Assembly: GCA_947632485.1 (NCBI GenBank)
Contig: CANRPJ010000001.1
Span: forward strand, 154,202-218,201
DNA: 64,000 nt
Direction of reading: 5' to 3'
Source: an uncultured Muribaculaceae bacterium
GTDB taxonomy: Bacteria; Bacteroidota; Bacteroidia; Bacteroidales; Muribaculaceae
Made by a program: the position numbers and the translations under genes
Notes under the pieces: generated by a model
The model's input: the letters and a program-made list of their open reading frames with translations, nothing else
Database searches by the model: none
What the model was told of the DNA's origin: nothing
Shown here: positions 1 to 64,000 of the stretch, one piece after another
How positions within the stretch are numbered: the first letter of the stretch is position 1
How the letters are laid out: the number at the start of each line of letters is the position of its first letter

Positions 1-275
1 GTAGCTCTTTCTATTATCTCACGCACCTCTTTGACTCCAGCCGTGACTGCGCTAAGGGTGTAAAAGGAGCTTTCTGTCTGCTTTGCAATAATGCGGGCGA
101 GGGTAGTCTTACCCACTCCCGGAGGACCCCACAATATAAAGGAATTGACGCGGCCTGATTCGATCATGCGCCGGATTACGGCTCCCTGCCCGACCAGATG
201 GCGCTGGCCTACATAATCGTCGAGGCTCTGAGGCCTCATGCGTTCGGCCAAAGGTATGTTATTATTCGTCTGCAT
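1..275 (-). CDS. rarA: Replication-associated recombination protein A (RarA/MgsA-type AAA ATPase), N-terminal part, truncated by window edge
   Basis: Reverse-strand reading from the ATG at 275 gives MQTNNNIPLAERMRPQSLDDYVGQRHLVGQGAVIRRMIESGRVNSFILWGPPGVGKTTLARIIA..., the typical RarA N-terminus with Walker A. Confidence 0.9.
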   Translation of the reverse strand, partial: MQTNNNIPLAERMRPQSLDDYVGQRHLVGQGAVIRRMIESGRVNSFILWGPPGVGKTTLARIIAKQTESSFYTLSAVTAGVKEVREIIERA

Positions 276-909
276 GAGTCAACAGGGGTTCAAGCTCCAT
301 CAGGTTGCCTACAGTAATGTCTGCCAGCTTCTCTACTTCCTCGCGTGGCAAAGTGCCTGCCACACCAACTACTTTCGCTCCCGATGCCCGGGCTGCCTCA
401 AGACCTTGCCTGGAGTCTTCTACCACCACACAATTCTTTGGATCAATACCAAGAGCATCGGCAGCAAGAAGATAACCTTCAGGGTCAGGTTTCGATCTGC
501 TAACCATATCGCCGATTATTATGACCTTGAAAAAGTCTTTTAGCCAGGGCATCTGTTGCCAGAGATGATCCATCTTCAGTTTATCGCTACTCGTAACCAG
601 AGCCGCGGGAATACCTTTGTCCTTAAGCAAGTTAAGAAACTCTACGGCTCCCGTACAAGTTTCATAAATCATCTTTGCCTCCATCTCATAAAGTCTTCGC
701 TCTACGTCGGGGCGGTCTTCCTTCCTAAACCATTTGGTCAGGATATTATCCAGTGTGCTCCCTTTAATCTCGTTTGCAAAGTTCTCATTTCCGGTAGGAT
801 AGATCTCTTCGATACTATCCCATATACGGGAATAGGGACCCTCGCTGTCGATTATGACTCCATCGAGATCAAACAGGAACGCGATATCAGTCGGTTTTTC
901 GTTGTGCAT
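262..909 (-). CDS. HAD-superfamily hydrolase (beta-phosphoglucomutase-like)
   Basis: MHNEKPTDIAFLFDLDGVIIDSEG (DxDGV motif), LVTSSDK, SKPDPEGYLLAA, VVEDSRQGLEAARASG. Start placed at the internal Met (909), not the longest ORF. Confidence 0.9.
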   Translation of the reverse strand: MHNEKPTDIAFLFDLDGVIIDSEGPYSRIWDSIEEIYPTGNENFANEIKGSTLDNILTKWFRKEDRPDVERRLYEMEAKMIYETCTGAVEFLNLLKDKGIPAALVTSSDKLKMDHLWQQMPWLKDFFKVIIIGDMVSRSKPDPEGYLLAADALGIDPKNCVVVEDSRQGLEAARASGAKVVGVAGTLPREEVEKLADITVGNLMELEPLLTHADE

Positions 910-955
910 CGTCTTCGTTTTGCCACAAAGATAGTAAATGTTTAATTTTGTAGCA

Positions 956-2539
956 ATGATTAAGGAATTAGAGATAAAGACAAGCCCCGAGAAGGCGTCC
1001 ACACCGGAGTTACTCCGTGGGGAGATAGCCCGTAAGCTTGGCGTCAAGATATCAGCCGTAAGCGACTGGCGCGTGGTGCGTCGTGCTATTGATGCCAGGC
1101 GTAGTCCGGTTACGGTAGTGTTGGGTGTCATTGCAGCGACAGGAAAGGATAAATGTCCTGTTGAGCACAGCGACTCTCCGGTTTATCAGAAAGTTAGCCC
1201 GGATGCGCCGCAGGTAGTGATAGTAGGTGCCGGTCCTGCGGGTCTTTTTGCGGCTCTGAGAGCTTTGGAGCTGGGAATGAAGCCAATCGTAGTAGAGCGT
1301 GGGAAAGAGGTAGACCAAAGACGTGTTGACGTGGCTGAAATATCTCGTTCAGGTGTGGTTGACCCTGATTCCAACTATTGTTTCGGAGAGGGTGGCGCCG
1401 GTGCATTCAGCGACGGCAAACTTTTCACCCGCAGCAAGAAACGTGGTAATATCCGCGAAATTCTTTCCACACTATACCACCACGGAGCCTCACGTGATAT
1501 CCTCGTTGACGCTCACCCTCATATTGGAAGCGATCGGCTTCCGCGAATCATTAAATCAATGAGGGAAACGATTCGGAAGTATGGAGGTGAAGTAAGATTC
1601 GGAGCCCGTATGGAGAATCTGCTGATTACTGATGGCAAGGTGCAAGGTATAGTTCTGGCTGACGGAACCCGTATTGAGGGGCCGGTAATACTTGCAACGG
1701 GGCATTCGGCAAGAGATGTCTATAAGATGCTCCATGCCGGAGGCGTAGGTATAGAAGCCAAAGGACTCGCGATTGGGGTGAGACTTGAACACCCACAGCA
1801 TCTGATAGATTCCCTTCAGTATCACTCTCCCAACGGCAGGGGACAATGGCTTCCGGCAGCGGAATACAGATATGTGACTCAGGTAGATGGCAGAGGTGTA
1901 TATAGCTTCTGCATGTGTCCTGGCGGAGTGGTCGTTCCCTCAGCCTCCGGACCGGAGCAAAATGCGGTAAACGGAATGTCTTCCTCGGCGCGTAACAGCT
2001 ATTGGGCTAATTCGGGCATGGTGGTAGAGGTTCACCCTGAGGATTTTCCGGAGTATTCAGATGAAGGCGAGATGTCAATGCTCGCGCTTCAGGAAAATCT
2101 TGAAAAGCGTTTTTATGAGGCAGCTGGGGCATCACAGAAAGCTCCGGCGCAGAGAATGACCGATTTCGTGGAGCGTCGTGATTCCAAGAACCTGCCGCCA
2201 TCATCTTTCGCTCCAGGTCTTATAGAAGCCCGGGTTGATAAGTTGCTACCGGCTCAGATATCTGATAGGCTTCGTGAAGGTTTTAAGGAGTTCGGACGCC
2301 GGAGCAGTGGTTTCATGACGAAAGACGCTACAGTGATCGGACTGGAAAGCCGCACCTCGAGTCCGGTAAGGATACCGAGGAAACCTGATACTCTGGAGCA
2401 TATATCTGTCGAGAACCTCTATCCTGCAGGGGAGGGAGCCGGTTATGCCGGAGGAATCGTATCGGCTGCAATCGATGGGCGACGCTGCGCAGAGGCCGTA
2501 TTTGCAAAATTTGAAAAAGAAAGTAAAAACAATGACTGA
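956..2539 (+). CDS. NAD(P)/FAD-dependent oxidoreductase
   Basis: VVIVGAGPAGLFAALRALELG dinucleotide-binding motif; C-terminal YPAGEGAGYAGGIVSAAIDG. Confidence 0.88.
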   Translation: MIKELEIKTSPEKASTPELLRGEIARKLGVKISAVSDWRVVRRAIDARRSPVTVVLGVIAATGKDKCPVEHSDSPVYQKVSPDAPQVVIVGAGPAGLFAALRALELGMKPIVVERGKEVDQRRVDVAEISRSGVVDPDSNYCFGEGGAGAFSDGKLFTRSKKRGNIREILSTLYHHGASRDILVDAHPHIGSDRLPRIIKSMRETIRKYGGEVRFGARMENLLITDGKVQGIVLADGTRIEGPVILATGHSARDVYKMLHAGGVGIEAKGLAIGVRLEHPQHLIDSLQYHSPNGRGQWLPAAEYRYVTQVDGRGVYSFCMCPGGVVVPSASGPEQNAVNGMSSSARNSYWANSGMVVEVHPEDFPEYSDEGEMSMLALQENLEKRFYEAAGASQKAPAQRMTDFVERRDSKNLPPSSFAPGLIEARVDKLLPAQISDRLREGFKEFGRRSSGFMTKDATVIGLESRTSSPVRIPRKPDTLEHISVENLYPAGEGAGYAGGIVSAAIDGRRCAEAVFAKFEKESKNND

Positions 2540-3245
2540 TACATTGATTCTAAACATAGAAACGTCAGGCGATATCTGTTCTGTAGCCTTAACCCGCAAT
2601 GGTGCTGTTGATTTCGAGCGCGAGTCGACTGAAGGAATGAAACACGCTGAGCTTCTGGCTCCTTTTGCTGATGAGGCTATGGCTGAGTTGAGACGCCGCG
2701 GCGATAAGCTAAGCGCTGTAGCGGTGAGCATCGGCCCGGGTTCCTACACAGGCTTGCGTATAGGGCTCTCGATGGGGAAAGGACTTTCTTACGGCCTCGA
2801 TGTGCCGTTGCTCGGAATTCCGACTCTTGAGGTTATGGCGGTGAAGGCTATGTTTCGTAACAGGGAATGGACTGGAGAAGAAATTCTTGTGCCCATGCTC
2901 GATGCCCGCAGAATGGAGGTCTATACTGCCGCCTACGATTTTGCCCTACATGAGCTTCTCGCTCCTCAGCCCCTGATTCTTACAGAAGACAGCTATACGG
3001 ATCTGCTCACCAGCGGACGCGAAGTGTGGTTCTTCGGCGATGGAAGCGATAAATTCAAGGAGGTTTGTAAAAATCCTTCAGCCCATTGGATAGATGGCTT
3101 GAAGCCACATGCCCGCGATATGACAGCTCTTTCGGAAAAATACCTTCGGGAAGGGCGCACTATCGACCGTGCCTATAGCGTGCCTCTTTATCTGAAAGAG
3201 TATCAGGCTACCAAGCCGATAAATACGGTAATCGGTTCTAAATAA
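2532..3245 (+). CDS. tsaB: tRNA threonylcarbamoyladenosine biosynthesis protein TsaB (C-terminal tail altered, see findings)
   Basis: ILNIETSGDICSVAL, GPGSYTGLRIGLSMGKGLSYGL. Start at 2532 overlaps the upstream gene. Confidence 0.92.
   Translation: MTDTLILNIETSGDICSVALTRNGAVDFERESTEGMKHAELLAPFADEAMAELRRRGDKLSAVAVSIGPGSYTGLRIGLSMGKGLSYGLDVPLLGIPTLEVMAVKAMFRNREWTGEEILVPMLDARRMEVYTAAYDFALHELLAPQPLILTEDSYTDLLTSGREVWFFGDGSDKFKEVCKNPSAHWIDGLKPHARDMTALSEKYLREGRTIDRAYSVPLYLKEYQATKPINTVIGSK
3203..3219 (+). repeat. 17-bp direct repeat, left copy, in the tsaB 3' end
   Basis: tcaggctaccaagccga, identical to 4869..4885. Confidence 0.9.
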
Positions 3246-3288
3246 TATCTCTAAATCCCGTAACTTGATTTCTCTTTCAGAAAAGTTT

Positions 3289-3376
3289 AATTGTTTTGTT
3301 TTTTACGCAAAGAGCGATTTTAATTGTTTGGATTTTTACAGAATTGAAACAATAAATTGTTTGGATTTTTACAGAA
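3289..3376 (+). repeat. Phased direct-repeat array A: three 22-nt repeats, period 33 bp
   Basis: 3289 aattgttttgttttttacgcaa; 3322 aattgtttggatttttacagaa; 3355 aattgtttggatttttacagaa. The last two are identical. Confidence 0.9.
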
Positions 3377-3413
3377 CTACGCAACAACTACCTGAATTAT
3401 AAAAATATATTGC

Positions 3414-3421
3414 TACCTTTG
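3414..3421 (+). promoter_or_regulatory. Bacteroidetes-type -7 promoter box (TAnnTTTG)
   Basis: TACCTTTG 30 nt upstream of the ATPase ATG and immediately downstream of array A. Confidence 0.6.
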
Positions 3422-3450
3422 TGGAAATAAAGATCTAAAGATGGCAAGCT

Positions 3451-4818
3451 ATGTATTTGAAAAGACTTATAGACAGTTATCTTGATAAATGGGCTATCAG
3501 TAAAGATCATAAACCTATTTTGCTGAGGGGCGCAAGACAAGTAGGAAAATCTACTGTAGTCAGGCATCTTGGAGAAGCATTTGATAGTTTTGTTGAGATA
3601 AATTTTGAGAGGCAGCCTGAATATAAGAATGTCTTTAAGCGAGATCTGATAGTAGATCGAATAGTATCAGAACTTTCGGCAATCAGCGCTATAAAAATTG
3701 TTCCCGGGCAGACACTATTGTTTCTTGATGAAATTCAAGAATGTCAAGAAGCAATCATGTCCTTGAGATTCTTTAAGGAGGAGATGGCTGATCTTCATGT
3801 TATTGCTGCAGGGTCGCTTCTCGAATTTGCTCTTTCTGAGCTTCCAACATTTGGAGTAGGACGAATTCATAGTATGTATATGTATCCTATGACATTTGAT
3901 GAATTTCTTGATGCTAATGGTGAAACAATTTTACTCGACTATAAGAAAAACGCTTCGCCAGACCGCCCTTTACCAGAACCTCTCCATAACAAATTGATAG
4001 CCTTAATCAGATCCTATTTCCTTGTAGGAGGCATGCCTGAAGTAGTTGGCAAATGGGTAGAGACCCATGACTATCTGCAGTGTCAGGAGTTGCAAGATGA
4101 TATAGTAAGCGGATATGAAGACGATTTTCCAAAATATAAGAGAAAGATTGATTCAGCGCTTCTACGCCTTACGATGAGAAGCGCAGCCGTACAGGTTACT
4201 AAAAAATTTTCCTATTCGGAAGTCGGTGGTGGTCACAGAATAGAAGAGGTTAAAAAAGCTCTTGAAATGCTTCTGCTTGCGGGTATTTGTATCCCGGTTG
4301 TAAGAACAGATGCAAATGGCCTACCACTCGGAAGCGAATCCGATTCAAAATATCGGAAAATATTAATTCTTGATTCTGGATTGATGTTACGTCTGCTTAA
4401 TATGTCATCTATAGATATATCAAAGATTACGAGTGAAATACTCACAGAAGATCCCACCAATCTAGTTAATAAGGGGCCTTTGGCAGAAATGGTTGCAGGT
4501 CTTGAGCTACTGAGATATAAGACTCCCAACTTAAGGCACGAATTGTATTATTGGGTTAGACTTGCCAAAAACTCACAGGCAGAAATTGATTATGTAGAAG
4601 CATCTGATGGGATTCTTCCCATTGAGATAAAGGCTGGAATGAAAGGCGGTATGAAAAGTCTATGGATTTTTATGCGTGAAAAGAAACTATCTTCGGCCGT
4701 AAGGTGTTCGCTTGAGAATTTCAATCGATTTGAATACATTGATAAAGAAGCATCTGGAGAAGTGCGAAATGTAGAAATTTGTCCTCTATATGCTATTTCG
4801 AATCTTGTTAAACCATGA
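3451..4818 (+). CDS. ATP-binding protein, AAA (AAA_14) + DUF4143-type
   Basis: LLRGARQVGKSTVVRHLG Walker A; LLFLDEIQEC Walker B; C-terminal EIDYVEASDGILPIEIKAG typical of the DUF4143 tail. Confidence 0.92.
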   Translation: MYLKRLIDSYLDKWAISKDHKPILLRGARQVGKSTVVRHLGEAFDSFVEINFERQPEYKNVFKRDLIVDRIVSELSAISAIKIVPGQTLLFLDEIQECQEAIMSLRFFKEEMADLHVIAAGSLLEFALSELPTFGVGRIHSMYMYPMTFDEFLDANGETILLDYKKNASPDRPLPEPLHNKLIALIRSYFLVGGMPEVVGKWVETHDYLQCQELQDDIVSGYEDDFPKYKRKIDSALLRLTMRSAAVQVTKKFSYSEVGGGHRIEEVKKALEMLLLAGICIPVVRTDANGLPLGSESDSKYRKILILDSGLMLRLLNMSSIDISKITSEILTEDPTNLVNKGPLAEMVAGLELLRYKTPNLRHELYYWVRLAKNSQAEIDYVEASDGILPIEIKAGMKGGMKSLWIFMREKKLSSAVRCSLENFNRFEYIDKEASGEVRNVEICPLYAISNLVKP

Positions 4819-4868
4819 AGTCTTAATATAAGGAGTTCAAAAAGAGCTAAAACCAAGGTCAACAAGGC

Positions 4869-4885
4869 TCAGGCTACCAAGCCGA
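4869..4885 (+). repeat. 17-bp direct repeat, right copy, downstream of the inserted ATPase
   Basis: tcaggctaccaagccga; the reading through it gives ...QATKPKQKI*, parallel to ...YQATKP in TsaB. Confidence 0.9.
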
Positions 4886-4931
4886 AACAAAAAATTTGAA
4901 TTACCGAATAAATTACCTAACTTTGCAACTC

Positions 4932-5561
4932 ATGGAAGAACTCCACATGATACCATATAACACCAGTATGCCTCCGTTGGTGCTCCATGAATACGGGCGC
5001 CACATTCAGGAAATGGTGAATTACTGCGTCGGGATACCCGATCGCGAGGAGCGCACGCAATGCGCTTATGCCATAGCGGAAGTGATGGCGAATCTCTTTC
5101 CCGATCTCGTAAACGATAAGGCCGATGGCCACAAGATCTGGGATCATATCAATATTATGAGCGATTTCATGCTCGATATCGATTTTCCATGTGAGGTAAT
5201 CACCAGGGAAGAGATGATGCCCAAGCCGGAGCGGCTGCCATATCAGAAAGCTCCTATAAGGAGAAGGCTCTACGGCAGGAATATGGAGGCCGTAATCAAA
5301 TCTGTGGCTGCAATGGGAAATGGGCCTGAGAAAGACGCTCTCGTATCGAGAGTGGCCCATCACATGAAGAAGCTGATGAGTCTCCAGAACAAAGAGGGTG
5401 TGGACAACGCACTGGTTCTGCGTGATCTCTACGACTATTCAGGCGGCCTGATAGATCTTGATCCAGCCACATATCCTCTTCAGGATTTCTACGAACCGAC
5501 CCCGCAGCAACAGCAGCGACAAGGCAAGAAGAAGAAAAAGAACGGCAACAACGGCATCTGA
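4932..5561 (+). CDS. DUF4290 family protein
   Basis: MEELHMIPYNTSMPPLVLHEYGRHIQEMVNYCVGIPDREERTQCAYAI, a Bacteroidetes-conserved family located between tsaB and murA. Confidence 0.8.
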   Translation: MEELHMIPYNTSMPPLVLHEYGRHIQEMVNYCVGIPDREERTQCAYAIAEVMANLFPDLVNDKADGHKIWDHINIMSDFMLDIDFPCEVITREEMMPKPERLPYQKAPIRRRLYGRNMEAVIKSVAAMGNGPEKDALVSRVAHHMKKLMSLQNKEGVDNALVLRDLYDYSGGLIDLDPATYPLQDFYEPTPQQQQRQGKKKKKNGNNGI

Positions 5562-5576
5562 TCTTGATTTTTTGAA

Positions 5577-6893
5577 ATGGCATCGTTCATAGTAGAGGGC
5601 GGCAACAAGCTCCAAGGTGAAATTTTGCCACAAGGAGCTAAGAATGAAGCGCTTGAGGTGATATGCGCCTCGCTGCTTACAGATGAGAAGGTTACTCTGA
5701 CTAATCTTCCGGATATTCTTGATGTGCGCAACCTCATCAGTCTGCTTTCCGACTTAGGGGTTAAGATAAAGTGGAACGGACGCCATGAGTGCGAATTTCA
5801 GGCAGATAATGTAGATCCCGACTATATGTCGACTGCAAGCTATCTCAAGAAAGCGCAGTCGCTTCGCGGATCTGTGATGATTATCGGCCCGATGCTTGCC
5901 CGTTTCGGCAAGGCTGTGCTTCCCAAGCCCGGTGGCGACAAGATCGGGCGCCGGAGACTCGACACCCATTTCATAGGGCTGCAGAAACTCGGAGCCGATT
6001 TCAATTATGATTCCGAACGTAACTTATATTCTGTGGAGGCCCCTGACGGACGGCTTCATGGAAGCTTCATGCTGCTCGACGAGGCATCTGTGACAGGTAC
6101 GGCCAACATCATTCTTGCCGCCGTGCTTGCCGAGGGCACTACTACAATCTATAATGCTGCGTGTGAGCCCTATATTCAGCAGTTGTGCCGTCTGCTCGTG
6201 AAGATGGGAGCAAAGATAGAAGGCATCGCCTCCAATCTTCTCGTGATTCACGGTGTGGAGAAACTGCATGGAGCTACGCAGCGCTGCCTGCCCGACATGA
6301 TAGAGGTGGGTAGTTTCATAGGTGTAGCAGCTATGACTGGCTCCGAAATCAGAATAAAAGATGTAAGTCTGCCGGATCTCGGCATAATGCCCGATGCATT
6401 CGTGCGCCTCGGCATCAATGTGCAGGCGGAAGGAGATGATCTGCTTGTTCCGGAGCATGACCGCTATGGAATAGAGACCTTTATCGACGGTTCTATTATG
6501 ACCTTCTCCGATGCTCCCTGGCCGGGCCTTTCGCCCGATCTGCTGAGTATCTTTCTGGTCGTAGCCACCCAGGCTTGCGGTTCAGTGCTGATCCATCAGA
6601 AAATGTTTGAGAGCCGCCTCTTCTTTGTCGACAAGCTCATCGAGATGGGAGCGCGCATAATATTGTGTGACCCTCACCGTGCGGCCGTGATTGGAAACGG
6701 ACGCATCGGCAGTCTGCACGCTACAAATATGACATCGCCTGACATCAGAGCGGGAGTGGCAATGCTGATAGCAGCCCTCGGAGCAAAGGGCAAGAGCAGG
6801 ATTCAGAATATCGACCAGATAGACCGCGGCTATCAGGAAATTGACCGACGATTGAACTTATTGGGCGCAAAAATCATTAGAACAGAAGATTAG
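5577..6893 (+). CDS. murA: UDP-N-acetylglucosamine 1-carboxyvinyltransferase
   Basis: FIVEGGNKLQGEILPQGAKNEALEVI, LPDILDVRNL, EVGSFIGVAAMTG, GPDIRAG-like ending. Confidence 0.93.
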   Translation: MASFIVEGGNKLQGEILPQGAKNEALEVICASLLTDEKVTLTNLPDILDVRNLISLLSDLGVKIKWNGRHECEFQADNVDPDYMSTASYLKKAQSLRGSVMIIGPMLARFGKAVLPKPGGDKIGRRRLDTHFIGLQKLGADFNYDSERNLYSVEAPDGRLHGSFMLLDEASVTGTANIILAAVLAEGTTTIYNAACEPYIQQLCRLLVKMGAKIEGIASNLLVIHGVEKLHGATQRCLPDMIEVGSFIGVAAMTGSEIRIKDVSLPDLGIMPDAFVRLGINVQAEGDDLLVPEHDRYGIETFIDGSIMTFSDAPWPGLSPDLLSIFLVVATQACGSVLIHQKMFESRLFFVDKLIEMGARIILCDPHRAAVIGNGRIGSLHATNMTSPDIRAGVAMLIAALGAKGKSRIQNIDQIDRGYQEIDRRLNLLGAKIIRTED

Positions 6894-6900
6894 ATTACTG

Positions 6901-7455
6901 ATGATCCGGTTTGAAGATACAGAGGAGATTGGAAAGTTTCAGCGTCCGCATGCACTGAAAGGGGAGCTGAACGCCGTGATCGATGTGGATCCGGTATTTC
7001 TCTCCGACGGCAATCCGGCTATCGTAGAAATCGACGGAATCCTGGTGCCATTCTATGCCACCGGGGTAAGACAAAAAGGCTCTTCGGCTTGCCTTGTGAA
7101 GCTCGACGGAGTAGATTCCGAGAAAGATGCAAGAAGTTTTGTAAATGCCCCTATCCGGGCCATGCGGTCGCAACTTGCCCGATACGAAACGGAGGAGGAG
7201 GAAGAGGGCAAAGGATCTTATGCTGAAGACCTTGTAGGCTTCACCATAACTGATTCCGATGCTGGCGAAGTAGGCAGAATAGTGGATCTCGACTTATCTA
7301 CGGAAAATGCCTTGTTCGTAGTCGAGAATACTGACGGGGAAACTATTTATATTCCAATAGCCGACGACCTCATAGAGGAAATTGACGAAGAAAAACACAA
7401 TATTGAGATGACCCTCCCAGAAGGGCTCGTCACTATTAATACCAAGCAGAAATAA
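6901..7455 (+). CDS. rimM: Ribosome maturation factor RimM
   Basis: IGKFQRPHALKGELNAVIDVD; PRC-barrel-like DLVGFTITDSDAGEVGRI; IPIADDLIEEID. Confidence 0.88.
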   Translation: MIRFEDTEEIGKFQRPHALKGELNAVIDVDPVFLSDGNPAIVEIDGILVPFYATGVRQKGSSACLVKLDGVDSEKDARSFVNAPIRAMRSQLARYETEEEEEGKGSYAEDLVGFTITDSDAGEVGRIVDLDLSTENALFVVENTDGETIYIPIADDLIEEIDEEKHNIEMTLPEGLVTINTKQK

Positions 7456-7457
7456 CC

Positions 7458-7778
7458 ATGAGCGACAATTACACTTTCGATGAAGACAACGCCGTAAAAT
7501 TCATTCGCGCGTCGCTTCCTGAGGAAATCCGTGAAAAATATACGGACGATGAAATCCTGTATGTGGTAGATATCGTATGGGATTACTACGAGAAGAAAGG
7601 TCTTCTATCGCTCGACAATATCGATACCGAAGAAGAGCTTCTTGATATTGACGATCTCGTGAAGTATGTGAAGAAAGAGCTATCGGCCGACAAGGAGGTC
7701 GTGATGGATCTTGATGATGTGAAATATCTCGTGAAGGGGGAGTTGCAATATGAAGAATCGCTTGAAGATACTTTGTAA
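7458..7778 (+). CDS. Small acidic hypothetical protein
   Basis: 106-aa ORF 2 nt after rimM, strongly acidic; no recognised domain. Confidence 0.75.
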   Translation: MSDNYTFDEDNAVKFIRASLPEEIREKYTDDEILYVVDIVWDYYEKKGLLSLDNIDTEEELLDIDDLVKYVKKELSADKEVVMDLDDVKYLVKGELQYEESLEDTL

Positions 7779-8415
7779 GGCGGCCGCACTGTGCTGCATG
7801 CTCGCTCTTTGCGGGGCTACCTCCCAGGCTCAGAAAAAAGCGCCGGAAGGAAGGGTTGAGACCCTTGACGCCCTTCCGCTTATAGAGATGCTCAATTCCG
7901 TGGAGACGGGCAAGACCTCCGAGCTCGTTCAGAAATTTCAGAATAAGGAGGGCAAGACGCGTCTTATCAACGGTAAGTTCGGCCCCAAAAGCGGTTGCAC
8001 GGTCGAGGCTCTCAGAAATAAGGAGGTGCTTCTCATCACGATTCCTGCCTCCAAGCTCTTTGGCCCCAATGCTACTGAGCTCCTGCCCAACGCAGGCGAA
8101 TTTCTGGCTCCATTCAGACGATACCTAAAGGATCCCGACATGTATCGCGTCGTGATGGTGATGCACACTGATAATACCGGCTCTGAGCAATATCGCGAAG
8201 AAATCACGAATGCCCGCGCCGACAGCGTGTTTGAATGGTTCGAGAAATCAGGTGTCAACACCTCTTATCTCTTCCCCTATGCGCTTTCTGACACGATGCC
8301 GCTGGCGGAAAACACCTCTGTAGCCGACAGGGCTGCAAACCGCCGTCTGGAGATTTATCTCGTGCCGGGTACCAAGATGGTGGAGCAGGCCAAGAAGGGA
8401 CGCATAGAATTCTGA
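7750..8415 (+). CDS. OmpA-like C-terminal domain exported protein
   Basis: Signal peptide MKNRLKILCKAAALCCMLALCGATSQA; RYLKDPDMYRVVMVMHTDNTGSEQYREEITNARADSVFEWF...NRRLEIYLVPG resembles the OmpA domain. Confidence 0.7.
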   Translation: MKNRLKILCKAAALCCMLALCGATSQAQKKAPEGRVETLDALPLIEMLNSVETGKTSELVQKFQNKEGKTRLINGKFGPKSGCTVEALRNKEVLLITIPASKLFGPNATELLPNAGEFLAPFRRYLKDPDMYRVVMVMHTDNTGSEQYREEITNARADSVFEWFEKSGVNTSYLFPYALSDTMPLAENTSVADRAANRRLEIYLVPGTKMVEQAKKGRIEF

Positions 8416-8418
8416 GGC

Positions 8419-9558
8419 TCAGTCCATTCTGTCGCGATAGTCAGCATAGGTGAATTTGCGCAGCAGCTCAATCTCGCCGCTGCTCCTCTGAAGATAGATA
8501 GAGGGGTGGCTGATGCCATTAAACATATTGGTCTTCACCGTAGTATAGTGGTTCATATCCTTCAGCGTCAGGCGCCGGCCTTCATGGAGCGGCTCCTCAA
8601 AACGCCAGTCGCCTACGAAATCACCGCTCAGGCAGGAGTTGCCGCCAAGTCGATAAGGAATGCCCCGCTCGCTGTCATCTAGTAGAGCCTCCTCAATCGC
8701 AGGCTTATACGGCATTTCCAGGCAGTCAGGCATGTGGCAGGCAAAAGAGGCGTCGATTATACCTGTACGGATTCCGGAATCCTCCACCACATCGAGCACC
8801 GTCGTGACGAGATCCCCCGTCTGCCAGGTAAAGGCGCTGCCTGGCTCGAGAATCACCTCAAGATTCGGATAGCGTTGCCTGAACTCCCTCAGCAGGCTTA
8901 TCAGATGGCCGGTATCATAATCCTTCCGGGTCATCAGGTGACCTCCTCCCATGTTAACCCATTTCAGATTAGGAAGATATGCTCCATACTCCTTCTCAAA
9001 GCTATCGAGCACCTTTTCAAGGTCATAGCTCGATGATTCGCAGAGGGCATGGAAATGGAAACCTTCAAGCCCTTCCGGCAAATCCGGACCTATCTGCGAT
9101 GCCGACATGCCGAAGCGGGACCCCGGTCTACAGGGATTATAGATATCTGTCTCTATCACACTGCAATGCGGATTCACTCTCAGTCCCGGGCTAACCTTGC
9201 GCGGAGCCTTGCGGATCTGGTCGGCATAGCGGTTATACTGAGCAAGCGAATTGAAGGTTATGTGAGAGCTATGACGCAGAAACTCCGGGAAAGTATCCGG
9301 AGTGTAAACAGGGCAATAAGAATGGATCTCGCCTCCGAAGAAGTCTACGGCAAGCTGCATCTCATTCAGTGAGCTGGCAGTGCTCCCTACCGTGTACTCG
9401 CTGATTATCGGGAAAGTCTTCCATAAGGCGTTGGCCTTGAACGCCATAATTATCTTTACCCCCGCGCGCTCCGCCACAGAGCGGATCAGCTCGAGATTAC
9501 GGCGGAGGCGGTCTTCATACACGATGTAGTATGGTGTAGGCAGAATCTGTTGGTTCAT
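8419..9558 (-). CDS. nspC: Carboxynorspermidine decarboxylase
   Basis: PTPYYIVYEDRLRRNLELI, MAFKANALW, RVNPHCSVIETDIYNPCRPGSRFG, LEPGSAFTWQTGDLV. Confidence 0.9.
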   Translation of the reverse strand: MNQQILPTPYYIVYEDRLRRNLELIRSVAERAGVKIIMAFKANALWKTFPIISEYTVGSTASSLNEMQLAVDFFGGEIHSYCPVYTPDTFPEFLRHSSHITFNSLAQYNRYADQIRKAPRKVSPGLRVNPHCSVIETDIYNPCRPGSRFGMSASQIGPDLPEGLEGFHFHALCESSSYDLEKVLDSFEKEYGAYLPNLKWVNMGGGHLMTRKDYDTGHLISLLREFRQRYPNLEVILEPGSAFTWQTGDLVTTVLDVVEDSGIRTGIIDASFACHMPDCLEMPYKPAIEEALLDDSERGIPYRLGGNSCLSGDFVGDWRFEEPLHEGRRLTLKDMNHYTTVKTNMFNGISHPSIYLQRSSGEIELLRKFTYADYRDRMD

Positions 9559-9562
9559 GGTA

Positions 9563-11872
9563 TTAGTCAATTATCTCAAATCTGGCAAAGCGCAGAAGGA
9601 GCTTCTTCGTTCCGAAATTCACGAAATCCACTACTGCTACCGGGTCCGAATCTTTTTTCTCTACATTTACTACCCGACCCTCACCAAACTTGCCGTGGCG
9701 GATTTTAACTCCGGGATTCAGTCGGTTGATATCGACCCCAACCTGAGGGGCGCTCCCTGAACCAGATGAAGCCACAGGGCGCAACCGTCTCTGCTGCATA
9801 GGCCTGAGCCGAGCCGGGGCCGACGATATATTCGCGGGCCGGGAATGAGGCAGGAAGTCATGGCTTACGCCCGTGGAAGCTATATTCTCCGACGACTCCA
9901 CTTCGAGAAATCTCCTATCAATGTCGGTAAGAAAGCGTGAAGGCCTTGTATTAGAGGTCTCTCCGAAGCGCATACGCTGAGCTGCATAGGTCATTGTGCA
10001 GGTCTCCTCGGCTCTCGTGATGGCTACATAGAGCAGCCTGCGCTCCTCCTCCACCTGCCAGGCGGAGTCCTTGCTCATGGCGGAAGGGAAAAGATCTTCT
10101 TCTACTCCGACAATCACCACATGCTTGAACTCAAGACCCTTGGCGGCATGAACGGTCATTAGCGTAACCTTCGGCGTATGGTCATTCTCTTTCTCGTCCT
10201 GATCCGTGGCAAGCGATACCTCCGACAGGAAGTCACTCATTCCCACCTCCTCGATGCCTTCCTCACGCCGGCTGTCAACGAAATCTTTCAGCGCAGTAAG
10301 AATTTCCTGAAGATTCTCCTGCTTTGAGATGGATTCAGGGGTATTGTCATGTTCCAGCACCCTTAGAAGCCCTGTCGTACGGATCACGAAGGCACCAGTC
10401 TCATAAGCATCGTGGGTGGCAGCCCTATCTATCGACTCCTGCACGAGCCTGGCGAAATCAGACAGTTTCCTGAGTGTGCCGCTATTTATATCGACCCCGG
10501 CCTCAAGAGGATTCTTCAGTATCTGCCATACACTCACTCCTTTCTCCGCAGCAGCAGCGCTTAGCTTCTTCATTGTAGTTTCCCCGATTCCGCGCGCTGG
10601 ATAGTTGATCACTCGGCGCAGAGCCTCGTCATCATCAGGATTTACCGTAAGCCGGAAGTAGGCTATGGCATCTTTCACCTCCTTGCGCTGATAGAAGGAG
10701 AGTCCGCCATAGATGCGGTAGGGGATATTGCGCTTTCTCAACGATTCCTCAAGCACACGCGACTGAGCGTTAGTTCGATAGAGCACTGCGTAGTCATCAA
10801 AGGAATCATGGCGCATCATCTTCGACTGCGAGATATGGGTAGCCACTATATAGCCCTCCTCAAGATCACTGTAGGCGCGGATCACCTTCACCGGCTCGCC
10901 CTCCTCCTTCTCGCTGAATACCTTCTTAGGCATCTGACCCTTGTTTTTCGCTATCAGGGAACCTGCGGCATTCACAATATTCTGGGTTGAGCGGTAATTA
11001 CGCTCCAGCTTGAAGATTCTCAGTCCGGGATAGCGTTTTTCGAGCGTAAGGATATTATCAATATTAGCGCCCCGGAAAGAGTAGATGCTCTGGGCATCGT
11101 CGCCTACCACACACACCTGCTGGGCAGGGCCGGCAAGCTGTGACACCACAAGATGCTGCGAAAAATTGGTGTCCTGGTACTCATCTACAAGTATATATCT
11201 GAAATACTCCTGATAATGCCTTCTCACATCGGGGTGATCGCGCAGGAGCACATTCATATTGAACAGGATATCGTCGAAATCCATAGCCTGCGCCAACCGG
11301 CATCTGCTCTCATAGCGCTTATAGATCTCATAGGTCATCGGCCTCTTGAGTCGCTTGTCGGTTTCGCGCAAATCGGAATCTGCGGCATAGTCCTTCGCGC
11401 TTATTAGAGCGTTCTTTGCGTTAGAGATAGTAGCGGCCAGTGTAGCAGGCTTATACACCTTCTCATCGAGCCCGAAATCCTTTACGATAGCCTTTATCAG
11501 TGAGCGCGAATCAGCTGCATCATATATGGTAAACGATGACTGATAGCCCAATAGGTCAGCATGGCGCCGGAGAATCCGAAGAAACACGGAGTGGAAGGTG
11601 CCCATCCATAGCTGTGAGGCCACTTTCTCACCCACTACAGCTGCCACTCTATCTTTCATCTCCCTGGCCGCCTTGTTGGTGAAGGTAAGGGCGAGAATGC
11701 GCCACGGTTCGTAGCCATGAGTGAGCAGGTCTACAATCTTGTAGGTCAGCACCCGCGTTTTCCCCGAACCGGCACCAGCTATCACAAGCGAGGGGCCTTC
11801 ATCGTAGACCACTGCTGCGCGCTGCTGCGGATTCAGCAGATCAAGATAATTATAGCTTATATTGTCGGGCAT
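9563..11872 (-). CDS. UvrD/PcrA-like ATP-dependent DNA helicase
   Basis: LNPQQRAAVVYDEGPSLVIAGAGSGKTRVLTYKI; VDEYQDTN; GDDAQSIYSFRGA; VTLMTVHAAKGLEF. Confidence 0.95.
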   Translation of the reverse strand: MPDNISYNYLDLLNPQQRAAVVYDEGPSLVIAGAGSGKTRVLTYKIVDLLTHGYEPWRILALTFTNKAAREMKDRVAAVVGEKVASQLWMGTFHSVFLRILRRHADLLGYQSSFTIYDAADSRSLIKAIVKDFGLDEKVYKPATLAATISNAKNALISAKDYAADSDLRETDKRLKRPMTYEIYKRYESRCRLAQAMDFDDILFNMNVLLRDHPDVRRHYQEYFRYILVDEYQDTNFSQHLVVSQLAGPAQQVCVVGDDAQSIYSFRGANIDNILTLEKRYPGLRIFKLERNYRSTQNIVNAAGSLIAKNKGQMPKKVFSEKEEGEPVKVIRAYSDLEEGYIVATHISQSKMMRHDSFDDYAVLYRTNAQSRVLEESLRKRNIPYRIYGGLSFYQRKEVKDAIAYFRLTVNPDDDEALRRVINYPARGIGETTMKKLSAAAAEKGVSVWQILKNPLEAGVDINSGTLRKLSDFARLVQESIDRAATHDAYETGAFVIRTTGLLRVLEHDNTPESISKQENLQEILTALKDFVDSRREEGIEEVGMSDFLSEVSLATDQDEKENDHTPKVTLMTVHAAKGLEFKHVVIVGVEEDLFPSAMSKDSAWQVEEERRLLYVAITRAEETCTMTYAAQRMRFGETSNTRPSRFLTDIDRRFLEVESSENIASTGVSHDFLPHSRPANISSAPARLRPMQQRRLRPVASSGSGSAPQVGVDINRLNPGVKIRHGKFGEGRVVNVEKKDSDPVAVVDFVNFGTKKLLLRFARFEIID

Positions 11873-12345
11873 TATTCTTCTTTATTATCAGATATTTCCG
11901 GATAGCTCGGCAAAGCCGGCAGAAATTCATAGCTTCCTCCCTGATAGTCCATTCTGCAACAAAAGTGTTCTAATCCGTTGGATACTATGAGGTAGTCGGC
12001 CTGAAGCACTGAGTTGTAGTTCACGATCTGATCGAAGGCTCTCTGCGTGATCTTCACCGTAGGCGCCTTAAACTCAGCGATAACCAGAGGTTTGCGATCC
12101 GGCCGCCATACTACCGTGTCGCACCGCCGCCGCATTCCATTAATCTCTACCCCCATTTCATTAGCTATAATGGAGGAGGGGTAGCGGAGCTCAGTAATCA
12201 TGAGGTTTATGAAATGCTGCCTCACGTATTCCTCCGGCGTAAGCGCCACATAGCGGCGCCGCAGAGGGTCAAACACGCTGAGGCCTTCCTCGCTGCGCCT
12301 AATCTTCAGATTGCAGGGAGGCAGATTCAGAGGGGGAAGGGTCAC
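11872..12345 (-). CDS. HsdR N-terminal-like (type I restriction R protein N-terminus) domain protein
   Basis: CDTVVWRPDRKPLVIAEFKAPTVKITQRAFDQIVNYNSVLQADYLIVSNG, the stand-alone HSDR_N-like family common in Bacteroidetes. Confidence 0.8.
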   Translation of the reverse strand: MTLPPLNLPPCNLKIRRSEEGLSVFDPLRRRYVALTPEEYVRQHFINLMITELRYPSSIIANEMGVEINGMRRRCDTVVWRPDRKPLVIAEFKAPTVKITQRAFDQIVNYNSVLQADYLIVSNGLEHFCCRMDYQGGSYEFLPALPSYPEISDNKEE

Positions 12346-13154
12346 TTGCGCACTATTGCTTCGCTCTGAGGCTGATATTCAGGATCAAACAGAGTGTTGA
12401 GCACATCGGCAAGCCTCAGGCCGGCCTTCAGAAACTGCTCCTCGATAACCGGAGTCCACTCGGCTATATAGTCATAGCTCACTTTGGTTTCCTCAGGCGT
12501 AGCATTATATACGAGCGAACAGATGGCCGATGTCTCTTTGCCCCAGTCGTCGAAGCCGCCGGAAAGGATTATCTCTTTCTGAGTGTCGCTGGCGCGATCT
12601 ATCTGGTCAACCCATTCCGTATAGCTCCATTTGTGGGCCGCCTCGGGCAGTGCGCTGTCCCACATGCTGTGAAGGTTGGTATTGTTGTTGAAGAATTTCA
12701 CATACCAGCGGTTTCCGCCTACATCTGAGGCGTGACCCATGTGGAGAGGCTGATGTAGATCGCCTAAGAGATGTACCACCATTTTGAGAGCCAATGTTTT
12801 CTGCTCCTTGGTAGCTTCCGGATTGGCAAGCAGGGCAGTCTGCTCGTTGAGGGCGGTTATGATATTGCCGGTTTCGAGCAGGGGAGCTTCCTCATAGGCT
12901 ATTCCGGCATCTATGTTCTTATAATGCCAAGTTTTGGAATAGGCATATTCCGGAGTGTGGGAGGCATTGTCGAGCCAGTTGGCATAATATACCGGAGAGC
13001 GCCCGTCAAACAGCTCCTCTACGGCAGCGCGGGCGGTAGGAGTAAGGTGCTTTTCAGCCAAAGCGGCCGTCACATCATGACCTTTCTGACCCCAGCCAAA
13101 GGCAAGCTGAGATCCGGCACACATCAATACAGATAGAATTATAGTCTTTTTCAT
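12342..13154 (-). CDS. S1/P1 nuclease family protein
   Basis: Signal peptide then WGQKGHDVTAALAEKHLTP; HLLGDLHQPLHMGHASDVGGN; NLHSMWDSALPE zinc-nuclease motifs. Confidence 0.9.
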   Translation of the reverse strand: MKKTIILSVLMCAGSQLAFGWGQKGHDVTAALAEKHLTPTARAAVEELFDGRSPVYYANWLDNASHTPEYAYSKTWHYKNIDAGIAYEEAPLLETGNIITALNEQTALLANPEATKEQKTLALKMVVHLLGDLHQPLHMGHASDVGGNRWYVKFFNNNTNLHSMWDSALPEAAHKWSYTEWVDQIDRASDTQKEIILSGGFDDWGKETSAICSLVYNATPEETKVSYDYIAEWTPVIEEQFLKAGLRLADVLNTLFDPEYQPQSEAIVRK

Positions 13155-13268
13155 CGGTTCTCTAAAAAATGATCATTAATGAAGTTGTGTAGATTCGCAC
13201 TACAAAGTTAACCGAAAATTCTGCGCCCTACAACTCCGGAGGTGAGCTTTTTTGAGTAATTTTGCCGC

Positions 13269-14141
13269 ATGGAAAGTAATGCTCAGCCAGCGCCTGCCGA
13301 TATGCGGCGCAAGCCTGATTGGCTAAAGATAAAGTTGCCCCGGGGATTTAAGACGAGCCAGGTGGTAGGCCTTCTGCGCGACCATGGGCTGCATACCATC
13401 TGCACCAGCGGACTCTGCCCCAACAGAGCTGAATGCTGGGCTGCCGGCACAGCCACCTTCATGATCGGAGGCAACGTCTGCACCCGGTCGTGCAGGTTCT
13501 GCAATGTGGCTACCGGGCGACCCGGTCCTCTCGACCCGCAGGAGATTCTCGATATTGTGCATTCCGTGAAGGAGTTGGCTCTAAAGCATGTGGTTATCAC
13601 GTCGGTAGACCGTGACGATCTCGCCGACTGCGGAGCCGGCCATTGGGCTTCAATGATCCGCACGCTCCGAAAGGAATGTCCTGGCGTTACGATGGAAGTG
13701 CTCGTGCCCGATTTCAAGGGTCGTCCCGAGCTTCTGGATATGGTATTGGCTGAAAAACCGGAGGTAGTTTCCCATAATCTTGAAACCGTGAGAAGGCTTA
13801 CTCCTGATGTACGCTGCTACGCTACCTACGATATGTCGCTCTCCGTGATCCGTCGAATCTCAGAAAGCGGCATCCGCAGCAAATCGGGAATAATGCTCGG
13901 TCTGGGCGAGACGCGCGATGAGATTCTCCAGACTATGGACGATCTTCTTGAGGCCGGGTGCGAGGTGATGACGATTGGCCAGTATCTGCAGCCTACTAAG
14001 GAACACTATCCGGTGCAGGCCTACATTCACCCTGATACCTTTGCCGAATATGCCGAAATAGGCCGCAAGAAAGGTTTCCGCTTTATCGAAAGCGCGCCAA
14101 TGGTGCGCAGCAGCTACCACGCCGAGCGCCATGCCCGCTGA
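13269..14141 (+). CDS. lipA: Lipoyl synthase
   Basis: TCTSGLCPNRAECWAAGTATFMIGGNVCTRSCRFCNVATG radical SAM lipoyl synthase motifs. Confidence 0.96.
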   Translation: MESNAQPAPADMRRKPDWLKIKLPRGFKTSQVVGLLRDHGLHTICTSGLCPNRAECWAAGTATFMIGGNVCTRSCRFCNVATGRPGPLDPQEILDIVHSVKELALKHVVITSVDRDDLADCGAGHWASMIRTLRKECPGVTMEVLVPDFKGRPELLDMVLAEKPEVVSHNLETVRRLTPDVRCYATYDMSLSVIRRISESGIRSKSGIMLGLGETRDEILQTMDDLLEAGCEVMTIGQYLQPTKEHYPVQAYIHPDTFAEYAEIGRKKGFRFIESAPMVRSSYHAERHAR

Positions 14142-14802
14142 TATTTCTGTGCGCGATCTCGGGCGAGTGCCTTATAGGGAGGCGCTCGAGCTCCAGCTGA
14201 AGCTTCAGTCAGAGCTGAAAGAGGCAAAGAAGGAAGGCCGGAAAGGGGAGGAGACGGTGCTCATGGTGGAACACCCGCACGTCTACACCCTCGGCAAGCA
14301 TGGCAAACCGGAAAACCTTCTCGTTTCCGCAGAGCGTCTTTCCTCGCTTGGAGCGGAGCTGGTCAGTGTAGGTCGCGGAGGGGATATAACTTATCATGGA
14401 CCCGGGCAACTTGTGGTATATCCGATTATTGATCTCGAGCGCCACGGATTGGGCGTAAAGGCGTATGTTGATATGCTCGAGGAGAGCGTGATCCGCACGA
14501 TAGCAGCCTTCGGCATCAAGGGAGAGCGGGTAGAGGGGGCTACCGGAGTATGGATTGATAAGGATAAGCCGGGAGAGCGCAAGATCTGTGCTATAGGGGT
14601 AGCCTGCAGCCGCTTCGTCACGATGCACGGATTTGCCCTTAACGTGAATACCGATCTTAAGATGTTTTCGGCTATCAATCCCTGCGGCTTCGTCGATAAG
14701 GGCGTGGCCTCAATAGCGGGAGAACTTGGCCATGAGGTCGAGATGAACAGAGTAAAGACAATCTGGGCTGAAACCTTCCTTAGTCTCCTCAATGACCGAT
14801 AA
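14131..14802 (+). CDS. lipB: Lipoyl(octanoyl) transferase
   Basis: VEHPHVYTLGKHG; RGGDITYHGPGQLVVYPI; KICAIGVACSRFVTMHGFALNVN. Confidence 0.95.
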   Translation: MPADISVRDLGRVPYREALELQLKLQSELKEAKKEGRKGEETVLMVEHPHVYTLGKHGKPENLLVSAERLSSLGAELVSVGRGGDITYHGPGQLVVYPIIDLERHGLGVKAYVDMLEESVIRTIAAFGIKGERVEGATGVWIDKDKPGERKICAIGVACSRFVTMHGFALNVNTDLKMFSAINPCGFVDKGVASIAGELGHEVEMNRVKTIWAETFLSLLNDR

Positions 14803-14828
14803 CCGACCTTCACGGAGGGAAAGGCCAC

Positions 14829-14907
14829 TTGACAGCCTTGACACGAAATCACACTTATATCTCTAACTAACAGCGCGTTAACCCCTAAACCTTGTCAAGG
14901 TTGTCAA
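14829..14907. repeat. 79-bp inverted-repeat-bounded intergenic element, copy 1
   Basis: ttgacagccttgaca ... tgtcaaggttgtcaa, 49-nt interior. Confidence 0.9.
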
Positions 14908-14927
14908 TAGCCCTATCTTAGGAAGAA

Positions 14928-15150
14928 ACAACCCGGAGGGTTGTCTGAAGGTAACCGCGGGTGTAAACCCGTGGATTTCTCTATATGTGTAAAGTGGAGC
15001 CCTGGAAGGGTGACTTTTTTATCTGAATGATAGATATATAAGAACCAGACATTTCTTTAGAAACAACCACGCTGTGGGTTTGTAGTTTTAGTCTATGATA
15101 GTCCCCGAGTTTCACTCGGGGTTACCCTCAGATGCCCATTCCATGGGCAT
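14928..15150. repeat. Hairpin-rich noncoding island (six short stem-loops)
   Basis: acaaccc-gga-gggttgt (14928-14944); ccgcgggt-gtaa-acccgtgg (14955-14974); ccct-gga-aggg (15000-15010); ccac-gct-gtgg region (~15061-15083); ccccgagt-ttc-actcgggg (15103-15121); atgcccat-tcc-atgggcat (15132-15150). Confidence 0.8.
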
Positions 15151-15349
15151 TACTCTCATTATAAGGCATATAGAGATAGTCATGTAGATATAAAATACCC
15201 CTATTTATTCAGATACACTCCCTCGCCCCATGCCCTAATATAGGTTTGAGGTATGAAAGATACGGCGAAATTAGTAATAATATTTGAAATATCAAACAGC
15301 GCAAGATAAAGATATAGGGAATTCAAACTTAAGGTAAAGGACAGGGCAC

Positions 15350-15428
15350 TTGACAGCCTTGACAAGAAAATAGACTTATTTGACTATGAATCACGCATTT
15401 AACCCCAAATCCGTGTCAAGGTGGTAAA
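15350..15428. repeat. 79-bp inverted-repeat-bounded intergenic element, copy 2
   Basis: ttgacagccttgaca ... tgtcaaggtggtaaa, 49-nt interior. Confidence 0.9.
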
Positions 15429-15451
15429 GGCTCCTATCCTTCGGCAGGGTG

Positions 15452-16240
15452 TTATGACTGGCCTTCCTGAGCCTCGGCCTCGCGCTCGAGGAAGCGCTTC
15501 ACCTCCTGAAACAGATGGCTGGCAAATACGAAGTCATTGAGCGATTTGCTTGTGCTCCTGAAGATATTGCGGTCGTCACCGGTCCAGTCGCAGTGGCCCT
15601 TATTGATGAATACGATGTGCTCACCGATTCCGAGCACAGAGTTCATGTCATGGGTATTTATCACCGTGGTGATGCCGTATTCATGAGTAATATCGCTCAG
15701 GAGCTCATCAATAAGAATGGAGGTCTTCGGATCGAGGCCGGAGTTAGGCTCATCGCAGAAGAGATAGCGGGGATTCAGCGCTATGGCACGCGCTATGGCC
15801 ACTCGCTTCTGCATTCCGCCTGATATTTCCGACGGGTATTTATTATCGGCCGTAGCTTCCAGGCCTACGCGGCGGATACAGAACTGGGCGCGCTCAAGCT
15901 GCTCCCGGTAACTGAGCGGACTGAACATCTTCAGGGGAAACATGACATTGCCCAACACCGTTTCGTTGTCAAACAATGCTGAGCCTTGAAAAAGCATACC
16001 GATCTCCATGCGGAGCTGCCGGCGCTCATTATTGTTCATATTCCGCAGAAGGCGGCCATCGTAGCGTATCACTCCCTCTTCTGGAGTAAGCAGCCCTATA
16101 AGGCATTTCATGAATACGGTTTTGCCGGAACCGCTCTGGCCGATAATAAGATTGGTCTTACCGGTCTCAAAACGCGCCGTGATGTCGAAGAGCACCTGCT
16201 GCCCGTCGAACCATTTAGATACTCCCTCAGCCTCAATCAT
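15452..16240 (-). CDS. ABC transporter ATP-binding protein (MlaF-like)
   Basis: LIIGQSGSGKTVFMKCLIGLL Walker A; EISGGMQKRVAIARAI signature; LFCDEPNSGLDP. Confidence 0.9.
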   Translation of the reverse strand: MIEAEGVSKWFDGQQVLFDITARFETGKTNLIIGQSGSGKTVFMKCLIGLLTPEEGVIRYDGRLLRNMNNNERRQLRMEIGMLFQGSALFDNETVLGNVMFPLKMFSPLSYREQLERAQFCIRRVGLEATADNKYPSEISGGMQKRVAIARAIALNPRYLFCDEPNSGLDPKTSILIDELLSDITHEYGITTVINTHDMNSVLGIGEHIVFINKGHCDWTGDDRNIFRSTSKSLNDFVFASHLFQEVKRFLEREAEAQEGQS

Positions 16241-16983
16241 TGCAACAGCAGTTTTGTGAGTATAACATCAGCCAACAGAATCAGAATCGAGCTGGAAACC
16301 ACAGCATTCGTGCTCGCTTTGCCCACCTCCAGCGCTCCGCCCTTCACGTAGTAGCCGTAATAGGCTGCCACGCTCGTGATTATGAATGCGAAGAAGAAAG
16401 TCTTTATTATGCCGTACCAGACGTACCATTCGCGGAACATAGTCTGAATACCGTAGACATAATTCTCGACCGTAAGCATTGTAGTAAATTTTGCTACGGC
16501 CCAGCCACCAAGCAAACCCATAAACATGGAGAGCACCACCAGAACTGGAACAAATAGCACAAATCCTACCACCTTGGGAAGCACGATGAAGCAGGCGGAA
16601 TTGATGCCCATTATATCGAGAGCATCAATCTGCTCAGTCACTCTCATTGTGCCAATCTCCGATGCGATGTTACTTCCCACTTTTCCGGCGAGAATCAGCG
16701 AGAGAATCGAAGAGGAAAACTCCAGAAGAAGGATCTCGCGAGTAGCCAGACCAGTTGAGTAGGAGGGTATTAGGGGAGAGACGATGTTAAGGGTCATCTG
16801 AATGGTAATGACGGCTCCGATGAAAATCGAAATAATGATCACCAGCGGAATCGAGTCTACTCCAAGCTTGGAAATCTCGGCTACCAGATTCTTCAGGAAC
16901 ACGCGCCATTTGTCGGGCGTCCTGAACACCTGGGTCATGAAGAGGCAGTATCTTCCAAATGATTTTATTGAGCTAACTATCAT
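16237..16983 (-). CDS. ABC transporter permease, MlaE-like
   Basis: LVIIISIFIGAVITIQM, LAGKVGSNIASEIGTMRVTEQIDALDIMGIN MlaE motif. Confidence 0.92.
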   Translation of the reverse strand: MIVSSIKSFGRYCLFMTQVFRTPDKWRVFLKNLVAEISKLGVDSIPLVIIISIFIGAVITIQMTLNIVSPLIPSYSTGLATREILLLEFSSSILSLILAGKVGSNIASEIGTMRVTEQIDALDIMGINSACFIVLPKVVGFVLFVPVLVVLSMFMGLLGGWAVAKFTTMLTVENYVYGIQTMFREWYVWYGIIKTFFFAFIITSVAAYYGYYVKGGALEVGKASTNAVVSSSILILLADVILTKLLLQ

Positions 16984-17229
16984 TGGCCCTTAAGCAGGCG
17001 GCATATATTCCGCCACTGCAAAGTTAGCCAAAATTCCGTGCTCGGCAATAGAAAACCCTAAACACCCCACCTTCAGGGACCTTAAATTAGACTTTTTGAC
17101 CTATTCCTCCGAATCTTTTACTAACATAATCCGAGATTTCGAGAAAGAGAGTTCTACTTACGATCCAATTACGTGCGTTTTAATTACAAAAAACTTTCGC
17201 GTATTGAAAAAAGATCTCAATAATTGTTT

Positions 17230-17237
17230 TATCTTTG
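17230..17237 (+). promoter_or_regulatory. -7 promoter box (TAnnTTTG)
   Basis: TATCTTTG 26 nt upstream of the small ORF at 17264. Confidence 0.6.
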
Positions 17238-17263
17238 TAGACTTAATAAACGAAAGATAGAAT

Positions 17264-17434
17264 ATGGCAAGACCAATAGCTGAAACTCCGGTTTTGACGG
17301 GAAAAGACGCCGTGCGTTTCGAGAAGCTCAGGCTTGAGGTTGAAGGCATGAGTAAGGAGCAACGCGCTGAAAATTCCCGCAAACTTAATGAAGCGGTAGA
17401 AAAAGCAAAAAAGTATATCACCATCTGCTTGTAA
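17264..17434 (+). CDS. Small putative antitoxin-like protein (56 aa)
   Basis: Not in the ORF track (<60 aa). Reads MARPIAETPVLTGKDAVRFEKLRLEVEGMSKEQRAENSRKLNEAVEKAKKYITICL*; ends 1 nt before the acetyltransferase start. Confidence 0.8.
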   Translation: MARPIAETPVLTGKDAVRFEKLRLEVEGMSKEQRAENSRKLNEAVEKAKKYITICL

Positions 17435-17435
17435 T

Positions 17436-17948
17436 ATGAAATTAGTAAGACTCATGCCTCAGACCCAGCTTGGAGGGTTTGATTGCGGTGATGAGGATCT
17501 TAACAACTTTCTCCTTGAAGATGCCAAAGGCTTCCTCGAGAAGAGAATTGCGACTTCATATCTCCTTGTAGATGAGGATAATATTGTAGCCTATTTTTGT
17601 CTTCTGAATGATAAAATAAGCCGTCAGGATATAACTAACAGTCAATGGAAGAAGATAAAAGGAGGGTATCCGGAAAGTAAGCGTTTCGGTAGTTATCCTG
17701 CTATAAAGATTGGTAGATTTGCAGTTTCTTCAAAGTATAGAGGGCGCAACATAGGTACCGATTTAATGAATCTTCTTAAGGGAATGCTTAATAATAATCC
17801 TAATTATTCCGCTTTCAGGTATCTTACGGTTGATGCATATCTTTCAGCAATAGACTTTTATCAAAAAAATAAATTTAAGATTCTGTCTGAAAAGATTCTT
17901 AATGACCACACGCGTCTGATGTTTTTCGATATGTTAGAACTGGAATAG
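17436..17948 (+). CDS. GNAT-family N-acetyltransferase (TA-toxin-like)
   Basis: GFDCGDEDLNNFLLEDA N-terminus, YPAIKIGRFAVSSKYRGRNIGTDLMNLLKGM acetyl-CoA binding motif, LTVDAYLSAIDFYQKNKFK. Confidence 0.88.
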   Translation: MKLVRLMPQTQLGGFDCGDEDLNNFLLEDAKGFLEKRIATSYLLVDEDNIVAYFCLLNDKISRQDITNSQWKKIKGGYPESKRFGSYPAIKIGRFAVSSKYRGRNIGTDLMNLLKGMLNNNPNYSAFRYLTVDAYLSAIDFYQKNKFKILSEKILNDHTRLMFFDMLELE

Positions 17949-17951
17949 CTC

Positions 17952-18614
17952 ATGCTTATCTACCATATTGATTCGCGTGTAGAGGCATTCTCTACTGAAA
18001 GATGTGATTCTCTGGATTTTCCGGTGCTGCTCCCACGAAAGCAGACTCACGGACTCCAATCTGCTGTCATAAATAGTCTCTCCGATGAATCCGTCACCGA
18101 TGGTGTAGATGCCTTGATAACTTGCCAACCGGGTCTGAGAATAGGAGTCAAGACCGCCGATTGTGTGCCTCTGCTTCTTTATGACCCATCGTCAGAGGCG
18201 ATAGCTGCCATTCATTCAGGCTGGAAAGGTACTCTGGGCAATATAGCGTGTATTACGGTTGCCCGGATAGCAGATGAACTGGGCGGCGATCCGGCGCGAA
18301 TGAAAGCTGTGATCGGGCCCTGTATCCATATTGAGGCTTTCGAGGTGGGCGATGAGCTCTATGAAAAGTTCCTGTTAGCTGGCAGGGGAGCGTGGTGCCA
18401 CAGGATGCCTAAATTCGGAAGTGACGCCGACGAGAAATGGCATATCGATCTTCCTGGGATCTGCGAGTCGCAACTGCTCGAGGCCGGAGTGAAGCATATT
18501 GAAAAGCGGCCGGAATGCACTTATTCTCACCCCGACCGCTTCTGGTCAGCCCGCCGTCTTGGACCGGACTTTGCCGATCAGCGGATTCTAAATTGTATCA
18601 GCCTGTTACCTTGA
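17952..18614 (+). CDS. pgeF: Polyphenol oxidase / laccase-domain (YfiH, PgeF-like) protein
   Basis: GVDALITCQPGLRIGVKTADCVPLLLYDP; AAIHSGWKGTLGNI; GPCIHIEAFEVG. Confidence 0.9.
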   Translation: MLIYHIDSRVEAFSTERCDSLDFPVLLPRKQTHGLQSAVINSLSDESVTDGVDALITCQPGLRIGVKTADCVPLLLYDPSSEAIAAIHSGWKGTLGNIACITVARIADELGGDPARMKAVIGPCIHIEAFEVGDELYEKFLLAGRGAWCHRMPKFGSDADEKWHIDLPGICESQLLEAGVKHIEKRPECTYSHPDRFWSARRLGPDFADQRILNCISLLP

Positions 18615-18617
18615 TTG

Positions 18618-19811
18618 TCAGTCGAGGCAGGCATCGAGCGATTTCTCTATTGCCTTACGATCCATATCGCGGCCGATGAATACTATCTTCTCCATTCTGT
18701 CGCCATACTCAGGATCCCAATCTTGCTCCAGACCGGGCTCAAGCAGCATTATCTGTCGCAGTTCCTCTTCAGGCGCTGTGGCATACCATTGGCCGGCCTC
18801 TGTGAGCTTCTTCTGCCTGCCGGCCTGCTCGAAGAGATAAGACATATCAGGGTTCTGGCTGAAATAGCATACACCCTTGGCACGAATCACACTCGACGGC
18901 CATTCGGAGCCGGCAAATCTATCGAACTTGCTCAGGTCGAAAGGTCTGCGACGGTAATAAACGAAGGTTGAGATGCCATATTCCTCCGCTTCTCCCTCAT
19001 CGTGATGATGGTGGTGGTGATGCTCATGCTCATGATCATGATGATGCTCATGCTCATGATGATGCTCCTCCTCTTCCTCATCTTCATCATCTATATTCTC
19101 AAGCTCGCGTACCCACGTAGCCGAAGTTGCAACCTTATCAAAATCAAAAAGATGAGTATTGAGCAGATCGGTCAGGGGGATATTACCGTAATCGCATTCA
19201 AGGATTCTTGCATGAGGCTGAATAGCACGGATTATCGCCTTAAGATGACCTATCCCATCTTTGGTCACTTCCGAGGCCTTGTTGAGCAGCACAATATTGC
19301 AGAATTCTATCTGCTGGATAATGAGATTCTCTATATCGTCTTCCTCAATACCGGTTCGCTTCAAATCCTCGCCGCAGCCAAACTCATCGCGCATTCTCAG
19401 AGCATCGACCACTGTGCAGATGCAATCGAGCCGCGGACGGGGAGCATCTTCATTGTCAGCCTGATTCATCATGCAGATAGTCTGAGCTATAGGAGCAGGC
19501 TCACAGATTCCGCTCGCTTCAATCACGATGTAATCAAACCTCTTCATCTCAAGAATATCGGCAATCTGCTTCATCAGGTCGGCCTTGAGGGTGCAGCAGA
19601 TGCAGCCGTTCTGGAGAGCCACGAGGCTATCGTCTTTCGTATCTACAATTCCTCCTTTCTGAATCAGCGAGGCATCGATATTTACCTCGCCTATGTCGTT
19701 TACGATCACGGCAAACCTTATCCCTCGCTCATTATTAAGGATTCGGTTAAGGAGCGTAGTCTTTCCGCTACCCAGATAGCCGGTAAGCAGAAGTATTGGA
19801 GTTTCTTTCAT
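18618..19811 (-). CDS. CobW/ZNG1-family GTP-binding metallochaperone with His-rich segment
   Basis: PILLLTGYLGSGKTTLLNRIL; NGCICCTLKADL (CxCC motif); EEEEHHHEHEHHHDHEHEHHHHHHHDEGEAEE. Confidence 0.93.
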   Translation of the reverse strand: MKETPILLLTGYLGSGKTTLLNRILNNERGIRFAVIVNDIGEVNIDASLIQKGGIVDTKDDSLVALQNGCICCTLKADLMKQIADILEMKRFDYIVIEASGICEPAPIAQTICMMNQADNEDAPRPRLDCICTVVDALRMRDEFGCGEDLKRTGIEEDDIENLIIQQIEFCNIVLLNKASEVTKDGIGHLKAIIRAIQPHARILECDYGNIPLTDLLNTHLFDFDKVATSATWVRELENIDDEDEEEEEHHHEHEHHHDHEHEHHHHHHHDEGEAEEYGISTFVYYRRRPFDLSKFDRFAGSEWPSSVIRAKGVCYFSQNPDMSYLFEQAGRQKKLTEAGQWYATAPEEELRQIMLLEPGLEQDWDPEYGDRMEKIVFIGRDMDRKAIEKSLDACLD

Positions 19812-19844
19812 ATCTTTTTTATCTTTATTTAAGTTACAATTATT

Positions 19845-20720
19845 TCATGCAGAACCTGCCACCAAAAGCCCGAGGCTGATCATCAGTAGCATAAGATCCA
19901 TCGCTTTGGCTCCGATATTGCGTTCGCGAAGCACAATCATACCATAGAAAAACGGTACCACCACGCTACCGCGGCGTAGCATCGAGACCACGGAAACCAG
20001 GGCTTCCTCATTAGAGAGCACGTAGAAATACAATGCGTCGGCTCCGGTCAGAAACAGCGAGATCAAGGGAATAGTCCATCGCCAACGGAATTTCACTGAC
20101 TCCGATCTGCCCGTGCTCCTGAGCAGAAGCACCAATGCAATCATAATCACACATTGATAAAACGCAAACCAGGATTGCACATCAACAGGAGTGTACCGCC
20201 GGAGAAGGAATTTATCATAGAGCGCCGAAACAGCACCTAAGGCAGCCGCCCCTACAGAGAGCCACACCCACTTTCCGCCCTGGCCGGATCCCTCTTTGGC
20301 TCCTATACGGGAAATAAAGAACAGTGATGCGAACCCGAGAAGCAACCCCGCCCATTGCAGCGCATTGAGTCGTTCGCCGAAGATAATCATGGCTCCGACA
20401 AGCACCATCACGGGCCTCGATGCGTTGATAGGACCCTGCACCGTAAGAGGAAGATGCTTGATCGCGAAATAGCCCATTAGCCATGACCCCAGCACTATTA
20501 TCGCTTTCAGAAGCACCAGAGCATGAGCCTGGGCACTATTACAGAATCCGAAATTGCCCTTAGAAGCTCCAGCTATGATGAAGGGCAGCATCAGAAGCAA
20601 ACTGAATACCGTAGTAAGCATCAGCACGACAGGCACATTGTTGCCGCGTACCGACAGCTTTTTCATCACATCGTAGATCCCCAGACAGAAAGCTGAGGTC
20701 AATGCGAGACTAATCCACAT
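19845..20720 (-). CDS. EamA/DMT-family transporter
   Basis: Multiple hydrophobic segments, duplicated DMT architecture, GPINASRPVMVLVGAMIIFGERLNALQWAGLLLGFASLF. Confidence 0.8.
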   Translation of the reverse strand: MWISLALTSAFCLGIYDVMKKLSVRGNNVPVVLMLTTVFSLLLMLPFIIAGASKGNFGFCNSAQAHALVLLKAIIVLGSWLMGYFAIKHLPLTVQGPINASRPVMVLVGAMIIFGERLNALQWAGLLLGFASLFFISRIGAKEGSGQGGKWVWLSVGAAALGAVSALYDKFLLRRYTPVDVQSWFAFYQCVIMIALVLLLRSTGRSESVKFRWRWTIPLISLFLTGADALYFYVLSNEEALVSVVSMLRRGSVVVPFFYGMIVLRERNIGAKAMDLMLLMISLGLLVAGSA

Positions 20721-20726
20721 CTTTTA

Positions 20727-21941
20727 TCAGCGCCCTTGACGCATTAACCGGTCGGTTGCTATGGCCACACAGGAGTCTGACCATACATTTTCGCAGGTCT
20801 CGACCATATCTATTATTGTATAGATCGGGAGAATTACACCCATAATTGCCATAGCTCCAGGCACATCAGATATCAGCGATACCGTAAGGAAATAGCACCC
20901 CATCGGCACTCCGGCATTACCCACCGCCGAAATTACCGCTATCAGCACCCATAGCACTATCTGAGGGAAGGATAGCACGATTCCGGCATTCTGCATCACG
21001 AAAATCGACGTCACGGCTATGAAGGCCGCACAGCCGTTCATATTAAGCGTGGTGCAGATAGGAAGCACGAAGCGAGCCACCTTCGGCGATACCCCCATAC
21101 GGCTCTCGGCGGTCGAGATCGTAAGCGGGAGGGTAGCGGCAGAGCTTTTGGTGAAGAAAGCCGTAAGAAGAGCCGGACTCATACGCGCCATTGCCCGGAA
21201 CGGATTAACCTTATGAGCGCCGAGGAAAGAGGGGAGCACTACGAGCATCTGCAGCAGATTAGCCGCTATCACTACAAGAGTATATTTGCCCAGCGACTCC
21301 ATAATCACTCCTCCGCTCATCTGCGTAGTGAGCTGGGCGGCGAAGGCAAGAATTCCCAGAGGCAATACAGCTATCAGCCATCTGATCAGCATAAAGAGCA
21401 GGTCTTGAGCTCCGGTCACAAGGTTCTTCAGCGTCTGCTTTGAATCCGATTCCGGAAGTCGGGAGATTCCTATTCCGAAAGCAAAGGCGAGCATCAGCAC
21501 TCCAAGCACATTGCCAGCTGCAAAGGGCTTCACTATGTTGTCGGGAATCGTATCCAGCAGATAGTCAAGGTAAGAGCCCTGCTCTTCGCCGCCGGTTGCC
21601 GTACTGTCACCATTATTTAGGAAAGACTCCGCCATATTGCCGGGGGCTACAAGATAATAGACCGCCACGCCTACCACAGCAGCAAGGAGCGTGGTCAGCA
21701 GCGTATAACGTATCGTGCGCAGAAACATTCGCCCCATATCTTTTTCCTCACCCATCTTCATCATTGTGGCCGTCACTGCTATAGCAATCGTAGGAATGGC
21801 AAGAAGCTGGAAGAGACGAGTGTAGATCTTGGCGATCACAGTCATCGTCTGATTGATGCCTTCTATATTGAGGAGTCCTATTCCGGCTCCTAAAAGCAGG
21901 GCGGCTATCCATATCACCGCCTGTCGGTTGCGTGTAGTCAT
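20727..21941 (-). CDS. Dicarboxylate/amino acid:cation symporter (DAACS family)
   Basis: FFTKSSAATLPLTISTAESRMGVSPKVARFVLPICTTLNMNGCA signature. Confidence 0.92.
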   Translation of the reverse strand: MTTRNRQAVIWIAALLLGAGIGLLNIEGINQTMTVIAKIYTRLFQLLAIPTIAIAVTATMMKMGEEKDMGRMFLRTIRYTLLTTLLAAVVGVAVYYLVAPGNMAESFLNNGDSTATGGEEQGSYLDYLLDTIPDNIVKPFAAGNVLGVLMLAFAFGIGISRLPESDSKQTLKNLVTGAQDLLFMLIRWLIAVLPLGILAFAAQLTTQMSGGVIMESLGKYTLVVIAANLLQMLVVLPSFLGAHKVNPFRAMARMSPALLTAFFTKSSAATLPLTISTAESRMGVSPKVARFVLPICTTLNMNGCAAFIAVTSIFVMQNAGIVLSFPQIVLWVLIAVISAVGNAGVPMGCYFLTVSLISDVPGAMAIMGVILPIYTIIDMVETCENVWSDSCVAIATDRLMRQGR

Positions 21942-22059
21942 TATCTTTTCATTGCGGCCCGTGCCGGTTTAATTATACTGCAAAGGTAATAAATTGAACC
22001 GGATAAGAAACCGAAAGACGCTTGATCATTGTTGATGAAAAAGTTGTATCTTTGCAAAA

Positions 22060-22971
22060 ATGGATTCCGTTGAGCTCAACACAATTCCTCAGTATGCCGA
22101 TCTATTAGGTTTTGAGGTGCTCCACCCCCAGATCTCAGTGATCGACCTGGAGAAGATGCCTTCCGACCTTATCGGGAGAAAGCGTTTCGGCTTCTATTGC
22201 GTGCTGCTTAAGGATCATTATAACGGTAGAATCAGCTATGGCCGCGGCCACTATGAGTATCAGGCCGGGACGATGATCTTCACTTCGCCCGGACAGGTGA
22301 TCGGCATTGATATGGAGGGAGAAGACAACCATTCAAAAGGTTACTTCCTCATGATCCACCCCGACTTTCTCGTAAGCACACCTTTGGCCAACAGAATCAA
22401 GGATTATTTCTTCTTCGCTTACGATGTGAATGAAGCGCTCCAGATGTCGGAAAATGAGAAAGAAACAATCCTTAACCTGTTTCGCAGTATAGAAGGGGAG
22501 TTGAGGGCTACCCACGACACTCATACGCGCACTATCGTGGTCTCCTATATTGAGACAATGCTTAATTATTGCCTGCGATTCTTCGACAGGCAGTTTGCCA
22601 TGAGCAAAACCGACAGCACCAACATCATAAGCCGGTTTGAGAAAGTGCTTACAGAATATTATTCTAAAGATATGGCAGCCGAGCTGGGTGTTCCGTCAGT
22701 AAGCTACTGTGCCGGCTGCATGAATCTTTCGCCTAATTATTTCGGAGAGCTGATTAAGAAGGAGACCGGACGGTCGCCTCAGCAATTCATTCACTCCTTC
22801 ATCATAGATAAGGCCAAGTTTCATCTCCTCTCTACATCAATGAATATAAGCGAGGTAGCCTATCATCTCGGCTTTTGCTATCCGCACCATTTCTCACGGC
22901 TTTTCAAGAAGCATACCGGTATGTCGCCTATCGAATTCAAGCATTCCGGCAATAATCTCAGATCCCTGTAG
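22060..22971 (+). CDS. AraC-family transcriptional regulator
   Basis: C-terminal double HTH: MNLSPNYFGELIKKETGRSPQQFIHSFIIDKAKFHLLSTSMNISEVAYHLGFCYPHHFSRLFKKHTGMSPIEF. Confidence 0.93.
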   Translation: MDSVELNTIPQYADLLGFEVLHPQISVIDLEKMPSDLIGRKRFGFYCVLLKDHYNGRISYGRGHYEYQAGTMIFTSPGQVIGIDMEGEDNHSKGYFLMIHPDFLVSTPLANRIKDYFFFAYDVNEALQMSENEKETILNLFRSIEGELRATHDTHTRTIVVSYIETMLNYCLRFFDRQFAMSKTDSTNIISRFEKVLTEYYSKDMAAELGVPSVSYCAGCMNLSPNYFGELIKKETGRSPQQFIHSFIIDKAKFHLLSTSMNISEVAYHLGFCYPHHFSRLFKKHTGMSPIEFKHSGNNLRSL

Positions 22972-22986
22972 CCCTCCGGGATTGCT

Positions 22987-23826
22987 TCATCTCCAGCCCA
23001 TAAACATCTTCACTACCTCCGGATCGTGATGATCGAAGAATAAGCTTTTACCCGTATCTAAGGTAGCTATAGCCGCCATATCCTCATCTGATAAGGTGAA
23101 ATCAAAGATGTTGAGATTCTGCTCCATTCGTTCCTTGCGAACCGACTTTGGAATAATGATTATTCCGCGCTGAGTAAGCCATCGGAGAGCTACCTGAGCC
23201 ACACTCTTGCCATATTTCTTTCCGATCTCCTCGAGAAGGGGATTGGTGAAAAAGTTGTTGCGTCCCTCAGCGAGAGGACCCCACGACATCGTCTGGCAGC
23301 CATAGTCCGCCATAATCTTCTGAGATTCAATCTGCTGATCAAACACATGGGTTTCCACCTGGTTCACCATCGGCGGAATCTCCACATTGCTTGCGAAATC
23401 AATGAAATGGTCAGGATAGAAATTGCTTACTCCTATTGCACGCAGCTTACCCTCCTTATAGGCTTCCTCCAGAGCGCGATAGGCTCCATAGCGGTCGCAG
23501 AAAGGCTGATGAAGCAGCATCAGATCCAGATAGTCTGTATCCAGTTTGGAAAGACTCTCACCGATAGAGGCCTTAGCTTTCTCATAACCGTAGTTGGAAA
23601 TCCATACTTTCGATACGATAAACAAATCTTCACGCCGGATACCGCTCTTCTTCACCGCAGCTCCTACTCCTTCTTCATTATTGTAGGCTTGCGCGGTATC
23701 AATCATGCGGTAACCTACACTCAATGCATCACTTACACACCTTTCACACTCGGCCGGATCCACCTGGTACACACCATAGCCTATTATCGGCATTTCAATG
23801 CCGTTGTTTAGTTTTACCGTTTCCAT
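22987..23826 (-). CDS. Aldo/keto reductase
   Basis: GVYQVDPAECERCVSDALSVGYRMIDTAQAYNNEEGVG; YLDLMLLHQPF; IIIIPKSVRKERMEQNLNIFDF. Confidence 0.93.
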   Translation of the reverse strand: METVKLNNGIEMPIIGYGVYQVDPAECERCVSDALSVGYRMIDTAQAYNNEEGVGAAVKKSGIRREDLFIVSKVWISNYGYEKAKASIGESLSKLDTDYLDLMLLHQPFCDRYGAYRALEEAYKEGKLRAIGVSNFYPDHFIDFASNVEIPPMVNQVETHVFDQQIESQKIMADYGCQTMSWGPLAEGRNNFFTNPLLEEIGKKYGKSVAQVALRWLTQRGIIIIPKSVRKERMEQNLNIFDFTLSDEDMAAIATLDTGKSLFFDHHDPEVVKMFMGWR

Positions 23827-23834
23827 AATCCTTC

Positions 23835-24488
23835 TTAACGTTTAATTTTCAAATCATTAAGCCAATTGTCCACGCTTTTCTGCGCTGCAGCCTGATTCTC
23901 CTGTGCCACCTTTCCTTGCACTGCCAGACCTTTGCCCACGGCTACCTCAGCTCCCTTGCAGGCACCCGCTATCTTGCGGTCAGTTCCGCCCATACCGCTT
24001 CCCTCATGGGTGATGAAAGGAATAACCGTTTTTCCGTTCCAGTCATGCTTCTCTATAAAGGTGTAAACGCACATCGGCACTTCTCCCCACCAGTTAGGAT
24101 AACCCAGAAAGATAATGTCGTAGTCTTCAATATTTTTATCACCTTTTATAGCCGGACGGGCATTGGCTTGCTTCTCCTTCTTCGCTTTCTCAATACACTC
24201 GTTGTAATTGTGGGGATAGGGAGTGGCCGGCTCAATTTCAAAACGGTCAGCGCCTGTTGCATCGGCTATCATATCCGCGATAATATGGGTATTACCCTTT
24301 TCAATGACTCCTACATTATAGTTCTCTCCTGTGTGTGAGAAAAATACTACAAGTTTCTTACCTTCGGTTTTCATATTCTTGTTCTCTTTCTTGTTCTCTG
24401 GTTTCTTACCCGTTTCTGAAGCACAGGCAGCAGATAGAAGTATCGCTCCAAGTGCAAATAAGGTCACGGTGAGTATTCTTTTTATCAT
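23835..24488 (-). CDS. Flavodoxin-family lipoprotein
   Basis: Lipobox-like AACAS; KKLVVFFSHTGENYNVG; FLGYPNWWGEVPMCVYTFIEKHDWNGKTVIPFITHEGSG. Confidence 0.88.
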   Translation of the reverse strand: MIKRILTVTLFALGAILLSAACASETGKKPENKKENKNMKTEGKKLVVFFSHTGENYNVGVIEKGNTHIIADMIADATGADRFEIEPATPYPHNYNECIEKAKKEKQANARPAIKGDKNIEDYDIIFLGYPNWWGEVPMCVYTFIEKHDWNGKTVIPFITHEGSGMGGTDRKIAGACKGAEVAVGKGLAVQGKVAQENQAAAQKSVDNWLNDLKIKR

Positions 24489-24657
24489 CTCTTTCTCCTT
24501 GAATGTTTCTATTATTACAACACTGCCAGGCCAAAAGATGCTTTAACACATTTCCACGAATGCTAACCCATATTCCTTTTTCTCACCCCTGCCTACAAAA
24601 GAATAGGAGAGCGACCCGTAGAGTCACCCTCCAATTCTATCTAAAGTTTCTGTATCT

Positions 24658-26556
24658 TTACTTCACTTCCTCGAAGTCCACATCAGTTACGTCTTTCTCG
24701 TCCTGATGGGGTGCCTGAGCTCCCGGCTGAGGACCAGCCTGACCTGCGCCAGCTGCCTGCTGAGCGTTGTAGATGTCCTGCGAAGCGGCCTGGAGAGCAT
24801 CGGTCAGAGCCTTCTCAGCACTGTCGATATCCTCTACGAGCTGCTGCTTGTGCACCTCTTTCAGACGCTCCAGAGCGGCGTCGATCGTAGCCTTCTTGTC
24901 GGCCGGAATCTTATCGCCGAGCTCCTTGATCTGCTTCTCGGTCTGGAAGATCACGCTGTCGGCATGGTTGAGCTTATCAATGCGCTCCTTAGCCTTGCGG
25001 TCAGCCTCTTCGTTAGCCTTGGCCTCATCGCGCATACGGTTGATCTCAGCCTCGCTAAGGCCGCTTGAAGCCTCGATGCGGATACTCTGCTCCTTACCGG
25101 TTGCCTTATCCTTGGCCGAAACGTTAAGGATACCGTTGGCATCTACCTCAAACGTAACCTCAATCTGCGGAACACCACGCGGAGCCGGTGCTATACCGCC
25201 GAGGTTGAACTCACCGAGCAGTTTGTCGTCGGCTGCCATCGGGCGCTCGCCCTGGAGCACTCGGATAGTTACCTCCGGCTGGTTGTCGGCTGCCGTTGAG
25301 AAGGTCTCGCTCTTTCTAGTAGGAATCGTAGTGTTAGCCTCGATCAGCTTCGTCATTACGCCACCGAGAGTCTCGATACCGATCGACAGAGGCACTACAT
25401 CAAGCAGAAGCACGTCTTTCACGTCGCCGCTCAGCACGCCACCCTGAATAGCTGCGCCGATTGCCACAACCTCATCGGGGTTTACGCCCTTGTTAGGCTC
25501 TTTGCCGAATATCTCCTTCACCTTTGCCTGGATAGCAGGAATACGGGTAGAACCGCCTACGAGAATCACTTCGTCGATATCAGCTGCCGTCAGCTTGGCA
25601 TCTTCAAGAGCCTTCACGCACGGAGCCTTCACTGCCTCGATAAGCTTCTCGGCAAGCTGCTCAAACTTAGCGCGGGTAAGCGTCTTCACGAGGTGCTTCG
25701 GACCGGTCTGGGTTGCCGTGATGTAGGGGAGGTTGATCTCCGTAGAAGTTGAGCTCGAAAGTTCGATCTTAGCCTTCTCGGCAGCCTCCTTGAGACGCTG
25801 CATCGCCATCGGGTCCTGACGAAGATCTACGCCCTCATCTTTCTTAAACTCGTCGGCCAGCCAGTCGATAATCACGTGGTCGAAGTCATCACCGCCAAGG
25901 TGGGTATCACCATTGGTAGATTTCACCTCAAATACGCCGTCGCCAAGCTCAAGGATAGAAATATCGAAAGTACCGCCACCGAGGTCGAATACTGCGATCT
26001 TCTGCTCCTTGGTCGATTTGTCGAGTCCGTAGGCAAGAGCGGCTGCCGTAGGCTCGTTCACGATTCTCTTCACCTTCAGACCTGCAATCTCACCGGCCTC
26101 CTTAGTGGCCTGGCGCTGCGAGTCATCAAAGTAAGCAGGAACCGTGATCACTGCTTCTGTCACCTCCTGACCGAGATAATCCTCAGCCGTCTTCTTCATC
26201 TTCTGAAGAATCATTGCTGAAATCTCCTGCGGAGTATAGTCGCGGCCATCGATGTCGACCTTCGGCATATCATTCTGGCATACCACTTTGTAAGGCACGC
26301 GTTTGATCTCGTCTTCTACCTGGTCGCATTTCTCGCCCATGAATCTCTTTATAGAATAGATCGTACGGGTCGGGTTCGTGATAGCCTGACGCTTGGCCGG
26401 ATCGCCTACCTTACGCTCACCGCCATCTACGAATGCTACTACTGAAGGAGTCGTGTTTCTACCTTCGTTGTTTGGAATTACTACAGGATCTTTACCTTCA
26501 AGTACTGCTACGCAGCTGTTGGTCGTTCCCAAGTCAATACCGATTATCTTTCCCAT
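24658..26556 (-). CDS. dnaK: Chaperone protein DnaK (Hsp70)
   Basis: [50 protein letters not shown]. Confidence 0.98.
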
Positions 26557-26901
26557 GATTCAGTATGTTTTATGTGTTTTATAGTTTTCTATCGTTTTTC
26601 TTTTTTATCCGGGAGCGATTTTATTTCGCTCTCGTCAATGTATTAACAAATAACGTGCTAAATGTTTTAATCTCCACGCGCGAAAAAGCGTTTCAGATTG
26701 AAATTCACCGATTTATATTATACTATTTTTACCACCCGGAATTGCATTTCTGCTTCCTTCTCTGACATTTTGGCAGAAAAAGCGACAGATTTTTGTTGAA
26801 AAATAGTGCACAAAACTATCCCGGCAGTGCCAAATATGATAGAAAATTTGTAACTTTGCCTCCTGAGTGTGCATCAAAGCGCACGCTCCACTATATACTA
26901 T

Positions 26902-28089
26902 ATGAAGCCACTTCAAGAGAAACTCAGTTGCTACGACGCGCCTCAGAAGGCGAAAGCCGCTGGAGTATATCCTTACTTTAGAGAAATCGACAGCCCGCAG
27001 GACACGGAAGTGACCATGAACGGCAAGAAAGTTCTCATGTTCGGTTCTAATTCCTATACCGGTCTGACCGACCACCCCAAGGTCATTGAAGCTGCCGTTG
27101 AGGCTACAAGGAAATATGGCACCGGAATGGCCGGATCGCCCTTCCTCAACGGAACCCTCGATATCCATAAGCGCCTCGAAGAGCGACTGGCCGACTATAT
27201 CGGTAAGGAAGATGTGATGCTGTATAGCACCGGATTCGGAGCCAATCTCGGAGTAGTATCTACCGTGACAGGAAGGCAAGATTATGTGATTCTCGATGAG
27301 CAGGATCATGCCTCAATCATTGAAGGAAGAAGGCTTTCGTTCAGCAACTATCTGAAGTATAAGCACAACGACATGGAGAGCCTCGAGGCTCAGCTGAAGA
27401 GCTGCGAGCCCGATAAGATCAAATTCATCGTTACCGACACGGTGTTCTCCATGGAAGGCGATGTGGCTAATATGCCTGAAATAGTGCGTCTTGCTAAGAA
27501 ATACAACGCTACGGTAATGGCCGATGAGGCCCACGGCATCGGAGTCTTCGGAGAAGGTGGCAGGGGAGTCTGCAACCATTATGGAGTGACCGACGATGTC
27601 GATATCATCATGGGCACCTTCAGCAAATCGCTCGCGTCGCTCGGAGGTTTTATCGCTACTGATAAGGAGATTACCAACTATCTGCGCCATCATTCCCGCT
27701 CTTACATCTTCACCGCAAGCATTACCCCCGCAGCCACAGCCGCCGTCAATGCAGCCCTCGATATCATGATTGCAGAGCCGGAGCGCCAGAAGCATCTCTG
27801 GGAGATTACCAACTACGCGCTCGAAAACTTCCGCGCAATGGGTTGCGAGATTGGTAATACATCTACCCCAATTATACCTCTCTTTATACGCGACGACTAT
27901 AAGACTTTCCACGTGACCCGCGATCTTCTTGACGAAGGCGTATTCGTTAACCCTGTGGTGAGCCCTGCCGTAGCTCCTCACGACACTCTGATTCGCTACT
28001 CTCTAATGGCTACACATACGAAAGATCAGGTTACCCGGTCGCTCGAGGCCATTCAGAAAGTGTTCCGCCGCTACGGTCTTATAAAGTGA
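26902..28089 (+). CDS. PLP-dependent alpha-oxoamine synthase, probable serine palmitoyltransferase
   Basis: NSYTGLTDHPKVIEAA; YSTGFGANLGVVS; DEAHGIGVFGEGGRG; GTFSKSLASLGGF. Resembles Bacteroides SPT more than Kbl. Confidence 0.85.
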   Translation: MKPLQEKLSCYDAPQKAKAAGVYPYFREIDSPQDTEVTMNGKKVLMFGSNSYTGLTDHPKVIEAAVEATRKYGTGMAGSPFLNGTLDIHKRLEERLADYIGKEDVMLYSTGFGANLGVVSTVTGRQDYVILDEQDHASIIEGRRLSFSNYLKYKHNDMESLEAQLKSCEPDKIKFIVTDTVFSMEGDVANMPEIVRLAKKYNATVMADEAHGIGVFGEGGRGVCNHYGVTDDVDIIMGTFSKSLASLGGFIATDKEITNYLRHHSRSYIFTASITPAATAAVNAALDIMIAEPERQKHLWEITNYALENFRAMGCEIGNTSTPIIPLFIRDDYKTFHVTRDLLDEGVFVNPVVSPAVAPHDTLIRYSLMATHTKDQVTRSLEAIQKVFRRYGLIK

Positions 28090-28874
28090 CCGTTGCTACC
28101 AGGCTGCAAGTCCTGATAGCTACAGTTGGCCGAAGGATTGAAAATATACCGCCACTCCCGGTTGTGCCGGGGGTGGCTTATTTGATTGGGTGGCAGAAGC
28201 CGGGAGAAGAGATCCCTGAAGAGCTGGCTAAGCGTGCCGATATCAAGGTCATGGCATCGCCAGGTATCGGATTGAGCCGCAACCGCAATTTCCTTTTTGA
28301 AAACGCTACAGCCGAACTCCTCCTGATTTCTGATGACGATTTGATCTATGAGGCAGAAGCACTCGAGGGAGTAATCCGCGCCTTCGATTCCAACCCTGAA
28401 TGCCAGCTACTTACTTTTCGTCATGCCGGAACTTCCAGGACCTATCCCGACGCTGGCTACGACTTGCTCAACCCTCCTAAAGGCACCTATACTACATCAT
28501 TTGAAATCGCGCTTCGGAGAAATTCAGAAGTCGGGAATATGCGTTTCGACGAGCGCTTCGGAATAGGTGGCACACTCTTCAGTGCCGCAGAAGACGATCT
28601 TTTCATGCTTCGTGCCCGTCAGGCCAGAATTCCTGGTCAGTATCTGCCTTTGACATTATGTACTCACCCCGGTCCTTCTACGGGTCAGCGCATACCAGAG
28701 AGGGGAGTCCTCGAAGCCTGGGGAGCATATATAGCGCTGGCGCACCCGGCTTGGCAATGGCCATTGAGGCTATACCTCAAAGCCTTACGCCTCTCTCGAT
28801 CCGGTCAAAAATCATTCTGGCCCTCCCTCCGCGGCCTCCTCTCCGGCCTCCACAAACTCCACTCCAACCCATAA
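28086..28874 (+). CDS. Glycosyltransferase family 2-like protein
   Basis: LSRNRNFLFENATAELLLISDDDLIYEAEALEGVIRAF (DDD motif), RFDERFGIGGTLFSAAEDDLFMLRARQA. Overlaps the upstream SPT gene by 4 nt. Confidence 0.75.
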   Translation: MTVATRLQVLIATVGRRIENIPPLPVVPGVAYLIGWQKPGEEIPEELAKRADIKVMASPGIGLSRNRNFLFENATAELLLISDDDLIYEAEALEGVIRAFDSNPECQLLTFRHAGTSRTYPDAGYDLLNPPKGTYTTSFEIALRRNSEVGNMRFDERFGIGGTLFSAAEDDLFMLRARQARIPGQYLPLTLCTHPGPSTGQRIPERGVLEAWGAYIALAHPAWQWPLRLYLKALRLSRSGQKSFWPSLRGLLSGLHKLHSNP

Positions 28875-28950
28875 ATCCCAATAAATCCCAATAATTCCCA
28901 ATAATTCCCGCTTAATCCCGATAAATCCTGATAAATCCTGATAAATCATG
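28871..28950 (+). repeat. 10-bp phased tandem array, left (8 units of ATAAATCCCR-like sequence)
   Basis: ataaatccca ataaatccca ataattccca ataattcccg cttaatcccg ataaatcctg ataaatcctg ataaatcatg. Confidence 0.92.
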
Positions 28951-29000
28951 CTTTCGATAGCCTTTATCTCTTAAGATGCATCAGCCATTTTTGTCCGAGC

Positions 29001-29020
29001 CTTTGAGCTTCAGCTCAAAG
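29001..29020. repeat. 20-nt palindrome module, left copy
   Basis: ctttgagct-tc-agctcaaag within tttttgtccgagc...gccccg. Confidence 0.88.
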
Positions 29021-29145
29021 CCCCGACCCCTCAGATAGCTCATAATCGGTCCTATATTAGTAGCTTCAATCGCATGATTTGCCCTATGTGAAGCAGAGCG
29101 TAGGAAAGAGGCGCTGTTGATTTAACATTATTTAGCTTTTAGCTT

Positions 29146-29192
29146 TATCGATAATCAATAAATCAGCCCTATCTTTGTATCGATAATCGATA
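29146..29192 (+). promoter_or_regulatory. Paired operator-like repeats around a -7 box
   Basis: tatcgataatcaata (29146-29160) and tatcgataatcgata (29178-29192), 32 bp apart; -7 TATCTTTG at 29170-29177. Confidence 0.65.
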
Positions 29193-29204
29193 AAACACAA
29201 ACCT

Positions 29205-29690
29205 ATGACCGAGTATCCGACCCACAAAAGCTATACCATCGCTTACAAGCAATGCCTGAGATTGTCACTTTTTGCAATCGCTTTCACACTCCTATGGAGC
29301 ATTTGGTGTGCTGTGCAAACAATCTACACCTTTGAAGATCCAACATTACCAAATATGGAACCTTTACAAGTTATAGTATTCCTCCTATACTGCGCTTTAC
29401 CTTTGACTTTGCTAATAGTTACGATAGTATTGAGTATGAAATTACTTAGAGGTCTAAAAAGAAAAGAGATGTTCTCACAAAAATGCATTCCCTGGCTTGT
29501 GGCGTGGGGCATAGTCTATGCTTTTACCGATTTCATCCAGAATAATGTTGGCATTTGGGGTCTTACAGGCGATATCTTCGCGGTAACTATATCCCCATCA
29601 TGTATCGTCGTTCCGATATTTGTATTTATCTTCTCAGCTCTTTTCAGGCTCGCCGCAAAAGTCAGTGAAGACAGCAATCTAACAATATGA
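29205..29690 (+). CDS. DUF2975-like membrane protein
   Basis: Four hydrophobic segments; partnered with a YozG-like HTH gene as in DUF2975/XRE pairs. Confidence 0.75.
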   Translation: MTEYPTHKSYTIAYKQCLRLSLFAIAFTLLWSIWCAVQTIYTFEDPTLPNMEPLQVIVFLLYCALPLTLLIVTIVLSMKLLRGLKRKEMFSQKCIPWLVAWGIVYAFTDFIQNNVGIWGLTGDIFAVTISPSCIVVPIFVFIFSALFRLAAKVSEDSNLTI

Positions 29691-29908
29691 TACGAGTTAA
29701 CCTTGATAAAATGCTTCTGAAGCGGGGTATGACTCTCAGCGAACTCTCCTCGCGAATAGGTATTACCATTGCAAACCTATCTATATTAAAAACTGAGAAA
29801 GCTCGAGCCATTCGATTCACCACCCTCGACGCCATCTGTCAGGAGCTCCAATGTCAACCAGGCGATATCCTCGAGCAGGTTCCCAATGTCTCCCAACCAA
29901 ACGACTGA
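29687..29908 (+). CDS. XRE-family helix-turn-helix regulator (YozG-like)
   Basis: MIRVNLDKMLLKRGMTLSELSSRIGITIANLSILKTEKARAIRFTTLDAICQELQCQPGDILE. Confidence 0.92.
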   Translation: MIRVNLDKMLLKRGMTLSELSSRIGITIANLSILKTEKARAIRFTTLDAICQELQCQPGDILEQVPNVSQPND

Positions 29909-29933
29909 TTGACCCAAAATCTTAATAATCAAA

Positions 29934-31040
29934 ATGAAAAAACATTTTATAACACTTTCTCTTTGTGCACTATCAACCCTTAGTGTCAAAGGTCAATCAA
30001 ATCCGAATTTCTCACCCAAACAAAATCTTGAAGATTTCGAATATGCCCTCAAGCAACTCGAGCAAAGTTATTCCGGTTTCGACATCTACGTGAATGATAT
30101 TACAAAATTTGAATACGATTCCCTTGTCTATTCATTAAGAAACGAGATCATTACCTGTAACCGTCCCGGCTGGGACGCATCTAATCAACTATACTCATGG
30201 TTTGATGATTCCCATTTAGGATTAGTCCTACCTTACGAGCATGCTATAAAATATTCATCTGACCGTCGTAAATATCATAACTATCCAGAAATTAGACCCT
30301 ACGCACCCGCTTTAGTTGCTTGCGAAGTTGACCCTGATAGCTACTTAATTCGTATTCCGGAGTTTGATGGAGAGGCTGTTACTCACGAATGGATTGATAG
30401 TGTCATCAATGTCTTTGACCAAGGAACCTATCCCAACCTTATTATCGATCTTCGTGGTAACGAAGGAGGTGATGAAAGGTTGTGGGATCCTCTGCTTTCT
30501 GTAATTTTTGAACATAGCGGAACCGTAAAAAGCGTCGAGTTTAAGAAATCTGACGAAAACATTGCCTTTCTTGAGTCCATCAAAGAAGATTTCCCAGAAG
30601 CTCATATAATACTTGAAAAAATAGCCGAAAGTCCGGATCTGACTTATGTACCCCTAACAGAAACAGACGATTACCATATAGAAGTTCTACCCTATTCCGG
30701 TCATAAGCCTCAAAAAGTGGCGTTCATTATCGATGCAAATGTCGCATCTGCTGCGGAAGGACTATTGATTCAAGCTAAAGCCGTAAAAGACAATGTTATA
30801 ATATATGGTCAAGACTCTACATCTGGCACATTGGATTGCGCGAGCGTAAGAGTAGATTGCGCTCTTCCCAATAGCAGAATTGCTTTATCTATCCCGATTT
30901 CACGTACTTGTGGATTGCCTCAGTCAGGAATAGATAAGACTGGCATATTACCCGATAAGATTATTCCAATCAGCTATCCTAAGACCTTAACAACCAACGT
31001 AGACGAGTGGGTTCAATACATTGCCACTGACTTAAAATAG
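29934..31040 (+). CDS. S41-family peptidase-like protein
   Basis: Signal peptide; NLIIDLRGNEGGDERLWDPLL; VAFIIDANVASAAEGLLIQAK typical of S41 (tail-specific protease) fold. Confidence 0.8.
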   Translation: MKKHFITLSLCALSTLSVKGQSNPNFSPKQNLEDFEYALKQLEQSYSGFDIYVNDITKFEYDSLVYSLRNEIITCNRPGWDASNQLYSWFDDSHLGLVLPYEHAIKYSSDRRKYHNYPEIRPYAPALVACEVDPDSYLIRIPEFDGEAVTHEWIDSVINVFDQGTYPNLIIDLRGNEGGDERLWDPLLSVIFEHSGTVKSVEFKKSDENIAFLESIKEDFPEAHIILEKIAESPDLTYVPLTETDDYHIEVLPYSGHKPQKVAFIIDANVASAAEGLLIQAKAVKDNVIIYGQDSTSGTLDCASVRVDCALPNSRIALSIPISRTCGLPQSGIDKTGILPDKIIPISYPKTLTTNVDEWVQYIATDLK

Positions 31041-31085
31041 CCCCCATAAATTCTTGTCCATAATATTCTTCACATCCCCGTAAGC

Positions 31086-31123
31086 TCAGATTCTTAAGAT
31101 TATATCAGATTCTTAAGATTATA
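31086..31123 (+). repeat. 19-bp perfect tandem duplication
   Basis: tcagattcttaagattata x2. Confidence 0.9.
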
Positions 31124-31149
31124 GAAGTGTCATCTATTTTTGTCCAAGC

Positions 31150-31169
31150 CTTTGAGCTTCAGCTCAAAG
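31150..31169. repeat. 20-nt palindrome module, right copy
   Basis: ctttgagcttcagctcaaag within tttttgtccaagc...gtcccg. Confidence 0.88.
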
Positions 31170-31200
31170 TCCCGTGCTTCCTCAGATTCCCTCTTATCAG

Positions 31201-31260
31201 GATAAATCCCGATAAATCAAGCTTATTCCCGATAAATCCCGTTTAATCTCGCTTAATCCC
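31201..31260 (+). repeat. 10-bp phased tandem array, right (6 units)
   Basis: gataaatccc gataaatcaa gcttattccc gataaatccc gtttaatctc gcttaatccc. Confidence 0.9.
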
Positions 31261-31471
31261 CACTTTTTCTCAAAATTTCTTTTGAAATATTTGGCGGTTT
31301 CTAAAAATTATTGTAATTTTGCTGTCGAAATCTTGCTGATGCGCACAGCAGATACCATTGTTTAACCAGTAACCACTTTATCATCTATGTTTTACAATAA
31401 CTCACTGCGCTCCGCGCGCAATAACAGAAAAAATTCTCGCTGTTCCGTAGAAAAGCGTTATCTTTGGCCTT

Positions 31472-32593
31472 ATGAAAAGACCGATCTCGCTTATCGCCGC
31501 CCTTCTGCTGGCAGTTCTTCCGGCTGCCGCATGCACATCTGCTATCATAGCGTCAAAGGCTGCGCGCCACGGCAGGCCACTACTCTGGAAAAACAGAGAC
31601 ACAAGCATTATCGACAACAAGGTAGAATACATCTCGCCGGAAAAACCGGGAGAGATGGGGTATGTAGCCCTCTTCAATGCGAAAGATTCCAAGCTCGAAG
31701 AGTCTTGGATGGGAATGAACGAGGCAGGATTCGCGGTAATGAATACAGCCTCCTACAATCTCAAGGACGACAATCTGCCCGAAAGCGCAATGGACAAGGA
31801 AGGGTTCATAATGACCAAGGCGTTGCGCACATGCAAGACCGTAGACGACTTTGCCCGACTGCTCGACTCTCTGCCACGCCCCCTCCGCGTGGAAGCAAAT
31901 TTCGGGGTGATCGACGCTTCTGGCGATGGCGCCTTCTTCGAGGCAAACAACCATTCATATCAGAGGTTCAATCTTGCCGATGCCCCCGACGGAGTGATGA
32001 TACGCACCAACTTCAGCGAAGGAGGCCGACCTGGAGAAGGACTTGGACAGGCTCGCTTCTCCGATGCAGAGTATCTGATACGCCCCCATGCAGGAGACAT
32101 TACTCCGGAGTTCCTGACCGAAGAGGTGAGCCGCAGTTTCTACCACGCTCCTTCGGGCAAGGATCTGGCAAAAGGCTCGGCCCGGTGGATCACAGATGCG
32201 GGAGAGTATATCCCTCGCTACAAGTCGACTGCCACAATCGTGATAGAAGGGATTGTGCCCGGATCAGGGAAGGACCCTGTCGACGACTATATAATGTGGA
32301 CCGGCCTCGGTTATCCCCCTTGTGCTGAGATTTTTCCAGTATGGTGCCGTCCGGAAGGAGTGCCCGCCGTGCTCCAGGGAGCTGGACCTGATGGTCATTC
32401 CCCTCAGGGCGACCGCGTTAAAGCGCGTCGCGATGAGGTGTTCTGCGGAAAGAAGGTGAAAGGTATTCCCCAGATCGATATGCAGAAGCTCGTGAATGCC
32501 GGCAACTCCGGCTGGATTCAGCGTCTGGTGCCCGAAAACCTCGCCACCTATGAGCGTGTGAGGCGTTTGCGCGAAGGTCTCGATGAGGATTGA
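31472..32593 (+). CDS. C45/choloylglycine-hydrolase-like (Ntn-hydrolase) acyltransferase
   Basis: Signal peptide ending AAACTSAIIASKAARHGRPLLWKNRDTS; MNEAGFAVMNTASYN; NFGVIDASGDGAFFEANN. Confidence 0.82.
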   Translation: MKRPISLIAALLLAVLPAAACTSAIIASKAARHGRPLLWKNRDTSIIDNKVEYISPEKPGEMGYVALFNAKDSKLEESWMGMNEAGFAVMNTASYNLKDDNLPESAMDKEGFIMTKALRTCKTVDDFARLLDSLPRPLRVEANFGVIDASGDGAFFEANNHSYQRFNLADAPDGVMIRTNFSEGGRPGEGLGQARFSDAEYLIRPHAGDITPEFLTEEVSRSFYHAPSGKDLAKGSARWITDAGEYIPRYKSTATIVIEGIVPGSGKDPVDDYIMWTGLGYPPCAEIFPVWCRPEGVPAVLQGAGPDGHSPQGDRVKARRDEVFCGKKVKGIPQIDMQKLVNAGNSGWIQRLVPENLATYERVRRLREGLDED

Positions 32594-33104
32594 GACGACC
32601 AAATTCCGTATGCCTCAGGGGCGCATGGTGTTGCGCCTTGTCGGTGCTCATGGCAGTCCCTGGATCATAGGTCTTGCCTCGCTCCTTCTGGCGGCGGCAA
32701 TCGCTTCAGCCGCCAACTGGATGTTTGCAGTAGCCGGACTGATGCTGGTGCTGGTCGTGGCTCCGGGAATCATGGGTGTGCTTTATTTCGCCTATGCCTT
32801 GAAGCCAGCCACAGCCCTCAATGTGCTTCCTCACCAACTTCTTTTTACCGATTCCGAGGTTACGGTAATAATCGATCCGATGAAGCCTCTGGAAGGCCAG
32901 GAATCAGAAGAGCCGAAAAGGGTAGTATTCTCGCTCTCTGAGATAAAAGAAACCGCCGCTTATCGCGACGGCCTCTCGATCTCATTGGGTCCCAAGGGCT
33001 TCCTTTGGGTGCCTTATTACTCTCTGGAAGGAGCCGGTGCTCTCCGCGAGCTGACAGAAGGGTTGCGTCAGCTGCAGGCGAGTCCGAGCGTGGAGCGGAG
33101 TTGA
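32583..33104 (+). CDS. Hypothetical membrane protein
   Basis: 173-aa ORF with two hydrophobic segments; overlaps the preceding gene and converges on trpA. Confidence 0.65.
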   Translation: MRIETTKFRMPQGRMVLRLVGAHGSPWIIGLASLLLAAAIASAANWMFAVAGLMLVLVVAPGIMGVLYFAYALKPATALNVLPHQLLFTDSEVTVIIDPMKPLEGQESEEPKRVVFSLSEIKETAAYRDGLSISLGPKGFLWVPYYSLEGAGALRELTEGLRQLQASPSVERS

Positions 33105-33862
33105 GCTACCGCTGCTCCCGGTTCTTGCGGGTTGGCTGTGAGACATTTCACAAACAGAGAGCCGATAATGGCGCCTGCCGAGTTGTCGCAGGCCTGCCGG
33201 AAGGTGGTGGGATTTGAAATTCCAAAACCTATGAGGCGCGGGTGCACCAGATCCATGGCGTTTACGCGATGGAAATAGTCGAGCTGCTCTTCCGTGAACA
33301 CCTTGCGCGTACCGGTTACCGACGCAGCCGAAACCATATAAATGAAACCGTCGCAATGCGAGTCGATTAGCTTGATTCGCTCAGGTTCCGTCTCAGGGGT
33401 GATGAGCATCACCATCGGTATTCCATAGCGGTCACACAGCGGTTTGAATGTGCGCAGATACTCATCGAAAGGCAGATCCGGCACTATCATGGCATCGATA
33501 CCTACCTCGGCGCAACGCTTGAAAAGAGCCTCCAGGCCATAGTGCAGAAACGGATTGATATATCCCATCAACACGAAAGGCATCTCCGGCACTTTCTCTC
33601 TCGCTGCCTCGATCTGGTCGAGGAGCTTGCTCAGGGTCATTCCGTTGCGCAGAGCTGAGGCAGAACTCTCCTGAATTGTAGGTCCGTCGGCTATCGGGTC
33701 GGAAAATGGCACTCCGATCTCGACCATATCGGCTCCTCCTTCGTAGAGGGCACCTGTAATATCGGCAACCGAAAGATTTTCCGGATAGCCCGCTGTAAAA
33801 TAAACTGAGAATATATCAGCCTTCTTTCTCCCAAAAAGGCGTTGAAGTCGGTTCGCATTCAT
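33068..33862 (-). CDS. trpA: Tryptophan synthase alpha chain
   Basis: YFTAGYPENLSVADI; MVEIGVPFSDPIADGPTIQESSASALRNG; GFIYMVSAASVTG. Confidence 0.95.
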   Translation of the reverse strand: MNANRLQRLFGRKKADIFSVYFTAGYPENLSVADITGALYEGGADMVEIGVPFSDPIADGPTIQESSASALRNGMTLSKLLDQIEAAREKVPEMPFVLMGYINPFLHYGLEALFKRCAEVGIDAMIVPDLPFDEYLRTFKPLCDRYGIPMVMLITPETEPERIKLIDSHCDGFIYMVSAASVTGTRKVFTEEQLDYFHRVNAMDLVHPRLIGFGISNPTTFRQACDNSAGAIIGSLFVKCLTANPQEPGAAVAQLRSTLGLACS

Positions 33863-34502
33863 TGAAAAGGCGCAGTTTTAGTATGAAATTGATAAGCAGA
33901 TTGAGGTCTTTCATTCCTGGTTCGCTCTCAAACCTGCTGTTGATGTCGATTCCTGCCATTCCCCGACGCATGGCCGCCACTACGGCGTCTACATCGTCAG
34001 GGCCGATTCCGCCACTGAGCAGGTAAGGCGTGGACAGCTGATAGTTTTCAAGCTGGCTCCAGTCGAACTTTTCGCCGGTGCCTCCCTTGCCGCTGTCGAA
34101 CACAAACAGATCGACAGCACCGTCATATTCGGCCGCCTTCTCAAGAGCATCAGGGTTGCTGAGATCGAAGGCTTTGAATACGGTAAGACCCTCCTTCTTA
34201 AGGGCTTTGCAGAGTTCAGGACTCTCAGAGCCGTGGAGTTGCACGATCTTTATGCCAAATCGGCGGCAGAGCGAGAGCAGCTCGGTAGGATCCATGTCAA
34301 CTGTCACGGCCACAGGGCGCACGAACGCCGGCAGAGAGCGAACCACCTCGGGATCAAGACCTGAGGCATCGCGGGGAGATGACTGGTGGAACACGAAGCC
34401 CATCAGCATCGGCATCAGGGAGGCTGTGCGGGCTATATTTTCAGGGTTGCGCATGCCGCATACCTTGATCATCATGTCGGCATGGCGCGGAGTCTGGTTC
34501 AT
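33816..34502 (-). CDS. trpF: Phosphoribosylanthranilate isomerase
   Basis: IKVCGMRNPENI; FVFDSGKGGTGEKFDWS; LSGGIGPDDVDA. Confidence 0.94.
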   Translation of the reverse strand: MNQTPRHADMMIKVCGMRNPENIARTASLMPMLMGFVFHQSSPRDASGLDPEVVRSLPAFVRPVAVTVDMDPTELLSLCRRFGIKIVQLHGSESPELCKALKKEGLTVFKAFDLSNPDALEKAAEYDGAVDLFVFDSGKGGTGEKFDWSQLENYQLSTPYLLSGGIGPDDVDAVVAAMRRGMAGIDINSRFESEPGMKDLNLLINFILKLRLFNECEPTSTPFWEKEG

Positions 34503-34505
34503 ATC

Positions 34506-35282
34506 TCAGATTTGATTGGAGTTAATAAAATCATGCAGAGCCTTTGCCGGATCATCTGCGCGCATAAACGCCTCTCCGATCAGAAAGCCGCTATATCCGG
34601 CCTGGCGGAGCTGCTGCATCTGTAAGGCATCGGTGATACCGCTTTCAGCTACCTTTACAGCTTCTGGCGGAAGCTTTTCGAGCATCAGGCGGCTTTGGCC
34701 GATATCCGTATGGAAAGTGGAGAGATTACGGTTATTCACCCCGATCATGTCGGCATCAGCTGTGATGCGGTCAAGCTCCTCTACAGCATGGATCTCCAGA
34801 AGCACCTGCAGGCCGAGATCATGAGCCTTAGCAGTGAAGTCGGAAATCTCTGTTTTTGAGAGCACCGCGGCTATCAACAGCACCGCATCAGCACCATAGG
34901 CGGCTGCCTCCTCTATCTGCTCAGGAGCCACTATAAACTCCTTTCTCAGAAGAGGAAGCTCCGGCGCAGCCCGGCGAGCTACGATAAGATCCGACAGAGC
35001 TCCACCGAAAAAAGGAGTATCGGTCAGAACTGAAGCGCAAGAGGCTCCGGCTTCGGCATAACCGGCTATTACAGTAGCCGAATCGGCCGCCGCGTGGATC
35101 TCGCCCTTGGAAGGAGAGCGCCGCTTGAACTCGGCTATTATTCCGCTTCCCGATAGCAGGGCTCCCTTAAAGTCGCGATGCGAGCTTGACGTAGGCAGAT
35201 TCAAATATGCACCGGCGGCGCGCTTTGCCGCCACCTCAATGCGCTTGCGGGCCACGATTGTGTCAAGTATCGAGGGCTTCAT
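34506..35282 (-). CDS. trpC: Indole-3-glycerol-phosphate synthase
   Basis: IIAEFKRRSPSKGEI; LRKEFIVAPEQIEEAAAYGADAVLLIAAVL; IGVNNRNLSTF. Confidence 0.95.
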   Translation of the reverse strand: MKPSILDTIVARKRIEVAAKRAAGAYLNLPTSSSHRDFKGALLSGSGIIAEFKRRSPSKGEIHAAADSATVIAGYAEAGASCASVLTDTPFFGGALSDLIVARRAAPELPLLRKEFIVAPEQIEEAAAYGADAVLLIAAVLSKTEISDFTAKAHDLGLQVLLEIHAVEELDRITADADMIGVNNRNLSTFHTDIGQSRLMLEKLPPEAVKVAESGITDALQMQQLRQAGYSGFLIGEAFMRADDPAKALHDFINSNQI

Positions 35283-35283
35283 A

Positions 35284-36279
35284 TCAGCTGTTGAGTTCTA
35301 CGAATTTACGGAATCTCTTCAGTGCCGCTCCCGAGCGAATGCTCTCTTCAGCCTCAGCCCGGGCATCGGCGAGCGAGAGGGTGGGATCGAGAGTCTGGAT
35401 AGCGAAGGCTGAATTGGCGATTACACAATTCTCCTGAGCTTCAGTAGCTTTGCCTTCGAGCACCCGGTCGAAGATAGCCGACGCCTCAGCCACGGTGTCG
35501 CCTCCGCTCAGCTCCTCTTGCGATGCCCGGCGCCAGCCAAGCTCTTCGGGGGTGTAAAGACGCTCACCGTGGGCTGTAAAGACCTTGAAAGGAGAGGTGA
35601 GTGACACTTCGTCGTAGCCGTCGAGGGAGTGCACGACAGTGCATTCAACTCCTTCACGCTGTGCGATATATCCGTAAAGGCGCATGAGCTTGAGGTTATA
35701 GACTCCAAGGAGCTGATGGCGAGGCTGCACCGGATTCACGAGCGGACCAAGCATATTGAAGAAGGTGCGCACTCCGAGCTGCTTACGCACCGGGCCTACG
35801 CTTTTCAGCGCCGGGCTGAAGAATGGCGCGTGCAGATAGCATACCCCTGCCTCTTCAAGCGACTTCTGGAGCCGGTCGGTATCGGCTGTGAATTTCACGC
35901 CGTGCTGCTCCAGTACGTTGCTCGCTCCGGATACGGAGCTGGCACCATAGTTGCCATGCTTCACCACCTTGCGCCCAGTACCTGCCACTACGAAGCAGGA
36001 GGCGGTAGAGATGTTGAAGGTGTTCTTACCGTCGCCACCTGTGCCGACGATATCTATAGCCTCGACTGAGCCGAAATCTACCGGCAGCCGGCGCTCGAGA
36101 ATGGCATCACGGAAACCGGTGAGCTCATCGATAGTGATGCTGCGCATCAGAAATACAGTCATGAAGGCCGAGAGCTGACAATCGTTGTAGGCGCCATCGG
36201 CTATGCGGAGGAGCACATCGCGAGCCTCATCGTGGGAGAGGCTGCCTTGCTCGAACATTTTGTAAAGAAGGCTTTTCAT
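35284..36279 (-). CDS. trpD: Anthranilate phosphoribosyltransferase
   Basis: DIVGTGGDGKNTFNISTASCFVVAG; VVKHGNYGASSVSGASNVLEQHG; NMLGPLVNP. Confidence 0.96.
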   Translation of the reverse strand: MKSLLYKMFEQGSLSHDEARDVLLRIADGAYNDCQLSAFMTVFLMRSITIDELTGFRDAILERRLPVDFGSVEAIDIVGTGGDGKNTFNISTASCFVVAGTGRKVVKHGNYGASSVSGASNVLEQHGVKFTADTDRLQKSLEEAGVCYLHAPFFSPALKSVGPVRKQLGVRTFFNMLGPLVNPVQPRHQLLGVYNLKLMRLYGYIAQREGVECTVVHSLDGYDEVSLTSPFKVFTAHGERLYTPEELGWRRASQEELSGGDTVAEASAIFDRVLEGKATEAQENCVIANSAFAIQTLDPTLSLADARAEAEESIRSGAALKRFRKFVELNS

Positions 36280-36285
36280 TGCAAA

Positions 36286-36852
36286 TCAGTGTTTAAGCCA
36301 GTTTTCAAATATCGTCATTCCCTGATCGGTGAGCACCGATTCGGGGTGAAACTGCAGACCCCGCACGTCAAGGTCGCGGTGCCTCATAGCCATGATCGCC
36401 CCATCGGCGCTCTCGGCTGTCACCTCAAGCTCTTCCGGGAACCCTTCGCGACCCACCACCCAACTGTGGTAGCGGCCTACATCGATCTTCTCAGGAAGAC
36501 CTGCGAACAGGTAATCGTCAGGACGGGTGATCGTTATAGTCGATTTTACTCCATGGTAAACATCGGCCGTATTCACGAGCGTAGCTCCGAACCTCTCTGA
36601 CAGTGCCTGATGGCCAAGGCATATTCCGAGCACCGGCATCTTGTCGGCATAGCGCCGGAGCACTTCCGGCATCAACCCTGCTTCCGAGGGGATTCCGGGG
36701 CCGGGAGAGATTATCAGCTTATCGAAAGCGCCGACGTCTTCAAGGCGGAAGGTGTCATTGCGCCATACGGTAGGCTCCACACCCAGACTGCGCAGCGAAT
36801 GAACTACATTGTAGGTAAACGAATCGTAGTTGTCGATTATAAGTATCTTCAT
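36286..36852 (-). CDS. trpG: Anthranilate synthase component II (glutamine amidotransferase)
   Basis: ILIIDNYDSFTYNVVHSLRSLG; ISPGPGIPSEAG; PVLGICLGHQAL; FHPESVLT. Confidence 0.95.
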   Translation of the reverse strand: MKILIIDNYDSFTYNVVHSLRSLGVEPTVWRNDTFRLEDVGAFDKLIISPGPGIPSEAGLMPEVLRRYADKMPVLGICLGHQALSERFGATLVNTADVYHGVKSTITITRPDDYLFAGLPEKIDVGRYHSWVVGREGFPEELEVTAESADGAIMAMRHRDLDVRGLQFHPESVLTDQGMTIFENWLKH

Positions 36853-36864
36853 GACAGTGCGCTA

Positions 36865-38262
36865 TTAGAAGGTCTGTGCAAACTCTACGGCCTTTACCAG
36901 GGCGCCGAGCTTATTATTGGTTTCCTGAAGTTCGTTTTCCGGCACCGAGCGGGCCACCACGCCTGCTCCTGCCTGAGAGTAAAGGCAACCGCGCCAGCTC
37001 AGGAAGCTGCGGATAGTGATTGCCTGATTCAGATTGCCGGAGAATCCGATGAACCCTATGCAGCCGCCATAGACCATGCGGTTGTGGGGCTCAAGGTCAT
37101 CGATAATCTGCATGGCGCGCACCTTGGGCGCTCCGCTGAGAGTGCCGGCCGGAAATGTGGCGGCATAGAGGCGGAGCGGATCGGCATCAGGGGGAAGCTC
37201 GGCCTTTACACGCGATACCATGTGGATCACGTGGCTATAGAACTGTATCTGCTTCAGGAAGTCGACGCTTACGCGACCTCCGGAGCGGGCCAGGTCGTTG
37301 CGGGCAAGGTCTACGAGCATGATATGCTCAGCATTCTCCTTCTCATCTTCGAGGAGGGCACGTGCAAGCTCATGATCCCTGGTATCATCGCCCGTGCGGC
37401 GGAAAGTGCCGGCAATGGGATCGATATAAGCAGTGCGTCCTTCTACGCGCAGGTGAGTTTCAGGCGAGGATCCGAACACCCGGAAAGCGCCGAAATCGAA
37501 ATAGAATAGATAAGGTGAGGGATTCACGCATCGTAGAGCGCGATACACGTTGAATTCGTCTCCCTTGAACTGTTGCCCGAACCGACGGGACAGCACAACT
37601 TGAAAGACATCGCCACGGAGACAATGGCGTATACCCTTTTCTACTATCGCCTTATAGTCGTCATCGCTGATAGGAGACTCGGCAGCTCCGAAAGTACGGA
37701 AAGGATATTGAGCCACATTATTATTGCGCAACACACTGACAATCTCATCGATGCCTGAGGCCTCGCCTGGCAATGAATGCTCAAATACGGTCATCGTGTT
37801 GCGGTAATGATTGATACGCACCACATAACGGAAAAGCATATAGAGCATATCCGGCACTCCTTCGAACACCGGATCGCGCTTAGTGATATCAACGCGCTCG
37901 AAATAGCGGACGGCGTCATAGGCCGTGAATCCGAAAAGGCCGTTGACATCGTCGGCAGCCTCACCTTCAATCGTGAAGGAATGCAGATAAGCATCAAGTT
38001 CAGCGGGCACGAATACCTCCGGAGTGATATCCTTCACGGTTTCAGAGCCATCGGGGAAGGAGCATATAATCTGCTCACCCTGCACCCTGAAAGAGCCGGC
38101 CGGACAGATACCTATATAGCTCACGGAATTATTGGCGGCATGATAATCCGAGCTCTCAAGCAGGGCAGAAGCCGGGTAGAGATCACGGATTTTAAGATAG
38201 GCCCCCACGGGAGTAGTAAGGTCGGCGGGGAGCTCGCTCTTATGAATTTTCAGTGTGTACAT
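36865..38262 (-). CDS. trpE: Anthranilate synthase component I
   Basis: GDVFQVVLSRRF; CVNPSPYLFYFDFGAFRVFGSSPETHLRVEG; PAGTLSGAPKVRAMQIIDDLE. Confidence 0.95.
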   Translation of the reverse strand: MYTLKIHKSELPADLTTPVGAYLKIRDLYPASALLESSDYHAANNSVSYIGICPAGSFRVQGEQIICSFPDGSETVKDITPEVFVPAELDAYLHSFTIEGEAADDVNGLFGFTAYDAVRYFERVDITKRDPVFEGVPDMLYMLFRYVVRINHYRNTMTVFEHSLPGEASGIDEIVSVLRNNNVAQYPFRTFGAAESPISDDDYKAIVEKGIRHCLRGDVFQVVLSRRFGQQFKGDEFNVYRALRCVNPSPYLFYFDFGAFRVFGSSPETHLRVEGRTAYIDPIAGTFRRTGDDTRDHELARALLEDEKENAEHIMLVDLARNDLARSGGRVSVDFLKQIQFYSHVIHMVSRVKAELPPDADPLRLYAATFPAGTLSGAPKVRAMQIIDDLEPHNRMVYGGCIGFIGFSGNLNQAITIRSFLSWRGCLYSQAGAGVVARSVPENELQETNNKLGALVKAVEFAQTF

Positions 38263-38274
38263 TCTGGAATCAAT

Positions 38275-39465
38275 TTAGAGGTTCTTGCTATAGGCAGCCA
38301 TATCCTTATCGCCTCTGCCTGAGAGGTTAACAATCACCACATCTCCGGGATTGAACTGAGCAACCTTCAGAGCAGCGAGAGCGTGAGCACTTTCAAGAGC
38401 AGGGATTATGCCTTCCAGCCTCGTAAGCTCAAGCGCAGCATCGAGGGCCTGACGGTCAGTGACAGCCACAACTTCTTCACGGCCAGTCTCAGCGAGATGG
38501 GCATGAAGCGGCCCCACACCGGGATAATCCAGACCGGCAGATATAGAATAGGGCTCAATTATCTGACCATCATCAGTCTGCATCAGCAGGGTATGCGCCC
38601 CGTGGAGCACTCCTTCAGTGCCAACAGTGATAGTGGCGGCAGTAAGCTCCGTATCAACACCAAGGCCGGCGGCCTCGGCTGCTACGAGACGCACCTCCTG
38701 GCTTTCAATAAAATGATAGAATGCACCTGCGGCATTGCTTCCGCCTCCAATACAGGCCACTACAGCATCGGGATTTTCATTTCCGGTCTGCTCCTTTAGC
38801 TGGCTACGCATCTCCTCGCTAATGACCGACTGAAAACGAGCCACCATTTCCGGATAAGGAGACGGACCTACGGTGCTACCTATTATATAGAAACTTCCGG
38901 GATCGCAGCACCACGCGCGCATAGCCTCATTGGTGGCATCTTTCAAGGTCATGTTTCCAGATGTGACCGGTATGACTTGAGCTCCAAGCATCTGCATACG
39001 CTGCACATTAGGCATCTGCCTCTCAACATCGGTCTTACCCATATAGACAGTGCACTTTAGGCCCAGAAGGGCGCAGGCAGTAGCTGTAGCAACGCCGTGC
39101 TGTCCGGCTCCGGTCTCAGCTATAATATTGGTGCGGCCCATTCGAATAGCGAGGAGAGCCTGACCGAGAGCATTATTTATCTTATGCGCTCCGGTGTGGT
39201 TAAGATCTTCCCGCTTGAGAAATACCCTTAATCCGAGCTTCTCGCTCAGGCGCTTAGCCTCGAAAAGGGGAGTGGGTCGCCCCACGTAGTCGCGCAGCAA
39301 CCTATGCCATTGGGAAAGGAAATCCGGATCGTCAGCGTATTTTCTATAAGCCTGCTCCAGAAGTGCCACACTTCTGTGGAGCACCTCCGGAATGAATGCA
39401 CCTCCGAAACGTCCGTAGTAACCACGCTCGTCGAGGGGCAATGGATTATGTGATTTTTGGGCCAT
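38275..39465 (-). CDS. trpB: Tryptophan synthase beta chain
   Basis: YYGRFGGAFIPEVLH; KREDLNHTGAHKINNALGQALLA; ETGAGQHGVATAT; NLSGRGDKD. Confidence 0.96.
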   Translation of the reverse strand: MAQKSHNPLPLDERGYYGRFGGAFIPEVLHRSVALLEQAYRKYADDPDFLSQWHRLLRDYVGRPTPLFEAKRLSEKLGLRVFLKREDLNHTGAHKINNALGQALLAIRMGRTNIIAETGAGQHGVATATACALLGLKCTVYMGKTDVERQMPNVQRMQMLGAQVIPVTSGNMTLKDATNEAMRAWCCDPGSFYIIGSTVGPSPYPEMVARFQSVISEEMRSQLKEQTGNENPDAVVACIGGGSNAAGAFYHFIESQEVRLVAAEAAGLGVDTELTAATITVGTEGVLHGAHTLLMQTDDGQIIEPYSISAGLDYPGVGPLHAHLAETGREEVVAVTDRQALDAALELTRLEGIIPALESAHALAALKVAQFNPGDVVIVNLSGRGDKDMAAYSKNL

Positions 39466-39757
39466 TTTCTCTATATCTTTGCGATTTCGCTGCAAAGATA
39501 ACAAAAAAAGAGCATGGTTGTATGTTTATCGTCAAAAAAAGTGTAAAAAATCGCGTAGAGGTTATTTGATGGAATAATTTTGCAAATTCGAGACTGTTCA
39601 GTGAGGTCAAAAGGGATTGAATGGAGAAATCTGGAGCCAAAAATTTGAATAATGATAATTTATCGCTATCTTTGTGAACGGCAATCTTCATTCAGTTCAA
39701 CACACTATCAGTTTTACTACAGGGAGGAGCCGAATCTACTAACCTAAACTTTCAGAG

Positions 39758-41974
39758 ATGAATTTGCGCGGATATTTTAGCTTAATAACTGTCTGCACGA
39801 CAGCGATCGCAAGTAGTGTCTATGCCGATGAGAAGGCAGCCTATCTGGATCCCACCCTGCCGATAGATGTTCGGGTCGATAATCTGGTATCGCGTATGAC
39901 CCTTGACGAGAAGATCAGCCAGATGACCCATACCGCAAAAGGAATAGAGCGGCTTGGTATTCCTGACTATAACTGGTGGAGCGAGTGTCTTCACGGAGTA
40001 GCGAGATCAAAAGAACGCGTAACTGTGTTTCCCCAGCCAATAGGCCTGGCGGCCACTTTCAATCCGGAAGAGCTTCAGAAAGCGGCGGATATGATTTCTG
40101 ACGAGGCAAGAGCTGTATATAACGCTTCCGTAAAAGCGGGGAATACCATAGACTGCTATACCGGACTAACGTTCTGGACTCCCAACATAAATATATTCAG
40201 GGATCCCCGGTGGGGCCGCGGACATGAGACCTACGGAGAAGATCCTTATCTCACCTCGCAGATGGGCATGGCAATGGTGAGAGGACTCCAGGGTGACGAT
40301 CCGACATATCTGAAGACGTCGGCCTGCGCAAAGCATTTCGCCGTGCATAGCGGTCCGGAGCCCCTGAGGCATCAATTTGACGCAGTGACTAGCAAGAAGG
40401 ATCTGAAGGAAACTTATCTGCCGGCATTCCATCGCCTGGTGACGGAAGCCGGAGTGACAGGAGTGATGTGTGCCTACAACAGTTATGAAGGACAACCCTG
40501 CTGCGGCAATAATCAATTAATGCGTAAGATTCTACTCCACGACTGGAAATTTGACGGTTACGTGACGTCAGACTGCTGGGCCATAGCCGATTTCATCTAT
40601 GGCCATAAAACTCACCCTGACTCGATATCGGCATCGGCCGATGCAGTGCTTCACGGTACTGACCTTGAGTGTGGCGCAGTCTACAAATCTCTGAAAAATG
40701 CCGTAGAGGCAGGACTCATAACTGAGCAGCAGATAGATATATCTCTGAAAAGACTTATGAAAATCAGATTCAGGTTAGGAATGTTTGATGACGACGCACA
40801 TAATCCCTATGCAGGAATCCCGCATGATGTGCTGGAATCTGAACCTCATAAGCAACAGGCTCTTGAGCTGGCACGCCAGTCGATGGTGCTCCTTAAGAAC
40901 GACAAAGGGGTGCTACCTTTATCGCCAAAGGTGAAAAAGATTGCTCTCATCGGTCCTAACGCAGACAACGGCACTACACAGCTTGGCAACTACAATGGCT
41001 TCCCGAGTGAAAACATCACTCTGCTCGATGCCTTGAAGGCGGAACCGGGAATAGAGGTGGCATACGCTCCGGTGTCGGATTTCATTGCGCTGAAAGACGG
41101 CTATGACCTCAATATGCTCGATGAGCTCTGTAAAGACGCTGACGTAATAATCTTTGCCGGAGGACTTTCTCCGACTCTGGAAGGAGAGGAAGGGGATGCA
41201 GGAGGAATTGAAGGCTTTCAGGGTGGCGACAAAACATCGATAGCCCTTCCTGCAGTTCAGACAGAAATTATGGAGCGCCTGTCAGCTTTCAAGAAGCCAA
41301 TCGTGTTCGTATGCATGTCAGGCAGTGCGATTTCTTTCAACTGGGAATCTGAGAATATTCCGGCCATTATCCAGGCCTGGTATGGAGGTCAGTCAGCGGG
41401 AACGGCATTGGCCGATATTCTGTTCGGACGCTATAATCCGTCGGGAAAACTCCCGATAACTTTCTATAAATCAGATTCGGATTTGCCTCCGATGGAAGAT
41501 TATTCCATGAAAGGACGCACTTATCGCTATTTCGACGGAGATGTGCTCTATCCCTTCGGCTACGGACTGAGCTACAGCAAGTTCAAATATGAGAATCTGA
41601 AATGCCCTAAAAGTGCGGATACTTCAGATGAGGTGACAGTAAGCGTAGACGTGAAAAACGTGGGCAAGCATTACGGCGACGAGATAGTGCAGCTCTATCT
41701 TTCGCATAAGGGTGAAATAGAAGAAGCTCCTCTCTGTCAGCTTGCTGGATTCAAGAGAGTCAGTCTCGCCCCGGGTGAGAAGAAAACCGTGGAGTTCAAA
41801 CTCTCGCCAAGGGACCTGGCGGTGGTAGACGAGTATGGAGATATCCTGACCGGACCGGGCTCGGTAGAAATCTATGCCGGAGGCGTCTGTCCGACTTCTC
41901 CACAACGGTTCTCAGCCGGAACAGTTGATACCCGACTTGAACTCAGCGGAGAAGTGAAGAAATTCGACTATTAA
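39758..41974 (+). CDS. Glycoside hydrolase family 3 (beta-glucosidase/xylosidase-like)
   Basis: TFWTPNINIFRDPRWGRGHETYGEDPYLTSQMG; GYVTSDCWAIADF; LLKNDKGVLPLSPKVKKIALIGPNA; C-terminal Fn3-like domain. Confidence 0.94.
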   Translation: MNLRGYFSLITVCTTAIASSVYADEKAAYLDPTLPIDVRVDNLVSRMTLDEKISQMTHTAKGIERLGIPDYNWWSECLHGVARSKERVTVFPQPIGLAATFNPEELQKAADMISDEARAVYNASVKAGNTIDCYTGLTFWTPNINIFRDPRWGRGHETYGEDPYLTSQMGMAMVRGLQGDDPTYLKTSACAKHFAVHSGPEPLRHQFDAVTSKKDLKETYLPAFHRLVTEAGVTGVMCAYNSYEGQPCCGNNQLMRKILLHDWKFDGYVTSDCWAIADFIYGHKTHPDSISASADAVLHGTDLECGAVYKSLKNAVEAGLITEQQIDISLKRLMKIRFRLGMFDDDAHNPYAGIPHDVLESEPHKQQALELARQSMVLLKNDKGVLPLSPKVKKIALIGPNADNGTTQLGNYNGFPSENITLLDALKAEPGIEVAYAPVSDFIALKDGYDLNMLDELCKDADVIIFAGGLSPTLEGEEGDAGGIEGFQGGDKTSIALPAVQTEIMERLSAFKKPIVFVCMSGSAISFNWESENIPAIIQAWYGGQSAGTALADILFGRYNPSGKLPITFYKSDSDLPPMEDYSMKGRTYRYFDGDVLYPFGYGLSYSKFKYENLKCPKSADTSDEVTVSVDVKNVGKHYGDEIVQLYLSHKGEIEEAPLCQLAGFKRVSLAPGEKKTVEFKLSPRDLAVVDEYGDILTGPGSVEIYAGGVCPTSPQRFSAGTVDTRLELSGEVKKFDY

Positions 41975-41983
41975 CCGTAAGTA
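41695..41983 (+). repeat. 289-bp direct repeat, copy 1 (3' end of the GH3 gene)
   Basis: Aligns without gaps to 42437..42725 with 6 mismatches seen by eye. Confidence 0.93.
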
Positions 41984-42436
41984 ACAGACCGTAAGGTTGC
42001 TCAGGCCAATAAGAAGAATAACGATGAGGCTTCACAACTCACGCGCAAACGGCATGAAGCGCGCATCCGCCGCCTGGTAGATAGCAGGAAATCAGAGGAA
42101 TCTGTCATTCTGAAACCAACTGTCTCTACCGAAGAGTACCCGAATTACATTAACAACCCAACCAATCAGGCCAAAGCCACAGATTATAAGAATCAGGTAG
42201 GCCAGGATCGTCTGTAAGAAAGAAAGATTCTCCGTATTAATCAGCATAGTAATAAATGTTTTCTGCACTTAGATAACAAGTTAACAGAGATAAAGGATTA
42301 GCTATAATCTGTAAGTAAGTAATAAAATTTGAAATTCAGGCCATTCTTAAGGGTAGGGAAGATATTCCGAAACTTAAGGAAGATATGATGACACTACAAA
42401 AGACGATCGATGAAGTAAGCCATAGCAGCAAAAGGA
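41984..42436 (+). other. 453-bp insertion/debris between the GH3 3'-end copies, with two ORF relics
   Basis: Readings DRKVAQANKKNNDEASQLTRKRHEARIRRLVDSRKSEESVILKPTVSTEEYPNYINNPTNQAKATDYKNQVGQDRL* and VIKFEIQAILKGREDIPKLKEDMMTLQKTIDEVSHSSKR, neither with a complete gene. Confidence 0.7.
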
Positions 42437-42725
42437 CTATCTTTCGCATAAGGGTGAAATTGAAGAAGCTCCTCTCTGTCAGCTTGCTGGATTCAAGAGA
42501 GTCAGTCTCGCCCCGGGTGAGAAGAAAACTGTGGAGTTCAAACTCTCACCAAGGGACCTGGCAGTGGTAGACGAGTATGGAGATATCCTGACCGGACCGG
42601 GCTCGGTAGAAATCTATGCCGGAGGCGTCTGTCCGACTTCTCCACAACGGTTCTCAGCCGGAACAGTTGATACCCGACTTGATCTCAGAGGAGAAGTGAA
42701 GAAATTCGACTATTAACCGTAAGTA
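42437..42725 (+). pseudogene. 289-bp direct repeat, copy 2: duplicated C-terminal fragment of the GH3 gene
   Basis: Encodes ...MEFKLSPRDLAVVDEYGDILTGPGSVEIYAGGVCPTSPQRFSAGTVDTRLDLRGEVKKFDY*; an in-frame stop lies just upstream of the duplicated segment. Confidence 0.9.
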
Positions 42726-42731
42726 GCAATA

Positions 42732-42762
42732 CGATAGGCCTTTTCTTAGAGAAGGCCTATCG
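42732..42762. terminator. Hairpin terminator between convergent genes
   Basis: cgataggcctt-ttcttagag-aaggcctatcg, 11-bp perfect stem. Confidence 0.75.
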
Positions 42763-44095
42763 AATTTAAGAGCACGAGACCAATACCGATCGGTGCTACC
42801 CAGCGGAGCGCAAACAGCAGCACTCCATAGAACCGGCCTCGAATGGCTCCCTGATTGGTAAGCTCCTTCTTGAGAAAAAGTTTAGGCATCTTCCACCCGG
42901 CAAATACCGCTATAAAGATACCACCAATAGGCAGCATAATGTTAGAGGCCACATAGTCGAATATTCCGAATATGTTAAGGTCGTTGACCGTAAGGTTGCT
43001 CAGACAGCCGAAACTGAGGCAGCAGAGCGAGCCAAAGATAAAAGCGATAGCGGAGGTAAGCACAGTAGCCGACTTCCGGCTCATTCCTTTCTCCTCTATG
43101 AAGAATGCTATGGAAATCTCACTCATGGAAATTGTAGAGGTGAGAGAGGCGAGGAAAAGCAGGAAGAAGAAAAGGGCACTCCAAACGGAACCACCAGGCA
43201 AATGATGGAAGATAGAGGGAAGGGTTTCAAACACGAGAGTAGGACCTGCCTCAGGAGAGACTCCAAACATGAATACCGCCGGGAAGATTATCACACCTGA
43301 AAGTATGGCAATCAGGGTGTCGAGGCTAGCAGAGATGGTAGCAGTCCTAACGAGATTTGTCTGAGGCCGGAAATAAGAGGCGTAGGTCATCATGCAGCCC
43401 AGACCGATGCTGAGCGAGAAGAAGGCCTGACCTAAGGCTCCGAGCAGCACGGAGGGAGTGATCTGAGAGAAATCAGGTTTGAAGAGGAAGGTCAGACCCT
43501 CTTTCGCAGTAGGCAGCAGAAGCGAGTTGACACAGAACACGATAAGAAGCACGAAGAGGAGAGGCATCAAGATATTGCTGAATCGCTCAATGCCTTTAGT
43601 GACTTCCTTACGAAGCACAAGGAAGTTGAGAGACAGGAAAATCCACGTCCAGATTAAAGGTCGCCAGTTACCAGACTTAAATTCGTCAAAATGGCGGTGA
43701 TAGTCGCTCTGCTCGGGGAAATCGAGGGCACCAATAGCAGACTGCGCGCAATATTCTATGGTCCAACCTGCTACAACGCAATAGAAACTCAGAATCATCA
43801 GCGAAGCAGCAATGCCGAGATAACCGACCATCCACCAACTGCTTTTAGGAGCAAGCACACGGAAGGCACCGAAGATATTACTTCGTGTGGCTCTACCCAT
43901 GGCGAACTCAGCGCAAAGTACGGGCAGACCGAGAACAACGATACAAACGAGATAGCAAAGCATGAATGCCCCTCCGCCGTGGGTACCGGCTTCAAAAGGA
44001 AATCTCCATATATTACCGAGGCCAACGGCACTTCCGGCTGTGGCTGCTATGGCTCCGAGACGGGTAGCGAACTGAATGCGGTCGTTATTCTTCAT
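42746..44095 (-). CDS. Neurotransmitter:sodium symporter family (SNF-like) transporter
   Basis: FATRLGAIAATAGSAVGLGNIWRFPFEAGTHGGGAFMLCYLVCI signature. Confidence 0.95.
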   Translation of the reverse strand: MKNNDRIQFATRLGAIAATAGSAVGLGNIWRFPFEAGTHGGGAFMLCYLVCIVVLGLPVLCAEFAMGRATRSNIFGAFRVLAPKSSWWMVGYLGIAASLMILSFYCVVAGWTIEYCAQSAIGALDFPEQSDYHRHFDEFKSGNWRPLIWTWIFLSLNFLVLRKEVTKGIERFSNILMPLLFVLLIVFCVNSLLLPTAKEGLTFLFKPDFSQITPSVLLGALGQAFFSLSIGLGCMMTYASYFRPQTNLVRTATISASLDTLIAILSGVIIFPAVFMFGVSPEAGPTLVFETLPSIFHHLPGGSVWSALFFFLLFLASLTSTISMSEISIAFFIEEKGMSRKSATVLTSAIAFIFGSLCCLSFGCLSNLTVNDLNIFGIFDYVASNIMLPIGGIFIAVFAGWKMPKLFLKKELTNQGAIRGRFYGVLLFALRWVAPIGIGLVLLNSIGLL

Positions 44096-44996
44096 CGTTT
44101 AGATCTGAAAACATTACTGTACTAAGATATTTCTCTGCGCGGTCGGGGAAGATGGTTACAATTCGGCCTGAGGAGATTCTCTGAGATGTGCGAATTGCGG
44201 CAAGCAATGCCGCTCCACTGCTCATTCCCGCAAAAATGCCCTCCTCTCTTATAATGCGACGTGCCATCTCTATAGCTTCTTCGCTTTCAACCGGCTCAAT
44301 TACATCGATCTTCGCAGGATCGTAGATCGCCGGCACAATAGCTTCCTCCATATTCTTAAGACCTTGGATATAATGGCCTTTCACAGGATGAGCGCAAATA
44401 ACCTTCAATTTAGGATTGTGCTGCTTTAGCACCCTTGAAAGCCCCATAAGAGTGCCAGAAGTGCCTATGGCGCATGCCAGATAGTCAACCTGTCCGCCGG
44501 TCTGATCAAGAATTTCAATTGCTGTCCTGTCATAATGGGCGAGATAGTTGGCAGCGTTTGAAAACTGATCGGGCATAAAGTATTTATCAGGATTTTCAGC
44601 CACGAGACGCCGAGCCATTCGTATAGCTCCGTCGGTGCCCTCACTCGCTGGTGTAAGCCTTACACGCGCCCCATAGCTTCGAATGATCTGGCGTCTCTCT
44701 CGGCTTACGCCGGCACTCATAACTATCTCCACATCATAACCTTTTACTATTCCTACAATAGCAAGGCCGATCCCGGTATTGCCGGAAGTAGGTTCAATGA
44801 TAGTCATGCCTTTACGCAGGTGTCCTTCTGCTTCTGCCTGCTCAATCATTCTCACGGCAATCCTATCCTTAATGCTTCCGGTAGGATTGAATCCTTCGAG
44901 CTTTGCAAGGATTTCAACCTCTGGATTAGGGCATAACCGGTTAAGGCGCACTAACGGCGTTCTGCCAATTGTCTGGAGAATATTGTCGCAAATCAT
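44085..44996 (-). CDS. cysK: Cysteine synthase A
   Basis: ILQTIGRTPLVRLNRL; LEGFNPTGSIKDRIAVRMI; EPTSGNTGIGLA; AIGTSGTLMG; GMSSGAALLAA. Confidence 0.95.
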   Translation of the reverse strand: MICDNILQTIGRTPLVRLNRLCPNPEVEILAKLEGFNPTGSIKDRIAVRMIEQAEAEGHLRKGMTIIEPTSGNTGIGLAIVGIVKGYDVEIVMSAGVSRERRQIIRSYGARVRLTPASEGTDGAIRMARRLVAENPDKYFMPDQFSNAANYLAHYDRTAIEILDQTGGQVDYLACAIGTSGTLMGLSRVLKQHNPKLKVICAHPVKGHYIQGLKNMEEAIVPAIYDPAKIDVIEPVESEEAIEMARRIIREEGIFAGMSSGAALLAAIRTSQRISSGRIVTIFPDRAEKYLSTVMFSDLNDEE

Positions 44997-45121
44997 ATCG
45001 TAATTAAACTTCGGTGCAAATTTAGTCAAGAAATATGATAGTATAAAAAGAAAAGCATATTTACCACACAATTAGTAAGAAAAATCGTATCTTTGCAAGT
45101 AGAAAACATATTTCATTCATT

Positions 45122-45298
45122 ATGAGCCTTCCAAAAGATCCTTTTATGCTGCTGAGCGTGGTTAACACCAAGCTGCGCGATGAATATGAATCGCCGTCAG
45201 AAATGTGCGCTGCCCTGGGTGAAGATCTGTCTGCAATTGATAAGCGGCTAAATGATGCCGGCTTTGCTTACGATGCAGCTCAGAACCAGTATCGCTGA
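45122..45298 (+). CDS. DUF4250-like small protein (58 aa)
   Basis: Not in the ORF track. Reads MSLPKDPFMLLSVVNTKLRDEYESPSEMCAALGEDLSAIDKRLNDAGFAYDAAQNQYR*; -7 TATCTTTG at 45088-45095. Confidence 0.85.
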   Translation: MSLPKDPFMLLSVVNTKLRDEYESPSEMCAALGEDLSAIDKRLNDAGFAYDAAQNQYR

Positions 45299-45404
45299 AG
45301 AAACGGCAAAAATCACCGCTTTCGACTTGAAAAAGCGGCAGATTTCTTCAAAATATCCTTGAAAAAACGGCAATAATCGCTAATTTTGCCTTGAAAAAGC
45401 GGCA
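45294..45404 (+). repeat. Phased direct-repeat array B: four 15-nt repeats, period exactly 32 bp
   Basis: 45294 gctgaagaaacggca; 45326 cttgaaaaagcggca; 45358 cttgaaaaaacggca; 45390 cttgaaaaagcggca. Confidence 0.9.
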
Positions 45405-45451
45405 CCAAGCAGCGCAACCCACTAATAATCAACTAAACAACACAAAGCATA

Positions 45452-45541
45452 ATGCTCTATAGACATTTATCCGCATATATTGAAGAGTTTTATAAAACTT
45501 CAAGGAATGCTTTGTTGCTTACAGGAGCACTTAATCTGTAA
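45452..45541 (+). pseudogene. Truncated N-terminal relic of an AAA/DUF4143-type ATPase
   Basis: MLYRHLSAYIEEFYKTSRNALLLTGALNL*; matches the family N-terminus (cf. MYLKRLIDSYLDKWAISKDHKPILLRGARQVGKS at 3451) up to the start of Walker A, then ends. Confidence 0.7.
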
Positions 45542-45581
45542 GATCTTTACAGAGATAAGTTACTCTGACTCTTTAAGATGC

Positions 45582-45621
45582 GGAAGGAGGTAAACACTGG
45601 TAATGGTGAATACCTCCTTCC
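45582..45621. terminator. Strong hairpin, possible terminator for malQ
   Basis: ggaaggaggta ... tacctccttcc, 11-bp perfect stem. Confidence 0.6.
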
Positions 45622-45642
45622 TAATTATTGGGTAGAATATGC

Positions 45643-48320
45643 TTATCGGTTTGAACGCTTTATTGAGCCGGCAAGATTAGCATTGAATGAATCTTCGCCA
45701 TTAAGCTGCTCGAGAGTGATGTGCATACGGTAACGCCAGTAATGCTCCGGATTCGAGGGCTCATTGATTTGCTCTTCGCGCGGGTCATGGCGACGGAGTT
45801 TAGGATCTGCCGAGAGCCAATCCTGCAATGGAATTATGCAAAGCATTGAAGGGCTTTCAAGATGGAGTTTCAAGATTTTCTCACAAATCCAAGGCTCTGC
45901 ATAGAAAGGAGAACCTCCCGGCTCATGGAGCACTTCTGAATAATACCTCTGGGAGCGCGCAGGGTCAGATTCCCACCACTGACGAATACCCGGCATATCA
46001 TGAGTCGATGTGGTGCACACGCTGAGATAGGGATAGCGCCAGGTGTCGGCAAATGTCTCCTTAGGATCTTTAGGCATACGCTGAATCTCCAGAGAGAGTA
46101 TCTGAAGACGATGCATCACATCGGGCACACAGGAGGGTATCATGCCGAGATCTTCCGCACAGCATAGCATCCGGGTAGCATCGATGAGAGGGGGCAGCTT
46201 CCACAAAGCTTTTCCTTTCCAGAAATCATCATTGCGATGATAGAAGAAATCATTGTAAAGAGCATCGAAAGCACCTTTATTCCATTGGCTAAGACGACGG
46301 TACTGATATGTGAACTGTGCAGATATCCTCGGGTGATAATAGCCTTTGCGATAGGGATCTTCGATGAAAAGCACATCATCGATCAGCCCGAGCAGCGCAT
46401 TACAGATCTTATCATTTTTCTCCGTCTTATCCTGTTGGGCAAAATAGGCAGCCACTTTTTTCTGAGTATCAACAAAGTCGAGAAGCTGATACCGTCCGTC
46501 ACCAATAGGCTTCAGGAAGCGCTCCTTGACCTCCTCAGTGAAGGGAGCGAAGAAATCGTTGAGAAACCAATCCTCGATGAGCGGATTAGTGTGAAGGTCT
46601 ACATCAAGATGAAATCCTCTTGCCGATAGCTCCTCAGGGCTGAAAGGAAGAGCAGGATTAAACACTCCCAGAAGCCCGTGAAGCTCGCTTTCCGGTATCT
46701 GCCAGATGCGGAAGAAACCGAGGATATGATCAATACGGTAGGCATCGAAATATTCCGCCATCTTGCGGAATCTTGCTTTCCACCATGCGAAACCGTCTTT
46801 CGCCATCTCGTCCAGTTGTAGGTGGGGAAGCCCCAGTTCTGACCGAACACTGAGAAGTCATCGGGCGGAGCTCCGGCCTGAGAATTGAGATTGAAAAGCT
46901 TAGGCGATTGCCATGCATCTACACTATGGCGACCTATTCCGATAGGCACATCACCTTTGAGCACGACTCCAAGGCTTCGCGCATAGTCGCGTGCACCCCG
47001 CAACTGACGGTCAAGGTGATACTGAACGAAACAGTAATAGCCGATTTCATCGCGTTTTTGGGCTATAAAAGTGGCTATTTTCTCTTTTTCATACGCTGAA
47101 TAAGCGCCCCAACGGGTTTCATCGGGGGTACAGTATTCATCGCGGAGCACGCTCCAGGCAGCATACGGCAACAGCCAATGGCGGTTAGCCTCAAAGAAGG
47201 CAAGATAGGGGGCAGAGGTAAGGGTATTGGCACCATCTTGTTTATAAATGGCACGGAGCCACTCATTCTTTGTATCGTTAACTCTTTCGTAATCTACCTG
47301 CGGAAGCGCATTGAGCTCCTTGCGCACCTTTTCAAAGGCCTCAGCCTTAGCCTTATCTTTAAGCGTACCGACATCTTCGAGCCTCAGGAACATCGGGTGA
47401 AGCGCAAAGGTAGAATTAGCTCTGTAGGGATAGGAATCAACCCACGTACCGGTAAGTGTAGTATCATTGACCGGAAGAAGCTGAAGCACTTTCTGCCCGG
47501 TAGCGGCACACCATTCCGCCATCATCTTCAGGTCGGAGAAATCTCCTACTCCGAAGTCAGCCTCCGAACGCAGCGAGAATACCGGTATCGCAGTTCCGGC
47601 ACCTCTCCAGGGCGCAAAGGGACTCACGGCCCGCAATCCGGCTATCACAATCTGATCGAGAGCATCATGCGACGGCAGCAGTAGATTACGGTTATCGCGC
47701 GCTTCCCACGCCTCGATTCTCCGGGTTTCCTTATCTAAAATCAGCAACTTATATTCGCAAGCCTCAGGCATTCCGGCAAGGGGCACATCGAGAGTCCATA
47801 GAGGGAAACGGGCATCGTTGAAAATCAGTGCCTTTTCAGGATTCCATTTACCCAATACCTCCGGCTCACCGAGAAGCGCGAGAACCTGACCGGGTCCTAC
47901 AAGAGGTGCCTCGACGCAGATACGGAGGGTGCCGGGACGAGACGGCGCTTCTTCATCTCTCTTTCCACGACGGAAAAATCCTCCCGTAAACGCTGATGAA
48001 TACGCGAATTTGTCGGCCGGCATATCCTGCCACCAGTCTTCGATTATGATAGCTCCTGCGCCCCTCGCCACAGTCAGGGAGTGAGGTGCGCCCCATTCTC
48101 TACGGCTTACGTGGCCATCTGTAGTCCTTACCAGATAGTGGTAAGTCAGTACCGTCGGGGGTTCCGGGCAATCGATTGTAAGGCTCCACGTATCAGGACC
48201 AGTAAGCTCCATAGCCGGGCATACCGATTCATCAGTCGAGCCGAGCAGGGGAATGGCGCCGCACACTGCGAGCTGCTGTCCCCATTCGGTGTGGTAGCGA
48301 AGATTGAACTTGATTTTCAT
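45643..48320 (-). pseudogene. malQ: 4-alpha-glucanotransferase (CBM20-like + GH77), interrupted by an apparent 1-nt frameshift
   Basis: ORF 46599-48320 (N-terminal, ...FGQNWGFPTYNW) and ORF 45643-46806 (MAKDGFAWWKARFRKMAEYFDAYRIDHILGFFRIW...) are adjacent parts of one GH77 protein in different frames. Confidence 0.88.
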
Positions 48321-48358
48321 TTCTATGTCAGTCTGTGAGTTAAGCTCTTAAGATAAGA

Positions 48359-50890
48359 TTACCCGCATTTCGAAGTGCCACACGATGTGCATATCAGGCA
48401 ACCCTCCTGATAGATCAACGTTTCAGCACCGCATTTCGGACATTTCTGGCCTGTGGCAGCTGTGCCGCTGGGAATATATTTCTTGAGTGCACGCTCCACA
48501 CCGTTTTTCCAGGTATTGATGCTCGTAGAATCGAGTTCCAACCCGCTTACAAGCTTAAGCACCTGATCGATAGGCATTCCGTAGCGGAGCACACCGGAAA
48601 TCAGCTTGGCATAATTCCAGAACTCGGGATTGAACTTCTCACTCAAACCCTCAATCGTAGTCTTATAGCCACGCTTATTTATGAACTGGAAGTCATAGCG
48701 CTTGCGTCCCTTCTCATCTACAGCCTTGATGATTTTTCCATGATTCACATTTTTGGGACAGAAAATGCCGTCTTCATCGTCGGCCAGACCCGTAAAAATC
48801 TCATAAGGACGACCATCTACCAGGCCTACAAATGCGATCCATTTCTCTTTATTATTCTGGAAACGCACCACATCGGCCTCAAGCTCGGTGGGGCGCTTGG
48901 AAACGTGGTCAGGCAGATGAATCAGCTGCGGTTTTTCCGGCTTGATCGCTTCGAGCACATTGTTACGGCTTCCGTCGCGATATACGGTGCAACCTTTGCA
49001 ACCGGCTTTCCATGCCTCGCGATAAAGCTTATCAACCAGATCTTCAGAAATATCAGCCGGAAGGTTGATGGTCACGCTGATACTATGGTCTACCCATTTC
49101 TGAACAGCTCCCTGCATGCGCACCTTCTCAAGCCAGTCAACATCAGCGCTTGTTGCCTTATAATACGGCGATTTGGCTACCAGTGCATCAATCTCTTCAG
49201 CAGTCATGTTGCGACGGGGCTCGATTCCCTGAGTCTTCATCCAGTCAATGAACCGGTGATGATAAACTACGTACTCCTCGAAAGCATCGCCCACTTCATC
49301 TACAAAATCCACATGATACTCAGCATCATTGGCATTGATTTTGCGACGGCGCTTGTATACAGGCAGAAATACCGGTTCAATACCGGAAGAGGTCTGGGTC
49401 ATCAGTGAGGTGGTTCCGGTAGGCGCAATCGTGAGACAGGCTATGTTGCGGCGTCCTTGCTTCCTCATCTTTTCATATAGTTCCGGAGAGGCATCACGCA
49501 GACGCTGAATGAAGGGATTGGATTCCTCACGCTCTGCATCGTAGAGATCGAACGCACCTCGCTCGGCTGCCATATCTGCAGAAGCGTCATAGTAGGCGAG
49601 TGCAAGCTCACGATGAACCTTTACAGAGAATTCCGTGGCCTCGGGAGTGCCATACCGGTAACCGAGCGCCGCCAGCATATCGCCTTCACCGGTTGTTCCA
49701 CAACCCGTGCGTCGTCCTTCGAGAGTCTTCGATCGGATCTTCTTCCAGAGGTTAAGCTCCGTCTGCTTCACCTCAGAAGTCTCCGGATCAGCTTCAATCT
49801 TTTCTATAATGGCATCGATCTTCTCCATCTCGAGATCGATTATATCGTCCATGATTCGCTGAGCCATGCGCACGTGGCTACGGAAAAGCTCGAAGTCGAA
49901 CTCAGCTTTATCAGTGAAGGGATTCTTCACATAGCTATAAAGATTGATAGCGCAAAGACGACAACTGTCGTAAGGGCAAAGGGGAATTTCGCCACAAGGA
50001 TTGGTAGAAACAGTGCGGAAGCCCAGATCAGAATAGCAATCTGGCACCGATTCCCGAATCACAGTATCCCAGAAAAGCACTCCGGGCTCAGCGCTCTTCC
50101 AGGCGTTATGCACTATCTTATTCCAGAGCGCTTTGGCATCGATACTTTTTTCCACCTTTTTCTCAGCGGAGTCTACCGGGAAAGCCTGAACATACTCGGA
50201 ATTATCTTCCACTGCCTTCATGAAGTCGTCATCGATTTTCACCGATACGTTGGCGCCCGTCACCTTTCCTTCAGTCATCTTGGCATCTATAAACGCTTCG
50301 GAATCAGGGTGCTTGATGCTCACACTAAGCATCAGCGCGCCCCTGCGACCGTCCTGAGCCACTTCGCGCGTGCTATTGCTATAGCGCTCCATAAAAGGCA
50401 CGAGTCCTGTTGAAGTAAGGGCAGAGTTCTTCACGGGCGTGCCTTTCGGACGCAGATGGCTGAGATCATGGCCTACGCCACCGCGACGCTTCATCAGCTG
50501 CACCTGCTCTTCATCGATCTTAATGATACCTCCGTATGAATCCGGGGTGCCGTCAAGACCGATCACGAAGCAGTTCGAAAGGCTTCCTACCTGGAAATCA
50601 TTTCCTATACCTGCCATCGGGCTTCCCTGAGGCACTACGTAGCGGAAATCTTTCAAAAGCCCGAATATCTGCTCTTCGCTCATCGGATTAGGATACTTCG
50701 CCTCAATGCGGGCAAGCTCTCCGGCTATACGGTGATGCATATCGTCGGGAGTACGCTCATAGAGGTTACCGAAAGAGTCTTTGAGAGCGTATTTGCTTGC
50801 CCATACGCGGGCTGCAAGTTCATCTCCTTTGAAATAAGCCTTTGATGCTTCAAAAGCATCGTCGAAGGTATATTTCACGGAATTATCCAT
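48359..50890 (-). CDS. nrdJ: Adenosylcobalamin-dependent (class II) ribonucleoside-diphosphate reductase
   Basis: QVGSLSNCFVIG; RRGGVGHDLSHLRPKG; NPCGEIPL; C-terminal zinc-ribbon-like KCPKCGAETLIYQEGCLICTSCGTSKCG. Confidence 0.93.
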   Translation of the reverse strand: MDNSVKYTFDDAFEASKAYFKGDELAARVWASKYALKDSFGNLYERTPDDMHHRIAGELARIEAKYPNPMSEEQIFGLLKDFRYVVPQGSPMAGIGNDFQVGSLSNCFVIGLDGTPDSYGGIIKIDEEQVQLMKRRGGVGHDLSHLRPKGTPVKNSALTSTGLVPFMERYSNSTREVAQDGRRGALMLSVSIKHPDSEAFIDAKMTEGKVTGANVSVKIDDDFMKAVEDNSEYVQAFPVDSAEKKVEKSIDAKALWNKIVHNAWKSAEPGVLFWDTVIRESVPDCYSDLGFRTVSTNPCGEIPLCPYDSCRLCAINLYSYVKNPFTDKAEFDFELFRSHVRMAQRIMDDIIDLEMEKIDAIIEKIEADPETSEVKQTELNLWKKIRSKTLEGRRTGCGTTGEGDMLAALGYRYGTPEATEFSVKVHRELALAYYDASADMAAERGAFDLYDAEREESNPFIQRLRDASPELYEKMRKQGRRNIACLTIAPTGTTSLMTQTSSGIEPVFLPVYKRRRKINANDAEYHVDFVDEVGDAFEEYVVYHHRFIDWMKTQGIEPRRNMTAEEIDALVAKSPYYKATSADVDWLEKVRMQGAVQKWVDHSISVTINLPADISEDLVDKLYREAWKAGCKGCTVYRDGSRNNVLEAIKPEKPQLIHLPDHVSKRPTELEADVVRFQNNKEKWIAFVGLVDGRPYEIFTGLADDEDGIFCPKNVNHGKIIKAVDEKGRKRYDFQFINKRGYKTTIEGLSEKFNPEFWNYAKLISGVLRYGMPIDQVLKLVSGLELDSTSINTWKNGVERALKKYIPSGTAATGQKCPKCGAETLIYQEGCLICTSCGTSKCG

Positions 50891-51132
50891 GTTGTTTATG
50901 ATTTATAGTTTTGATTTTTAAGTTTTTAAGCTCTGAGGCTAATTGAGCCGCAGGGAATGCAAAGGTAGCGAGAACCTTCGGGAAATAAAAACTTTTGGGA
51001 AAGAATCTTTGGTCGGAGGGGGATAAAAGTTACCCGAACCGGTAAATTTTCGAGCCTTATTTCTTACTTTTGCAGAGAGAAAAAGTAGACTCAAGACAGT
51101 TTGGTCTTGCTTCTGCAGAGAAGAATTTACAC

Positions 51133-51876
51133 ATGGAAAAAGATTATTTTGCAAACCGGCGCACGGTGCGTCGATTCAGCGATAGGAAAGTGAGTGATGA
51201 AATGCTTCGTGCTATATCCGAGAGAGCCATGAAGGCACCTACAACCGGAGGCATGCAGCTTTATAGCGTAGTAGTGACCCGGAAGGAACCTCTGCGTACC
51301 GATCTTGCCGAAGCTCATTTCTCGCAGCCGGCTGCTGCCGGAGCGCCGGTGATAGTCACTGTATGCGCTGATCTTCACAGATTCGAGCGCTGGTGCAGGA
51401 TAAGCGGAACTGAACCGGGATTTGAAAACTTCCTCTCCTTCACCTCAGCCATGCTTGATGCTACAATCTTTGCCCAGCAGTTCTGTACGATAGCTGAAAT
51501 GGAAGGATTGGGTACCTGCTATTTAGGCACAACATTATGGCAGGCACCTAAGATTTCAGAACTATTGCATCTGCCGGATCATGTTGTGCCAGTATGTGGT
51601 ATCGCCGTCGGCTGGCCCTATGGTGAAGGTGAGGCTACTGAGAGATTGCCTCTCGAAGCTCTCTATCATACTGAGACCTACACGGATTTCAGTGATGAGG
51701 AAGTTAAGGAGCTTTATAAGGTAAAAGATGAGTATCCTGCAAACAGAGGTTATGTTGAAGAGCATTCCAAGCCATCGCTGGCTCATGTATTTACAGAGGT
51801 GAGATATCCTCGCCAGATGAATGAAGAATTTACTGCCTCCATCAAGTCTTATCTCGAAAGACAAGGGCTGCTATGA
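51133..51876 (+). CDS. Nitroreductase-family protein
   Basis: RRTVRRFSDRKVSDEML; APTTGGMQLYSVVV; EMEGLGTCYLGTT. Confidence 0.9.
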   Translation: MEKDYFANRRTVRRFSDRKVSDEMLRAISERAMKAPTTGGMQLYSVVVTRKEPLRTDLAEAHFSQPAAAGAPVIVTVCADLHRFERWCRISGTEPGFENFLSFTSAMLDATIFAQQFCTIAEMEGLGTCYLGTTLWQAPKISELLHLPDHVVPVCGIAVGWPYGEGEATERLPLEALYHTETYTDFSDEEVKELYKVKDEYPANRGYVEEHSKPSLAHVFTEVRYPRQMNEEFTASIKSYLERQGLL

Positions 51877-51907
51877 TATTTATTTTGAGTAACTTTGCAG
51901 CCAATAT

Positions 51908-52726
51908 ATGAAAACAGCTATTCCTTTCACAAAAATGGAAGGCGCCGCCAATGATTACATCTATTTCGACTGGCGGACGCAGCTTCCGGAAGATATTGCC
52001 GGCTTTGCCCGCTATGCGAGCGACAGGCATACCGGCATTGGCGGCGATGGAATTGTGTTGATCCTGCCGTCGGAGAAAGCGGATTTCAGGATGCGCATGT
52101 TTAATGCCGATGGTAGCGAGGCCCAGATGTGTGGCAATGCCTCCCGGTGTGTGGCTAAATATCTGTATGAAAATCATCTTACCGATAAGACCTCAATTCT
52201 TCTTGAAACTTTGGCCGGCATCAGGAAACTTGATTTCACGCCCACGGCAGATGGAGAGGTGGAGGAAGTGACTGTCGACATGGGCTCTCCGCGATTTGAT
52301 TCAGCCGATCTTCCTGGCCAAAGGGAAATTGAGATCTCAGAAAGGAAAGTATTTCCCGTAAGCATGGGTAATCCCCACGGTGTAACCTTTGTCGACAATA
52401 TTACAGATTCGTTAGTGTTGGGCGAAGGGCCGCAGATGGAAATCGACAATATCTGGCCCGAAAAAGCAAATATAGAATTTGTGAAAGTTGCTGACAGAGG
52501 TCACATTGAGATGCGTGTGTGGGAACGGGGCACCGGCGAAACGCTCGCCTGTGGCACCGGAGCCTGTGCTGCCGCAGTAGCAGCCCATGAAGCGGGGTTC
52601 ACTGATTCTGAGGTGGAAGTAAGGCTTCGCGGAGGAATCCTCAAAATAAAGATAGATCCGGAAAATGGTCATGTCATGATGACCGGTCCGGCACGCCTGG
52701 TAGCCAGAGGAGAAATTTATATATAA
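51908..52726 (+). CDS. dapF: Diaminopimelate epimerase
   Basis: FTKMEGAANDYIYFD; FNADGSEAQMCGNASRC; WERGTGETLACGTGACAAAVAA. Confidence 0.95.
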   Translation: MKTAIPFTKMEGAANDYIYFDWRTQLPEDIAGFARYASDRHTGIGGDGIVLILPSEKADFRMRMFNADGSEAQMCGNASRCVAKYLYENHLTDKTSILLETLAGIRKLDFTPTADGEVEEVTVDMGSPRFDSADLPGQREIEISERKVFPVSMGNPHGVTFVDNITDSLVLGEGPQMEIDNIWPEKANIEFVKVADRGHIEMRVWERGTGETLACGTGACAAAVAAHEAGFTDSEVEVRLRGGILKIKIDPENGHVMMTGPARLVARGEIYI

Positions 52727-52748
52727 ACCTACTATAAAGATAATCAGC

Positions 52749-53948
52749 ATGATAAAACTTAACGATAACTTCGAGCATCTGCCGCAGCGATATATTTTTA
52801 CGGAAGTCGGTCTGGAGGTAGCCAGATTCAAGAAAGAGAATCCCGGAGTTGAAATTATCCGTATGGACGTTGGCGATGTGTCGCAACCTTTATGTGAGGC
52901 TGCTGTAAAGGCCATGCATGAGGCGATCGACGATCTGACCCGTAGGGAGACTCTCGCAGGCTACGGCCCTGAAGAAGGCTACAAATGGCTGCGCGAAGCG
53001 ATCGCCCTGAAAGTATATGCTCCGCTTGGTATAGATTTCAGGGCCGATGAGATTTTCATAAGCGATGGCGCAGCTGCCGATCTCGGTAATCTCGGCAATC
53101 TTTTTGCCCAGAATTGCAACGTAGCCGCTCAGGATCCAGTCTATCCGGTATATGTCGATGCAAGCATTATAGATGGCAGAAACAAAATCATTCTGCTTCC
53201 CTGCACCGCCAAGAATAATTTTGTGCCTGAATTACCGGAAGAGCGTGCCGACATAATCTACCTCTGTTTCCCCAATAATCCTACAGCAAGCGTGCTTACT
53301 AAGGATCAACTCAAGGTCTGGGTGGATTATGCACGTGAAAACGGCTCTATTATAATCTACGATGGTGCTTATGAAGCCTATATCCGCACTCCGGGAGTGC
53401 CACGCAGCATCTACGAAGTAGAAGGAGCTCGCGAGGTAGCCATCGAGGTCAGAAGTTTCTCCAAGGTAGCCGGCTTCACGGGTGTACGCTGTGGCTATAC
53501 GGTTGTGCCTTCAGATCTTAAAGGATACTACTCTGACGGTGAGCGTGCTGATCTTAGAGCTAACTGGGATCGTAGGCAACATACAAAGTTCAATGGCGCA
53601 AGCTATATCTCCCAGCGCGGTGCTCTGGCCTCATTGTCGGAAGAGGGAATAAGGCAGACACGCGCCCAGGTTGACTATTATCTGCGCAATGCCGGAAACC
53701 TAAGAGCCGCACTTGAGAGTGTAGGCATAGAAGCGTTCGGAGGCGTAGATTCTCCCTACGTATGGGTGAAGACTCCCGGAGACATGAGCTCATGGGACTG
53801 CTTCCACATGCTTCTTGACAAGGCGAGAGTGACCTGCACGCCTGGCTCCGGCTTCGGTAAAGCAGGGGAGGGCTATGTGCGTCTTACTGGTTTCAATACC
53901 GAGGAGCTCACAGCTCTGGCTGCGGAGCGTCTTCGCAAACTTCTTTAA
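52749..53948 (+). CDS. dapL: LL-diaminopimelate aminotransferase
   Basis: GYGPEEGYKWLREAIA; ISDGAAADLGNL; CFPNNPTASVLTKDQL; RSFSKVAGFTGVRCGYTVVP. Confidence 0.94.
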   Translation: MIKLNDNFEHLPQRYIFTEVGLEVARFKKENPGVEIIRMDVGDVSQPLCEAAVKAMHEAIDDLTRRETLAGYGPEEGYKWLREAIALKVYAPLGIDFRADEIFISDGAAADLGNLGNLFAQNCNVAAQDPVYPVYVDASIIDGRNKIILLPCTAKNNFVPELPEERADIIYLCFPNNPTASVLTKDQLKVWVDYARENGSIIIYDGAYEAYIRTPGVPRSIYEVEGAREVAIEVRSFSKVAGFTGVRCGYTVVPSDLKGYYSDGERADLRANWDRRQHTKFNGASYISQRGALASLSEEGIRQTRAQVDYYLRNAGNLRAALESVGIEAFGGVDSPYVWVKTPGDMSSWDCFHMLLDKARVTCTPGSGFGKAGEGYVRLTGFNTEELTALAAERLRKLL

Positions 53949-53961
53949 GTAATGAGTATTC

Positions 53962-54396
53962 TCAGGACATTTCTGCCACAGCATCTACATCGAATGCCGT
54001 ATGATTCGGGAGAACATCAACGATGACTCTGATACCATACTTCGCGGCGGAGTCCATCATCTCTTTCATCTGATCTCGTGAGCCGGTTATATAGTTACCT
54101 ATCTTCCAGTCCGTAGGCTGATAATAGTAGTACCAGTTGCCCTCTTTTTCGTCGAAGAGCTTCTTTCCCGATCCATCAGGCTGGAAACATTGCTGCACCG
54201 GCGATGTCTGTACCATCGTGAATCCGGCATCGGCTATGCGGTGCATATTCTCGGCTATAGCCGGAAAGTTCCAGCTCCAGGCGTGGAGAATGCTCTCTTC
54301 ATTTGTAGCTTCAGGATTCCGGGTAATCCTATCCTTCGCACCTGCCGCTGTTGTAGCCAGACAGATGGCCATGAACGCTGCTGCTCGTTTTACCAT
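53962..54396 (-). pseudogene. Truncated alpha-amylase (GH13) N-terminal fragment
   Basis: ILHAWSWNFPAIAENMHRIADAGFTMVQTSPVQQCFQPDGSGKKLFDEKEGNWYYYYQPTDWKIGN...RVIVDVLPNHTAFDVDAVAEMS*, ending early in the catalytic barrel. Confidence 0.85.
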
Positions 54397-54558
54397 TTTC
54401 TTATGTGTTTTTTTGACATGTGAGAATTTCCTTCGCTTTCGCTAAGCTAATGTGCAGATATCCTTACTGCAAACACAAAATTAGATAATAAATCTGAAGA
54501 ACCCTTCTCCAAAACTTAAAAAAGAATCGATACAGGCTTAATCCTACAGAAAGGAGGC

Positions 54559-54637
54559 TTTACAGCCTTGACACCGAAATGAGCTTTTGCCTTTATAAAT
54601 CAGAAAGTTATCTATAAATTCGTGTCAAGGCCGTCAA
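54559..54637. repeat. 79-bp inverted-repeat-bounded intergenic element, copy 3
   Basis: tttacagccttgaca ... tgtcaaggccgtcaa, 49-nt interior. Confidence 0.88.
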
Positions 54638-54724
54638 GGGTGCTGTCTCCAGCCGAGACCTGTTTCGAGGCAGATTTCATCAAAATGATTGGCAGAGACT
54701 ATTGCAGAGTTCAGGAATAGATTA

Positions 54725-54732
54725 TACCTTTG
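54725..54732 (+). promoter_or_regulatory. -7 promoter box upstream of the cobalamin riboswitch
   Basis: TACCTTTG. Confidence 0.6.
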
Positions 54733-54739
54733 CAGCGCA

Positions 54740-54945
54740 ACAGGTCGGCTACCGCTCCCCGGCAGGAGAGTGGATGCCGTCAAAAAGGAACACGGGTGAA
54801 ATGCCCGGACAGTCCCGCTGCGGTGATTTCGTGAGCTTCCCTAAAAGGAAGCACCCTCGCCGGAAACAGTGAGCCACTGGAAGGAAAGCTTCTGGGAAGG
54901 CCGTCTGGAATAAGAGGGGAAACGGATAAGTCCGAAGACTTGCCT
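54740..54945 (+). ncRNA. Cobalamin (B12) riboswitch
   Basis: Class motifs gggtgaaatgcccggacagtcccgctgcggtga, gccactgg, ctgggaaggc and ggataagtccgaagact directly upstream of a TonB receptor. Confidence 0.92.
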
Positions 54946-54974
54946 GATTGCAGACTAATGTTTTTCTTTCGAGG

Positions 54975-56957
54975 ATGAGAAAACATATACTGCTACCAAT
55001 GCTTGCCCTTTGGGCTGCTGTAGGCTTCGCTCAGGTGGGCGAGGCCACTGATACTATTGTAAGGCTCAACAACGTGACCATAGAGTCAGGCAGGGGCAAA
55101 AAAGAGGTGAGAAGCACGGCTCCTCTCCACCGGATTGACCGCGAGCAACTGACAGTAGCCGGAATCACAGATATATCCGACGCCATACACCGAATGCCCG
55201 GCACGGTTCTTCGCGACTACGGAGGCGCCGGAGGATTGAAGACAATATCCGTGAGAGGTTTCGGAGCTGGCCATACCGGAGTGGTCTACGATGGCGTAAT
55301 GCTCTCTGACTGCCAAAGCGGACAGATCGATCTCTCGCGCTATTCGCTTGACAATGTAGGCGAACTGAGTCTAACCATTGGCGACAACGACGATATCTTT
55401 ATTCCGGCTCGCGCAGCCTCCTCGGCAGCCACTTTCGCCATTTCCTCGATTCCATCAGGTGAAGATCCGTACTTCACGGCCCAGATGCGCGTAGGCTCAT
55501 TCGGCTACGGGAATCCATTCGTGAGAGGCGGAGGAAATGTCAGCAGCAAACTTCGACTTACCGGCAACATCGACTTCCTGCATACCCGCAATGACTATCC
55601 GTTCACTTTAATCAATGGTAAAAACGTCACTCGCGAGCGGCGCAGCAACAGCATGATGAACAGTGGTCACGGAGAAATCGGCGCTGAGTGGAAAATATCT
55701 GACCACCAAAGTCTTTCCGCCAAGATATATGGCTACCATAACGGTCGCCAGCTCCCTGGACCTGTGATTTATTATAACAATGTATCGCATGAGCGTCTGA
55801 GGGAATCCAATGTATTCGCCCAGGCTATATACCGAAACAGGCTTTCGCAGATCGTTTCGCTCAGAGTATGGGGAAAATTTGACTGGAGCGGTTCGCTATA
55901 TATGGATAAAAACGGGAAGTATCCCGGTGGAGAGCTGAATCAGCACTACTGGCAGCGAGAATATTATCTTGCGGGAGCTATGCTCTTCACCCCCTGGCGC
56001 CACTGGAGTTTCGATTATTCGGCTGACTGGTCTTTCAATAACCTGAACAGTAATCTTTCAACCGATTCAAAACCACGGCGAACCTCAATTCTTCAGTCTG
56101 CCGCCGCGCGCTATAGCAACGGTCGCCTCACAGCCATGGCAAGAGCCCTGTTATCCATATACCTTAACAGCGCTCTCTACGGCGACAATCCTAAAAATAC
56201 ATCAAAACTATCGCCATCTATTAGCTTAGCCTACAGATTACTCCAGACTGAAGCTCTTTATCTAAGAGCTGGCTACAAGAACATCTTCCGAATGCCATCG
56301 TTCAACGAAGCCTATTTTGACCATTATGGCAGCCTCGACGTGCTTCCGGAATCGACCGAACAGCTCAATCTCGGTTTCACATGGCAAGCTTCTGCTAATT
56401 CCTGGCTTTCCTCGCTTGTTCTTACCGCTGACGGGTACATGAACAAGGTGAAAGACAAGATTGTGGCAATGCCTTATAATATGTTTATCTGGCGCGTAGT
56501 AAATCTGGGCAAGGTGAGAGTATTCGGAATAGATCTTACTTTGAATTCTAAAATCGACCTCTCACAGAAACAGTCGCTAACTACCGCTATAAACTATAGT
56601 TATCAGCGGGCTCAGGTGCGTACAAGTCCCGAGTCGGGGGAGTGGATGAAGCAGGTGGCTTATACACCTCTCAATTCCGGCAGCGCATCGATTGGCTGGG
56701 AGAATCCGTGGGTAAATGCGTCGATTCATGGTACAGCAGTAAGCGCCCGATTCACCACCAATGATAACCTTCCGGCTACCAGAATAGACGGTTACGGCGA
56801 ATTTGGAGCCACACTCTGGCGAACATTCCGGCTTGGAAATAAAAAGCTGGAACTTAGAGCCGATCTGATCAATATGCTCGACAAGCAATATGAGGTGGTG
56901 GCACGCTATCCGATGCCCGGTCGGTCATGGCAGGCAACGGTAAAGTTTGAATTCTGA
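54975..56957 (+). CDS. btuB: TonB-dependent receptor, BtuB-like
   Basis: Signal peptide; plug domain AIHRMPGTVLRDYGGAGGLKTISVRGFGAGHTGVVYDGV; C-terminal MLDKQYEVVARYPMPGRSWQATVKFEF; riboswitch context. Confidence 0.9.
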   Translation: MRKHILLPMLALWAAVGFAQVGEATDTIVRLNNVTIESGRGKKEVRSTAPLHRIDREQLTVAGITDISDAIHRMPGTVLRDYGGAGGLKTISVRGFGAGHTGVVYDGVMLSDCQSGQIDLSRYSLDNVGELSLTIGDNDDIFIPARAASSAATFAISSIPSGEDPYFTAQMRVGSFGYGNPFVRGGGNVSSKLRLTGNIDFLHTRNDYPFTLINGKNVTRERRSNSMMNSGHGEIGAEWKISDHQSLSAKIYGYHNGRQLPGPVIYYNNVSHERLRESNVFAQAIYRNRLSQIVSLRVWGKFDWSGSLYMDKNGKYPGGELNQHYWQREYYLAGAMLFTPWRHWSFDYSADWSFNNLNSNLSTDSKPRRTSILQSAAARYSNGRLTAMARALLSIYLNSALYGDNPKNTSKLSPSISLAYRLLQTEALYLRAGYKNIFRMPSFNEAYFDHYGSLDVLPESTEQLNLGFTWQASANSWLSSLVLTADGYMNKVKDKIVAMPYNMFIWRVVNLGKVRVFGIDLTLNSKIDLSQKQSLTTAINYSYQRAQVRTSPESGEWMKQVAYTPLNSGSASIGWENPWVNASIHGTAVSARFTTNDNLPATRIDGYGEFGATLWRTFRLGNKKLELRADLINMLDKQYEVVARYPMPGRSWQATVKFEF

Positions 56958-56986
56958 ATCACAATAACTTAATCACTTATAAACCA

Positions 56987-58111
56987 ATGAGAAAGAACCT
57001 TCTTTACGCCCTTTGCTGCGTATTTACGTTAGGTATCAGCGCATGCTCTAACGATGATCCGAATCCGGATCCAGACCCGGATCCCATTCCAAATCCCAAT
57101 CCGAATCCAACTCCGGAACCTGACAAAGATCCGGAATCGCTTGGTTTATTTGTGCTCAACCAAGGAAATATGGGCTATGCGATTGAGGGCTCGCTTACAT
57201 GCTTCGACTACGCTACCGCATCTGCCCAGCAGAACCTGTTCCAGACGGCTAATGATAGAAGTTTAGGCAATACGCCTCAGACTGCCGTGGCCTATGGCTC
57301 GCATATCTATATTGGTGTCTATGAGAGTAATACAATAGAAATCATCAATCGCTGGACATTTGAAGAGCAGAAGCAGATTTCTTTGGCTGACGCCGAAGGT
57401 CAGAGCCCTCGCTCGATGGTAGCAAAAGATGGAATGGTATATATTTCTATGTTCAATGGCTATGTATCCCGTCTCGACACCCTTACACTGGAAATCGACA
57501 AAAACGTTAAAGTCGGTCCCAATCCTGATATAATAGCTATTCGCGGCAACTATCTCTATGCACCCAATTCTAATGGTATGGACTTCCCGAACTATGGTAC
57601 AACTGCTTCAAAAATTGACCTATCTTCTTTCACAGCCACAACCTTTACGGTTGGTTTGAATCCCACTCAATTCGCATCCAACGGCACAGATCTGTTCCTT
57701 CTATGCAAAGGAAATTATGGTGATGTGGCCAGCAAGGTGTACAGAGTAGGTGACGATGACTCTCTGGCGGAGATAGCAGAGGCCACATTTATTGCTATTG
57801 ATGACGATGATCTATATTATATCAACGCTCCTTGGGGTGCGCCTTCCATAGCATACAAGAAATATGATATCGAGGACGCATCAACTGAAGATATGCTTGC
57901 CGACGGAGGTGTAGAGTCGCCGGCATGGATAGCAGTTGACCCGATTGAAGGAACTATCGTTATCACTTCATATTCAATGGATAACGGCTGGGCCTCCTAC
58001 GGCACTGACGGCTACGCCAAAATATATGATGAAGATGGCAATCTCATAAAGCAGATATCTGTTGGAGTCGGTCCCGTATGGGCTTTTTTCAACACCTATA
58101 ATCTCGACTAA
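56987..58111 (+). CDS. Surface lipoprotein, YncE-like beta-propeller, BtuG-like
   Basis: Lipobox LGISACSND, Pro/Asn/Asp-rich linker, repeated propeller-like motifs (SLGNTPQTAVAYGSHIYIGVYESNTIEIINRWT); immediately downstream of btuB. Confidence 0.78.
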   Translation: MRKNLLYALCCVFTLGISACSNDDPNPDPDPDPIPNPNPNPTPEPDKDPESLGLFVLNQGNMGYAIEGSLTCFDYATASAQQNLFQTANDRSLGNTPQTAVAYGSHIYIGVYESNTIEIINRWTFEEQKQISLADAEGQSPRSMVAKDGMVYISMFNGYVSRLDTLTLEIDKNVKVGPNPDIIAIRGNYLYAPNSNGMDFPNYGTTASKIDLSSFTATTFTVGLNPTQFASNGTDLFLLCKGNYGDVASKVYRVGDDDSLAEIAEATFIAIDDDDLYYINAPWGAPSIAYKKYDIEDASTEDMLADGGVESPAWIAVDPIEGTIVITSYSMDNGWASYGTDGYAKIYDEDGNLIKQISVGVGPVWAFFNTYNLD

Positions 58112-58134
58112 TCCAATCTTTTTTTTCTTGCCAG

Positions 58135-58168
58135 ACCGGTCGCTTCGGGAAGGAGCGGCCGGTTTTTT
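58135..58168 (+). terminator. Rho-independent terminator
   Basis: accggtcgct-tcgggaagg-agcggccggt followed by ttttt. Confidence 0.85.
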
Positions 58169-58325
58169 GCACACTATTCCTAATCGTGTGCCGAAAGCTA
58201 AACAATATTAAATAAGCTTCTTTCAAGCCTCTTAAATTTTGAAGAGGGGATAAAAATGGCTAACTTTGCAGTACCAAAATTTAGAGGGAGAGCTGCTCCC
58301 TGAAAATTTTCGAAATAACCTATCA

Positions 58326-58952
58326 ATGAGATACAATATTCTGACGATATTACTGCTTATATCTGCATGCGTGTTTGGTGCTTCGGCTCAATCAAGCATA
58401 GATTGGCAGAACGCCCATAAAAAAGCTCACCAGCGCCAGCTTGCCAACGTGAAACTTGGTATGGACAAGAATACCATTTCCGAGTTTATGAAAAAGGCCA
58501 TTGAGGTGCGCGAGGCTAAGGCTGAGGCTGTGGTAGCTCCTTCTGCCGAGGCTTCGCAGTTAGTTGCTGACCTTCTTAAGGAAGCCCGCACTCACATGGG
58601 TAAGCGCTACCGCGCCGGCTCCAAAGGCCCTAACGCTTTCGATTGCTCCGGATTTTCGAGCTACGTGTATCGCCAGTTCGGTTATGAGTTAAGCCCCTCC
58701 TCCAAAACTCAGTTCGGACAAGGCGAAAAGGTGGAGAAAGGCGATCTGCGTCCCGGCGACCTGGTATTCTTTACAGGAAGAAGCAGCAAGAGCGGAGTTG
58801 TAGGCCATGTTGGCATTGTAGTGAAAGCCGACAATGAGACGGGTAATTTCTCTTTCATTCATGCAAGCTCTTCTCAGGGAATCACAATAAGCACTAACGA
58901 CGCTTACTATGGACGCCGCTATCTGGGTGCCAGAAGGGTGATCAACGAATAA
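58326..58952 (+). CDS. NlpC/P60 (C40) family peptidoglycan hydrolase
   Basis: GKRYRAGSKGPNAFDCSGFSSYVYRQFG; LRPGDLVFFTG; GHVGIVV. Confidence 0.93.
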   Translation: MRYNILTILLLISACVFGASAQSSIDWQNAHKKAHQRQLANVKLGMDKNTISEFMKKAIEVREAKAEAVVAPSAEASQLVADLLKEARTHMGKRYRAGSKGPNAFDCSGFSSYVYRQFGYELSPSSKTQFGQGEKVEKGDLRPGDLVFFTGRSSKSGVVGHVGIVVKADNETGNFSFIHASSSQGITISTNDAYYGRRYLGARRVINE

Positions 58953-58979
58953 GACCAATTCTCAATTTTATAGCAGAGG

Positions 58980-59014
58980 AAGCGTCGCCGCAGGCAATCT
59001 GTAGGCGACGTTTC
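58980..59014 (+). terminator. Probable terminator
   Basis: gcgtcgcc ... ggcgacgtttctc. Confidence 0.6.
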
Positions 59015-59094
59015 TCTTGCATAGTGGTGGGAAAACCGCTATCTTTGCAGCGCGGACGCATCAGCGCACGCCTAACAATTGATTCCACTGCTAT

Positions 59095-60264
59095 ATGGCA
59101 TCTGAAAGATACGATTTGAGAGGAGTGTCGGCTTCAAAAGAAGACGTTCACAACGCTATTAAGAATGTAGATAAAGGGCTTTTCCCAAAGGCTTTCTGCA
59201 AGATTCTGCCCGATGTGATGGGTGGAGACCCGGAATGGTGTTCCATAATGCACGCCGATGGGGCAGGCACAAAATCCAGCCTCGCATATCTTTATTGGAG
59301 AGAGACCGGCGATATGAGCGTATGGAAGGGGATAGCTCAGGATGCGCTGATCATGAACACCGATGATCTGCTTTGCATTGGCGCTACAGATAATATTTTG
59401 GTTTCCTCTACAATCGGGCGTAACCGGAAGCTCATTCCGGGCGAGGTGATAGCTGCAATCATAAATGGTACGGAAGAGCTTCTCGCTATGCTCAGGAGCT
59501 GGGGTATCAATATCGTAAGCGCAGGAGGGGAGACGGCTGATGTGGGCGATCTGGTGCGTACTATCATTGTAGATAGCACAGTAGCCTGCCGCATGAAGCG
59601 AAGCGACGTAATCGACAATGCCAATATTCAGGCTGGCGACGTAATAGTAGGTCTTTCTTCCTATGGTCAGGCAAAATATGAAGACAGCTACAACGGCGGC
59701 ATGGGAAGCAATGGACTGACATCGGCCCGACACGACGTATTTGCGAAATATCTCCGTGAGAAATACCCGGAAAGTTGCGATCCGGGTGTGCCCGAGGAAT
59801 TGCAATACAGCGGTTCGCGAAAACTGACTGACCCAATAGAGGGGAGTCCGATAGATGCTGGCAAGCTGGTATTATCGCCGACGAGAACCTACGCACCTGT
59901 AGTAGTGAGACTCCTAAAGGAGATGAGGCCGGCAATCCACGGTATGATCCATTGTTCCGGCGGAGCCCAGACAAAAATTCTTCACTTCCTCGGAGATGGC
60001 CTAAGAGTAGTAAAAGACAATATGTTTCCGTTGCCTCCTCTATTCCGCATGATCCGGGAGGAGAGTGGCACCGACTGGCGCGAAATGTATAAGGTATTCA
60101 ATATGGGCCATAGGTTCGAGATATATCTCAGTCCGGAGCATGCTGCTGAGGCAATGGCGATAGCTGAAAGTTTCGGAGTTGATGCCCGGATAGTAGGACG
60201 CGTGGAGAAATCTGATAAACCAGGCCTTACCATTTCGAGCGAGTTTGGAGTGTTCGAGTATTAA
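59095..60264 (+). CDS. AIR synthase (PurM-like) family protein
   Basis: MHADGAGTKSSLAYLYWRETGD; DALIMNTDDLLCIGATD; SAGGETADVGDLVRT. Confidence 0.88.
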   Translation: MASERYDLRGVSASKEDVHNAIKNVDKGLFPKAFCKILPDVMGGDPEWCSIMHADGAGTKSSLAYLYWRETGDMSVWKGIAQDALIMNTDDLLCIGATDNILVSSTIGRNRKLIPGEVIAAIINGTEELLAMLRSWGINIVSAGGETADVGDLVRTIIVDSTVACRMKRSDVIDNANIQAGDVIVGLSSYGQAKYEDSYNGGMGSNGLTSARHDVFAKYLREKYPESCDPGVPEELQYSGSRKLTDPIEGSPIDAGKLVLSPTRTYAPVVVRLLKEMRPAIHGMIHCSGGAQTKILHFLGDGLRVVKDNMFPLPPLFRMIREESGTDWREMYKVFNMGHRFEIYLSPEHAAEAMAIAESFGVDARIVGRVEKSDKPGLTISSEFGVFEY

Positions 60265-60289
60265 ATCATATTAATCTGAAAAAAATACG

Positions 60290-60838
60290 ATGAAGAAGTT
60301 TTATCTCACCGTTGGAGTTGTTCTGGCATTGTGCGCGTCGATGGGCTTAAGCTCATGTATCGGAAGTTTTGCACTGACCAATAAGGTAATATCCTGGAAT
60401 AATCAGGTAGGTTCAAAGTTTGTGAATGAGCTTGTGTTCTTTGCTTTCTGGATTCTCCCCGTATATGAGGTTACAGCTCTGGCCGACGTGCTGATCATCA
60501 ACAGCATCGAATTCTGGAGCGGCAATAATCCTGTAACAGCCTCTACAAAGGTAATAGATACTGAAAGCGGCAGATACATGGTGATGTGCGACGGCAAAGG
60601 ATACACTATCCGCAATGCCTCCTCAGGTGAAGAAACAAGACTGAATTTCGATTCTGAAGATCAGACATGGGCAGTTGAGATAAATGGCCAGAATGTGCCG
60701 TTCATGACCTTTATTGATGCTAATCATGTGAAGATGCTCTCTCCGACAGGTGATTTCAAGACTATTGAGCTTTCTGAGCAGGGAGTAATGGCTTACGGTG
60801 CCGAAGTGCGTTCAGCAGCGCTTATGGCAGCCCGCTAA
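60290..60838 (+). CDS. DUF3332-like lipoprotein
   Basis: MKKFYLTVGVVLALCASMGLSSCIGSFALTNKVISWNNQVGSKFVNELVFFAFWILPVYEVTALADVLIINSIEFWSG. Confidence 0.8.
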   Translation: MKKFYLTVGVVLALCASMGLSSCIGSFALTNKVISWNNQVGSKFVNELVFFAFWILPVYEVTALADVLIINSIEFWSGNNPVTASTKVIDTESGRYMVMCDGKGYTIRNASSGEETRLNFDSEDQTWAVEINGQNVPFMTFIDANHVKMLSPTGDFKTIELSEQGVMAYGAEVRSAALMAAR

Positions 60839-60855
60839 ATACATTTTAAGATTGT

Positions 60856-60896
60856 AATAAAGACAGGCGCCTACGAGTGAGGTGCCTGTCTTTATT
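60856..60896. terminator. Bidirectional rho-independent terminator
   Basis: aataaagacaggcgcc ... ggtgcctgtctttatt, 16-bp stem with one G-T pair. Confidence 0.88.
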
Positions 60897-60921
60897 CATA
60901 GATCGCTTTTGCGGTTACGGG

Positions 60922-61971
60922 TCAACTAAAAGTTTCTTCAAGTTTAGGTAATACCGGGCCAAACACGCATCGCTTATATTTAGTGGCAAAAATCTCAAAG
61001 CATTTGTTGCAGTGCAGGCATCTTGACTTCTCCGTAACGCCGGTCTTAAGCATGTCAATGAAGTCCGGTTGAGTCAGCAGAGCCCGGCCGAGAGATACAA
61101 AATCTGCCTTCTCAAGGGTCTTGCTTATGCTTTCCTTGTCGGATATGCCGCCTACCAGTGACAACGGGAAATCAGGAAAACGATTTCGAAGAACCTCTAT
61201 TGCATCAAGATAATAGAGCTTCGCATTCCTATCTTTCCGGGCGAAGTCGGCTCCGCTTATCTCAGCAAGATCAACTCCGGCTTTTTTCAATATATCGACG
61301 TATTGAATCAGGATATCATAGTCATCTACGGCGTTAAGCGTGTTATGCGCATTGAGCTTCACCATAATAATGAAGTCGTTGCCACATCTGGAGCGAATGG
61401 CTTCTACTATCTCACGCGGCAGACGGATCAGATTCTCAATGGAGCCTCCATACTTGTCAGTACGATGGTTGAGATCTACATTGACTACCGCTTGCAGTAG
61501 ATACCAGTGGGCAATATGAATCTGCACTCCATCGAAACCAGCCTTCCGTGCGCGAACCGCAGCCTCTACAAACCAGTTGCCGATCTCCGTCATCTCTTCT
61601 GTCGAGAGGTCATTGAAATCAAACGGATTCAATCCTTTCGGTCCAGCCATAGAGATCTGGGCTATGGCGAGAGAGCTATATTCATGGATCTTATCAGCTA
61701 TTTTCTTCAAGCGCTCTATCTTTGAGTCGTCGCCGATAGAGAGCTGCACAATGTCAGCACGATACTGCAAATCAGGGCATACGCTCATGTGACCGGTTAT
61801 TATGACTCCGATGTCGCCATGCCCGAGAGTATCATATAACTCAATCTCGGCATCACTCACCGTACCGTCAGGATTGCCGAGATGGTCATTCACAGCACTC
61901 CTGATGAAGCGGTTCTTTATCTCTTTCCCTCTTAAAGAAAAGGGTGAGAAGGCTTTCTCCAGACTTTTCAT
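60922..61971 (-). CDS. NADH:flavin oxidoreductase (Old Yellow Enzyme family)
   Basis: KNRFIRSAVNDHLGNPDGTVSD; GFDGVQIHIAHWYLLQ; DKYGGSIENLIRLPREIVEAIR; CLHCNKC. Confidence 0.93.
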   Translation of the reverse strand: MKSLEKAFSPFSLRGKEIKNRFIRSAVNDHLGNPDGTVSDAEIELYDTLGHGDIGVIITGHMSVCPDLQYRADIVQLSIGDDSKIERLKKIADKIHEYSSLAIAQISMAGPKGLNPFDFNDLSTEEMTEIGNWFVEAAVRARKAGFDGVQIHIAHWYLLQAVVNVDLNHRTDKYGGSIENLIRLPREIVEAIRSRCGNDFIIMVKLNAHNTLNAVDDYDILIQYVDILKKAGVDLAEISGADFARKDRNAKLYYLDAIEVLRNRFPDFPLSLVGGISDKESISKTLEKADFVSLGRALLTQPDFIDMLKTGVTEKSRCLHCNKCFEIFATKYKRCVFGPVLPKLEETFS

Positions 61972-62591
61972 AATAACATCTCTTTCTCTTGCTCCACGGT
62001 AATCGGACTCGAATGGCCGGAAAGCAGAATGGTATCATCGGGAAGAGTAAGAATCTTCCTAACTATTGATTCTTCAAGTTCCCGGGGATTCCCGCCAGGG
62101 AACTGAGTTAGGCCGGGGCCGTGTTCGTAGAGCGTATCTCCTACAAATGCCGCATGGGCATCGGGGGAATAGTAGGTAACAGAACCGGGAGTATGGCCTG
62201 GCGTATGTATTACCTTAAGATAGAATTGAGAGTTCTCTTTCAGACGGATAGTTTCACCATCATATAGTTCCTCATAGTGAGGCACCGTAACTGGATTCCC
62301 AGTATTTGCACTGAGGTTTAGATATGTGTCGGTGAGATAGATGCCGTCGGAAGGGTAAATATATATTGGAGCTACCAGTTTCTCCCGCAGTAACTCAGCT
62401 GCTCCCATGTGGTCGAAATGCCCATGGGTAAGGAGGATTTTCTCAATCTTCCACCCGTTGCGCTGGATAACTTCTAAAATCACTCCGGCCTGCGCTCCAG
62501 GATCAATTAAGAACCCTGCCTTACTTACATCGTCAATATAAAAGTAGCAATTCTCGGCGTATACGCCCCGCACCGTAAGTTCGCGTATCAT
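61968..62591 (-). CDS. MBL-fold metallo-hydrolase (glyoxalase II-like)
   Basis: LLTHGHFDHMGAAELL; HTPGHTPGSVTYYSP; LSGHSSPITVEQE. Confidence 0.93.
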   Translation of the reverse strand: MIRELTVRGVYAENCYFYIDDVSKAGFLIDPGAQAGVILEVIQRNGWKIEKILLTHGHFDHMGAAELLREKLVAPIYIYPSDGIYLTDTYLNLSANTGNPVTVPHYEELYDGETIRLKENSQFYLKVIHTPGHTPGSVTYYSPDAHAAFVGDTLYEHGPGLTQFPGGNPRELEESIVRKILTLPDDTILLSGHSSPITVEQEKEMLL

Positions 62592-62609
62592 AATTGCTTC
62601 TCCTTTCAG

Positions 62610-63326
62610 TTATAGTAACTGGCAGCCGTCGGGACCGCAGGTATGAGGCCTCTCTGCTGATTTCTCTTCTGCCTCTTTTCCTTGCTTTCTAAGCTCACGC
62701 TGAAGAGCTGATTTGAAAGCTTCGGTCGACATGGCACCAGGCACTGCGAAACCGCCGTTGAAGACGATATAGGGAACGCCATGCACACCGCGCATAGCTG
62801 CCTCGCGCTCATCGAATCTCACTTCATCGTCGTATTTATCAGAATCAAGCACCTCTTTTACTTCATCTTCCTTCATGCCAACCGACAGAGCTTTTTCGAG
62901 GAGCACCTTATGGTCGGAAAGCACAAGATTTTCGGTAAAATAAGCAGCAAAAAGAGCTTCATTAAGCCTACCTACGGTGGCACGGTCGTATTTAGCCTCA
63001 GCCAACTTCATAAGCCGGTGGGCATCGCGGGTATTGGAGTATTGGGTGGTAGCGTAGCGGAAATCAATTCCGAGTTCTCTACCCAGCTCTGATATATGCT
63101 CAATCTGCTGCATCGCTCCTTCAAGCGACAGACGATACTTCTTAGCAAATCTCTCGGGAGTTTTGGTCGTAACCTCTTTCGGGGCAGTAGGATCGAGTTC
63201 GAATGCGCGGAAATCAATCTCGATTTCATCTTTAAGACCAAGTTCCTCAATCGCGTTTTGCAATCTTGTTTCGCCAATGTAGCAGTAAGGGCAAGCAAAG
63301 TCGCTCCAGATAGTAATGTTCATCAT
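62610..63326 (-). CDS. DsbA-family (FrnE-like) oxidoreductase
   Basis: ITIWSDFACPYCYIGETRL CxxC; HRLMKLAEAKYDRATVGRLNEALFAAYFTENL; GVHGVPYIVFNGGFAVPGA. Confidence 0.93.
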   Translation of the reverse strand: MMNITIWSDFACPYCYIGETRLQNAIEELGLKDEIEIDFRAFELDPTAPKEVTTKTPERFAKKYRLSLEGAMQQIEHISELGRELGIDFRYATTQYSNTRDAHRLMKLAEAKYDRATVGRLNEALFAAYFTENLVLSDHKVLLEKALSVGMKEDEVKEVLDSDKYDDEVRFDEREAAMRGVHGVPYIVFNGGFAVPGAMSTEAFKSALQRELRKQGKEAEEKSAERPHTCGPDGCQLL

Positions 63327-63347
63327 AGTAGCAAGTTTTATTTTTGT

Positions 63348-63794
63348 TTATTTGATTATTTTTTCAAGTATCTCACGGAGAATCTCCAACTGTTGCTTAG
63401 AGATTCTTTCAGATAATGCCTCATGCAAAGAAGCGGCAATTCCAAAGATCTTTGGCTTCAGTGATTCTCCTTTATATGTCAATGACACCAGGCTACACCG
63501 GTAGCTTACCTGTTCAGCCGCAGCCAATCCCTTTCTCACAAGAGACTGAACACTCCTGCTTACAGAAGCCTTATCCTTGCCGAGAATTCTTGAAATCTCA
63601 CATTGCTGAATCGATTTATGAGCAAACAGAATGCGAAGAATAAGATACTCAGCAGGAGTTATACCGACACCATCTTTTTGCAGGGCAGTCCTCAACCGCA
63701 TCTCTTCGCAGTTGTAGGCTGTGCCAAGCAAACAGCCGATATTAGGCATATCGTATACAGTATCCATTGCAGTTACAGTATCCATGGTTGTCAT
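63348..63794 (-). CDS. MarR-family transcriptional regulator
   Basis: LTPAEYLILRILF-like start and QQCEISRILGKDKASVSRSVQSLVRKGLAAAEQ wHTH. Confidence 0.88.
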   Translation of the reverse strand: MTTMDTVTAMDTVYDMPNIGCLLGTAYNCEEMRLRTALQKDGVGITPAEYLILRILFAHKSIQQCEISRILGKDKASVSRSVQSLVRKGLAAAEQVSYRCSLVSLTYKGESLKPKIFGIAASLHEALSERISKQQLEILREILEKIIK

Positions 63795-63868
63795 AGCAAC
63801 CTTATAACAACTCCCGCCCTCTTATTGTTGACCAAACAACCATAAAACAACAGCAAGACTATATAAAG

Positions 63869-63910
63869 ATTAGGTGGTAAACCCTAATTTTCAAGGATCT
63901 ACCACCTAAT
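63869..63910. terminator. Hairpin, possible terminator
   Basis: attaggtggta ... taccacctaat, 11-bp perfect stem. Confidence 0.6.
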
Positions 63911-63920
63911 TGTTTGGTAA

Positions 63921-64000
63921 TTAGCCAACATTGCAGTGGACCCCGGCTGCACGCACTACAGTCACATTCAGAGTCCCAGTAAAGGCCTTGTTCCTGCGTT
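63921..64000 (-). CDS. C-terminal end of an unidentified protein, truncated by window edge
   Basis: Reverse reading ...RRNKAFTGTLNVTVVRAAGVHCNVG*; stop at 63921-63923. Confidence 0.45.
   Translation of the reverse strand, partial: RRNKAFTGTLNVTVVRAAGVHCNVG

Follow-up and report, generated by a model that had tools for sequence, protein, structure and literature searches.

A three-copy repeat array with fixed 33-bp geometry at the promoter of a PDC-S01 ATPase-nuclease gene, a probable autoregulatory operator

Genes and features of the locus

The DNA analyzed here is a stretch of 64,000 nt, referred to as the window. Near its left end, an ATPase-nuclease gene preceded by three direct repeats and a promoter box lies downstream of tsaB. 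The features of this locus are listed below.

2532..3245, + strand: tsaB (TsaD/TsaB family; domain match and comparison with relatives), last codons altered by the insertion
3203..3219, + strand: left copy of a 17-bp direct repeat (TCAGGCTACCAAGCCGA) that flanks the insert, within the 3' end of tsaB
3289..3310, + strand: repeat copy 1, AATTGTTTTGTTTTTTACGCAA (sequence comparison)
3322..3343, + strand: repeat copy 2, AATTGTTTGGATTTTTACAGAA (sequence comparison and shuffles)
3355..3376, + strand: repeat copy 3, same sequence as copy 2 (sequence comparison and shuffles)
3414..3421, + strand: -7 box, TACCTTTG, 60 bp (27 + 33) 3' of where unit three begins; its 33-bp phase matches that of the orthologs
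3451..4818, + strand: AAA_14 ATPase with DUF4143 (PD-(D/E)XK-like), 455 aa, PADLOC PDC-S01 (ATG at 3451; domain and profile matches)
4869..4885, + strand: right copy of the 17-bp direct repeat TCAGGCTACCAAGCCGA that flanks the insert
4870..4899, + strand: sequence that was probably the 3' tail of tsaB originally (QATKPKQKI*), now 3' of the inserted ATPase gene
4896..5561, + strand: DUF4290 gene, true start probably near 4947

The ATPase matches the whole-protein PADLOC profile PDLC04786 over residues 1-452 (E = 1e-135). Walker A (GARQVGKS) and Walker B (FLDEIQ) motifs and the nuclease residues E346, D380, E392, and K394 were identified. Among 37 sequences, both Walker motifs, E346, E392, and K394 are invariant and D380 is nearly invariant. 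The window protein thus combines an AAA ATPase and a PD-(D/E)XK domain in one chain, their motifs intact, as is required of PDC-S01. PDC-S01 is described as an ATPase fused to a PD-(D/E)XK domain and a candidate single-gene defense family, which ranks fourth among defense systems by frequency across prokaryotes and whose mechanism is without validation (PMC12988326). The window ATPase is a putative anti-phage defense gene. In the literature searched, which was mostly open-access and partly covered, no report of a cis-element for PDC-S01 or of these repeats was found, so that their novelty is provisional.

The AlphaFold model of the ATPase has a pLDDT of 90. Its top PDB fold matches are the archaeal AAA+ proteins SSO1545/PABY2304, and DNA-bound Orc1/Cdc6 initiators, AAA+ proteins solved on origin DNA, are among the next. 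These matches make DNA binding by the ATPase plausible. The full-length similarities, however, are moderate or weak (TM about 0.26-0.30 for Orc/Cdc6), and a role in replication initiation is unsupported here. An iteron-like array, one option offered by the first-pass annotation, finds no footing in the replication sense, as no replication gene, plasmid context, or conserved neighbor was found and the cassette is flanked by tsaB and the DUF4290 gene on a chromosomal contig. The recognition substrate, another option offered there, is conceivable for the nuclease.

The repeat array in the window and in orthologs

In the window array both spacings are 33 bp. The second and third copies agree at all 22 nt, and the first matches them at 82%. 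The first-pass annotation had reported three repeats with exact 33-bp spacing at 3289, 3322, and 3355, a box at 3414, and an ATG at 3451, and all of these positions were recovered when the coordinates were re-derived. The box at 3414-3421 is one that we take to be a Bacteroidota-type -7 box. In shuffled windows, 0.00 matches to the 22-mer are expected with three or fewer mismatches allowed. A search of the 2.6-Mb genome for the motif returned the ATPase promoter as its sole site. A microsatellite or chance origin of the array is ruled out by the shuffles together with the family-wide recurrence described below. A fourth, degenerate copy covering the -33 region of the window was also considered and is unsupported (4/23 matches). 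At 10.5 bp per turn, 33 bp corresponds to 3.14 turns, which rotates each site by about 50 degrees relative to the one before. The earlier claim that all repeats share one DNA face therefore holds only approximately, given this rotation.

A total of 80 relatives were collected, and the 240 bp 5' of each gene were scored for three phased copies, with the 99th percentile of dinucleotide shuffles as the cut-off. Three-copy phased arrays above the cut-off precede 67 of 75 related ATPase genes, which as orthologs are non-independent samples, compared with 13 of 492 promoters that belong to other genes of these loci. Phased repeats are clearly enriched upstream of this family relative to both shuffles and other promoters, and there is strong support for the earlier view of a cooperative array, here tied to the ATPase family, as opposed to a chance duplication. 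Spacing is exactly 33/33 bp in 64 of the 67 ortholog arrays and the spacer sequences vary. These 64 loci include Aminicenantes and Acidobacteriota members with about 44% protein identity. Exactly three copies are present in 61/72 arrays. Two in-register copies are visible by eye in several of the detector failures, L090 and L142 among them.

Arrays in paralogs, subfamilies, and other phyla

The window genome encodes further DUF4143 ATPases with arrays of their own. L008 carries AATTTTACGGAAACACAG and L011 the palindromic TCCCTCATTGAGGGA, both at 33 bp; versions of 23 and 40 bp belong to L004 and L009. The motifs differ among these four paralogs of one genome, which answers positively the earlier question whether the repeats diversify between paralogs. 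Across the paralog arrays, 81 of 92 spacings are 32-34 bp and the motifs are unrelated.

Within the 'WK..GARQVGK' subfamily, arrays were detectable in 31 of 51 non-orthologous members, every spacing being 32-34 bp. The detector failed for 11/33 and 9/18 array-type subfamily members, some of them with two copies or inverted pairs. By contrast, the sister 'GPRQ' subfamily, which has equal domains, shows arrays in only 5/38 members, with mixed period. The array is thus largely restricted to one subfamily. Array-bearing members correspond to PADLOC models PDLC04786/88/92, and the mostly array-less GPRQ type to PDLC04790/04789. Array presence splits PDC-S01 into two classes, and the promoter signature can be used to find further members.

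Arrays reached by 0/200 shuffles each were identified on named plasmids from Segatella, Criblamydia (Chlamydiota), Collinsella (Actinomycetota), Glaesserella and Vibrio (Pseudomonadota), and Agathobacter (Bacillota). An Acinetobacter plasmid array is weaker (4/200 shuffles), and two Fusobacterium records and one Bacteroides plasmid lack a convincing array. Across Bacteroidota, Aminicenantes/Acidobacteriota, Chlamydiota, Actinomycetota, Pseudomonadota, and Bacillota, the repeat sequence differs and the 32-33 bp spacing and usually three copies are kept. Such fixed spacing across phyla despite sequence divergence is unusual for a bacterial operator.

Several variants were observed in these comparisons. 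The repeat unit itself is palindromic in Vibrio L300 (TTTTATGCGCATAAAA), in the window-genome paralog L011, and in Fusobacterium L302, which suggests one dimer per 33 bp. Inverted CACATTTTT / AAAAATGTG pairs without direct arrays lie upstream of paralogs L185, L191, L192, and L196 and are perhaps a dimeric version of the array operator. DUF4143 matches are strikingly expanded in two genomes from Aminicenantes and Acidobacteriota, with 44 in G171 (L160) and 32 in G172 (L161).

Relation to the promoter and proposed operator function

In 64/67 orthologs, the units begin 26-28 bp (modulo 33) from the -7 box, so that array and promoter are locked in phase. The ortholog consensus is TATTTCTTTGGATTTTtTCaatTTTngnCaAAT in the upstream copies and TATTTgTTTGGATaATtTctTTTTTgTATcTTT in the last copy, where position 6, mostly C before, is mostly G and gives a -33-like TTTG. 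Since the last copy reads this way, the promoter itself fills the last lattice slot. Among genes with a recognizable -7 box, copies overlap the core promoter in 60/66 orthologs and 22/26 paralogs. Copies cover the -7 box itself in six paralogs (L186, L190, L201, L203, L206, and L227), the L152 array sits between the -7 box and the ATG, and the Agathobacter array extends near the start codon. At an Aminicenantes locus, copies straddle a promoter read as sigma-70-type. In the window and its nearest relatives the phase is kept, but the last good copy does not reach the -33 region and ends 17-19 bp upstream. Repeated sites phased to or overlapping the gene's own core promoter, as expected of an operator, are thus present.

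The three-copy repeat is probably the gene's own control switch, because unrelated sequences keep equal geometry across many phyla. From these comparisons, the array is a real, family-wide cis-element and most likely an autoregulatory operator with fixed 32-33 bp geometry. We consider it reasonably probable that this operator acts on the downstream ATPase-nuclease gene, probably by repression, and is bound by an oligomer of the ATPase. No regulator gene is linked to the array. Because no neighbor gene is conserved (none in more than 3/76 loci), the ATPase is the likeliest binder; it is also the one shared factor, since motifs differ within one genome and spacing is constant across phyla. A spacing held at 32-33 bp while sequence diverges points to the assembly of an ordered oligomer. 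The ATPase may bind the array as such an oligomer through its own DNA-binding region, with one subunit or dimer per 32-33 bp. The bound protein would occlude the promoter and keep its own expression low, and repression would be lifted when the ATPase is titrated or activated during infection, giving release upon phage attack. More tentatively, and with considerable doubt, the 33-bp lattice may be an assembly platform on which the ATPase polymerizes at its own promoter in a fixed 33-bp register, kept across phyla despite free drift of the DNA sequence, silencing the gene and also storing the nuclease in an off state until infection. A cognate DNA element with fixed geometry offers a first handle on PDC-S01, as a defined ligand that can be used in structural work and in binding and reporter assays. 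As a separate observation on the gene surroundings, L133, L156, and L163 have another AAA+ ATPase gene, of the GIRR type, downstream and in opposite orientation.

The closest mechanism found is that of the small repressor RptR, whose binding sites are three direct repeats at an RM/DarTG2 defense-island promoter (PMC12255303). Both systems place three direct repeats over the core promoter of a known or candidate defense locus, and for RptR a repressor operator has been demonstrated. RptR, however, is a separate regulator with 9-bp repeats containing TAGCTA, whereas the arrays described here have a 32-33 bp period and no linked regulator gene. In PDC-S01 the repeat sequence changes between lineages and the spacing stays constant.

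The ATPase could instead bind the array as an activator and raise its own transcription when triggered. The fixed phase between array and promoter would suit this, as would arrays ending upstream of -33 in the window clade and a few paralogs. Induction of a target promoter is on record for the mycobacterial protein IniR, which has an SSO1545-like AAA+ domain (PMC5760070). We nevertheless regard activation as unlikely, since copies on the -7 box, 3' of it, or near the start codon favor occlusion. Repression by occlusion is favored because the placement of the array over the promoter varies.

Quite unlikely, in our estimate, is that the array is mainly a sensing or gating substrate, which holds the oligomer inactive on DNA until phage-altered DNA or ATP depletion switches it on, promoter overlap being secondary. 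The protein is an AAA+ ATPase, the array co-occurs with an intact nuclease motif in the subfamily, and spacing is much better conserved than sequence, all of which would fit, but operator binding already explains the promoter overlap. An unlinked host regulator as binder is given very little weight. Such a factor is conceivable in that the ATPase as binder is an inference, but the motifs differ between paralogs of one genome, the window motif is absent from the rest of its genome, and equal spacing occurs in phyla without an obvious common regulator.

Insertion and possible mobility of the cassette

In relatives without the insert, the DUF4290 gene directly follows tsaB; in the window the ATPase cassette lies between both. 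Because no relative is close enough at the DNA level, the case for an empty site is built on gene order and on the C-terminus of TsaB. Flanking duplications of 16-240 bp were found at 9/75 loci, compared with 2/590 mismatched flank pairs and with 6/266 for the remaining genes of these loci (p = 0.001), the latter being a modest excess. In L163 the left duplication copy ends exactly at the stop codon of the upstream gene, where the array starts. The evidence for mobility is moderate, because some duplications may be local repeats. On the best reading, array, promoter, and gene travel together as one self-contained cassette, gained or lost whole. The cassette does not qualify as a transposable element: its right end has no array, the right flanks share nothing, and duplication length is not fixed. 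Insertions with long, variable target duplications are described for restriction-modification genes (PMC3031569, citing Nobusato et al., 2000). As in those cases, a nuclease-gene cassette is flanked by a target duplication of variable length, but the PDC-S01 cassette is a single gene without a methyltransferase and the duplication is seen in 9/75 loci.

That the array is a mobile-element end, on which the nuclease acts for insertion, appears highly improbable. The array does form the left edge of the inserted unit, the duplications recur, and decayed units retain the array. However, the right end has no matching array, duplication length varies widely, the excess over local control genes is modest, and the promoter phase lock would be left unexplained. 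The decayed cassettes (L044, L045, L046, and L048), in which the gene is truncated or internally deleted and array and promoter are kept, suggest rapid turnover. The same tRNA-like sequence adjoins L044 and L021.

A phage-borne decoy or phage element was rejected as a reading of the array, since a search of IMG/VR with two array patterns gave no match. One distant protein relative was found in IMG/VR, and 10 unannotated fecal 'phage' contigs match at 23-33% identity.

A repeat RNA as in type III toxin-antitoxin systems (ToxIN), suggested by short repeats of similar unit length directly 5' of an effector gene, or a chance tandem duplication is hardly credible, because the arrays precede or span the promoter and would thus be outside the gene's transcript (in the window, 5' of the -7 box), Rfam gave no convincing match, folding is unremarkable (z = -1.7), and chance duplication is excluded by the shuffles and the ortholog survey.

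Elsewhere in the window, two AT-rich 10-bp tandem arrays, ATAAATCCCG / GATAAATCCC, were found at 28871-28947 and 31201-31260, about 2.3 kb apart. A small gene block lies between them, and CCTTTGAGCTTCAGCTCAAAG is common to the sequences adjoining both; these arrays are possibly a flanking repeat pair.

Follow-up and report, generated by a model that had tools for sequence, protein, structure and literature searches.

According to the accessible part of the source, PDC-S01 is a PADLOC phage defence candidate defined by AAA_14 and DUF4143, an ATPase fused to a PD-(D/E)XK domain. It is given there as the fourth commonest candidate defence system of prokaryotes, with about 39,000 loci, and as experimentally unvalidated (PMC12988326). 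The intact relatives studied here, and an ATPase within the analysed DNA, match the PDC-S01 profiles (E values down to 1e-189), with agreement in fold and invariant residues. In contrast to what is described below, the accessible portions of the published accounts cover only the protein and do not mention a cognate promoter-embedded array; no description of such arrays was found in the accessible portions of the literature on DUF4143 or PDC-S01. Here we report that one of the commonest untested defence candidates has, throughout the family, an array that is specific to each copy and embedded in its promoter.

The autorepressor RptR represses its own defence operon via three direct repeats overlapping the -10 box; the protein is small and dimeric, and its 9-bp repeats contain a 6-bp palindrome (PMC12255303). 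By analogy, RptR would be a close functional parallel to the idea that the ATPase represses its own gene through its array. It differs in that, in the ATPase system, regulation would fall to the candidate effector itself, the units lie 32–33 bp apart, and the motif is clade-dependent. Archaeal Orc1/Cdc6 with its origin recognition boxes, and plasmid Rep with its iterons, also have a row of boxes beside the protein's own gene, and Orc1/Cdc6 has the AAA+ and winged-helix domains in common with the ATPase. The ATPase differs from both in its added PD-(D/E)XK domain and strict promoter register, and there are no data on an origin function. The target-selector AAA+ proteins MuB, TnsC and IstB are DNA-bound and attract transposition; the ATPase has MuB and TnsC among its structural matches, and ends of an IS3-family element lie beside the arrays. 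No transposase partnership has been shown for the ATPase, however, and we know of no IS3 element that uses a MuB/TnsC/IstB-like AAA+ protein.

The window array and its ATPase relic

The window, which is the whole stretch of DNA analysed, comprises 64,000 nucleotides from an uncultured Muribaculaceae bacterium. At 45294–45404 on the forward strand it carries four units, with starts at 45294, 45326, 45358 and 45390 and a pitch of exactly 32 bp. The preliminary description had reported four phased 15-mers at this pitch, and both positions and spacing were reproduced; 0 of 200 shuffles of the upstream stretch contained at least three phased units. Units 2 (45326–45340) and 4 (45390–45404) are exact copies of CTTGAAAAAGCGGCA, unit 3 (CTTGAAAAAACGGCA, 45358–45372) differs from it at one position, and unit 1 (GCTGAAGAAACGGCA, 45294–45308) is degenerate, with four mismatches. 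The setting is chromosomal and intergenic, between a DUF4250-like gene at 45122–45298 and a minus-strand ORF at 45643–46806, which the preliminary description calls malQ. Unit 1 does overlap the stop codon of the DUF4250-like gene (TGA, 45296–45298), as had been claimed. The 14-mer TTGAAAAARCGGCA of the array has a single locus in the whole 2.6-Mb genome, and when two mismatches are allowed the other genome matches to the window motif are scattered singles.

The forward-strand ORF at 45452–45541, whose start codon lies 62 bp 3' of the start of unit 4, has 29 codons reading MLYRHLSAYIEEFYKTSRNALLLTGALNL before the stop and represents about the first 26 codons of an AAA_14-DUF4143 ATPase. It aligns with the intact ATPase N-terminus at 60.5% over 38 codons (46.6 bits), and its break point falls inside the Walker A motif, between GA and RQTGKT, bearing out the earlier suggestion of an ATPase-family N-terminus cut at Walker A. 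The ORF is an N-terminal relic of a PDC-S01-type ATPase; as a 29-aa homologous remnant it does not qualify as a functional member. When the genus was searched with the DNA of this region, seven further species proved to have the same 32-bp arrays. In three of them (L016, L017 and L018) the array is followed by an intact protein of 448–453 aa, about 40–55 bp past the start of the last unit, with N-terminus MLYRKATQYIEDFYRTSKNALLLTGARQTGKTY in L016. Identity to that family is only about 32% for the closest intact ATPase encoded in the window's own genome, so the window array lacks a cognate protein. The array is an orphan relic whose cognate ATPase is absent from its genome, and its four units are what survives of the control region of an ATPase-nuclease gene that has been lost.

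Among the relatives found, conservation does not extend to the DUF4250 neighbourhood, and for that reason no intact copy at the cysK/DUF4250-malQ site was recovered. In one relative (L119), a degenerate tandem repeat (about GATTATCTTCGGGTTA) lies directly 3' of the DUF4250 gene. A C-terminal remnant in the window relic is not claimed, the only candidate being a resemblance of about 10 bp (TAAGATCTTT, near 45540). At 45536–45552, immediately 3' of the relic, lies a near-perfect palindrome, CTGTAAGATCTTTACAG, which is either a terminator or a leftover of the gene end.

Orphan arrays are common elsewhere, in a sample biased by having been found through its arrays. ATPase relics at L014, L015, L019, L247, L251, L257 and L277 keep the array with 0–84 N-terminal codons, and L014, L015, L019 and L257 retain the last codons too. 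Loss thus tends to take nearly the whole coding part in one deletion, which strong selection against the ATPase protein would explain.

The window holds a second locus, in which array A, three forward-strand units of TTAATTGTTTgGaTTTTTACagAA at 3287–3374, precedes its intact owner, an AAA_14-DUF4143 ATPase of 455 aa at 3451–4818 on the same strand (PADLOC PDC-S01, E=1e-135). The preliminary description had proposed two loci in the window with an ATPase and an array of matching spacing. Array A is real and stands before an intact ATPase, but its units lie 33 bp apart, not 32. Paralogues within this genome have different array motifs, and neither motif in the window forms arrays elsewhere in it.

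Pairing of arrays with AAA_14-DUF4143 genes

Upstream DNA was obtained for 96 distinct family genes from 111 congeneric genomes, and an array was scored where at least three 12-mer units (at least 10/12 identity) lay within 250 bp of the start codon. Arrays were observed in 87 of the 96 genes, compared with repeats of at least three units of any kind in 12 of 237 unrelated neighbouring genes; composition shuffles gave 0/96. Among the 237 controls, the only array of 32–34 bp belonged to L012, itself a DUF4143 gene. Unit spacings in the genus were 32 bp (53 cases), 33 bp (150) and 34 bp (14). Spacing is 23 bp in the 'PRIAD' subfamily (L005, L096) and also in L301, another DUF4143 gene; one genus gene has 40 bp. 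L052, counted among the nine negatives, has an array about 275 bp upstream; no direct-repeat array was seen in family members L004, L007, L011, L102, L156 and L157. A pattern search of the genus for exact three-unit arrays of GAAAAGTGT yielded over 40 matches, and none for the pattern in reverse.

A global scan of one genome per species across GTDB found at least three units in 71 of 80 relatives and two in the other nine, against 3/197 controls, one of which was again a DUF4143 gene. As in the genus, the units of these arrays, scored within 250 bp of the start codon, are nearly always spaced at 32–34 bp. The hits are labelled as Clostridia, Bacteroidales, Fibrobacter, Treponema, Akkermansia, other Verrucomicrobia, a planctomycete, Dehalococcoidia and a euryarchaeote; these labels come from MAGs, which may be misbinned. 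Plasmid-borne relatives of Collinsella, Agathobacter and Bacteroidales also have arrays in front, and the plasmid copies in Collinsella (Actinomycetota) and Agathobacter (Bacillota) have four 33-bp units each. The control genes and shuffles rule out chance repetition as a reading of the arrays.

A DUF4143 branch of about 390 aa, represented by L004 in the window's own genome, almost always lacks direct arrays, the exception being L143 with three 22-bp repeats. In this branch (L125–L153, L004), a palindrome of about 35 bp overlapping the promoter or start was found in 17/28 genes versus 13/234 controls, scored where arms paired at 12/14 or more near the start (upstream 100 bp). DUF4143 genes in general thus appear to have operator-like DNA, the geometry of which depends on the branch.

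The array–ATPase pairing is far wider and more precise than the preliminary description claimed. Its prediction that such repeats would not be equally common beside unrelated genes held in the genus and worldwide. Of its proposal of a general system of ATPase and own array, with variable sequence and conserved geometry, the generality and the variability stand, but the geometry is fixed per subfamily and is not universal: 32–34 bp, or 23 bp, or a single palindrome of about 35 bp.

At L311:143-1159, a Fic-family gene with an HTH follows an array of 23-bp period, beside an IS3 end; such arrays may also occur with genes other than DUF4143 ones, or this gene may have adopted an orphan array. An intergenic sequence, GTTTAGTTAGATATAGTTTATAGTGGAATC, recurs at L117, L118, L119 and L049, followed in some copies by an inverted repeat, and has no Rfam match.

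Protein, motif and promoter register

The protein scores above the Pfam cut-offs for AAA_14 and DUF4143, and the intact relatives and the in-window ATPase belong to PDC-S01 by whole-protein profile (E=3.8e-189 for L016). Invariant residues are G25..G30-K31, D91-E92, E339 and E378-x-K380, with D365 nearly invariant, and the family thereby has the Walker A/B and PD-(D/E)XK catalytic residues. The AlphaFold model (mean pLDDT 87.7) comprises an AAA domain, a helical linker, a winged helix (about 233–307) and a PD-(D/E)XK domain, these names being a reading of predicted secondary structure. The closest PDB folds, with modest TM-scores, are PABY2304, then Orc1/Cdc6 on DNA, Avs5, MuB and TnsC; a sequence search for solved homologues gave only weak matches to the AAA domain.

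Within arrays, agreement among units is 0.80–0.97 at offsets -2 to +9 around GAAAA and mostly 0.3–0.6 in the spacer. This contrast between conserved offsets and variable spacer indicates a motif that is maintained and not freshly duplicated. The commonest unit core is GAAAAGTGTA, with TTG or TAG in front, and clades have their own variants: GAAAAACGGCA in the window clade, GAAAACGCAG, GAAAAGTAGGTA and GAAAAGGGAGT. Motif distance tracks protein distance (Mantel rho 0.30, p 0.0005), the units changing slowly along with the protein. With overall distance controlled, co-variation peaks at the wing (281–304) and at 81–112, but is weak, with a partial r of about 0.3 and no phylogeny correction; 81–112 scores about like the wing, and the peaks are only suggestive. 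None of 232 gene pairs at 60–90% protein identity shares its upstream flank, and each retains an array, so array and gene relocate together.

The arrays are not CRISPR arrays: the core is 12 bp, the spacers are partly alike, almost all arrays have 3–7 units, and they are embedded in promoters. No cas gene was among the annotated neighbours seen. An RNA element was likewise rejected, there being no Rfam match for the arrays.

Bacteroidota promoters have the -33/-7 form TTTG-N19/20-TAnnTTTG. Of 62 genes with GAAAA-type arrays, 53 have a TAnnTTTG -7 box within the last 110 bp, as against 49/237 controls, and in 44 of these 53 the distance from a unit's GAAAA to the start of the box is 8–9 or 19–20 bp. 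The last unit is usually 13–100 bp 5' of the start codon. In the window, TTG at 45359–45361 in unit 3 was placed as the -33 box, and the -7 box is TAATTTTG at 45381–45388 (forward strand), at offset 20 from the GAAAA of unit 3, the register of the intact close relatives. This fixed register makes the array part of the promoter, and a role of the array there is hence likely.

Possible roles of the array

We judge it probable, with real room for doubt, that the array is the cognate operator of an autoregulating AAA+/winged-helix/PD-(D/E)XK ATPase. Pairing, geometry, the co-drift of motif and protein, promoter register, joint mobility and the relic status of the window copy are observed; from these we infer binding by the ATPase, repression and a role in defence. 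In an autoregulatory operator the repeats are expected to lie over or next to the promoter of the gene itself, in fixed register, as is the case here (44/53 genes; offset 20 in the window). Against it, 3–7 units exceed the needs of simple repression, a few family members have no direct-repeat array, and the co-variation of motif and protein is weak. In the proposed mechanism, ATPase protomers would occupy successive units via the winged helix, with the pitch of bound protomers set by the protein subfamily. A row of protomers over its own promoter would keep expression low until the bound protein is lost or redeployed. A private motif per copy would allow paralogues to coexist without cross-regulation, while array and gene move jointly. 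A deletion removed the coding part of the window copy, leaving an orphan array that retains its promoter-shaped sequence.

These data suggest that every copy of a very common protein, suspected of acting against phage, recognises a DNA address of its own. A copy-specific DNA partner, present next to nearly all sampled members of the ~450-aa branch, can be tested by gel shift and gives a direct handle on recognition and silencing, and the hundreds of natural protein–motif pairs are a ready data set for winged-helix recognition rules.

A less likely reading, which we nonetheless keep in view, is that the ATPase binds the array with a main role other than autoregulation. The array would then act as a sensor or as a platform for loading, in the manner of ORB boxes for Orc1/Cdc6 and iterons for Rep, and would serve sequestration, replication or the recognition of invading DNA. 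The resemblance of the AAA+ and winged-helix domains to origin-bound Orc1/Cdc6, the presence of MuB and TnsC among the matches, the invariant PD-(D/E)XK residues (D365 nearly so), the multi-unit arrays at fixed pitch and the PADLOC defence label all fit such a platform. However, the strictly upstream position, single orientation and fixed promoter register are what regulation predicts, and neither in-window motif forms arrays at other places in its genome.

An IS3-family element (HTH_Tnp_1 and rve) with right end TGTCTACTTTTTGAGGCTGGTACA was found at 20 distinct genus sites (L301, L303–L305, L307, L308, L310–L318, L320, L322, L324–L326). An array of at least three units lies 0–45 bp beyond the right end at 13/20 sites, versus 8/237 controls (Fisher 5e-12; L322 counted by its first unit, 16 bp beyond the IS3 end), and one of at least two units at 17/20. 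Three of five further family-level sites agree. The IS3 end always faces the array, whatever its motif or period, and tandem IS ends at single spots (L307, L312, L317) suggest repeated insertion. The element was not found in the plasmid collection. As the arrays have no common sequence, the leading ideas are that IS3 recognises them via the bound ATPase or is co-mobile with them; we have no test data for either. A solo IS end of 24 bp at L324, near position 1500, is flanked by the 20-bp direct repeat aattattgtatatatcttct and stands just before a 33-bp array.

These sites support a further, rather improbable reading, in which the array is the landing site or end of a mobile module, IS3 targets the array or the bound ATPase, and internally deleted copies are non-autonomous leftovers. 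The joint change of neighbourhood by array and gene, and the relics with 0–84 N-terminal codons and in several cases a C-terminal tail, would also fit. Yet there is no conserved right end and there are no inverted units downstream, most arrays have no IS, and an IS that parasitises the array without mobilising it would explain the association as well. Arrays occur only on the upstream side and in one orientation, and the cognate 10-mer (at most one mismatch) was found in the 24 kb downstream twice forward and never in reverse. A two-ended transposon with the array as one end was rejected, as no partner end or inverted units were found.

The operator reading and the IS3 association can be combined in a speculative picture, to which we give only limited credence: each ATPase would assemble at fixed pitch on a private DNA address, this address would be both operator and protein-marked beacon, and IS3 elements would find a safe place to land beside it by the bound protein and not by its sequence. 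If this is true, one of the commonest suspected immune genes is a self-addressed, DNA-bound system with a parasite tracking it. The IS3 association provides a second, independent probe of array occupancy in living cells.

Binding of the arrays by a host transcription factor would account for their overlap with host-type promoters, but paralogues in one genome differ in motif and the motif follows the protein across phyla, making this very unlikely. Curvature from phased A-tracts, or a transcribed RNA element, in either case without a specific protein partner, can be set aside: many units do have GAAAA at about three helical turns, but some subfamilies have no A-tracts (CCCTCATTGAGGG in L012, ATTCCTCTTGAT in L303), conserved bases lie outside the A-tract, and most of the array is 5' of the predicted transcript start, with no match in Rfam.

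The window also contains two intergenic repeats of 10-bp period, at 28871–28947 and 31201–31260, both of (G)ATAAATCCC and unrelated to the ATPase arrays.
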